Assembly (NCBI GenBank): GCA_947469485.1
Contig: CANIPU010000025.1
Span: forward strand, 1 to 35,426
Length of the DNA: 35,426 nucleotides
Origin: Chitinophagaceae bacterium
GTDB lineage: Bacteria > Bacteroidota > Bacteroidia > Chitinophagales > UBA10324
Direction of reading: 5' to 3'
In this document: positions 1-35,426 of the stretch, piece after piece
Layout of the letters: each line of letters begins with the position of its first letter
Numbering within the stretch: position 1 is the first letter of the stretch
Program-made: the position numbers and the translations under genes
Notes under the pieces: model-generated
The model's database searches: none
Seen by the model: the letters and a program-made list of their open reading frames with translations, nothing else
Told to the model about the DNA's origin: nothing

Positions 1-545
1 GTACCTTCCTGTTCAATTGGATTTTGTGTAGCGAGAACCATGAATGGGGCTTCCATCGGATAAGTTTTTCCATCCACCGTAATTTGTAATTCTTCCATTA
101 CTTCAAACAAAGCAGATTGTGTTTTAGCCGGCGCCCGATTTATTTCATCAATCAAAACAACATTGCTGAACACTGGACCGCGATGAAAACCAAACTCCGC
201 CGTCTTTGCATTGAACACAGTTGTTCCGGTTACATCAGATGGCATTAGATCGGGGGTAAACTGAATACGCGAAAAATTTACACTCAAAGTTTTTGCAAGA
301 AGTTTTGCTGTGAGAGTTTTTGCAATCCCTGGAACTCCTTCAATAAGTACATGGCCTCCAGAGAGCAATCCGTTTAGTAAAAGTGTGACGAGGTTGTCCT
401 GTCCAACAATTATTTTACCTATTTCACGACGGATATTTAACACTTCGCTGCTAAGGTGTTGCAGTTCAGTTTGCAGCATTGTGTTCGTTGGGGTGCTTTC
501 ATTACCAGCACTCTCATTTTTGTTATCTAAAGAATTTTCTTCCAT
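1..545 (-). CDS. MoxR-family AAA+ ATPase (3' end cut by window edge)
   Basis: The visible 181 residues are the N-terminal part of a MoxR-type AAA+ ATPase. The Walker A motif GVPGIAKT lies near residue 70 and Walker B with the following helix, [11 protein letters not shown], near residue 130; a sensor-1-like ATQNP stretch sits close to the cut. MoxR ATPases act as chaperones, often for the maturation of von Willebrand-A or DUF58 proteins encoded beside them. Here the gene starts 5 bases after the stop of the DUF4350 gene and is the fourth gene of a minus-strand cluster (SpoIIM, DUF4129, DUF4350, MoxR); in relatives a DUF58 gene usually follows, which would be outside the window. The start is the ATG at 545, preceding a polar N-terminal tail of about 25 residues. 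The family is certain; the client is not known. Confidence 0.95.
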
Positions 546-550
546 ATTAT

Positions 551-1822
551 TTATTTACAGGTTTGGTAAAAGAGGTCAATGCTTTTGTGAAATTCAATCA
601 GTTCATCGGAACTGATTTGTGTACGAAATGAAATTAGTTTGTAAGAAGTAAAAATATGTTTCACATCCTTGAAATTTAATTCAGATTTTATTGCTAGTCG
701 GCATATTTCTTCATCTGAGTGATTTTTTAAAGTGAGTTTATACTTGTTGCGAACAAATAACAAAAACAATTTCATTTTTTGTTTTGCCAGTGCAAGATGA
801 TCATTTTGAAGGTAGTATAATCTGCTTACAGTTTGAACAAACTCCAATGAAGTATTTAAGTTTGGTTCAATAACAGCAATTGGTTTCTGTGAGCGTTTGG
901 CTCTGAATAAAATGAAAAAAAAAACGGTAATCAGTAGGATATACCAGGCCCAACGAAGCGAACGATTGCCTAGAATAAATTTCAAAGGACTTTCTCCTGT
1001 ATATGGTTTTGAGCGTTCATCCTGATAGGGAAGCTTGCTGGCTTCGTCCCAGATGATAGTTGTGGGTTGAAAATTTGAAAAAATTTTTTGCAGGTATTGA
1101 AATCCTTCCTGATTATTAATATTGAAATTAGTGAATGCAATAGGATTACTATGCATATAAAAATATCCATTGCCGTATTTAACACGAATGAAATTTACAT
1201 ATTCTGCATTGATGGTTCCAAGTGCGGCAATTGAATCAAGTGATTGTTCACGACCTTTTTCAAAAAAATAATTCCATTCTCCGTAAACATACTTCCACTT
1301 AAAAAGATAATTGATTTTAAAACTGGTGTCATTTTTAAAAGTTGGATGAAGCAATGAAAAGGAAACAATGGAATCGTTGAACTGATAAGGTTGATAATAG
1401 TTTGAATATTCTTCTTTTGTTGAATCAGAAATTTTTCCATTTAGCAAATCATAATATATGTTGTACGGAATATATGCAGCGGCAATGAATGCATTGTTGC
1501 CCTCATGAACAAAATCCATGACTGCCTTTTGTGCAGAACTATCAAGATATAACCAGCCACCTGCTATAAAATATAATGCATCGTGCTTGTCTTTAAGTGC
1601 ATCTAAGTTTTCGCGAAGCGGTTTATTACTCTCAATAAAACGAGATCCAGGATATTCTTTTTTTAATAAATTGTAAAGCAATTGCAAGCCATAAGGTTGG
1701 TTGCTTGTTCTGTCGTACGACAATGTCCAATCATACCTTTCTTTTTCAGGTGTAATTAAATAAATGACCAGAGCAATTAAGAGGGCAATTCCAGCAAACA
1801 ATAACCATCCGGATTTTTTCAT
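551..1822 (-). CDS. DUF4350 domain-containing membrane protein
   Basis: This 423-residue protein has an N-terminal transmembrane helix (about residues 5-22), a roughly 240-residue extracytoplasmic region that resembles DUF4350, a second helix near residues 288-308 (rich in I, L, F and V), and a cytoplasmic tail of about 110 residues. The DUF4350 region has the expected features: an early stretch placing a linear chain of hydrophobic strands ([12 protein letters not shown], then [11 protein letters not shown]) like a GATase-type fold. No enzymatic activity is established for the family. Its start ATG overlaps the stop of the DUF4129 gene as TAATG, which suggests translational coupling, and MoxR follows after 5 bases. 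The conserved neighbourhood suggests that the proteins work together at the inner membrane, but this is inferred from gene order only. Confidence 0.85.
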
Positions 1823-2550
1823 TATGGTTGTTTGATTTGATTGAGAGTTGATTTAAAATCATTCTGATATTCTTCGAATGAGCTTTTTGTCAATTCATAT
1901 TCGCCATACCAAACCTGATCAAAAGCAAGTGTGAGTTTGTTAAACGATTCGAAATAATTTTTGGAACTGCATTCAACTAAGTATTCCCCATTGGTTTTTT
2001 CCTTTCGCCATACAACTTGTTTTTGTAAAGAGAGTTGTTGTATCAACAACAAATAATATAGTCGAAAAGCCAATCTGAAATCTTTTTCATTTATAGCTTT
2101 TGAAAGATGCGGGTGAATATCACTCTCTGGTAAATTTTCTTCCAGCCGGGCAATGAGTAAATTTTTATCATTAACTTTTTTATCGAATACCCAGCTTGAT
2201 TTCCGGAGCAACCAAACAATTATCAAAATTAAAACCCCAATTACCAATGAAATCAGAACATTGCGTGCTACGCTGGTGTCAATATCGAATCCCCAGTTTA
2301 GTGAATCATCTTTTTTCTCAGTGAGCGAATCTTCTTTTTCAGCTTTTTTTATTTTCTCGCCTTCTTTTACATATTGATAATTGTCTTTTTGTTTTTCCCA
2401 TTCAGATTTTTTTAGATCTGAAGATTTTATAACGGAAGAATCATATTTAACCTGTTCAGAATTATTTCCTGATGATGATTTACAAAAAATAAAAATGAAG
2501 TTACATACAATGAATACTGAATAGCAATAAAATTTAAACTTATCGCGCAT
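1822..2550 (-). CDS. DUF4129 domain-containing membrane protein
   Basis: The protein (242 residues with this start) has an N-terminal hydrophobic segment, a charged lysine/glutamate-rich linker, a transmembrane helix (VLISLVIGVLILIIVWLL, about residues 98-115) and a C-terminal DUF4129-like domain ending in a typical pattern (WRKEKTNGEYL, then FDQVWYGEYELT). I chose ATG 2550 over an in-frame TTG at 2565 because it has a purine-rich Shine-Dalgarno-like stretch (AAGGAAAG) just upstream; the resulting overlap with the upstream gene is 11 bases. Some transglutaminase-like proteins carry DUF4129 at the C-terminus, but there is no transglutaminase domain here. The function is unknown; it is one of the four conserved genes in the MoxR cluster. 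Confidence 0.8.
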   Translation of the reverse strand: MRDKFKFYCYSVFIVCNFIFIFCKSSSGNNSEQVKYDSSVIKSSDLKKSEWEKQKDNYQYVKEGEKIKKAEKEDSLTEKKDDSLNWGFDIDTSVARNVLISLVIGVLILIIVWLLRKSSWVFDKKVNDKNLLIARLEENLPESDIHPHLSKAINEKDFRLAFRLYYLLLIQQLSLQKQVVWRKEKTNGEYLVECSSKNYFESFNKLTLAFDQVWYGEYELTKSSFEEYQNDFKSTLNQIKQP

Positions 2551-4399
2551 ACTTTCCTTCTTCAAATTGTTTGATTTGCGTTAAAAGCTGATTGCCTTCG
2601 TTTACTTCTTTCAAAGAAAAGTATTGCAACCCCGCACCAAGTACCAATAAGGGAAGCAATAAATACAATCCAAGGTAAATTAGAAACACCATTGATAAAG
2701 TAAGAATTACAGAAACAGTTTCAGGATCAAATGGTAAATTCCAGCTCATTACTTCAAAATACAACCACAGAAGTGGGGAACCTGTAATTAAAAAAAAGAG
2801 CAGGGTGATTAATGAACTCATTAAAAAAGTTTCAATCATCCTTACCCAACTTCCATTTCGCATATATTGAATTGACAGAATTAAAGAGTCTATCCAATTA
2901 GAATAATTGGCATTTGCAATAAACATAAAATTTAAAGCAAAAGGCAGAAGGAAAATTGCCAGGTATGAAAGAGGAGCACCAGAAGATTGCATCATAAAAA
3001 AAAGTGAGAACAGCAAGAAAATAAGGACTGAACTTTTTAAACTTTTTAAACTGAAAAAGTTAAAGGATTTTTTGTTTTCACTTTTATAATAAATCCGAAT
3101 TAAAAATGACTGAGCATTAAAAACTGAAAATGCTGAAATTACTGTTGTACAAAGAATTGAATAATATCCATTACTTAAGCTAAAAAGCGCAAAAACATTT
3201 CGATAGACAAGGTATGAATCATAAAACCCTTTTGCATAATAGGTTTTATCAAAAACATAAATAATAACTGTTGAGACCAAGGCAAACAATAACCCTAATT
3301 TTAAATGTTTGCGCAGGAAGGATGAATAAAGAGTAAAAGACTCGGCAAATACTTCACTTGATTTTTTTATTAGTCGGAAATTAACAACCCTCTTTTCGTT
3401 AGCCGGTAAACGAAATTCTATCAGCTTAGCATTTCTCCCGCTTCGGCCTTTTAAAAATGGAATTACAATAAAATACCCAATGATGAAAGCAAAGCAAAAC
3501 AGAATAAAAAATATTCGAACCAAATCAGGTAAATCAGTATATCGGGTTAAAAAACTTTCGATAAAAGCTGCTAGAATGATCACAGGAGTTATACCTAACA
3601 TTATATTCAATCCTCTTCGAGCTGAAAGTTGAAAGGCCTGAAAACGGGTATAAGTACCTGGAAACAGCAACCCTTTGCCAAGAGCCACACCTGCTGCTCC
3701 TGCGATAATTATTGAAGGGATTTCTAATGATCCATGCATCCAGATTGTCAATAGTGATTCACGAAGCACACCCGGGTGATCGGCATTCATATCTAAAAAG
3801 AAATACTGAAAAGTGCCAACCATAATTCCGTTGTATAAAAGAAATCCGATTGTGCCAATTGAGGCAAATAAGCCCAATAGAAATGTAAAAAATGCAACCC
3901 GAAGATTGTTTAATGTGATTCCAAGAAACATATCCAACTGCTGGCTTGATTTGTAAACAGCCATTGGGTCTCCGTTTTCAATATTGGTTTTTGTCATTGA
4001 AACATAACTATCACCTAAAATGAATTTAGGAAACTCTGAATCATTTGCAGAGCTCAATACGCCAATTCCCATTGCAAGAAAAAATACAATTAAAGCTACT
4101 AAAAATTCTTTTCGGGCTTCGTAAATAACCAACGGTAATTCTTCAAGCCAGAAATTGAAAAAAGCCTTCCATCCCGAAAAACGATTGCGATAAATATTCC
4201 TGAATATTTTTTGAGCCAGATTATTAAGGTAAACTTTTACTGAACGATTTGGATAAAAGGTTCTTGCATATGATAAATCGTCAGTAACCTGAATAAACAG
4301 CTCGCTGAGTTTATCTGGGTCTCGGCGCTCTTGCTTGAGAATGGTCTCAAACTCATCCCACTTTTTTTTGTTCTGTTCGATGAATGAAGTTTCGCGCAT
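2540..4399 (-). CDS. SpoIIM-family membrane protein fused to a second multi-pass membrane domain
   Basis: The first 320 or so residues look like a stage II sporulation protein M (DUF95) family protein of the kind found in non-sporulating Bacteroidota: a soluble N-terminal region with YARTFYPNRSV, then about five membrane helices with the conserved MHGSLEIPSIIIAGAAG motif. The remaining 290 residues form another membrane domain with about six helices that ends in YFSLKEVNEGNQLL, similar to the separate membrane protein that sits between SpoIIM and DUF4129 in related clusters as I remember them. The total of 619 residues is about twice the usual SpoIIM length and the frame is open throughout, so this appears to be a true fusion. 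It is the first gene of the MoxR cluster on this strand. A sporulation role is not expected; the function is unknown. Confidence 0.8.
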   Translation of the reverse strand: MRETSFIEQNKKKWDEFETILKQERRDPDKLSELFIQVTDDLSYARTFYPNRSVKVYLNNLAQKIFRNIYRNRFSGWKAFFNFWLEELPLVIYEARKEFLVALIVFFLAMGIGVLSSANDSEFPKFILGDSYVSMTKTNIENGDPMAVYKSSQQLDMFLGITLNNLRVAFFTFLLGLFASIGTIGFLLYNGIMVGTFQYFFLDMNADHPGVLRESLLTIWMHGSLEIPSIIIAGAAGVALGKGLLFPGTYTRFQAFQLSARRGLNIMLGITPVIILAAFIESFLTRYTDLPDLVRIFFILFCFAFIIGYFIVIPFLKGRSGRNAKLIEFRLPANEKRVVNFRLIKKSSEVFAESFTLYSSFLRKHLKLGLLFALVSTVIIYVFDKTYYAKGFYDSYLVYRNVFALFSLSNGYYSILCTTVISAFSVFNAQSFLIRIYYKSENKKSFNFFSLKSLKSSVLIFLLFSLFFMMQSSGAPLSYLAIFLLPFALNFMFIANANYSNWIDSLILSIQYMRNGSWVRMIETFLMSSLITLLFFLITGSPLLWLYFEVMSWNLPFDPETVSVILTLSMVFLIYLGLYLLLPLLVLGAGLQYFSLKEVNEGNQLLTQIKQFEEGKYAR

Positions 4400-4459
4400 T
4401 AATAGTGGTTAAAAATAGAAATGTTGCTGAGGAATAAAATATTATTAAAGATGCTGTTA

Positions 4460-5965
4460 TTAATCTTCGAATAGAGCCCATTTGCTCTTCGGTCGCACAT
4501 TATCCATCCAGATAAAATCTTTCAGTTTTAGTTCATCCTGTGGTGCCTGATTGATGGGATACATTGTTCCATCTGGTTTAGATAAAAATTTAATCCGGTT
4601 TACTTTAGAAGAATCAGTATATATAATCATACTGCTGCAAATGATTTTGTTTACACCAATGAACGCTGAACTATCGTCCTGCGCGTAATAAATACTTTCG
4701 CCATTGCCTTCTATCAATAAGTGATGCAATTTTCCATCTTCAAAAAACCCTGTCATATTTTTCCCCTTTACCTGATTAAATAATCCGGTATCGACTTGAC
4801 TAACCATGAACGATGATTTTATTAATTCAAATTTGCTGACTTCACGATTGCTCAAATGAATACGCATAGTATCTGCCTTCATTTGATTGCCTTCCATCCA
4901 TAAAACAGGATTTTGATATAAGCGGAACATGGAATCGGCATCGGAATAATAAAGTGAATCACAAAGTGCCTGCATATCACTTTTAAAAATTTTTACTTTA
5001 TGAAAAGCTGAAAAATTTCTTTTGTCGGTTACAGAATCTTTTGTTGAATGAAGTGTATCGGCGGTCATAAATAAAGTATCGTTGCCGACTTCTGAAATAA
5101 AAAGTGTATGACCAACAGCAAGAATATCATTAGCAGAATTATCAAACCAGGCACGATCGGCAAGAATGTTCAGGTGTTGTGAAGTGTCTTTCCAATTTAC
5201 ATTTCCTTTTGTAATTCCCTTTCCGGAGTTGTTATCAAACCAAATGGAATCAGCCATTAATATTTGCGGAAGATTAATGAGAATTGCTTTGGTATTAAAT
5301 TGTGCTATATCTTCCGATGTATTGTAGAAACCACCCTCACAAAAAATATCAGAACTATCAGTATTAATATTAGTTGGACCGAGAAAAAATGCAGTCCGGC
5401 TGTCAGTGTTGAACCGTAATGTGTCTGCCGTCAGATTATATTGGGATGAAACAACTTTAACATCTTTCTTAAAATAAACATCATTTGAAGTAGCATAATA
5501 ATATCCGATTTTGCTGGTAAGTGTGGTTGTATCACTGGTGAGAATACCTCCGGTTTTATAACTGGCAACCTTTGTGTTTAAATCGTAATCAAGAGCCGAA
5601 GTATTCAATACCATTTTTGAATCCGTCATTTTAACATTACCCGTTAAAACAGCTTTTTTGTTTTTACCATCATAAAACAAATGATCAGAATGAATTTCAA
5701 CTGTATCTTGTTTGATTACGACATTTCCAATAGCCTCAAGACTATTAATATCTTCATTCAAAATTGCTTTATCACAAAAAAGAAAAACTTCATCTTGCTG
5801 CAACTTTACATTTCCGGTAAGGGTCTTCACTTTTATATCACCTAAATCATTAAATTCAAATTCATCAGCACCAAGAATTTTTATTTGAGTGCCTTGAGAA
5901 AATGAAATAACAGGTAATGCAGAAAGAAAAATTAAAACACCAAAATATTTCAGGAGCTTATACAA
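4460..5965 (-). CDS. OstA/LptA-like periplasmic protein
   Basis: A 501-residue protein with a signal peptide (residues 1-23, ending ISFSQ) and a long array of short beta-strands with the repeating pattern typical of OstA-like domains (for example LTGNVKLQQDEVFLFCDKA, then AIGNVVIKQDTVEIHSDHL). The OstA fold builds the periplasmic bridge (LptA, and the LptD N-terminus) that carries lipopolysaccharide to the outer membrane. It is far longer than proteobacterial LptA, as is normal for the Bacteroidota version. The only in-frame start ahead of the signal peptide is TTG at 5965, 11 bases after the stop of the MCE gene. The gene is likely co-transcribed with the MCE protein. LptD (8260) and LptB (15549) are nearby, which supports an LPS-export role. 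Confidence 0.85.
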   Translation of the reverse strand: MYKLLKYFGVLIFLSALPVISFSQGTQIKILGADEFEFNDLGDIKVKTLTGNVKLQQDEVFLFCDKAILNEDINSLEAIGNVVIKQDTVEIHSDHLFYDGKNKKAVLTGNVKMTDSKMVLNTSALDYDLNTKVASYKTGGILTSDTTTLTSKIGYYYATSNDVYFKKDVKVVSSQYNLTADTLRFNTDSRTAFFLGPTNINTDSSDIFCEGGFYNTSEDIAQFNTKAILINLPQILMADSIWFDNNSGKGITKGNVNWKDTSQHLNILADRAWFDNSANDILAVGHTLFISEVGNDTLFMTADTLHSTKDSVTDKRNFSAFHKVKIFKSDMQALCDSLYYSDADSMFRLYQNPVLWMEGNQMKADTMRIHLSNREVSKFELIKSSFMVSQVDTGLFNQVKGKNMTGFFEDGKLHHLLIEGNGESIYYAQDDSSAFIGVNKIICSSMIIYTDSSKVNRIKFLSKPDGTMYPINQAPQDELKLKDFIWMDNVRPKSKWALFED

Positions 5966-5976
5966 AGTAGATGCAC

Positions 5977-6972
5977 TTATTTCTGTGTCGCTATTGAATC
6001 CGTATCTCTGTTTTTATTGCGATTGCCAAATATTGAAAAATGAACATAGGAATCAGGGTGCGACTTTAAATCTTTCAATAATAAGTCAAGATCTAAAGAA
6101 GTTTGTTCAAGATTATTGTATAACTTTTCATCGTTAACAAGCATGCCAATTGTTCCTTCTCCTTTTTTTATTTTATCAAGAATTTCAGCAGTTGTTTCCA
6201 ACGCATCTTGAGCGCTTGCAATAGTTTGTTTCAAATTAGATTTAGCTAAAGTATCACTGATATTATTAAGATTTGAAAGAACGGCAGAAATGTTTTCTTC
6301 ATTGTTCTTAAGCATTAAAGTAATACTCTCAATGTTTGAAAAAATCCGATCAATGCGGGTTGTGTTTTGCACTAATAAACCTTCAACATTCTCAGCTGAT
6401 TTATTAATATGATTCAAAGTTGAAGTAATGCTGCTAACACTTTGTTTAATGTCTTTGGTTGTTTGCTCATTAAATATGCTTCTGATTATTGTAAGAACCG
6501 AATCAATAGAAGAGAGCAGATTTTCGGCCTTTTGTTTTACAGGAAGCAATTCGGCCTGTACACTTTTTGATAAACTTTCCTGTAATGCAGAAACCAAGGT
6601 GTCGCCATTCTGATAATATATTGTTGTATCAGACAATTCTAAATTAATAGCTTTTGTTCCTAAAAGGTCTGAAGAGATGATTCGGGCAACGGTTCCTTTT
6701 GGAAGTTTAAAATTTTCATCAACAGTAAATTCAACTATTATTTCTCCCTGATTTCCTTCTTCCAGTACAAGGTCTGTAACCCTGCCAACATTTAATCCTT
6801 TTATTTTTACGAAATTGGATAAACCTAATCCATCTACTTCTTTATACCGGGCATAAAAAGTATCAGTGCTGCTAAAAACATCTGTGCCTTTTAAAAAATT
6901 ATAGCCAATAATAAATAAAACGATGGCAACGGTTGCCAGAACCCCAATTTTTAATTCGTTAGAAATTTTCAA
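5977..6972 (-). CDS. MCE-domain (MlaD-like) lipid-transport protein
   Basis: The protein has one N-terminal transmembrane helix (residues 8-26), an MCE/MlaD domain at about 37-118 (YARYKEVDGLGLSNFVKIKG, then GTVARIISSDLLGTKAINLE), and a long C-terminal part likely to form coiled coil (about 130-290). MCE proteins are anchored in the inner membrane and form rings or tubes that move phospholipids between membranes, usually with an MlaE permease and MlaF ATPase; those partners are not adjacent here and would be elsewhere. The start appears to be TTG at 6972, since MKISNELK matches the usual N-terminus of Bacteroidota homologues. A perfect TAnnTTTG element lies upstream (6995-7002). It is likely the first gene of a unit with the OstA-like gene. 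Confidence 0.9.
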   Translation of the reverse strand: MKISNELKIGVLATVAIVLFIIGYNFLKGTDVFSSTDTFYARYKEVDGLGLSNFVKIKGLNVGRVTDLVLEEGNQGEIIVEFTVDENFKLPKGTVARIISSDLLGTKAINLELSDTTIYYQNGDTLVSALQESLSKSVQAELLPVKQKAENLLSSIDSVLTIIRSIFNEQTTKDIKQSVSSITSTLNHINKSAENVEGLLVQNTTRIDRIFSNIESITLMLKNNEENISAVLSNLNNISDTLAKSNLKQTIASAQDALETTAEILDKIKKGEGTIGMLVNDEKLYNNLEQTSLDLDLLLKDLKSHPDSYVHFSIFGNRNKNRDTDSIATQK

Positions 6973-6994
6973 TCCCGTTGTGTATTTGTTTTGT

Positions 6995-7002
6995 CAAAAA
7001 TA
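6995..7002 (-). promoter_or_regulatory. Bacteroidota -7 promoter element for the MCE/OstA-like unit
   Basis: On the minus strand the bases read TATTTTTG, an exact match to TAnnTTTG, the -7 element of the Bacteroidota housekeeping sigma factor. It would start transcription roughly 10-18 bases before the TTG start of the MCE gene. No convincing TTTG -33 element is seen at the expected distance, so confidence is moderate. Confidence 0.45.
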
Positions 7003-7031
7003 AACTTTCTGTTCGGCCAACACAGCAAAAG

Positions 7032-8231
7032 TTATTTCACACTTTCTAAAGGAACCCTTTTCCCGTTTTTATAGGCCACAAGGAATGCATCCTTAAATCC
7101 TTTTGACTTCATTGTTTTCATTCGTACTTCTGCATCAGATCGTTTAGAGTAATTGCCAACCACATAACGGTTTAACCCTTTATCACTTTTATCATTTACC
7201 ATATCTTTTAATGCGGAAAACTTAGGATCAGTTTTATTGATTGGCTTATCTGATGCAGCTATCTGAACTTTGAAAACAATTGAGTTTGTGGTAACAGGTT
7301 TAACAGGTGTTGGTACAGTTTTATTAATAGTGACTGTATCAATTTTGTTTTCAGGATATACCGGAAAAACTTCGTCCTTAATTTCTACAATTGGTGAATC
7401 AGGTACACCGTCCATATTCCCATCAACATTATTACCTGAATTATTCCCTTCGATGGATGATTTATAATCTTTTAATGCATCAAAAATTGAATGGACAATT
7501 TCATTTTGTCCTTCTTCAGAAGCCAATACTTTTTCTTCAGTTCTGTTTGTAAGAAATCCGGTTTCAATCAAAATAGCAGGCATGGTAGTTCGCCATAAAA
7601 CAAGATAGCCTGCTTGTTTTACCCCACGGCTGGTTCTTCCGTCTTTATTGAATTCGTCCTCTACTTTTGAAGCCAGAGCAATGCTTTGATCTATATAAGC
7701 ACTTTGGTTAAGAGAAAAAATAATATATGATTCCGGTGAGTTTGGATCGAAACCATCATAATTACTGGAGTAATTATCTTCTAAAAGTATTGACGAGTTT
7801 TCTCTTTTAGCAACTTCAAGATTAGCATCTGATTTATGCAATCCCATAACCCAGCTTTCTGTTCCGTAAGCACTTGTGTTTTTGTTAGCATTACAATGAA
7901 TGGAAATAAAAAGGTCGGCATTATTACGGTTGGCAATATTTGCCCGCTCAAATAATTCAATAAACACATCTGTTTTACGGGTGTAAATCACTTTAACATC
8001 AGGCATATTCTTTTCAATTAAGTTGCCGAGTTTCAGCGCAATGTCTAATGTTATATTTTTTTCACGATCTGTTGCTCCAAGACAACCAGTATCATGACCA
8101 CCATGGCCGGCATCAATTACAATAGTTTTTAAAGAAAAAGGACTCTTACTATTGAATGCAACTAATTGAGCAGTAGGCGCATCAAAGAGAAGTGTAAAAA
8201 TGAATACTACTATTAAACTTAACCTTTTCAC
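7032..8231 (-). CDS. N-acetylmuramoyl-L-alanine amidase with C-terminal SPOR domain
   Basis: This is an Amidase_3 (AmiA/AmiC-type) zinc enzyme that removes peptide stems from glycan strands of peptidoglycan, probably during cell separation. The signal peptide covers about residues 1-21. The zinc ligands and catalytic residues are in place: H43 in DAGHGG, E57 in ATDREKN, H112 in SIHCNA, and the catalytic Glu in ILIETGF. A low-complexity linker (about 245-310) leads to a C-terminal SPOR-like domain (about 320-395, FKVQIAAS to KDAFLVAYKNGKRVPL), which binds glycans lacking stem peptides at division sites. The start is GTG at 8231. The gene is transcribed divergently from lptD with only 28 bases between the two proposed start codons. 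Confidence 0.93.
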   Translation of the reverse strand: MKRLSLIVVFIFTLLFDAPTAQLVAFNSKSPFSLKTIVIDAGHGGHDTGCLGATDREKNITLDIALKLGNLIEKNMPDVKVIYTRKTDVFIELFERANIANRNNADLFISIHCNANKNTSAYGTESWVMGLHKSDANLEVAKRENSSILLEDNYSSNYDGFDPNSPESYIIFSLNQSAYIDQSIALASKVEDEFNKDGRTSRGVKQAGYLVLWRTTMPAILIETGFLTNRTEEKVLASEEGQNEIVHSIFDALKDYKSSIEGNNSGNNVDGNMDGVPDSPIVEIKDEVFPVYPENKIDTVTINKTVPTPVKPVTTNSIVFKVQIAASDKPINKTDPKFSALKDMVNDKSDKGLNRYVVGNYSKRSDAEVRMKTMKSKGFKDAFLVAYKNGKRVPLESVK

Positions 8232-8238
8232 AATTATC

Positions 8239-8246
8239 TATTTTTG
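8239..8246 (+). promoter_or_regulatory. Candidate -7 promoter element for lptD
   Basis: The bases TATTTTTG match TAnnTTTG exactly. Transcription would begin near 8252, leaving a leader of less than 10 bases before GTG 8260, or about 50 bases before an alternative in-frame TTG at 8305. No good -33 box is visible. Confidence 0.35.
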
Positions 8247-8259
8247 TTGCCGTTAAACA

Positions 8260-10863
8260 GTGATAAATTTTTCTAATGAACGCAAAAGTATCGGGAATAG
8301 TCTCTTGAGTATTCGAAAATTACATACAGTTTTCCTAGTTGTGTTGTTGATATTCATTGGATTTCATGAATCTAATGGTGCAGAATTTAGATTAATTGAA
8401 TCTGATTCTCCGATTGTTAAAATTGATTCATTGCCTTATGAAATAAAACTTTCAAAAGATTCTTTAGATGCGCCGGTTAGTTATTATGCAGATGATAGTA
8501 TAATTACTGATGTCATAAAGCGGAAAATTTATCTTTATAATAATTCTGTTGTTAAGTACAACGAAATAACCATGAAAGCATATTTCATTGTATTGGATTG
8601 GAAAGAAAATACTGTTAGTGCCTGGGGATTATTTGATAGTGTAACACAAAAAACGACTGGCCTTCCATTGTTTACTGAAAGTGATAAACAATATGAAGCT
8701 GATAAAATCACATTCAATTTTAAAACAAAGCGAGGAAAAGTTTTGAATGTTTTTACCGAGGAAGATGAAGGATTCATTCATAGTGAAGTTGTAAAACGAA
8801 ACCCTGACAATAGCTATTACGCAAAGGATAATAAATACACTACATGCAACTATAAAGATCATCCTGATTTTTATATCAGTTCTTCAAAAATGAAAGTTGT
8901 TCCCGATAAAGTAATTGTGTCAGGTCCGGCGCATTTAGTTATTGAAGATGTGCCAACCCCACTATTTGTTCCATTTGCAATTTTTCCTTTACACAAAACA
9001 AAAGCTTCTGGAATTTTATTGCCGGAGTTTGGTCAAAGACAGGATTTAGGTTTTGGATTGATTAACGGTGGCTACTACTTTGCATTAGGCGATTATTTTG
9101 ATTTGCAATTGAGAGGAGATATTTATTCTCGTGGAAGCTGGAAATTAACCGCGCTAACAAATTATAGTAAACGATATAAATACAATGGAAATTTCGGCCT
9201 TAGTTATAGCAGAACAAGAAAGTATAATCTTGAGTATAACAGCGTAAGTAAACTGAATGATTTTAAAATTAACTGGACTTATAATCAGGATTCGAAAGCA
9301 AATCCGAAGCGAAGATTTAATGCAACAGTGAATGCAGGGAGCAGCGGATACAACAAAAATTATTCGTATAACGCAAATGATTATTTAAGCAACACATTTA
9401 AATCTTCAATTTCGTATTACCGGACTATTAATAATAAAATGAATTATTCGGTAAACCTATCTCACGACCAGAATACACAAACACATCTGGTTTCTCTTGC
9501 ATTACCAACTTTTACATTTAATGTTCAGAGAATTACACCATTTAAAAGAAAAATAAGTTCTGGTTTGCCAAAATGGTATGAGAAAATCGGATTTTCTTAC
9601 AACATGAATGCAAAGAATGAAGTGAAGCAATACGATTCATTATTGTTTCAGCCGGCAACAATTGAAAAATTCACAAATGGACTTAAGCATAGCATTCCGG
9701 TTTCAACCTCATTCAATTTATTCAAGTTTATTAATGTTTCTCCTTCAGTAACTTTTAATCAAGTCATGTACCTGCAAAGTATTCGTAAATCGTGGGATAC
9801 TGACAGTAATGAAATTGTAACCGATACTGTTAAAGGATTTGCAACGGGCTATGAGTATAACACCGCTATAAGCATGAGCACACATATTTATGGAATAAAA
9901 AATTTCAAACATGGAAAACTAAAAGCAATTCGTCATGTAATGAATCCTTCAATTGGTTATAGTTTCCATCCTGATTTCGGTGATAATAAGTATGGAACAT
10001 ATAAAGAGGTGCAAAAAGATTCATTAGGCAATTCGCAGCGATATAGCATTTTTGAAAGAAGCCCTTATGGGGGAACTTCTAACGGAAAATTCGGCGGAAT
10101 AAATTTTGGTTTAAGTAATCAATTGGAATTAAAAGTTTTTTCAGAAAAGGATACCATCAATAATGTAAAAAAGATAAAACTACTTGATAACTTATCAATC
10201 GGCAGTAGCTACAATCTGGCGGTTGATACTTTTCAACTTGCAAATTTTAACTTGAATGCAAGAACAACCTTGTTCGACAAAATAAATTTGCAATACAATG
10301 CAGTTTTTGACCCTTATGCAGTAAATGAAAATGGGCGGCGAATAAATTCTTTTCTGCTGCATACTGATAATAAACTTGCCCGAAATATATCTTCAGCAGT
10401 TAGTGCTGGAGCATCTTTTCATAGTAAAACCAAAAAGAACCTTAATAATTTCGAACAGAATAACAAAAATGCCGATGAATACTTTATGATAAATAATAAC
10501 CCTGTTGCTTATGAAGATTTTAATATGCCTTGGAATTTTTCTGTTAATTATATTCTCAGAGCCAGCAAGCAAATATTAAAAGAGCAGGATACAACAACAT
10601 ATACTCAGACTCTAAATGTGAATTTTGATTTTAACCTGACCGAAAAATGGAAGATAACAGGAACCTCAGGCTATGATTTTAAACAAAAAGATTTTTCATA
10701 TACAACCCTTGAAATATACCGCGACCTGCATTGCTGGCAAATGAGTATCCGATGGGTTCCGTTTGGTACACGACAAGGATATTTTTTAAACCTGAATGTT
10801 AAATCATCAGTATTACAGGATTTAAAACTGGTGAAGCGCAGTCCGGGGTGGGGAAGCTATTAG
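8260..10863 (+). CDS. lptD: LPS-assembly outer-membrane protein LptD
   Basis: An 867-residue protein of the Bacteroidota LptD_2 type. After a hydrophobic export signal (about residues 22-41, ending SNGAEF) it has an OstA-like beta-taco region (about 60-240) containing the pattern GPAHLVIEDVPTPLFVPFAIFPLHK typical of LptD, then a long beta-barrel region of alternating strands (about 255-867). LptD inserts lipopolysaccharide into the outer leaflet of the outer membrane together with LptE. The furthest upstream start is GTG 8260; an in-frame TTG at 8305 would leave a more usual signal-peptide N-region and a longer leader, so the start is uncertain. The gene stands alone on its transcript or leads into the 10971 unit after a 107-base gap. 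Confidence 0.9.
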   Translation: MINFSNERKSIGNSLLSIRKLHTVFLVVLLIFIGFHESNGAEFRLIESDSPIVKIDSLPYEIKLSKDSLDAPVSYYADDSIITDVIKRKIYLYNNSVVKYNEITMKAYFIVLDWKENTVSAWGLFDSVTQKTTGLPLFTESDKQYEADKITFNFKTKRGKVLNVFTEEDEGFIHSEVVKRNPDNSYYAKDNKYTTCNYKDHPDFYISSSKMKVVPDKVIVSGPAHLVIEDVPTPLFVPFAIFPLHKTKASGILLPEFGQRQDLGFGLINGGYYFALGDYFDLQLRGDIYSRGSWKLTALTNYSKRYKYNGNFGLSYSRTRKYNLEYNSVSKLNDFKINWTYNQDSKANPKRRFNATVNAGSSGYNKNYSYNANDYLSNTFKSSISYYRTINNKMNYSVNLSHDQNTQTHLVSLALPTFTFNVQRITPFKRKISSGLPKWYEKIGFSYNMNAKNEVKQYDSLLFQPATIEKFTNGLKHSIPVSTSFNLFKFINVSPSVTFNQVMYLQSIRKSWDTDSNEIVTDTVKGFATGYEYNTAISMSTHIYGIKNFKHGKLKAIRHVMNPSIGYSFHPDFGDNKYGTYKEVQKDSLGNSQRYSIFERSPYGGTSNGKFGGINFGLSNQLELKVFSEKDTINNVKKIKLLDNLSIGSSYNLAVDTFQLANFNLNARTTLFDKINLQYNAVFDPYAVNENGRRINSFLLHTDNKLARNISSAVSAGASFHSKTKKNLNNFEQNNKNADEYFMINNNPVAYEDFNMPWNFSVNYILRASKQILKEQDTTTYTQTLNVNFDFNLTEKWKITGTSGYDFKQKDFSYTTLEIYRDLHCWQMSIRWVPFGTRQGYFLNLNVKSSVLQDLKLVKRSPGWGSY
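8283..8290 (-). promoter_or_regulatory. Candidate -7 promoter element for the amidase gene
   Basis: On the minus strand the bases read TACTTTTG, an exact match to TAnnTTTG, with a predicted transcript start about 45 bases before the GTG start of the amidase. It lies inside the first codons assigned to lptD, so the two divergent promoters would overlap face to face. The -33 box is not clear. Confidence 0.4.
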
Positions 10864-10917
10864 TTCTGGAAGATTTTATTTGTATTGAATATTATTTCCA
10901 TAACAAATCAAACTTTC

Positions 10918-10925
10918 TATTTTCG
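10918..10925 (+). promoter_or_regulatory. Candidate -7 promoter element for the rmlA unit
   Basis: TATTTTCG matches TAnnTTTG with one mismatch, 45 bases before the rmlA start and about 20 bases after ATTTCC, a poor -33 box. It is the best candidate in the gap between lptD and rmlA. Confidence 0.3.
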
Positions 10926-10970
10926 CTCTCTCAGAACATTTCGATTTTTTTATTTACCACTGTTTAATTC

Positions 10971-11831
10971 ATGAAAGGAATCATTCTTGCCGGCGGAAGC
11001 GGCACCAGACTTTACCCTATCACTTATGCTATTAGTAAGCAAATAATGCCGATTTATGATAAACCAATGATTTATTATCCTTTGTCAGTATTAATGCTTG
11101 CCGGTATAAATGAGGTATTAATAATATCTACACCACATGATTTACCTGGCTTCGAACATTTGTTTGGTGATGGCAGTCAATTTGGTTGCAAATTCTCATA
11201 TGCTGTACAAGAAAAACCAAACGGATTAGCTCAAGCGTTTGTAATCGGTGAAAATTTTATTGGAACCGATAGTGTTGCTTTAGTTCTTGGCGACAATATT
11301 TTTTATGGTTCGGCACTTGGTTCCTTGTTACAAGATCATACTCAGATAAACGGAGGAGTAATTTTCGCCTATCATGTTTCAGACCCTGAACGATATGGAG
11401 TTGTGGAATTTGATAAAGATATGCGTGTGCTTTCAATTGAAGAAAAGCCAAAAGAACCAAAATCAAACTTCGCTGTACCAGGTCTTTATTTTTACGATAA
11501 TTCAGTTGTAGATATTGCAAAAAATATTAAACCGGGTGTTCGGGGCGAATATGAAATAACCGATGTAAATAAAGAATACCTGAAGCGCGGGAAATTGCAA
11601 GTTGCAGTTCTGGATCGCGGAACAGCCTGGTTAGATACTGGTACATTTGATTCATTGATGCAAGCATCGCAATTTGTACAGGTAATAGAGAACAGGCAAG
11701 GATTAAAAGTTGGATGCATTGAGGAGATAGCTTGGAGAAAAAAATTCATTAATGATGATCAGCTGAGAAAATTGGCTGAACCATTATTGAAAAGCGGGTA
11801 CGGAAAATATCTCATGGATATTCTGGAGTAA
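10971..11831 (+). CDS. rmlA: Glucose-1-phosphate thymidylyltransferase
   Basis: This enzyme joins dTTP and glucose 1-phosphate to give dTDP-glucose, the first step of dTDP-rhamnose and related deoxysugar pathways. The 286-residue length is exactly that of the family. The nucleotide-binding signature [11 protein letters not shown] is at residues 8-18, followed by [17 protein letters not shown]; the metal-binding LGDNIFYG is near residue 108, and [19 protein letters not shown] and [10 protein letters not shown] are present. The start ATG at 10971 is clear. It heads a plus-strand unit with an epimerase 12 bases downstream and galE next. RmlB, C and D are not in the window. Confidence 0.95.
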
Positions 11832-11843
11832 AAAATTTAACTG

Positions 11844-12773
11844 ATGAATAAAATATTAATTACCGGCGGCGCGGGATTTATTCCGAGTTGTTTGGCTGAG
11901 CGGCTAGTAATAGATCCGAATAATTATGTTGTGATATTTGATAATCTCATTACCGGCTCAAAAGAAAAACTTCCTTCAAACCAATTTAAAAACTGGCGAT
12001 TCATAAAGGGAGATGTAAATAATTACAATGATATTTCATCGGTAATGCTGTCACATTCCTTTGATTATGTATTTCATTATGCTGCATTGGTTGGTGTTCA
12101 GCGGACATTAACTCATCCGGTAATGGTGCTCGATGATATTCAGGGAATAAAAAATGTTTTAGACTTGTGTAAAAACACAGGTGTAAAACGAGTTTTCTTT
12201 TCATCATCTTCTGAAGTTTATGGTGAGCCGGTTGAGTTTCCGCAGAATGAAGACACCACTCCTCTCAATTCAAAATTGCCATATGCAATTGTGAAAAATG
12301 TGGGCGAAGCTTTTTTAAAGTCATATAAAAAAGAGTTTGGATTGGATTACACCATCTTTCGTTTCTTCAATACTTATGGTCCTAAACAAAGCACTGATTT
12401 TGTAATGTCGAAATTTATTCGTGCAGCTTTAAAGAACAAAGAAATCACTGCATATGGCGATGGAAAACAAACCCGTACTTTTTGTTACATCGATGATAAT
12501 ATTGAAACTACTTATAATGCTCTGACAAAGAACATGTTTCTGAATGATGTGGTCAATGTGGGTAACGATAAAGAGACCTCTATTATTGATTTAGCAAAAA
12601 TGATTATAAAGCTCACCAAGTCTAAATCGAAAATTGTTCATCTGCCTCCCTTAAAAGAAGGCGATATGACAAGAAGAAAGCCTGATATTGCTAAAATGAA
12701 AGAACTGCTTGGAAGGCCTTTGCTTCCTATTGAAGCGGGTATAAAAAAGGTGATTGATTCGGGTAATTTCTGA
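11844..12773 (+). CDS. NAD-dependent epimerase/dehydratase, extended SDR family
   Basis: A 309-residue extended short-chain dehydrogenase, the class that includes UDP-glucose 4-epimerase and dTDP-glucose 4,6-dehydratase. The Rossmann glycine motif reads GGAGFIP at residues 8-14, so the last glycine of the usual GxxGxxG is proline. Ser-Tyr-Lys residues are retained: SSSEVYG at 121-127 and YAIVK with Tyr147 and Lys151. The lower half has the usual FRFFNTYGP and the NVGNDKETSIIDLAK motif. It acts on a nucleotide sugar, but the substrate cannot be read from the sequence; UDP-glucose or UDP-GlcNAc 4-epimerase or a decarboxylase are all possible. It lies between rmlA and galE, which supports surface-polysaccharide synthesis. 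Confidence 0.85.
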   Translation: MNKILITGGAGFIPSCLAERLVIDPNNYVVIFDNLITGSKEKLPSNQFKNWRFIKGDVNNYNDISSVMLSHSFDYVFHYAALVGVQRTLTHPVMVLDDIQGIKNVLDLCKNTGVKRVFFSSSSEVYGEPVEFPQNEDTTPLNSKLPYAIVKNVGEAFLKSYKKEFGLDYTIFRFFNTYGPKQSTDFVMSKFIRAALKNKEITAYGDGKQTRTFCYIDDNIETTYNALTKNMFLNDVVNVGNDKETSIIDLAKMIIKLTKSKSKIVHLPPLKEGDMTRRKPDIAKMKELLGRPLLPIEAGIKKVIDSGNF

Positions 12774-12792
12774 TTCTTAAAACAAATTAAGA

Positions 12793-13830
12793 ATGAAAAA
12801 AATTATAGTCACCGGTGGTTGCGGGTACATAGGAAGTCATACAATTGTTGATCTCATTCAAAAAGGTTTTGATGTAATTTCAATCGATAATTTTTCCCGT
12901 TCCAATAAAAAAATGTTGGATGGAGTTCGTAAAATCACAGGGAAAGAAATTGTAAATTACGAAATTGACTTATGTGATTTTGCAGCAACTAAAAAAGTTT
13001 TCGAAGAAAATTTAAACATATCAGGCATCATTCATTTTGCAGCATACAAGGCAGTTGGCGAATCTGTTGAACAACCACTTTTATATTTCAGAAACAATTT
13101 AATTTCTTTAATTAATATTCTGGAATGTGCCAATGAATTCAAAGTTCCAAATTTTATTTTTTCATCTTCCTGTTCAGTATATGGTGATGTAAAAACATTA
13201 CCTGTGAATGAAGAAACTCCTTTGCCGGAAGCAGCATCTCCGTATGGAAGGACAAAACAAATAGGTGAACAAATAATTTTTGATACAGCTAGAGCTTGTA
13301 ATACCCAATTCATATTATTAAGGTATTTTAATCCTGTAGGAGCGCATCCATCTGTAGAAATCGGTGAATTACCAATTGGAAAACCCTCCAATTTATTTCC
13401 TTCAGTTTTTTACAACGCTTTGGGAAAGATTAATGAATTGGTTGTTCATGGAAGCGATTATGAAACGAAAGATGGTTCATGCATTCGTGATTACATACAT
13501 GTAATGGATATAGCCGAAGCACATTCTTTATCATTGCTTTATCTGATGAATAATAAAACTTCTGAAAAGGATGCTGCGAAGAACAATTGGAATGTTGAGA
13601 TCTTAAATTTAGGCACAGGTAAAGGATATACAGTATTGGAAGTGATAAATGCATTCGAAAGATTGTCAGGTGAAAAGTTGAATTACAAACTTGGAGATAG
13701 AAGAAGTGGCGATGTTGCTGCAATTTATTCTGATAATAAAAAAGCTATTGAAAAATTAGGTTGGAAAAACCTTAGAGATTTGGATGAAATGCTACTCAGT
13801 GCATGGCGCTGGACAAAAAAAATATCATAA
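12793..13830 (+). CDS. galE: UDP-glucose 4-epimerase
   Basis: GalE interconverts UDP-glucose and UDP-galactose with tightly bound NAD. The protein is 345 residues, close to the usual 338. The cofactor motif GGCGYIGS starts at residue 8, SSCSVYGD follows at 125-132 and the catalytic Tyr151/Lys155 lie in YGRTK; further GalE signatures are RYFNPVGAHPS, GDYETKDGSCIRDYIHVMD (here starting GSDYETKDG) and NLGTGKGYTVLEV. It begins 19 bases after the preceding epimerase and ends 8 bases before recJ, so the sugar-nucleotide genes and recJ/lptB probably share a transcript. Confidence 0.92.
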   Translation: MKKIIVTGGCGYIGSHTIVDLIQKGFDVISIDNFSRSNKKMLDGVRKITGKEIVNYEIDLCDFAATKKVFEENLNISGIIHFAAYKAVGESVEQPLLYFRNNLISLINILECANEFKVPNFIFSSSCSVYGDVKTLPVNEETPLPEAASPYGRTKQIGEQIIFDTARACNTQFILLRYFNPVGAHPSVEIGELPIGKPSNLFPSVFYNALGKINELVVHGSDYETKDGSCIRDYIHVMDIAEAHSLSLLYLMNNKTSEKDAAKNNWNVEILNLGTGKGYTVLEVINAFERLSGEKLNYKLGDRRSGDVAAIYSDNKKAIEKLGWKNLRDLDEMLLSAWRWTKKIS

Positions 13831-13838
13831 TCTGAAGT

Positions 13839-15545
13839 ATGAAAAAGCGATGGGTACTTAAAGATTTTGACCAGGGAATTGCTGACCATCTTCAGGATGT
13901 TTTAAAAGTGCATCCTATACTTTGTCAGTTGCTTTCACAACGAACCATAACATCCTTTGACGAAGCAAAAGATTTTTTCCGGCCTAAATGGGAACATCTG
14001 CATGATCCGTTTTTGATGAAAGATATGGACAAGGCAATCGACCGAATTCAGGAGGCAATGCAACGAAAAGAAAAAATTCTGATTTATGGCGATTACGATG
14101 TTGATGGTACAACTTCAGTTGCTTTGGTTTACTCATTTCTTCGTCGCTATTATTTAGAAATGGATTATTATTTGCCTGATAGATATAAAGAGGGGTATGG
14201 TATTTCCACACAGGGAATTGATTGGGCAAAAGAAAACGGATTCACATTAATAATTGCATTAGACTGTGGTATTAAGGCTATTGATAAAATAGAGTATGCA
14301 AATGAAAAAGGAATTGATTTTATAATATGCGATCACCATTTACCGGGAGATGAAATTCCAAAAGCTATAGCTGTTCTTGATCCTAAAAGAGTTGATTGTA
14401 ATTATCCGTTTAAAGAATTGAGCGGTTGCGGAATCGGATTTAAGCTAATGCATGCCTATATTCTTAAGCATGAAATTAATGAAAGTGAATTAACAAATTT
14501 TTTGGATTTAGTGGTTATCAGTATTGCCGCTGATATAGTTCCGGTAATAGGTGAAAATCGAATACTCGCTTATTTAGGGCTCAATAAATTAAATCATCAT
14601 CCGAGTGAAGGTGTGAAAGCATTAATTAAAGCTGCAGGTATGAAAAGGGAATTAAGTATTTCTGATATTGTATTCTCCCTGGGTCCACGAATTAATGCTG
14701 CTGGAAGAATGGATGATGCGCGACATGCAGTTAAATTATTGATATCAGAACATTCTGAACAAGCAGATAATAATGCCGATACATTAAATGTTAAAAACAA
14801 GGAAAGAAAAGAAGTTGATGTAAATATTACGGCAGAAGCACTAAGTATGTTGGTTAATGATGCCGACCAACAAAATAAAAAATCAACTGTGTTGTTTCAA
14901 TCACATTGGCATAAAGGGGTTGTAGGAATTGTAGCTTCGCGAATGTTAGATCATTATTACCGACCAACTATTATTTTAACTGAAAGCAATGGTCTTGCTT
15001 CAGGGTCGGCTCGTTCTGTAGCCGGATTTGATATTCATGAAGCAATAAAAAGTTGCAGCGATTTACTTGAACAATTCGGTGGGCACATGTTTGCTGCAGG
15101 ATTAACTTTGAAAATTGAAAATGTTCCTGAATTTATTGCGCGGTTTGAAGAAGTGGTTTCAAGTACAATTGAAGATCAAATGCTGATTCCGCAAATAAAT
15201 ATTGACGCTGAACTTTCACCAAAAGATATTAATAATAAGTTTTATGAAATACTGAAGCAGTTTTCACCTTTTGGTCCACATAATATGAAACCAATTTTCG
15301 TTTCAAGGGGAATGATTGATACAGGGCAGAGTCGTATTGTGGGAAATGGTCATTTGAAAATCTCTTTAATGCAGGAAGGAACCCCCTTTCAACTGAAAGG
15401 AATTGTTTTTAATGGCGAAGAATATTTAAATCTTGTAAAAAGCAAGCAACCAATTGATTTATGCTATTCATTAGAAGAGAATGAATGGAACAATAACAAA
15501 TCGTTGGAGATAAATGTGAGAGATATAAAACTTAATGGAAATTAA
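13839..15545 (+). CDS. recJ: Single-stranded-DNA-specific exonuclease RecJ
   Basis: RecJ degrades single-stranded DNA from 5' to 3' in RecF-pathway recombination and in mismatch and base-excision repair. The 568-residue protein has the DHH phosphoesterase motifs in order: YGDYDVDG (83-90), DCG (142-144) and CDHH (164-167), then PRINAAGRMDDA, followed by a DHHA1 domain with SGSARS and FGGHMFAAGL, and a C-terminal OB-like region. The metal-binding aspartates and histidines are intact. It sits 8 bases after galE and 3 bases before lptB, the same recJ-lptB pairing I would expect in this phylum. Confidence 0.95.
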   Translation: MKKRWVLKDFDQGIADHLQDVLKVHPILCQLLSQRTITSFDEAKDFFRPKWEHLHDPFLMKDMDKAIDRIQEAMQRKEKILIYGDYDVDGTTSVALVYSFLRRYYLEMDYYLPDRYKEGYGISTQGIDWAKENGFTLIIALDCGIKAIDKIEYANEKGIDFIICDHHLPGDEIPKAIAVLDPKRVDCNYPFKELSGCGIGFKLMHAYILKHEINESELTNFLDLVVISIAADIVPVIGENRILAYLGLNKLNHHPSEGVKALIKAAGMKRELSISDIVFSLGPRINAAGRMDDARHAVKLLISEHSEQADNNADTLNVKNKERKEVDVNITAEALSMLVNDADQQNKKSTVLFQSHWHKGVVGIVASRMLDHYYRPTIILTESNGLASGSARSVAGFDIHEAIKSCSDLLEQFGGHMFAAGLTLKIENVPEFIARFEEVVSSTIEDQMLIPQINIDAELSPKDINNKFYEILKQFSPFGPHNMKPIFVSRGMIDTGQSRIVGNGHLKISLMQEGTPFQLKGIVFNGEEYLNLVKSKQPIDLCYSLEENEWNNNKSLEINVRDIKLNGN

Positions 15546-15548
15546 TTT

Positions 15549-16292
15549 ATGTCATTACTCCGTACCGAAAATTTAGAAAAAGCATATCGCCGCCGAAAAG
15601 TAGTTGATAAAGTTTCTGTTCATGTTGAACAGGGCGAAATAGTTGGATTATTAGGACCTAACGGCGCAGGGAAAACTACTTCCTTTTATATGACAGTCGG
15701 ATTGATAAAGGCTGATCAAGGACATATATTTTTGGATGACATAGATATTACAAAAGAACCAATGTACAGGAGAGCTCAACTTGGAATTGGGTACCTGCCA
15801 CAAGAGGCAAGTATATTCCGAAAACTTAGTGTTGAGGATAATATTATGGCAGTGCTTGAAATTTTGAATTTGAAAAATGATGAGCGCGAAAACAAACTCA
15901 ACAGTTTGTTATCAGAGTTTGGATTAAATCATATACGCAAAAGCCGTGGCGATTTATTAAGCGGTGGCGAAAGAAGAAGAACTGAAATTGCCCGGGCGCT
16001 TGCAACCGATCCGAAATTTATTTTGTTGGATGAACCATTCGCCGGAATAGATCCAATTGCAGTTGAAGATATTCAACGAATTGTTGCCCGACTAAAATTT
16101 AAGAATATCGGTATACTTATTACCGACCATAATGTGCAGGAAACTTTGAGCATTACCGATCGTGCTTATTTATTATTCGAAGGAAAAATATTAATGAGTG
16201 GAACTGCAGAAGAATTAGCTGCTAATGAACAAGTGCGCCGTGTTTATCTCGGACAAAATTTTGAATTGAAGAGAAAAGTAATAGAGCTCTGA
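15549..16292 (+). CDS. lptB: LPS export ABC transporter ATP-binding protein LptB
   Basis: LptB is the cytoplasmic ATPase that powers extraction of lipopolysaccharide from the inner membrane with LptF and LptG. All ABC motifs are present: Walker A GPNGAGKT (36-43), Q-loop [13 protein letters not shown], signature LLSGGERRR (136-144), Walker B FILLDEP (157-163) and H-loop His194. The phrase [14 protein letters not shown] is characteristic of LptB as opposed to other ABC ATPases. Length 247 residues is typical. The gene begins 3 bases after the recJ stop. LptF/LptG are not in the window; LptD and an LptA-like protein are. Confidence 0.95.
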
Positions 16293-16361
16293 AAATATTT
16301 TTTTAAAGACAGACAATATATCGGGTTGAATTTCTATTTTGGCAATCCAAACAAAACCTGA

Positions 16362-17891
16362 TTGTACTACCTCAGTCCCATAGTCACTTGGTTTATTCGA
16401 CAACGATTCGATAATGTTCATTATTTTATGGAACATCCATTTGAATCACAGGAGTTGGTTTTTAAAAATCTTATTCAGTTAGGTTCAATTACCGAGTGGG
16501 GTAAAAATTATAAATACGAAAGCATCAAAACTTTTGAAGATTTCAGAAACAGAGTTCCTGTTCAGGATTATGATTCAATAAAACCCTGGATTAACAGAAT
16601 GATGAAGGGTGAACAAAATATTTTGTGGCCATCTGAAATTCGTTGGTTTGCAAAATCATCAGGCACCACTTCTGATAAAAGTAAATTTATTCCGGTAAGT
16701 CAGGAGGCAATGGAGGAGTGCCATTATAAAGGAGGTCTTGACTTGTTAAGTGCCTATTGCATATTAAATGAAGACACAAAAATTTTTAATGGTAAAGGTT
16801 TAATAATAGGTGGCAGCCACCAGATTAATAGTTTAAATTCACTTTCAAGTTATGGTGATTTAAGTGCGGTACTGTTGCAGAATATGTCATTTATTGGTCA
16901 GCTATATCGAACTCCTCAATTATCAATTGCATTGATGGATGAGTGGGAAAATAAGATTGAAGCCTTGGCGCAATCAACTTTAAAAGCAGATGTTACAAAT
17001 ATTGCCGGGGTACCAACCTGGACAATGATTTTAATAAAGCGGTTGTTTGAGTTAACCGGAAAAAATAACCTGCGGGATATTTGGCCAAACCTTGAATTAT
17101 ATATTCATGGGGGTGTAAGTTTTACTCCATACCGCGAACAATTTAAATCGCTTATAAAAGGCGATGGAATGAATTTTTACGAATCATACAACGCATCTGA
17201 AGGTTTTTTTGCTTTTCAATTTGGGAAGCGCGATGAAGATTTGGTTTTGCATCTGAACAACGGAATATTTTATGAGTTTATTCCAATGAGTGAATTGGGT
17301 AAAGAATTTCCGAAAACAATATTGATTGATGAAGTGAAGCCCGATGAAAATTATGCATTGGTTATTTCAACCAATTCAGGTTTGTGGCGATACATGGTAG
17401 GGGACACTATAAAATTTACTTCTGTAAAACCATTTAAAATAAAAGTTACCGGCAGAGTTAAACAATTCATCAATGCATTTGGTGAAGAAGTGATTGCTGA
17501 AAATACAGACAATGCGATAGCGCAGGCATGTGCCATCACAGGTGCAGTGGTGCGTGATTATACAGTTGCTCCGGTTTACCTTACATACGATAATCGTGGT
17601 TGTCACGAATGGCTGATTGAATTTGAAAAAGAACCAAGTGATTTAAAAATATTTACCGAGCACTTAGACAATAACCTTCGCTCACTGAATTCTGATTACG
17701 ATGCTAAGCGATATAAAGACATTGCATTAAAAGAACCAACAGTTCACAGTTTACCAAAAAATTCTTTTTATAACTGGTTGAAGAAAAAAGGAAAACTCGG
17801 CGGACAACACAAAGTTCCGCGATTGAGTAATGACCGGATGTATGTGGATGATATAATGAGTATGGTGAATTCTGTTTCAATTAGTAGTTAA
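16362..17891 (+). CDS. GH3 auxin-responsive promoter family protein (acyl-adenylating enzyme)
   Basis: This 509-residue protein belongs to the GH3 family, in which the plant members activate carboxylic acids as adenylates and join them to amino acids. The adenylation motifs are visible: SSGTTSDKSKF (residues 99-109), YNASEGFFAFQ, and LWRYMVGDTIKF with RVKQFINAFGEEV. Bacterial members are widespread in the Bacteroidota, but their substrates are unknown. The start is TTG at 16362, because the codon just before it is a stop in the same frame, and the resulting N-terminus (two short amphipathic segments ending FMEHPFESQ) fits the family. It lies 69 bases after lptB and is followed by a terminator hairpin shared with the convergent fibre gene. 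Confidence 0.87.
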   Translation: MYYLSPIVTWFIRQRFDNVHYFMEHPFESQELVFKNLIQLGSITEWGKNYKYESIKTFEDFRNRVPVQDYDSIKPWINRMMKGEQNILWPSEIRWFAKSSGTTSDKSKFIPVSQEAMEECHYKGGLDLLSAYCILNEDTKIFNGKGLIIGGSHQINSLNSLSSYGDLSAVLLQNMSFIGQLYRTPQLSIALMDEWENKIEALAQSTLKADVTNIAGVPTWTMILIKRLFELTGKNNLRDIWPNLELYIHGGVSFTPYREQFKSLIKGDGMNFYESYNASEGFFAFQFGKRDEDLVLHLNNGIFYEFIPMSELGKEFPKTILIDEVKPDENYALVISTNSGLWRYMVGDTIKFTSVKPFKIKVTGRVKQFINAFGEEVIAENTDNAIAQACAITGAVVRDYTVAPVYLTYDNRGCHEWLIEFEKEPSDLKIFTEHLDNNLRSLNSDYDAKRYKDIALKEPTVHSLPKNSFYNWLKKKGKLGGQHKVPRLSNDRMYVDDIMSMVNSVSISS

Positions 17892-17916
17892 AATTTATCA
17901 TCACCTTCCACAAAAA

Positions 17917-17949
17917 GAAAACCACCGCAATAAAATTGCAGTGGTTTTC
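17917..17949. terminator. Bidirectional terminator between GH3 and fibre genes
   Basis: A hairpin with outer arms GAAAACCAC and GTGGTTTTC (9 perfect pairs), one C/A mismatch, and inner arms GCAAT and ATTGC around an AAA loop. Runs of A before and T within the arms allow use from both sides. It separates the two convergent genes ending at 17891 and 17984. Confidence 0.8.
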
Positions 17950-17983
17950 CCCCAAACCAAAAACTAAAACAATGTCTAAAAGT

Positions 17984-20900
17984 CTATTTACTCAATTGGG
18001 ATATCTGTGATTTTAATTCGTCAATTTCTTTTTGCTGGTCTTGTATTGCACCAATTAACACCGGTATTAAACCAATGTAGTTAACACCCTTGTAATCTAT
18101 TTGTGAAGTAATTACAGCTCCTTCTTCGCCATCCCTTGTATCGTCTTTTACAACATAAGAGAAAGTAGCAGGCTGTACGAGTGATGGAATAATTTTTTCT
18201 AAATCCTGAGCAATTAATCCCACTTGTTCGCCTTGTGGCAAATTCATGTGAGCGTAATCACCTTCGTGTTTGTATTCATAAGTTTTTGGTTGCATCTGCA
18301 TAACCTGTTGCAATGCCCCGTTGAAATTTTGTACATTTTGTTTCAACTTGTTATCTGATGTACTTAATAGCATTCCGGTGTAACCAACATTACCACTGAA
18401 GTAACCAGCCCAGTCGTTTCCACCTGCGCCCTGCACTCCGTAAATTCCGTAATCTGCACCTGCACTACCTGAACCATAACCATAAACACCGTAGTAAGAA
18501 TTTGCACCACTTCCGGCAGCATTACCATATACTCCATAACCTCCGTTTCCAAAAGCACTACCACGAAGACCTTCGCCATTCGTACCAGCATTGCCACCAA
18601 AAATTGCAGCTGAACTCGAAAGGGTACCTGTTTTTTGAATATTTACACCATAACCAATTCCGGATTTGGCTCCATTTATTAATACAGAACTTGAAAGAGT
18701 CCAGATATCAAGCATTGTATTGTTATTGGTAGAATTGTTGTTTTCCATTCGGCCCATACTACCTGCATAAGCAGCATCACCATAAACATGCAATCTGTAA
18801 GTAGGTGTTCCTGTTCCGATACCAACATTTCCATCGCCTGTTGCTGTAATGATATCAGGAGTTGAACTATGGCTTAAAGAAAATTTTGATGTTGCAGGTG
18901 TTGCACCAACCAAGCCTGCAGTACTGAAATAGCTGCTTCCACCGCTGTAATAATTAATTCGTGCCCAATCGCCAACAGTTTGTTCGTAAATTGCTAAGTG
19001 CGGATTACTTGATGATGTTGAATTGTAATCAATTTTTGTTTTGCCACTGAAGTATCCGGCAAAACCTGATCCTGTAACTAAACCTTTCACACCATTTCCA
19101 ACAGCACCTCCGTCAAACAATCCAGCATATTGAACACCGGTTGTTTTTGAATGTAATCCACCAGAGGAACTTGTTCCTCCATTAAATTCTCCTGCATATC
19201 CGGTTCCGGTAGCGAAAGATTCAAATGAATTTCCAATACCATTATTTGTTACTACCATAGCTGAAGTTCCCGAACCTAAATTATTTTTATCTATATAAAC
19301 CGCTTCTCCCTGACCTGTTTTATTTATATATAGATTATATCCGTTTCCACTGTTTAACACATTAACTGTATTGTTTGTATTGGCAGCGTTACTGTTTTGA
19401 AATTGTGCAATCACATTGGTTGCTGTTGAACTTTCAACATCAAATAATGATGTTGGTGTTGTTGTTCCGATTCCAACATTTCCGCCATTGAAATTATAAA
19501 TATTGCTTCCGCTTTGAATCCAAAGATTGGTGCTTCCACCCGTAGTAGCATCCGGTGCTGGAGTCCAGGAAGTTCCATTCCATTTTAAAACATAGCCATT
19601 GGTAGGAGCCAGATTTGAAACAGAATAGTTCTGAATTTTAGAAACGGTATTTGCAATTAATGTTCCTGTAACATCTCCTCCCATTGGTTGAACGCTTACA
19701 ACAGTTCCTGTAATATCAATTCCGGTTCCGGCAGTATATGTTCCTGCACCACCGCTATTATCAGTTCCTGGAGCCCATGATGTTCCATTGTATTTTAAAA
19801 CTTGTCCTGTTGTTGGAAGTGTTCCTGAAACGCTAACGGTTTGTAATTTACCAACCACAGTTGCATTCGGGTTTCCGGTTACATCACCTGAAAGTGCATT
19901 AACAGAAATTGCATTTGAACCATTGATTGTAATTCCGGTTCCGGCAGTATAAGTTGCACCACCGCCAACAATATCTGTTGATGGTACCCATTGAGTTCCA
20001 TTATATTTTAAAACCTGACCTGAAGAAGGTGAACCTGCAACAACCGGCTTTCCTTGTAAATTACTGATTGAATTTGAAGTTGATGTTCCTGTAACATCGC
20101 CCCCTAAGTTAGATGCACTAATAACATTTGAACCATTAATTGTGATTCCTGTTCCTGCAGAATAAGTTGCACCACCCGCCGCTTGAATATCAGTTCCTGG
20201 TGTCCATTGTGTTCCATCATATTTTAATACCTGACCTACAGTTGGTGTTAAAGCTGAAACAGGTTTACCTTGAATTTTTGATAAAGTGTTTGCCGTTATA
20301 CTACCTGTAACATCTCCTGTCATTGCTGATGTGCTGATTACAGTTCCTACTATACTAATACCTGTTCCTGCGGTGTAAGAAGTTCCACCTGATCCGCTAT
20401 TATCTACATCTGGTTTCCATTGCGTTCCATCAAATTTCAAAACCTGACCTGTTGAAGGTGCGGTTGAAGAAATTGGTTTTCCCTGAATTCCATCTACGAG
20501 AGGATTAGGATAAATTCCAGATAAATCACCATTCGCAGTTGTAGTAATAGTTATGTCATCTGATGCATTTACATCTCCTGTATTATTAATGACATTTGAA
20601 CCTGTTATAGAAATTCCGGTTCCCTGATAATATGATGCCCCGCCGGTACCACCATTATCATTTCCTGGAATCCATGATGTACCGTTAAATTTTAAAACCT
20701 GGCCTGAAGCAGCTGTTGTAACATCAACATCACCCAAATCATCCAAATTCATATTGCCACCTATTTTTCCTGCAACCATTGCAAAAGGAACACTTAATAA
20801 CTGTGTAGTTCCCATATCCAGGTAATTACTACCGCCATTAGCATCCATTTCAATTTTCAACCACTGATTTCCTGAAGTCCATGGAACCGATGCAAAAGTT

Positions 20901-21199
20901 CCTGATAGAATTGTTCCGCCTCCAATCTGCAGAGTGAACAATCCGAATTGATTGGTAACAACATTATGAGTTTCCTGATAAACGGAAGTGCCTGTTGCGC
21001 CACCGTTTAATACCGAAATCCGCAATGAAATCATATGTGATGACATTACATTTCCTGATGCATCTCTGGCAACTCCCTGATAGTTGAATCGCTGTGGTAC
21101 TTGTGCATTGGCAAATTGCAAACTCATTAAAAGAGTTATTGCGAATAATCCAATCTTCTTTAGAAGAAAGGTTTCCATATTAGCAATTAGCGTTTTCAT
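17984..21199 (-). CDS. Tail-fibre-like secreted protein with tandem repeats and C-terminal S74 chaperone domain
   Basis: A 1071-residue protein. After a signal peptide (about residues 8-32, ending FANAQVPQ) comes a conserved head domain (RFNYQGVARDASGN to LLSVPFAMVAGK, about 35-145). Residues about 155-545 contain six copies of a roughly 72-residue repeat marked by GQVLK(F/Y)(N/D)GT(S/Q)W and GDVTG. A second region (about 550-940) is glycine/serine-rich with shorter motifs (GYAGEFNGG, YAGLFDGG, FAGYFSG, GVYGYGSG). The C-terminus (about 943-1071) matches the peptidase S74 intramolecular chaperone: SDNKLKQN at 948-955 with candidate Ser948/Lys953 dyad, GLIAQDLEK, and a final coiled coil. Such domains trimerise beta-helical phage tail spikes and cut themselves off. 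It follows a small T9SS protein by 15 bases; no T9SS signal is seen on this protein. Confidence 0.88.
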   Translation of the reverse strand: MKTLIANMETFLLKKIGLFAITLLMSLQFANAQVPQRFNYQGVARDASGNVMSSHMISLRISVLNGGATGTSVYQETHNVVTNQFGLFTLQIGGGTILSGTFASVPWTSGNQWLKIEMDANGGSNYLDMGTTQLLSVPFAMVAGKIGGNMNLDDLGDVDVTTAASGQVLKFNGTSWIPGNDNGGTGGASYYQGTGISITGSNVINNTGDVNASDDITITTTANGDLSGIYPNPLVDGIQGKPISSTAPSTGQVLKFDGTQWKPDVDNSGSGGTSYTAGTGISIVGTVISTSAMTGDVTGSITANTLSKIQGKPVSALTPTVGQVLKYDGTQWTPGTDIQAAGGATYSAGTGITINGSNVISASNLGGDVTGTSTSNSISNLQGKPVVAGSPSSGQVLKYNGTQWVPSTDIVGGGATYTAGTGITINGSNAISVNALSGDVTGNPNATVVGKLQTVSVSGTLPTTGQVLKYNGTSWAPGTDNSGGAGTYTAGTGIDITGTVVSVQPMGGDVTGTLIANTVSKIQNYSVSNLAPTNGYVLKWNGTSWTPAPDATTGGSTNLWIQSGSNIYNFNGGNVGIGTTTPTSLFDVESSTATNVIAQFQNSNAANTNNTVNVLNSGNGYNLYINKTGQGEAVYIDKNNLGSGTSAMVVTNNGIGNSFESFATGTGYAGEFNGGTSSSGGLHSKTTGVQYAGLFDGGAVGNGVKGLVTGSGFAGYFSGKTKIDYNSTSSSNPHLAIYEQTVGDWARINYYSGGSSYFSTAGLVGATPATSKFSLSHSSTPDIITATGDGNVGIGTGTPTYRLHVYGDAAYAGSMGRMENNNSTNNNTMLDIWTLSSSVLINGAKSGIGYGVNIQKTGTLSSSAAIFGGNAGTNGEGLRGSAFGNGGYGVYGNAAGSGANSYYGVYGYGSGSAGADYGIYGVQGAGGNDWAGYFSGNVGYTGMLLSTSDNKLKQNVQNFNGALQQVMQMQPKTYEYKHEGDYAHMNLPQGEQVGLIAQDLEKIIPSLVQPATFSYVVKDDTRDGEEGAVITSQIDYKGVNYIGLIPVLIGAIQDQQKEIDELKSQISQLSK
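19560..20730 (-). repeat. Six tandem coding repeats of about 215 bp in the fibre gene
   Basis: The reverse-strand motif for GQVLK(F/Y)(N/D)GT recurs near 20695, 20440, 20225, 20010, 19793 and 19582. Four of the five spacings are about 215 bases (72 residues); the first is longer because it contains an extra asparagine/threonine-rich insert. Copies have diverged at the nucleotide level but keep protein features TAGTGI.I.G, GDVTG, and KIQGKPV. Confidence 0.85.
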
Positions 21200-21214
21200 G
21201 TTTTATTTATTTAA

Positions 21215-21706
21215 TTATTGAATTTTTGTGATTTTGTGTGTGTACGATTCACGACCGTTTTCTTCAATTACAATAAAATATGTACCTGATGAAAGTTGTT
21301 GTAGGTCAATGCTGGTTTGTTGATTGTTAAATTCCTCTTCAATTAATTTTCTTCCTAAGACATCAATTAGAAATACCTGCGTATTATTTGAAAACACTGA
21401 ACCTTCATTTTGAATTGTAATTGAATTGCTTGCAGGATTTGGATAAATATTTATTTCATAAATCGGACTCTCAACTTCTGTTATACCGGTTGCAGTATAT
21501 GAAGGCTGCTGAAATCCCTGCGTGATTTTGTTGTTTGAACCACTGATAGTAGTTGTAGCTGATTCACCAATTGTAAATGATAATGATGAGCCTGAAACTG
21601 AATAATAATTACCAGCAACTCCTATTACCTGAGGTGAAATACTTTGGGCACTTGAAAATGTATTTAAAATGAAAATAAGTGCAACAATTGTGTAGAGGGT
21701 TCTCAT
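21215..21706 (-). CDS. Small T9SS type A sorting-domain protein
   Basis: A 163-residue secreted protein with a signal peptide (MRTLYTIVALIFILNTFSSA), a short glycine/serine-rich region (SISPQVIGVAG, then FTIGESATTTISGSNN) and a C-terminal Por secretion-tail domain (residues about 88-163): INIYPNPASNSI, VLGRKLIEEE, LSSGTYFIVI and a basic end HKITKIQ. That domain sends proteins through the type IX secretion system to the cell surface. Apart from the sorting domain there is hardly any mature protein (about 65 residues). It is the promoter-proximal gene of the pair with the tail-fibre-like protein and could be its surface partner; this is inference from position. Confidence 0.88.
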   Translation of the reverse strand: MRTLYTIVALIFILNTFSSAQSISPQVIGVAGNYYSVSGSSLSFTIGESATTTISGSNNKITQGFQQPSYTATGITEVESPIYEINIYPNPASNSITIQNEGSVFSNNTQVFLIDVLGRKLIEEEFNNQQTSIDLQQLSSGTYFIVIEENGRESYTHKITKIQ

Positions 21707-21957
21707 TTTTCCCTGTTTTTGGTAGTTTTTGGGAATTTTGAGTCCTATTACATTGTCAATTCAAATAAGTTTCGAACGATAATCAAAACACTTTGAATTT
21801 GTTTTGATAATAATATGTAAAATCAAACATTGGTATTTTATAAATTAAAAAAATGAGAACATCAATAATTTCTGTACAATATTTTTTTTCGAATTAAGTT
21901 CTTCACTTTTTATTTCACTTTCATCTACCTTCGTCAAAAAAAAATAAAACATCAATC
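21707..21957. other. Divergent intergenic region, A+T-rich
   Basis: This 251-base gap must hold promoters for the T9SS/fibre pair (minus) and for the small membrane protein (plus). I see no exact TAnnTTTG facing either gene; TACCTTCG at 21926-21933 (one mismatch, plus strand) is the best candidate for the plus side. Nothing else is recognisable. Confidence 0.4.
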
Positions 21958-22488
21958 ATGGTCTTGACCTACATTCTTGAAATTTTAAAATATACTTTGC
22001 CTTCAGTTGTAACTTTTTTAACTGCATATTTTATTCTGAAAGTTTTTTTAGAAGCTGAACACGAAAAAAAACAACTTGAAGTCCGAATTGAAAATTTCAA
22101 AACTGCATTACCTATTCGATTGCAGGCCTATGAAAGATTGGCTTTATTTCTTGAAAGAATTTCTCCTAACAGCTTAATACATCGTGTAAATAAACCGGGA
22201 ATGAATGCTCGTGATATGCAGCTGGCATTAATAAGTAATATCAGGTTGGAATTTGAACATAATCTGGCACAACAAATTTATGTTAGCGGACCAACCTGGA
22301 TGCAAATAATTCAAGTTAAGGAAGAAATAGTTAGTATAATAAATCGCGTTGCTGTCGATATGCCTGAAACAGCATCTGCAAAGGATTTAAGTCGTCGCAT
22401 ATTCGAATATTTTATTAATAACGAACAGTCAATGCCAACTCAGAAGGCTTTGGATACATTGAAAAATGAAGTGAAGAAGATATACTGA
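21958..22488 (+). CDS. Conserved single-pass membrane protein of unknown function
   Basis: A 176-residue protein with one N-terminal transmembrane helix (residues about 10-30, LKYTLPSVVTFLTAYFILKV), a charged helix (EAEHEKKQLEVRIENFK), and a helical cytoplasmic domain with conserved-looking segments (LPIRLQAYERLALFLERI, RLEFEHNLAQQIYVS and MPTQKALDTLKNEVKKIY). I recognise the type as a Bacteroidota-restricted family, but no function is known to me. It lies 68 bases upstream of the acyl-CoA mutase and may be co-transcribed with it. Confidence 0.75.
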   Translation: MVLTYILEILKYTLPSVVTFLTAYFILKVFLEAEHEKKQLEVRIENFKTALPIRLQAYERLALFLERISPNSLIHRVNKPGMNARDMQLALISNIRLEFEHNLAQQIYVSGPTWMQIIQVKEEIVSIINRVAVDMPETASAKDLSRRIFEYFINNEQSMPTQKALDTLKNEVKKIY

Positions 22489-22556
22489 TTTGATAATTTG
22501 GTGATGAAATAACTCTTTGTAATCAGTGATTCTGCTAGAAAATTTATTTTAGAAAA

Positions 22557-24128
22557 ATGTCGAAAGAAAAATCTCGTGATAAAAAATTTGAAACTGGTAG
22601 TGGAATTGAAATAAATTCGCTGTATAAAAATTCTTCAAAACATAATGAAGAATTGCCGGGAGAATTTCCATTCACACGCGGAGTTCATCCTTCCATGTAT
22701 CGTGATAAATTGTGGACCATGCGGCAGTATGCAGGATTTTCTACAGCCGAAGAATCGAACAAACGATACCATTATTTATTAAGCCAGGGCACAAGCGGAT
22801 TATCTGTTGCATTTGATTTGCCTACACAGATTGGCTACGACAGTGACCACGCAATGTCGGAAGGTGAAGTTGGGAAAGTCGGAGTTGCAATTGATTCGCT
22901 TGAAGACATGGAAATTCTTTTCAAAGGAATTCCGCTCGATAAAATTTCTACATCAATGACTATAAATGCCACCGCTTTTATTCTGCTGGCATTATATATA
23001 GCATTGGCAAAAAAGCAGGGAGCAGATGTAAAAAAATTATCAGGCACTATTCAAAATGATATTCTGAAAGAGTATGCAGCGCGTGGCACCTACATCTATC
23101 CGCCAAAACCATCAATGCGATTGATCACTGATATTTTTGATTATTGCAGTCATGAAGTTCCGGCTTGGAATACCATTTCAGTTAGTGGTTATCACATTCG
23201 CGAAGCGGGCAGTGATGCTGTTCAGGAATTAGCATTCACATTGGCGAATGGTAAAGCGTATTTAAAAGCAGCGATTGACAAAGGACTTGATATAAATGTT
23301 TTTGCAAAACGGATTTCTTTTTTCTTCAACGCACATAATAATTTATTTGAAGAAGTAGCGAAGTTTCGTGCGGCGAGAAAAATGTGGGCGCAGATTACAA
23401 AGGAGATGGGCGCAACAGATGAGCGTGCCATGATGTGTCGCTTTCACACACAAACAGGTGGAAGCACATTGACCGCGCAACAACCAATGAATAATATCAC
23501 TCGTGTAACACTGCAGGCACTCGCTGCTGTTCTCGGAGGAACACAATCATTGCACACCAATGGTTTTGATGAAGCGCTTTCATTACCAACCGAACAAGCT
23601 GCAGGCATTGCATTGAAAACACAACAAATTATTGCACACGAAAGCGGAGTGAGTGAAACTGTTGACCCGCTTGGTGGTTCATATTTTATTGAAGCATTGA
23701 CTGATGAAGTAGAAAAAAAAGCATGGGAATATATTCATCGCATTGATGCAATGGGTGGTTCGGTTGCTGCAATTGAACAGGGTTATATGCAGGAAGAAAT
23801 TGCGCGCTCATCCTATAAGTACCAACGCAAAATTGAAAGCGGCGAAAAAATTATTGTTGGCTTGAATAAATTTTTAGCAGATGAAAAACCACCTGAAAAT
23901 GTTTTTCGTGTTGACGAATCAATTCGCACGCATCAATCTGAAAAATTGAAATCGTTGCGTGCGCGAAGAGACAGTACAAAAGTGAATTCTATTCTGGCAG
24001 CACTCGAAACAAAAGCAAAAGGAGAGGAGAATTTAATGCCGATAGTTATTGAAGCTGTAGAAAATTATGCAACACTCGGCGAGATTGCTGATTCACTGAG
24101 GAATGTTTTTGGAGAGTACAAAGGATAG
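22557..24128 (+). CDS. Acyl-CoA mutase large subunit (methylmalonyl-CoA mutase family)
   Basis: A 523-residue protein covering only the TIM-barrel catalytic part of B12-dependent mutases such as methylmalonyl-CoA mutase. Characteristic segments are [97 protein letters not shown] and [13 protein letters not shown]. The motif [11 protein letters not shown], rather than DLATHRGYDSD as in the classical enzyme, is the form seen in two-subunit mutases of archaea and many bacteria. The cobalamin-binding domain is absent and must be a separate protein encoded outside the window. Such enzymes rearrange methylmalonyl-CoA/succinyl-CoA or related branched acyl-CoAs; exact substrate is undecided. Confidence 0.9.
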
Positions 24129-24132
24129 CTAA

Positions 24133-24876
24133 ATGAAATTTCTTTTCTCCGGATTTATACTTTTTTGTTTATCACTTATAATTTCCTCTTGTAGAACCTA
24201 TCATGTTTCAGATTATTCTGCAAATAAGTTCAGTATGAAAGCAGATTATCCGGTCGATTCTGCAATGTGGAAATTTCTGATTCCCTTTCGCGACAGCTTG
24301 AATAAAACAATGCAGGTTGTAATTGGTAAATCAGATTCCGTATTAACCAAACAACAACCCGAAGGCACACTCGGAAATTTTGTTGCTGATGCATTATTGA
24401 TACAGTCACGAAAAGAACTGAATTCAGAAATTGATTTCAGTATTGTCAACAATGGAGGAATACGGATTCCTTCATTACCCGCAGGAGAAATCACAATGGG
24501 GAAAATATTTGAACTCATGCCTTTCGATAATTCAATCGCATTAATAGAAGCCAATGGAAAAATTGTTCATCAGTTAATTAATAAAGCAGCGGCAAAAGGA
24601 GGATGGCCGGTTGCCGGAATGCAGTACATGATATATAAAGGAACTGCCGAACAGATTTACATCAATGGAAAAAAATTAGATACGCTAGCTAATTATCATT
24701 TTGTATGCAGCGATTACATAGCGAATGGAGGAGATGATTGCACATTTCTTATTTCTGAAAAAAAAATAATGAGCCCGATTTTGTTTCGGAATCTTTTAAT
24801 CAATTACATTTTATCGTTAACAGCAGAAGGAAAATCAATTTCTGAAAAATTGGAACAAAGAGTTGTCAATGAATGA
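24133..24876 (+). CDS. Lipoprotein consisting of a 5'-nucleotidase C-terminal domain
   Basis: The protein (247 residues) has a lipoprotein signal peptide with lipobox ISSC (Cys20) and is otherwise a stand-alone 5_nucleotid_C domain. Family motifs seen: EGTLGNFVADALL, VNNGGIRIPSLPAGEITMGKIFELMPFDN, and the substrate-side SDYIANGGDDCTF. In UshA-type enzymes this domain binds the nucleotide base and is joined behind the catalytic metallophosphatase domain. Here the catalytic domain is a separate gene directly downstream, overlapping by 8 bases, so the two probably work as a two-subunit 5'-nucleotidase/UDP-sugar hydrolase. It starts 4 bases after the mutase stop. Confidence 0.88.
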   Translation: MKFLFSGFILFCLSLIISSCRTYHVSDYSANKFSMKADYPVDSAMWKFLIPFRDSLNKTMQVVIGKSDSVLTKQQPEGTLGNFVADALLIQSRKELNSEIDFSIVNNGGIRIPSLPAGEITMGKIFELMPFDNSIALIEANGKIVHQLINKAAAKGGWPVAGMQYMIYKGTAEQIYINGKKLDTLANYHFVCSDYIANGGDDCTFLISEKKIMSPILFRNLLINYILSLTAEGKSISEKLEQRVVNE

Positions 24877-25798
24877 GCGCAGAAAATTTTTAAAACAATT
24901 AAGTGCAGGAGCATTATTACTCGGTGCTAATTCTTTTCCTCTCGAAGCATTTGCGTATGATGATATACAAAAGCTCACTATTCTTCATACCAACGATTGG
25001 CATTCACGCATTGACCCGTTTCCGATGGATGGCGGAAAATTTCAGGGACTCGGTGGTGCAGCTGCAAGAGCATCGCTGATAAAAAAATTGCGAGATTCAG
25101 CTGACCATGTTTTATTGTTAGATGCCGGAGATATTTTTCAGGGCACACCTTACTTCAATTATTTTCAGGGAGAACTCGAAATGAAACTGATGAGTCAGAT
25201 GCAATATGATGCAAGTGCAATAGGTAATCACGATTTTGATAATGGTTTGGAAGGACTCGCCAGTCAGTTACCTAATGCAACTTTTCCATTGATAAATTCG
25301 AATTATGATTTCACCAATACTGCGATGCAGGGGAAAACTATTCCCTTCAAAATTTTTAAAAAAGGAAAATTGAAAATCGGTGTGTTCGGAATCGGAATTG
25401 AGTTGAAGGGATTGGTGCCCGATAAATTATTTGGTGAAACAAAATATCTTGAGCCTGTTTCCATTGCAAATAATATTGCTGCACAGTTGAAGAATGACTA
25501 CCATTGCAACATGATAATTTGTTTATCGCATTTAGGAGCGAAATACGACGATAAAAAAATAAGCGATGAGATTTTAGCAATGAGTACCCGCAATATTGAT
25601 TTAATAATTGGAGGACACACTCATACTTTTTTTGATGCGCCCATAAGTTATAAGAACATTGATAACAAACAAGTACTCGTGAACCAAGTTGGTTGGGCAG
25701 GATTGGTTTTAGGAAAAATAGATTTCTATTTTAAAAAAAATAGCATTGATAAACAAGCAATTTCAACACAAGTAATAATTTCCAATTCTGCAAGCTGA
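24869..25798 (+). CDS. Tat-exported metallophosphatase (5'-nucleotidase catalytic domain)
   Basis: The catalytic half of a UshA-like 5'-nucleotidase. Metal-binding motifs are in order: HTNDWHSRIDP, DAGDIFQGTP, GNHDFDNG, LSHLGAKYD and GGHTHTFFD. The N-terminus carries a twin-arginine signal (RRKFLKQL followed by SAGALLLGANSFPLEAFA), so it is likely exported folded through Tat. I chose ATG 24869 over an in-frame TTG at 24863: it overlaps the previous stop by 8 bases, consistent with coupling. At 309 residues it contains no C-terminal nucleotide-binding domain; that is the preceding gene. Hydrolysis of extracellular nucleotides or UDP-sugars is expected; the exact substrate is unknown. Confidence 0.9.
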   Translation: MNERRKFLKQLSAGALLLGANSFPLEAFAYDDIQKLTILHTNDWHSRIDPFPMDGGKFQGLGGAAARASLIKKLRDSADHVLLLDAGDIFQGTPYFNYFQGELEMKLMSQMQYDASAIGNHDFDNGLEGLASQLPNATFPLINSNYDFTNTAMQGKTIPFKIFKKGKLKIGVFGIGIELKGLVPDKLFGETKYLEPVSIANNIAAQLKNDYHCNMIICLSHLGAKYDDKKISDEILAMSTRNIDLIIGGHTHTFFDAPISYKNIDNKQVLVNQVGWAGLVLGKIDFYFKKNSIDKQAISTQVIISNSAS

Positions 25799-25831
25799 AA
25801 AAATTTTTTTTTAAAAATATTTTCTTGCAGT

Positions 25832-25861
25832 TTTGTGCGCAAGTACATACATTCATCTTCG
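25832..25861 (+). promoter_or_regulatory. Possible dnaA promoter
   Basis: TTTG at 25832-25835 is followed 18 bases later by CATCTTCG (25854-25861), which differs from TAnnTTTG at two positions. The spacing fits the phylum's promoters and the site is about 40 bases from the dnaA start. Confidence 0.3.
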
Positions 25862-25899
25862 AATTAATTTAAAAAAGTTAAAAACAATCTATAGTCATT

Positions 25900-27333
25900 A
25901 TGTCGAAATCAGCAGAATCCGTTTGGAATGAGTGCTTGAAAATCATACAAGACAATGTAAATCCACAAAGTTTTAAAACCTGGTTTGAACCAATAAAAGC
26001 AGTTAAACTTCAGGGCGATGTTTTAACAATACAAGTTCCTAGTCAGTTTTTTTATGAGTGGCTTGAAGAACATTATGTAAGTATTTTAAGAAAAGCATTG
26101 AAGCGTGAACTTTCTAACGAAGCCCGTTTAGAATATCAGGTTGTTGTAGATAATTCTTCTCAAAAGAGCGGACCATTTACTGTTAACATTCCGACAGCAA
26201 CAACAAATGCTGTTAAATCACAAGAGATGCCGGCATCTATGGTGATGGGACATCAGATAAAAAATCCTTTTATTATTCCGGGCTTGCGTAAAGTAAATAT
26301 TGATCCGCAATTAAATGCTGCTTATACATTTGATACATATGTTGAAGGTGATAGCAATCGACTTGCACGCAGTGCAGGATATGCAGTAGCTCAAAAGCCG
26401 GGAGCAACTTCATTCAATCCATTAGTTATTTATGGTGGCGTAGGTTTAGGAAAAACTCACTTGGCTCAGGCAATTGGAAATCAGATAAAAACTTTGTATC
26501 CGAATAAAACTGTATTGTTTGTTCCTGCTGAAAAATTTACCAATCAGTTTATTGATGCGTTGAAAAATAATAGCGTTAACGATTTCATTCACTTCTATCA
26601 ATTAGTAGATGTGTTGATTGCCGATGACATTCAGTTTTTCGCAAACAAGGACAGAACTCAAGATATTTTCTTTCACATTTTTAACCACCTGCACCAAAGC
26701 TGTAAACAATTAATTCTTACATCTGATCGTGCGCCTCGTGATTTAGAAGGAATGGAAGAAAGACTGTTAAGCAGATTCCGTTGGGGATTGAGCGCCGATA
26801 TTCAGGTTCCTGATTTTGAAACACGAATTGCTATTCTTGAAAAGAAAATGTACGCTGATGGAATTGAATTGCCTCGTGATGTAATTGAGTTTGTTGCCTA
26901 TAATATAAGCACAAGTGTTCGTGATCTGGAAGGAGCTTTGGTTTCTTTGTTAGCTCAGTCATCACTTAACAGAAAAGAAATTGATTTGGATTTAGCTAAG
27001 AAAATAATTAAGAATTTTGTTAAAACAATTTCGAGAGAAGTTTCAATTGAATTTATTCAAAAAGCAGTTTGTGAATTCTTTAGTGTTCAACCTGAAAAGT
27101 TAAAAGAGAAAACCCGCAAGCGTGGTATCGTTCAGGCGCGTCAGTTGAGTATGTATCTTGCAAAGAGTTATACTAAAAATTCCTTAAAGGTTATTGGTCG
27201 TCATTTTGGAGGCCGTGACCATAGCACTGTCATCCACAGTTGTCAGGCAGTAAAAGACATGATGGATACTGATAAGGAGTTTAAAGAGTCAGTTCAGGAG
27301 ATTGAAAAGAAAATTCAGCTAAGTATTACCTGA
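25900..27333 (+). CDS. dnaA: Chromosomal replication initiator protein DnaA
   Basis: DnaA binds DnaA boxes at the origin and, with ATP, opens the duplex for replication. The 477-residue protein has domain I (about 1-85, VWNECLKIIQDNVNPQSFKTWFEPI), a short linker, the AAA+ domain III with Walker A GGVGLGKTH (179-187), Walker B VLIADDIQFF (238-247), and the R-rich SDRAPRDLEGMEERLLSRFRWGL region, and DNA-binding domain IV with the DnaA signature GGRDHSTVIHSCQAV near 437-451. The ATG at 25900 is unambiguous. It is not accompanied by dnaN, and no cluster of DnaA boxes is seen close by, so the origin may lie elsewhere, as is common in the Bacteroidota. Confidence 0.97.
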   Translation: MSKSAESVWNECLKIIQDNVNPQSFKTWFEPIKAVKLQGDVLTIQVPSQFFYEWLEEHYVSILRKALKRELSNEARLEYQVVVDNSSQKSGPFTVNIPTATTNAVKSQEMPASMVMGHQIKNPFIIPGLRKVNIDPQLNAAYTFDTYVEGDSNRLARSAGYAVAQKPGATSFNPLVIYGGVGLGKTHLAQAIGNQIKTLYPNKTVLFVPAEKFTNQFIDALKNNSVNDFIHFYQLVDVLIADDIQFFANKDRTQDIFFHIFNHLHQSCKQLILTSDRAPRDLEGMEERLLSRFRWGLSADIQVPDFETRIAILEKKMYADGIELPRDVIEFVAYNISTSVRDLEGALVSLLAQSSLNRKEIDLDLAKKIIKNFVKTISREVSIEFIQKAVCEFFSVQPEKLKEKTRKRGIVQARQLSMYLAKSYTKNSLKVIGRHFGGRDHSTVIHSCQAVKDMMDTDKEFKESVQEIEKKIQLSIT

Positions 27334-27349
27334 TTATTTTCAACTTCTC

Positions 27350-27379
27350 TTTGAGGGTAAAAAGTATTTTATACATTTG
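27350..27379 (+). promoter_or_regulatory. Bacteroidota promoter for the tRNA-Ser/tRNA-Pro unit
   Basis: TTTG (27350-27353), an 18-base spacer and TACATTTG (27372-27379) form an almost ideal copy of the phylum consensus TTTG-N19-TAnnTTTG. The expected transcript start falls a few bases before the tRNA-Ser 5' end at 27391. Confidence 0.8.
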
Positions 27380-27390
27380 CCCGCATAATA

Positions 27391-27481
27391 GGAGAGGTGC
27401 CTGAGTGGCCGAAAGGGCCGGTTTGCTAAACCGTTATACGAGCTTAAACTTGTATCGAGGGTTCGAATCCCTCCCTCTCCG
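27391..27481 (+). tRNA. tRNA-Ser (anticodon GCT)
   Basis: A complete cloverleaf can be folded: acceptor GGAGAGG paired with CCTCTCC, D-arm around CTGAGTGGCCGAAAGGG, anticodon stem CCGGT/ACCG with loop TTGCTAA (anticodon GCT, reading AGC and AGT), a long serine-type variable arm (TATACGAGCTTAAACTTGTATC), and T-arm GAGGG TTCGAAT CCCTC. The discriminator is G, as for serine tRNAs. The 3' CCA is not encoded. Confidence 0.95.
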
Positions 27482-27530
27482 CACCAGTTAGTTCTTTAAA
27501 TAGATTAAGTTCTTTAAATGGAAATAAGTT

Positions 27531-27604
27531 CGGGGTGTAGCGCAGTTGGCTAGCGTACCTGCTTTGGGAGCAGGGGGTCCCTGGTTCGAGTCCAGGTACC
27601 CCGA
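27531..27604 (+). tRNA. tRNA-Pro (anticodon TGG)
   Basis: A complete cloverleaf: acceptor CGGGGTG paired with TACCCCG (one G-T pair), D-arm TAGCGCAGTTGGCTAGCG, anticodon stem CCTGC/GCAGG with loop TTTGGGA (anticodon TGG), T-arm CCTGG TTCGAGT CCAGG. The first pair C-G and discriminator A are typical for proline. CCA is not encoded. It lies 49 bases after tRNA-Ser and is followed at once by a terminator. Confidence 0.95.
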
Positions 27605-27605
27605 C

Positions 27606-27640
27606 AAAGGGCGATGAAATTTCATCGCCCTTTTTATTTT
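27606..27640 (+). terminator. Rho-independent terminator of the tRNA unit
   Basis: The palindrome AAAGGGCGATGAAA/TTTCATCGCCCTTT at 27606-27633 is perfect over 14 bases per arm and runs into a T-rich tail to 27640. It begins two bases after the tRNA-Pro discriminator base. It could also serve the minus-strand gene ending at 27685. Confidence 0.88.
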
Positions 27641-27684
27641 ATATAATTCTGAAAAATAGAAGTTGAATATTTATAATTTTCTTT

Positions 27685-28092
27685 TTAATCTCCCTTCGGG
27701 TCAGCTTTTTCTTTTGAGAGTATTTCAATTACTGTAATATTAATATCGGGAGCATCCATTGGTGGATTTTTAACTTTCTTCTTCTGCACCCGAAGGTTAT
27801 AGATATAACCCGGCTCGTAATTAAAACCTGAAATGTATTCATAGGTCATTTTCCATTTATCAGTACCTATTAAATCGCCTTCCTGTATTTGAAAGCAATC
27901 GGTTTGACCCTCGTAACCGGTGCAGGGTATTTTATTTTCTTTAACCCGAAGGTTGGTTTTTTTTGGAATGACCTGTTGCCTGGTTTCTGTTGATTGAGCT
28001 TTGCAATCAGCAGTAAGAAGCAGTGCGCAGAGCACCACAAAGCAGGAGAGCATACCTCTTGTCTTGTTTGTTAATTGATGAGTTTTTTTCAT
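27685..28092 (-). CDS. Secreted DUF4377 domain protein
   Basis: A 135-residue protein with an N-terminal export signal (hydrophobic MLSCFVVLCALLLTADCKA) and a small domain resembling DUF4377: PCTGYEGQTDCFQIQEGD, WKMTYEYISGFNYEPGYIY, NLRVQKKKVKNPPMDAPD and VIEILSKE. In other bacteria this domain is found next to META/HslJ domains in lipoproteins; its role is unknown. The cysteine in TADC does not fit a lipobox well (Asp before Cys). The start ATG overlaps the stop of the TonB-C gene by 4 bases (ATGA), so the two are probably co-translated. Confidence 0.8.
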   Translation of the reverse strand: MKKTHQLTNKTRGMLSCFVVLCALLLTADCKAQSTETRQQVIPKKTNLRVKENKIPCTGYEGQTDCFQIQEGDLIGTDKWKMTYEYISGFNYEPGYIYNLRVQKKKVKNPPMDAPDINITVIEILSKEKADPKGD

Positions 28093-28502
28093 TGTGGTTT
28101 TATCTTGAACGGTACACCTAAAAAATATTCGGCTTCAACTGGCTTGCCGTTTTTTGTTGCCGGAATCCAGTGAGGCATAGTGTACATTAACCGTACCGCT
28201 TCCTTGGCCAGGTTGGGTGCATATGGTACTCCGTTAAGCAGTTGCACATTGGTAACTGCTCCACTGGTGTCAACAATAAATTTCAGGTAAACACCGCCTT
28301 GCAATCCCTTCGATTTTTCGGGCTCGGGATACCGAACACTATCGGCAAAGAACTGAAGCATGGCAGTGGGGCCGCCGGGATACTGCGGCGCTGTATCATA
28401 TGCCGGTTCACGCATGTTGCAAGGCAATGGGTTTTCGCCTTCCTGAGCAAAACAGTGAGAGCTTAATATCAAGAGAGCGATTAGGAAACCGAGTGACTTC
28501 AT
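28089..28502 (-). CDS. Secreted TonB C-terminal domain protein
   Basis: A 137-residue protein with a signal peptide (MKSLGFLIALLILSSHCFA) and a TonB_C-like domain (about residues 35-135: PQYPGGPTAMLQFFADSVRYP, GGVYLKFIVDTSGAVTNVQ, and MPHWIPATKNGKPVEAEY). Unlike true TonB it has no transmembrane anchor or proline-rich spacer; such proteins are common in the phylum and their role is unknown. An upstream ATG at 28529 would add nine residues, but I prefer ATG 28502: the signal peptide begins there and an exact -7 promoter element overlaps the extra codons. Confidence 0.83.
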   Translation of the reverse strand: MKSLGFLIALLILSSHCFAQEGENPLPCNMREPAYDTAPQYPGGPTAMLQFFADSVRYPEPEKSKGLQGGVYLKFIVDTSGAVTNVQLLNGVPYAPNLAKEAVRLMYTMPHWIPATKNGKPVEAEYFLGVPFKIKPQ

Positions 28503-28516
28503 TTTTTCAACTCTAA

Positions 28517-28524
28517 CAAACCTA
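28517..28524 (-). promoter_or_regulatory. Candidate -7 promoter element for the TonB-C/DUF4377 pair
   Basis: On the minus strand the bases read TAGGTTTG, an exact TAnnTTTG match, 14 bases before ATG 28502. No good -33 box is visible at the right distance, where the heptamer-repeat hairpin lies. Confidence 0.4.
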
Positions 28525-28539
28525 CACATTAGTGAAAAA

Positions 28540-28598
28540 CTAATAGTGAATAGTGAACAATTTATTTAGCTATAACTGTATTCACTTTTCACTATTAA
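28540..28598. repeat. Heptamer-repeat hairpin (first heptamer cluster)
   Basis: Left arm 28540-28559 and right arm 28577-28598 pair over 18 of 19 positions with a 2-base bulge and a 17-base loop. The right arm belongs to a run of heptamers continuing to 28617 (CTTTTCA, CTATTAA twice, CTATTCA, CTCACTC); the left arm is the same heptamer type in reverse orientation. The stop codon (TGA, minus strand) of the gene at 28614-29492 lies inside the run. The hairpin could act as a transcript end for that gene. Confidence 0.75.
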
Positions 28599-28613
28599 CT
28601 ATTAACTATTCAC

Positions 28614-29492
28614 TCACTCTTTCACCACTTTCTTCACCATGCTGCCTTTATCGGTTACTACCTCCACGAAGTAGATACCGGTAGCAAATGATTTCATATT
28701 GATGATTTGAGATTGCTGATATATGGCAGCAGTATAAACAACCTCGGCAAGAGTATTGGTGAGTGTGATGGTGCCCTTGCTTACCGGAGTATTGAATTGG
28801 ATGGTTATGAAATCGGTTGTGAAATTAATAAGAGCAATTTTTTCACTACTAATATCAGTTGTATTTAAAAATTGTGTTACCCCAGCAGGAATTGGACTAT
28901 TGGGTTGTGAATGGTAAGCGTATTCTTTAAATTTTAAAAAAGACCTGTTTCCCTGTCTTCCAATTTCAAGTCTTATCCAGCCATAGTATTTATTTCCCGA
29001 AACATCTAATTGAACTCCCAAATAAGAATCTTGGCTATCCAACCATAAACCACTTGCCCCGTAAATATTAGGAAGTCCCCAATTATGAAGAAAATGACTG
29101 TATGAAAGCACTCCAGAAATTTGAAAGTTACCTGAATTATTAATTAGCTCACCATAGGAAAGTGGAACAGGTAAAGTATCATTATTAACAGGGCATAATA
29201 TTTTATTTACACCAACTGGAACCACTTCATTAAGGTTTAATTTATAATCGAACCAATCCCCATAAGCTCCGCTTGTAGTATGTTCATGATGATTTACCTG
29301 ATGAAAATTAAAGTCATCAATCCCATCATTATTTAAATCTATATAATGATTTGAATCTCCCCAATTCATTAATTGAGAGTCAGGATTTACATCCGTATAA
29401 ATAATCTGCGCACTTGCAATATTTGGATGAGCTAAGACCGAACCTGCGAGGGCTGTATATCCTGCAATTTTTTTCTTCAGCGAGTCAGTCAT
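28614..29492 (-). CDS. T9SS sorting-domain surface protein
   Basis: A 292-residue protein. Residues 1-29 resemble an export signal of unusual, less hydrophobic type (MTDSLKKKIAGYTALAGSV, then AHPNIASAQ), followed by a region with an acidic calcium-binding-like stretch (DLNNDGIDDFNF) and a segment that may be a carbohydrate- or surface-binding beta domain (YLGVQLDVSGNKYYGWIRLEIG). The last 75 residues are a Por-secretion-tail (INFTTDFITIQFN, GTITLTNTLAEVVYTA, FATGIYFVEVVTDKGS, KKVVKE). It should be exported through Sec and then T9SS to the surface. The mature domain occurs in proteins annotated as T9SS surface proteins of unknown function. It is flanked on both sides by heptamer repeats. Confidence 0.82.
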   Translation of the reverse strand: MTDSLKKKIAGYTALAGSVLAHPNIASAQIIYTDVNPDSQLMNWGDSNHYIDLNNDGIDDFNFHQVNHHEHTTSGAYGDWFDYKLNLNEVVPVGVNKILCPVNNDTLPVPLSYGELINNSGNFQISGVLSYSHFLHNWGLPNIYGASGLWLDSQDSYLGVQLDVSGNKYYGWIRLEIGRQGNRSFLKFKEYAYHSQPNSPIPAGVTQFLNTTDISSEKIALINFTTDFITIQFNTPVSKGTITLTNTLAEVVYTAAIYQQSQIINMKSFATGIYFVEVVTDKGSMVKKVVKE

Positions 29493-29543
29493 ATAACCAC
29501 CATTTGAATTCGGAGTTTAAAGTTAACTTATTTTATTACTTCA

Positions 29544-29669
29544 CTCTTAACTGTTCACTTTTAACTATTCACTTTTCATTAAACTGTATTCACTCTTAAC
29601 TACTCACTCTTAACTACTCACTCTTAACTACTCACTCTTAACTATTCACTTTTCACTAAACTGTATTCA
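29544..29669 (+). repeat. Heptamer-phased tandem repeat array (18 x 7 bases)
   Basis: The array reads as units of 14, 14, 21, 14, 14, 14, 14 and 21 bases, all multiples of seven. The four central units (29593-29648) are CTCTTAACTACTCA three times, then once with one change. The 21-base units at 29572-29592 and 29649-29669 differ by a single base and contain AAACTGTATTCA, a sequence that also occurs (as AACTGTATTCA) at 28574-28584 in the first cluster. The heptamers fit CTNYTMA. The array lies between the T9SS gene and the HTH gene and ends just before the stop of the latter. Confidence 0.85.
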
Positions 29670-29673
29670 GTTT

Positions 29674-30042
29674 CTACTTCCCCGCCACCACTTCCTTCAG
29701 CCAGTCTCTTTCCTTTATCACATCAATTAATTGTTTTTCCATTTCATCTATCTGTTGCAGTAACTGTTTCTCGGCTTTGGTGGTGCGAATGTTTTCGGGC
29801 AGCAACTGAAAATAATTTTCGAGCAGGTTGGTTTGCAGGTGTATGCTAAGGGCTATGAGCAAACTGATGTGGTGGTCTTTGCGCCTGAGTGCCCGACTCA
29901 AAAAACTTCCATCGTTTCCCATTATTTGCGACAGGTGATGTACTGTGGTTTCATTGCGCTGCGCAAGCATTTTTACTACCAATGGTAAATTAATGCGCCG
30001 CGCCTGTTCGGCTATGTGTTTTTTAGTTAGTGCGCCCTTCAT
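29674..30042 (-). CDS. Small HTH-like protein with C-terminal coiled coil
   Basis: A 122-residue protein. Residues about 14-80 form a helical domain resembling an XRE-type helix-turn-helix (LPLVVKMLAQRNETTVHHLS, QIMGNDGSFLSRALRRKDHH, ISLLIALSIHLQTN), and residues 85-118 a heptad-patterned coiled coil (AEKQLLQQIDEMEKQLIDVI). It may bind DNA as a dimer through the coiled coil; this is inference. The start is ATG 30042; an in-frame TTG at 30075 would add eleven mostly polar residues and is less likely. The gene ends four bases from the heptamer array. No target is known. Confidence 0.7.
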   Translation of the reverse strand: MKGALTKKHIAEQARRINLPLVVKMLAQRNETTVHHLSQIMGNDGSFLSRALRRKDHHISLLIALSIHLQTNLLENYFQLLPENIRTTKAEKQLLQQIDEMEKQLIDVIKERDWLKEVVAGK

Positions 30043-30075
30043 TTGTTTTTTCTTTTGGTTGAAATTTATTTTCAA

Positions 30076-30262
30076 ATTTTAATTGCCTCTTGCCTTGCCT
30101 ATTTGGCAAGCAGGTGTGCTTATTTGGTTGGTAGTGATGCTGAAATGGAAAGCCGTATTGCCCGAAATGCACAACCACTTGCTGAAACTGCATTGCGTAA
30201 TTCAAATTATGAATCTCTTTTTTCCAATAATGCATGCACCATTGCCATTTATGTTTCAATGT
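30076..30262. other. Non-coding gap with a short palindrome
   Basis: This gap between the HTH gene and the next terminator holds a short hairpin CTTGCC-TATTT-GGCAAG at 30094-30110. The palindrome followed by CAGGTG resembles small palindromic repeats seen in Bacteroidota intergenic regions, though only one copy is present here. Short open frames on both strands lack recognisable domains and are not called. Confidence 0.4.
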
Positions 30263-30302
30263 AAAAAAAAATAAAACCCCGAAACAAAATGTTACGGGGT
30301 TT
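30263..30302 (-). terminator. Rho-independent terminator of the G+C-rich orphan gene
   Basis: On the minus strand AACCCCG (arm 30296-30302) pairs with CGGGGTT (arm 30275-30281), with a further 3-base GTT/AAC pairing inside the loop, followed by a T-rich tail to 30263. It starts 18 bases after the stop codon of the gene at 30320. Confidence 0.8.
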
Positions 30303-30319
30303 GTGTGGTTAAAATTCAA

Positions 30320-31258
30320 TTAACTGAAGGTGACTTTGTAAGCCCCGGTACTCAGGCTCGAATTGCGCACCATGAGTGAATCGCCGCTGGTGTGCAGGTC
30401 GGTAATGGGGTGGTTTTGCGTGTCGCCCGCCGCCACGGAAAGCGCAGTGCCAACCTGCGCGCCGCTTTCCATGAGCAAGAACAGGAGGTCAACGGCGCCG
30501 GTGTTTTCGAGCTTCAGGTTAATGGCTGCATCGTACACAATGGAGCGCACCAGTTTGCTTTCGCCGGAGTTTACTGTGCCGCTGCTCACGCTGCCGCCGC
30601 TGCTGCCAGCATCGTCAATTTTGCGGCAGGCATAGTAGCCATCATACAGAATGGTAAAATCGAACTCGAGCAGGTTCATTTCAATATCAATTAAATCAAT
30701 AATATCGTGCAGCTCGGTTATGTTGCGCTCCACGGCGCGGTTATACGAGCTGGCATCGCCGGTAAGCATGCGGGGCGTGCCCACCAGGTTTCGAAACTCG
30801 CCAAGGTTGGTGTTGTGCGCTGTATGCAGCGTGTTGGTGTAACCGAGCACAATAATGGCCGCCTTTACAGTGGCATCGTTAGCGGTATCGTACACCAGTT
30901 TTGAGTTTTCGTAAAAAAAATTGTCGTCCATTTTATCGAGCGCGCTCTTGTTAAAGTTTATGCGCTGCGCCCTGCGCTTATCGGGCAGGGCTAAAAAATA
31001 TTTCACTAAGTAGGGTATCACACGGCGGGTGCTTTCGTTCAGTTCGGTGCGCTCGTCGTTTTTGGCAATGGTTTGCCCCGTGTTATCAAGGTTGGCGGTG
31101 GTGTCGTTAGCAAGTATTTCGTCAATCTTGGTGCGCAGTGTTGTACGCAATGCATTAGCGGCCACAGCAGGAGTGGCGGCTATGTCGGTGGCTTTTAGCA
31201 AAATGAAAGCATCGGTTTTTTCGCACATGCTTACATAAGCTCGTTTGTTGTCGTCCAT
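30320..31258 (-). CDS. Uncharacterised G+C-rich gene, helical domain plus C-terminal beta domain
   Basis: A 312-residue protein that I do not recognise. There is no signal peptide or membrane segment. The first 225 residues look helical (VAANALRTTLRTKIDEILAN, RRVIPYLVKYFLALPDKRRA, and NITELHDIIDLIDIEMNLLE); then comes a Ser/Gly-rich linker (DAGSSGGSVSSGTVNSGESK, about 226-245) and a 70-residue C-terminal segment with alternating hydrophobic strands (INLKLENTGAVDLLFLL, SLMVRNSSLSTGAYKVTFS) suggesting a beta-sandwich. Base composition is striking: 74 of the 120 bases at 30361-30480 are G or C, against 19 of 60 in a stretch of dnaA, which points to acquisition from elsewhere or strong composition constraint. 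It is divergent from a small XRE regulator and has its own terminator. Confidence 0.8.
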   Translation of the reverse strand: MDDNKRAYVSMCEKTDAFILLKATDIAATPAVAANALRTTLRTKIDEILANDTTANLDNTGQTIAKNDERTELNESTRRVIPYLVKYFLALPDKRRAQRINFNKSALDKMDDNFFYENSKLVYDTANDATVKAAIIVLGYTNTLHTAHNTNLGEFRNLVGTPRMLTGDASSYNRAVERNITELHDIIDLIDIEMNLLEFDFTILYDGYYACRKIDDAGSSGGSVSSGTVNSGESKLVRSIVYDAAINLKLENTGAVDLLFLLMESGAQVGTALSVAAGDTQNHPITDLHTSGDSLMVRNSSLSTGAYKVTFS

Positions 31259-31329
31259 GATTTTGGGTTGGGTTTTAGTTTTTTGTGATTGATGATTGTG
31301 AACCGAAAATTAGAGGGTCGTATAGTTTG

Positions 31330-31355
31330 AAAGTTTGGTTTAAAACCCAAACTTT
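31330..31355. promoter_or_regulatory. Inverted repeat, candidate operator
   Basis: AAAGTTTGG (31330-31338) and CCAAACTTT (31347-31355) form a perfect 9-base inverted repeat with an 8-base spacer. It lies in the 144-base divergent region between the G+C-rich orphan and the XRE gene, 47 bases before the XRE start, where an autoregulating XRE protein would be expected to bind. Confidence 0.55.
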
Positions 31356-31402
31356 GGTTTTATAAAAAGAAAAATATTAGTGACCTGAAAAACATCTTGT
31401 TT

Positions 31403-31618
31403 ATGCTTGGTGCAAAAAAGTCAATTGGAAAAAAGATTGTATTGCTTCGGGAAAAAAAAGGATGGAGTCAGATTCGACTCAGTACTGAGAGCGGAGTTGA
31501 CAACAGTGATTTGTCAAGAATAGAACACGGCAATAAAAATTTGTGTATTGATACACTTGAAAAAATATATACGGCGCTTGGCATAAGCTACCAAGAGTTT
31601 TTTTCGGAGTTGGAATAG
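31403..31618 (+). CDS. Small XRE-family transcriptional regulator
   Basis: A 71-residue protein made up of little more than an HTH_3 DNA-binding domain: IGKKIVLLREKKGWSQIRLS, TESGVDNSDLSRIEHGNKNL, CIDTLEKIYTALGISYQEFF. The recognition helix region is SDLSRIEHG. I chose ATG 31403 over an in-frame TTG at 31397. Such minimal regulators typically control their own or a divergent gene; here the divergent gene is the G+C-rich orphan and a palindrome lies between. It converges with the Hint gene, their stops being only 6 bases apart. Confidence 0.9.
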   Translation: MLGAKKSIGKKIVLLREKKGWSQIRLSTESGVDNSDLSRIEHGNKNLCIDTLEKIYTALGISYQEFFSELE

Positions 31619-31624
31619 CGTGTG

Positions 31625-32458
31625 TCACCAACCCATTTGCAATAATTTATAAGTACTGTAACTGTTGAACAGTGTGCTGCCAATTAAAATATCATTAGCC
31701 CAGTAATAGCCGGTATCGCCCCCGGGTAAAATATCATAAGTGAAAGCATTGTTCAGTTCAGTAAAATATTTTTGAGTTACTGTGCTCTTGTCAAGAACAG
31801 TTCCTGTTTCGTACTGCGTAAGCGAAAAGTAATCGGCAGCTGCAGGATGGTCGGGAGTAACCTGCAGTTTGCGACCATCTGCAAGTTCAATGTTCAGCAT
31901 ACGGTGATTGGGTTCAACAGCAGTTTTATTAACCGCAATAAGCGGTACAATTATTTTTTCGCCTCGAGTGTTCACCGAGTAAACCGAATCGCCCTTCACC
32001 AATAACGAAACCAGCACCTGGCCTTTTGGTGTTGAAATAAAAGTGGAAGACGGCAGGCACCTGCATGAATTGGGCGTGCCTCTGAATTGTTCTTTGTCTG
32101 TTGTTTTATAAAGCACAGTGCCATCGTCTAACGAGCGAACAATCACCGGATCATCAGGCGCGGCCATAGGAATGCACACATGCTCAATTGGCCAGGTGTA
32201 AACATCCTTGGCGCGGTAGTTCTTTTTGTTATAGCCCGAATAAATAACAGTCACTTTGTTTTTTTGTGCCCAGCAACTGTTCAGGTAGCAACGAAAATCT
32301 TTGCCGGTAACCGGAGCATATTCATAATAGTCGCACTCCTGCATAATTATTGTATCGGCTTGAACAGGAGGGTTTAAATTGTTATGCTTTTGTGCACAGA
32401 TGGTAATGGAATCAATAACCAACAGTAGATATAGAAGGAAGGCAGTAGTTGTTTTCAT
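31625..32458 (-). CDS. Secreted protein with C-terminal Hint (hedgehog/intein) domain
   Basis: A 277-residue protein with a signal peptide (residues 1-22, ITICAQ), a cysteine-containing N-terminal region (about 23-131) and a Hint domain (about 134-262). Hint features: candidate nucleophile Cys134 in CRCLPSSTFISTPKG, a central NHRMLNIELADGRKL strand pair, the TxxH motif TPDHPAA (Thr201, His204), and a final strand TGYYWANDILIGS like the end of hedgehog-type domains. The C-terminal Asn followed by Cys/Ser/Thr needed for splicing is not evident, so cleavage or ester transfer at Cys134 is more likely than intein splicing. It is divergent from nothing close; ruvC lies upstream on the same strand, 81 bases away. 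The N-terminal region is not recognised. Confidence 0.82.
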   Translation of the reverse strand: MKTTTAFLLYLLLVIDSITICAQKHNNLNPPVQADTIIMQECDYYEYAPVTGKDFRCYLNSCWAQKNKVTVIYSGYNKKNYRAKDVYTWPIEHVCIPMAAPDDPVIVRSLDDGTVLYKTTDKEQFRGTPNSCRCLPSSTFISTPKGQVLVSLLVKGDSVYSVNTRGEKIIVPLIAVNKTAVEPNHRMLNIELADGRKLQVTPDHPAAADYFSLTQYETGTVLDKSTVTQKYFTELNNAFTYDILPGGDTGYYWANDILIGSTLFNSYSTYKLLQMGW

Positions 32459-32539
32459 TTAGTGGCTTTATGCAACTGTTTATTTTGTTCAGTCGAAAGT
32501 AAGATATTGAAAGAACAGAAATTCCATAAAGGCTTTGCA

Positions 32540-33118
32540 CTACTTTTTAACCCTTCCCGGATTTTCAGTAATAAAATCTTTCCAGCCGGTATAACTCTTT
32601 CCCTTGCTCACTGGTTTTCCTTTCTGAAAATGATGACACAGCGCCACAGCCATTGCATCAGTAGCATCAAAAAACTCATGCTGTTCTTTTATGGCGAGTA
32701 TGCGGCCAATCATAGCGGCCACCTGTTCCTTGCTTGCGTTACCATTTCCGGTAATGCTTTGTTTTATTTTCTTGGGTGAATATTCGAACACAGGTATTTC
32801 ATTCATCAGCGCAACTGTAATTGCTACTCCCTGCGCCCTGCCCAGTTTAAGCATACTCTGTACATTCTTCCCGAAGAAGGGAGCCTCAATGGCAAGTTCG
32901 TCGGGCTGGTACTCACGAATGGTTTGCTGCAGTCGCTGGTAAATGGTTTGCAGTTTACGATACGGGTCGGCAATTTTTGTTAGGTTCATTACATCCATCA
33001 CCACCAGTTTGTAATTATCGCCCTGCACATCCAGCAAACTGAACCCCAGAATATTGGTGCCGGGGTCAACTCCGAGTATAAGCGTATGAGGTAAGGACGA
33101 AACTATTTTCTTCAACAT
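32540..33118 (-). CDS. ruvC: Crossover junction endodeoxyribonuclease RuvC
   Basis: RuvC cuts Holliday junctions during recombination, working with RuvAB. The acidic active-site residues are present: Asp18 in GVDPGTN, Glu78 in AIEAPFF, and Asp151/Asp154 in FDATDAMAVALCHH; GNGNASKEQV is also characteristic. The reading frame is open upstream to 33325, but ATG 33118 gives a 192-residue protein of family length with the catalytic strand at the normal place, whereas the longer version adds 69 residues without family likeness and runs across the start of the divergent gene. The tail after residue 165 (KGKPVSKGKSYTGWKDF) is as usual for the phylum. Confidence 0.94.
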   Translation of the reverse strand: MLKKIVSSLPHTLILGVDPGTNILGFSLLDVQGDNYKLVVMDVMNLTKIADPYRKLQTIYQRLQQTIREYQPDELAIEAPFFGKNVQSMLKLGRAQGVAITVALMNEIPVFEYSPKKIKQSITGNGNASKEQVAAMIGRILAIKEQHEFFDATDAMAVALCHHFQKGKPVSKGKSYTGWKDFITENPGRVKK

Positions 33119-33140
33119 GAATTGAGCGTGGCTAAATGTA

Positions 33141-33148
33141 TATTTTTG
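33141..33148 (+). promoter_or_regulatory. -7 promoter element for the flippase-like gene
   Basis: TATTTTTG matches TAnnTTTG exactly, with a predicted transcript start a few bases before ATG 33160. It overlaps an upstream in-frame ATG (33136), which argues that 33160 is the true start. No -33 box at ideal spacing was found. Confidence 0.5.
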
Positions 33149-33159
33149 CCTTCGCTGTA

Positions 33160-34149
33160 ATGAAAAATAATACTGACATACCTGCTGAAAAACTGTATTC
33201 ATTTTATTGGTGGAAGTGGCTGGTATTTGCATTGGCAGCATTCGGTCTTTACTATCAGTTGTTTCAAAACGAAAATCTGTGGAGCGCATGGAGCGAATAC
33301 AAAAGCAATGTATCATCCGATGCAACCTTGCTGACTATTGTTGTTTTTATACTGATGTTTATCAACTGGAGTGTGGAAGCAGTCAGGTGGAACTCGTTGT
33401 TACGCAAAGTGGAGTATGTATCGTTCCCGGAGGCATTGAAGGCAACCTTTAGCGGTATAACCTTCGCATTATTCACCCCGAACAGAATAGGAGAATATGC
33501 AGGCAGAGTATTATTCATCAATACAGTTTCCAGATGGAGGGTGTTAATTGTAACCACCATAGGCATTTATGCTCAACTGTTAAGTACCATTTTATTCGGC
33601 ACCCTTGGTCTGGCTTATGTAATGCTTGTGAGCGGAGTGCTGCATTCCACATTTTACATTGAGTGGACGGTAATCATTCTGTTAATCATATCAGCAATTC
33701 TTTTATTTGTTCTTTACTTCAATATCAGCCTGATTGAAAATTTATTAGAGCGGTTTTCGGTTCTTAGCAAGGTGAAAGTTTACCTGAAAGTGTTGCTGCA
33801 TTATTCTTCAAAAGAACTACTCAATGTGCTGTCGCTTTCAATGTTACGATATGTTGTTTTTACCATTCAATACTTGTTGTTGCTTAAAATATTTAACATT
33901 CAAATTCCGTTAGTTGAAGGAAGTGCGTTAATTGCCACAATTTTTCTGGTGCAAACCATAATTCCATCTATAGCCATTGCAGAAGCAGGTATCAGAGGAA
34001 ATGTGGCATTGTTTTTTCTAACTCCTTATAGTAGCAACCAGTTAGGGATAGTAAGTGCAGCATGGGGTTTGTGGTTAATTAATCTGGTGATACCTGCAGT
34101 AATTGGAATGATTTTAATTTTAATTAACAGAAGAATAAAACGAAAATGA
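33160..34149 (+). CDS. Flippase-like / lysylphosphatidylglycerol synthase transmembrane family protein
   Basis: A 329-residue multi-pass membrane protein with about seven to eight helices, resembling the UPF0104/LPG synthase transmembrane region without its catalytic domain. Family-like motifs include NWSVEAVRWNSLLRKVE, FSGITFALFTPNRIGEYAGR (with conserved Arg, Gly and Glu) and IPSIAIAEAGIRGNVALFF. Related proteins include the transmembrane part of MprF, which flips aminoacylated phosphatidylglycerol; for stand-alone members a lipid or polyprenyl-linked substrate is likely but not known. ATG 33160 is preferred over ATG 33136 because a -7 element overlaps the latter. The stop overlaps the next start as ATGA. 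Confidence 0.87.
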   Translation: MKNNTDIPAEKLYSFYWWKWLVFALAAFGLYYQLFQNENLWSAWSEYKSNVSSDATLLTIVVFILMFINWSVEAVRWNSLLRKVEYVSFPEALKATFSGITFALFTPNRIGEYAGRVLFINTVSRWRVLIVTTIGIYAQLLSTILFGTLGLAYVMLVSGVLHSTFYIEWTVIILLIISAILLFVLYFNISLIENLLERFSVLSKVKVYLKVLLHYSSKELLNVLSLSMLRYVVFTIQYLLLLKIFNIQIPLVEGSALIATIFLVQTIIPSIAIAEAGIRGNVALFFLTPYSSNQLGIVSAAWGLWLINLVIPAVIGMILILINRRIKRK

Positions 34150-34937
34150 AAAGGGTAATTTTTTTAAGCATTGCGGTTTTTATGCTCAGTTCTTTCATTC
34201 AGAATGAAAGCGTGCCGGGAGATTGTCATGTAACCAATACTTCATTTCAGCCAGGTGAAAAACTCACCTATAAAATTGCCTTCAAGTGGGGAGCCATTTG
34301 GTTGAGTGCAGGTGAAGCCACTTTTTCGCTCGAGAATTCTACTTATAATAATAAACCTTGTCTTCATGCAATAGGTTATGGTTCAACTTACCGTTCTTAC
34401 GATTGGTTTTTTAAAGTGCGCGATAAGTATGAAACTTACTTTGATTCTGAATCAATGTTGCCTTACAAATTTGTTCGCGATGTAAGTGAGGGAGGTTATA
34501 ATTTTTATAACAATGTAACCTTCAACCATACGGCCGGTAAAGCAACTTCAACCAACGGCACCTTTGATATACCGGAATGCAGTCAGGATGTTTTATCAGC
34601 TGTTTATTACATGAGATGTATTGACATTAACAAGTATAAAGTGAATGATACTATTCCGATTAAAGTTTTTCTGGATGACAAAAACTATCCTTTATATGTT
34701 CGATACATGGGAAAGGAGGAGCTGAATACAAAGGCGGGCAAATTCAAGTGTATTGTTATAAAGCCCTTGTTGATTTCAGGAACAATTTTTAAAGGTGGTG
34801 AAGAAATGAAAGTATATGTAACTGATGACGCAAATAAAATTCCGGTTCGTATTTCTTCTCCGATACTGATTGGAGAAATAATGTGTGAACTGATTAGTTA
34901 TTCAGGATTGAGAAATTCAGTTACTTCTAAAATCTGA
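34146..34937 (+). CDS. Secreted DUF3108 domain protein
   Basis: A 263-residue protein with an N-terminal export signal (MKRVIFLSIAVFMLSSFIQ) and a DUF3108 domain across nearly all the rest. Typical segments are FQPGEKLTYKIAFKWGAIWL, AGEATFSL, DWFFKVRDKYETYFD, LSAVYYMR, IKVFLDDKNYPLYVRYMGKE and VYVTDDANKIPVRISSPIL. The family is thought to be periplasmic and of lipocalin-like or beta-rich build, with unknown function. It overlaps the flippase-like gene by 4 bases (ATGA), a coupling that suggests joint function at the envelope. Confidence 0.9.
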   Translation: MKRVIFLSIAVFMLSSFIQNESVPGDCHVTNTSFQPGEKLTYKIAFKWGAIWLSAGEATFSLENSTYNNKPCLHAIGYGSTYRSYDWFFKVRDKYETYFDSESMLPYKFVRDVSEGGYNFYNNVTFNHTAGKATSTNGTFDIPECSQDVLSAVYYMRCIDINKYKVNDTIPIKVFLDDKNYPLYVRYMGKEELNTKAGKFKCIVIKPLLISGTIFKGGEEMKVYVTDDANKIPVRISSPILIGEIMCELISYSGLRNSVTSKI

Positions 34938-34939
34938 AA

Positions 34940-34978
34940 AAGCCTGATTAAAAATTCAGGGCTTGACTTTTTTCATGT
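34940..34978. terminator. Convergent terminator
   Basis: AAGCCTGA (34940-34947) pairs with TCAGGGCTT (34956-34964) with one bulged G, flanked by A-rich and T-rich stretches, so it could end transcripts from both sides. It overlaps the stop codon of the minus-strand DUF5777 gene. Confidence 0.55.
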
Positions 34979-35426
34979 TTGAATCAAGAGTAAAAACTCT
35001 TGAAAGATTAAATCCGAATTCAATATTTCCTTTCAACCATTCACCGGTTGTTTCAGTTACAAAGGAGCGCTCAGTCATTCCATTTGTATTTGTAAAATGT
35101 AATTGAAATACATGCCCTCCGGTTTCAATATCAAATCCAATTGACAAGGGTCTGGTTGCAGTAACTGGTAAATCGCCATCCATAAAATAATAGTAATCAA
35201 CATTCAATGCGAGTCGCTTGGTTAGTTTTATCCGACCGCCGATTTCCGCGGCGAACAAATCGTTTTTATCATGTGTGCTGTCAACGAGATTTCGGTGAAT
35301 CAGAATCGGACCACCTTGTAAAGTAAATTTATCACTGAACTTTCTTCCAATAACCAATTGGTGATAGTAGGCAATTCTGGAGCTGAAATAATTTACACGA
35401 TCCGGATATTCCCACTTGGTTCCAAC
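34956..35426 (-). CDS. DUF5777-family beta-barrel protein (5' end cut by window edge)
   Basis: The last 156 residues of a protein whose start lies beyond the window; the frame is open to the right edge (VGTKWEYPDRVNYFSSRIAY). It has alternating hydrophobic beta-strands typical of outer-membrane barrels and matches the DUF5777 family in segments such as LQGGPILIHRNLVD, AEIGGRIKLTKRLALNVDYY, RPLSIGFDIETGGHVFQLHF and GNIEFGFNLSRVFTL. In the phylum these genes are commonly next to c-type cytochrome or copper-related genes; nothing here confirms such a link. It converges with the DUF3108 gene. Confidence 0.78.
   Translation of the reverse strand, partial: VGTKWEYPDRVNYFSSRIAYYHQLVIGRKFSDKFTLQGGPILIHRNLVDSTHDKNDLFAAEIGGRIKLTKRLALNVDYYYFMDGDLPVTATRPLSIGFDIETGGHVFQLHFTNTNGMTERSFVTETTGEWLKGNIEFGFNLSRVFTLDSNMKKVKP

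Follow-up and report, generated by a model that had tools for sequence, protein, structure and literature searches.

What kind of sequence is a long array of tandem heptamers that begins directly behind a stop codon, and from what did it arise? The question is raised by a contig of a Chitinophagaceae bacterium (CANIPU010000025.1, contig C25 of its genome), whose full length of 35,426 nucleotides is referred to here as the window. The answer argued below is that the array is probably one arm of an IVS-type hairpin element, i.e., of a unit in which arms of tandem heptads bracket a gene of the PF05635 ("S23") family, the protein family of 23S rRNA intervening sequences (IVS).

The arrays in the window

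An initial sequence-only reading had described a seven-base-phased array of 126 bases, or 18 units, next to a T9SS gene. The phased array is real, and its extent has to be corrected: counting along the minus strand, with the stop codon of a neighboring ORF as the starting point, gives 19 consecutive units on a single seven-base grid (Table 1). Fifteen of these units conform to NAGTKAR (CTNYTMA on the plus strand), the misfits being AACTGAA, TAATGAA and, twice, TACAGTT. TRF placed the array (29540-29658, period 14, score 126) at the top of its 20 rows for the window, and a 21-mer of three consecutive CTNYTMA words, which appeared in none of 100 dinucleotide shuffles of the window, occurs 12 times within it, ten times in the main array and twice in a second one (28585-28612). 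Two 21-mers differing at one base had raised the suspicion that a larger block was duplicated, and these blocks do lie exactly 11 units (77 nt) apart. The adjacency to a T9SS gene is likewise correct, but it looks incidental, the anchor of the array being the stop codon of the neighbor on the opposite side.

That neighbor has an 84%-identical paralogue on another contig of the same genome (C1:54345-54743), and the stop codon of this paralogue is followed by eight units on the same grid, the last of which (CAGTGGA) is imperfect. The excess of the window array over its counterpart is thus 11 units, equal to the spacing of the internal duplication. A decayed third paralogue is found at C14:22276-22470 with a paralogue of the T9SS-domain gene beside it; no array was seen by eye between the two genes at this diverged locus. 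The ORF itself has no Pfam match, and its sole NCBIfam match, to Cas5p, seems spurious (E 1e-4, 21.9 bits where the cut-off is 100). Six nearby matches to RNA families comprise two tRNAs and four hits under their gathering scores, and a known RNA family was therefore rejected as an account of the array.

Folded by itself, the main array does not yield a stable hairpin (z -0.32; 79 of 200 shuffles folded as well), and neither an S23 gene nor a convincing second arm was found beside it. The second array of the window is of a different build, in that its two arms face each other in opposite orientations, and the fold of 28525-28625 reaches -28.3 kcal/mol (z -4.98), a value that none of 200 shuffles equaled. 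This suggests that 28529-28618 is a hairpin element without a gene. Both arrays sit between protein ORFs and not in 16S or 23S genes, and the 23S gene of this genome is free of inserts over the matched model positions 855-2912.

Table 1. Positions in the window of the heptad arrays, their parts and the genes that adjoin them.
Feature	Position	Strand	Remarks
AGT-type arm of gene-less hairpin element	28529..28560	+	Partner of the ACT-type arm
ACT-type arm of the same hairpin	28577..28618	-	Overlaps stop codon of T9SS-domain gene; inverted partner 16/18
292-aa protein with T9SS C-terminal sorting domain (PF18962)	28614..29492	-	Sits between the two arrays
GGAGTTTAAAGTTAAC	29512..29527	+	May be what is left (two heptads) of the opposite arm, judged from sequence only
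Main heptad array	29540..29672	-	Begins directly after stop codon of the ORF at 29674..30075; read as solo arm
21-mer block, copy marking internal 77-nt duplication	29568..29588	-	Units 13-15 of grid
21-mer block, other copy, 11 units off	29645..29665	-	Units 2-4 of grid; one base changed
133-aa ORF	29674..30075	-	Stop codon anchors array; 84% paralogue and decayed paralogue elsewhere in genome

S23 genes, their heptad arms and their insertion sites

Since PF05635 is the IVS protein family, its genes were inspected irrespective of arrays. The genome has four PF05635 matches, on contigs C1, C4 and C10, and none on the window contig C25. The gene on C4 (199913-200212), whose product also matches TIGR02436, is flanked by the heptamers of the window, on the minus strand at 199824-199847 and on the plus strand at 200239-200276, and thus has two inverted arms. 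The gene on C1, for whose protein the closest solved structure is 2GSC (XCC0516; E 1.2e-15), has complementary arms built of 10-11-nt rather than 7-nt units, and the two genes on C10 show no ACT-type match beside them by pattern matching.

Several arrays share an inverted-pair layout, 5'-(AGTNNNN)n ... (NNNNACT)n-3'. Fifty of the 60 genomes of the order have PF05635, and at least seven of its loci, including the C4 gene, have ACT-type arrays close by, six of them at a distance of no more than about 150 bp; all ten arms lie in the predicted orientation, as judged by eye among the matches listed. Arrays occur on both sides at G005:C3 and G017:C27, on one side within about 150 bp at G017:C14, G009:C501 and G033:C4, and 229 bp away at G008:C4, this comparison being one that reveals ACT-flavor arms only. 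At the level of genomes, 25 of the 32 that have PF05635 contain arrays of a five-word ACT pattern, compared with none of the eight that lack it (Fisher p 8.4e-5), and the narrower CTNYTMA pattern gives 24/50 versus 1/10 (Fisher p 0.035), both p values ignoring shared ancestry and completeness.

The association was also evaluated on plasmids, where 27 records with S23 genes were found by protein. Nineteen loci were taken with up to 3 kb per side, and eight records were left out as apparent duplicates (H3, H17, H18, H20, H21) or partial matches (H24, H26, H27); L447 and L449, which represent one insertion, are both counted. The flanks of 61 further genes located on these stretches served as controls, genes less than 270 bp from the S23 gene or too near the stretch end being dropped. 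A seven-base period (lag 7, at least 16 of 21 matches in a flank) was detected at 14/19 S23 loci versus 13/61 controls, and lag 8 at 5/19 versus 1/61, with either lag at 17 of the 19. Heptads near ordinary plasmid genes are thus not rare, and it is the contrast, not their mere presence, that counts as evidence. Inverted alignment of the two flanks (score of at least 18) distinguishes the sets as well (9/19 versus 2/61), as does RNA folding with at least 15 pairs between flanks, seen at 16/19 loci versus 22/114 control windows, and at 21/24 after the addition of five loci, three of which had been located through their arrays. Arms are absent at L446 and L282, and are direct rather than inverted at L445 and L461. 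Arm sequences appear arbitrary, elements at different places being often unrelated in them.

In viruses, a scan with a single protein gave nothing, an alignment of ten sequences was too diverse, and an alignment of two sequences led to four loci. At all four, identified by protein alone, the flanks form 34-58 pairs, and three show plain heptads by eye. Among 50,697 phage records, four hold a relative, annotated in three cases as accessory variability determinant. The S23 gene points in the same direction as its neighbors at 12 of the 15 plasmid loci with co-directional annotated neighbors and in the opposite direction at three (L447 and L449 again being one insertion). On cyanobacterial plasmids, S23 genes are found within CRISPR-Cas operons (L445, L450, L456), twice in the cas6/cas4 interval with unrelated arms and once between cas10 and a Cmr3-family gene.

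Comparison of occupied with empty sites shows that gene and arms form one insertable unit. At a first site, in a tra operon, the flanks of the Trichormus element (L447) match the empty site of Nostoc linckia NIES-25 (L465) at 97-99%, and the insertion point is the stop codon of the upstream gene. The Scytonema copy (L449) has a left arm 14 nt shorter than that of L447, a decayed copy in Nostoc C052 (L464) consists of a left arm and a truncated gene, and in Brasilonema (L471; flanks 80-82%) the site holds a gene-less hairpin. A second site follows a gene with a TraM domain. Here L454 and L467 (92%) both have the element, their right arms containing six versus five copies of GTTCCCT, a difference of 7 nt; L468 and L470 are empty (93-96%), and L469 has a gene-less form. 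At a third, in Azospirillum lipoferum 4B, the element lies inside the 23S rRNA gene on one replicon (L451) and is absent on another (L466), with flanks that are 100% identical. The array is missing from each of the empty sites (L465, L468, L470, L466). Furthermore, the only long homology among L447, L452 and L455 is the element of about 416 bp, the remaining matches being further arm copies, some of them gene-less pairs; L452 and L455 have gene-less copies in which the arms are the same and the interiors differ. A general target-site duplication was considered and rejected: TAAT/TAATT is seen at the first site and TAATTA/TAATTA beside its gene-less copy, and the TraM site, which has about 40 bp of additional difference, shows none.

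There is good support for the view that tandem heptad arms commonly bracket those S23 genes that lie outside rRNA, and that these arms are gained and lost with the gene and change in length by heptads. That the whole is an insertable unit is shown by the empty sites in close relatives, the gene-less hairpins at occupied sites and the arm differences of 7 and 14 nt, mobility being read here from presence and absence. The earlier proposal that lengths shift by whole heptads is supported by these 14-nt and 7-nt steps in related plasmid elements, by the 19 versus 8 units (the last imperfect) behind paralogous genes and, in the available text on Coxiella, by three versus two heptamers among strains (PMC4990558).

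A full element would consist of a left arm of tandem heptads, an S23/four-helix-bundle gene (PF05635) of about 120 codons and a right arm that is, in most copies, the reverse complement of the left, and the arms would close its transcript into a long stem. Insertion behind stop codons or between operon genes would be tolerated since it places the hairpin where no reading frame is affected, and the hairpin may be cut from the mRNA as it is from rRNA. The arms would lengthen and shorten through strand slippage of whole heptads. On this basis, the window array may be the arm that remained after the rest of an element was lost and that then underwent its own 77-nt expansion. Its interpretation as a solo arm draws on the shared heptamers, their orientation, the anchoring to a stop codon and the finding of a decayed copy with a single arm. 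Three puzzles, i.e., the origin of heptamer repeats in Bacteroidota and Cyanobacteria, the role of S23/four-helix-bundle proteins and the spread of IVS beyond rRNA, would become one testable question. Since elements are found in operons such as cas and tra, and gene-less ones even in frame within a protein, they are relevant to annotation and to the RNA processing of operons.

Heptad arrays at large and competing explanations

The sequence-only reading had called for a search for further copies, the lack of which would have counted against it, and copies were found: the genome (3.08 Mb, 45 contigs) contains 32 matches to a three-heptad pattern, and 25 of 60 genomes of the order, this one included, have matches, the other 35 having none. 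Six genomes were sampled over 0.26-0.84 Mb each, the five relatives being chosen from genomes with matches and not randomly. Irrespective of sequence, seven was the leading spacing of tandem words in five of the six. When loci were counted at which a 4-mer occurs four times at regular intervals of 7, the numbers were 14 (five of which, in the genome studied here, include the word AAAA), 5, 18, 11 and 13, the last tying with spacing 21, and G008 had none. The units include AGTTYAA, AATTGAT, GCAATNR and GTCATCN among others, and G059 also shows period 8.

These observations are what would be expected of a plain heptanucleotide satellite, generated and homogenized by polymerase slippage with a preferred 7-nt step wherever it is tolerated and involving no mobile element. 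This is the main rival of the hairpin-arm interpretation, and it keeps a real, if minor, chance of being correct. The internal 77-nt duplication and the 8 versus 19 units on the same grid, which represent whole-unit length change, are in line with it, and a 2007 survey is credited, in the parts available of two later papers, with the abundance of heptanucleotides and with the polymerase idea (PMC4679880, PMC4692102). The satellite leaves unexplained, however, why arrays have inverted partners. Among 51 period-7 arrays of the six genomes, nine are accompanied within 160 bp by an inverted partner that matches at 15 or more of 18 positions. These nine occupy seven places, and the number expected, taken from the vicinity of random gene ends, is 0.34; three arrays have direct partners, somewhat above the 0.67 expected by chance. 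Arrays failing low-complexity filters were excluded from the array statistics, and those less than 250 bp from a stretch end from the partner count as well. Likewise unexplained by a satellite are the bracketing of PF05635 genes, the arrival of arms together with the insert and the arms common to S23 and gene-less copies. Since nine of 51 arrays have an inverted partner, most arrays must be either solo or of other origin.

The initial reading had also envisaged a protein or RNA that reads the heptamer. Such a sequence-specific reader seems unlikely, judging from the sequences, because those of the arms differ greatly between loci. An array of binding sites for a heptad-reading protein or an RNA-binding regulator, selected behind stop codons, would agree with the constancy of certain positions while N, Y and M vary, a constancy that the search pattern itself imposes in part. 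It also has precedents in the available text on other systems, i.e., the repeat-binding translational regulator that MacGregor proposed for TAACTGA (PMC4679880) and the arrays of octamers and heptamers in Geobacter metallireducens, which were annotated as sites of global regulators (PMC2700814). Nevertheless, units are highly variable both among genomes and inside single ones, the pattern is without a match in 35 of the 60 genomes of the order, and of the three paralogous loci two have 19 and 8 units behind the stop codon and the third none, which together make selected binding sites very unlikely.

Another possibility is that S23 genes insert into pre-existing heptad arrays, which would then be the target and not part of the element. 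The often unrelated arm sequences at different places and the heptads beside other plasmid genes (13/61) could be accommodated in this way. The arrays are absent from the empty sites L465, L468, L470 and L466, which contradicts the proposal at the three sites examined, and L447, L452 and L455 share arms and gene in unrelated surroundings; arrays as targets are thus highly improbable. Scarcely credible is a function as backup stop codons, based on the true observations that each AGTKARN heptad contains one, that a 7-nt period covers all three frames and that intergenic arrays lie beside a stop codon in 16/42 cases versus 8.5 expected, given that permuting unit columns does nearly as well (28/39 arrays observed, 23.1 expected; for period 8, 6/15 versus 3.5) and that start codons are enriched too (10/42 versus 6.2). 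For the same reason, all-frame stops were rejected as the cause of the period, column permutation accounting for most of the effect.

Heptads were also encountered in other settings. A strong GC-rich hairpin lies between two arrays at a convergent region (L244), and the arrays are probably not the terminator there. Three related viral contigs differ at the same gene position, two having in-frame hairpins of two different heptamers and the third having neither; two pairs of viral contigs are 100% identical and hence show no difference in array length. The viral contigs L302, L332 and L308 carry several heptad hairpins per few kb, gene ends included. In G035, ACTTGATACTTGATACTCACTACTTGATACT recurs little changed at at least 20 or so places (about 20 among the matches listed), a dispersed heptad element of nearly fixed sequence. 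AGTTYAA heptads are found near the ends of genes with a T9SS-like C-terminal domain (L053:13255-13296, L053:18213-18241, L071:16288-16318); in the first and third they are in frame and give peptides such as LKFKVQSS and FKFKVQ, and at L053:18213-18241 the open frame differs before and after the array, as a 7-nt change would cause. The heptads of a leucyl-tRNA synthetase gene (L062:6056-6089) code in frame for KFQISDSKFQI, and a CTYTTCA array (L070:15060-15100) seems, judged by eye, to code for the lipobox and the hydrophobic part of the signal peptide of a lipoprotein.

Comparison with known systems

Short tandemly repeated repetitive (STRR) sequences are degenerate heptamers described in cyanobacteria, and we know of no element structure for them. 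The sequence-only reading had likened the array to these repeats, and rightly so in kind: both are tandem heptamers in intergenic DNA, and among the 80 listed loci of named genomes with a six-heptad CTNYTMA pattern, sorted by title, 25 are from Cyanobacteria, 28 from Bacteroidota and 27 from others. Unlike STRR, the window array belongs to a member of the Bacteroidota, of which we take the T9SS sorting domain PF18962 as an indication; its relatives have many PF18962 matches.

The accompanying statement that no family had been described in the Bacteroidota does not hold, as TAACTGA heptamers have been reported in Beggiatoaceae, Cyanobacteria and five Bacteroidetes (MacGregor, 2015; PMC4679880, available in part). 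Similar to the arrays studied here, these are intergenic and tandem, are patchily distributed over the same phyla and have other heptamers beside them in some intergenic regions. In contrast, they lie mostly just upstream of start codons in BOGUAY, the available text links them to no S23 gene, and their unit differs from the CTNYTMA of the window, in which CTGATAA would require an A at the fourth place. In G. metallireducens, the available text describes classes of four tandem octamers or five tandem heptamers that are "mostly found in pairs" and drawn switching strands, and a further family of 49 elements of four heptamers each between and within genes (PMC2700814). They are paired like the arms described here, and that study takes them for binding sites of regulators or for RNA elements with a regulatory function. 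Heptamers have also been noted as an over-represented class (PMC4692102) and as a source of satellites (PMC6749651), both sources being available in part. The available parts of PMC5041132, PMC5524665 and PMC2672173 contain nothing bearing on a link between S23 and heptads, and in the open literature on S23/IVS and on heptamer repeats, subscription journals being mostly outside this scope, no paper was found that links non-rRNA S23 genes with heptad arms.

The S23 protein encoded on C1 matches the model of the DGR accessory protein Avd (NF033474; E 1.7e-8, 34.7 bits, under the cut-off of 80). A broader idea, offered as a long shot, is that heptad-armed S23 hairpins constitute a separate and very widespread class of RNA-level mobile elements, of which the rRNA IVS occupy one niche. 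An Avd-like S23 protein would package or guide the RNase III-cut hairpin RNA and help write it back into DNA, leaving the 7-nt arm step as its footprint, and STRR, TAACTGA repeats and supposed regulator sites would be solo arms and gene-less passengers.

The hairpin-arm interpretation itself has its model in the 23S IVS of Coxiella burnetii, which, according to the available text, contains an S23p ORF, has complementary ends, is cleaved in its stem by RNase III so that the insert is lost from the RNA, and carries tandem GACAGAT heptamers just ahead of the ORF, whose number, three or two, varies among strains (PMC4990558). The elements described here share with it the protein family, the complementary termini that form a stem, the tandem heptamers upstream of the ORF and the sporadic presence. 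They differ from it in location, most lying between protein genes, some of them behind stop codons and some lacking the ORF, with L451 as the one example in a 23S rRNA gene.
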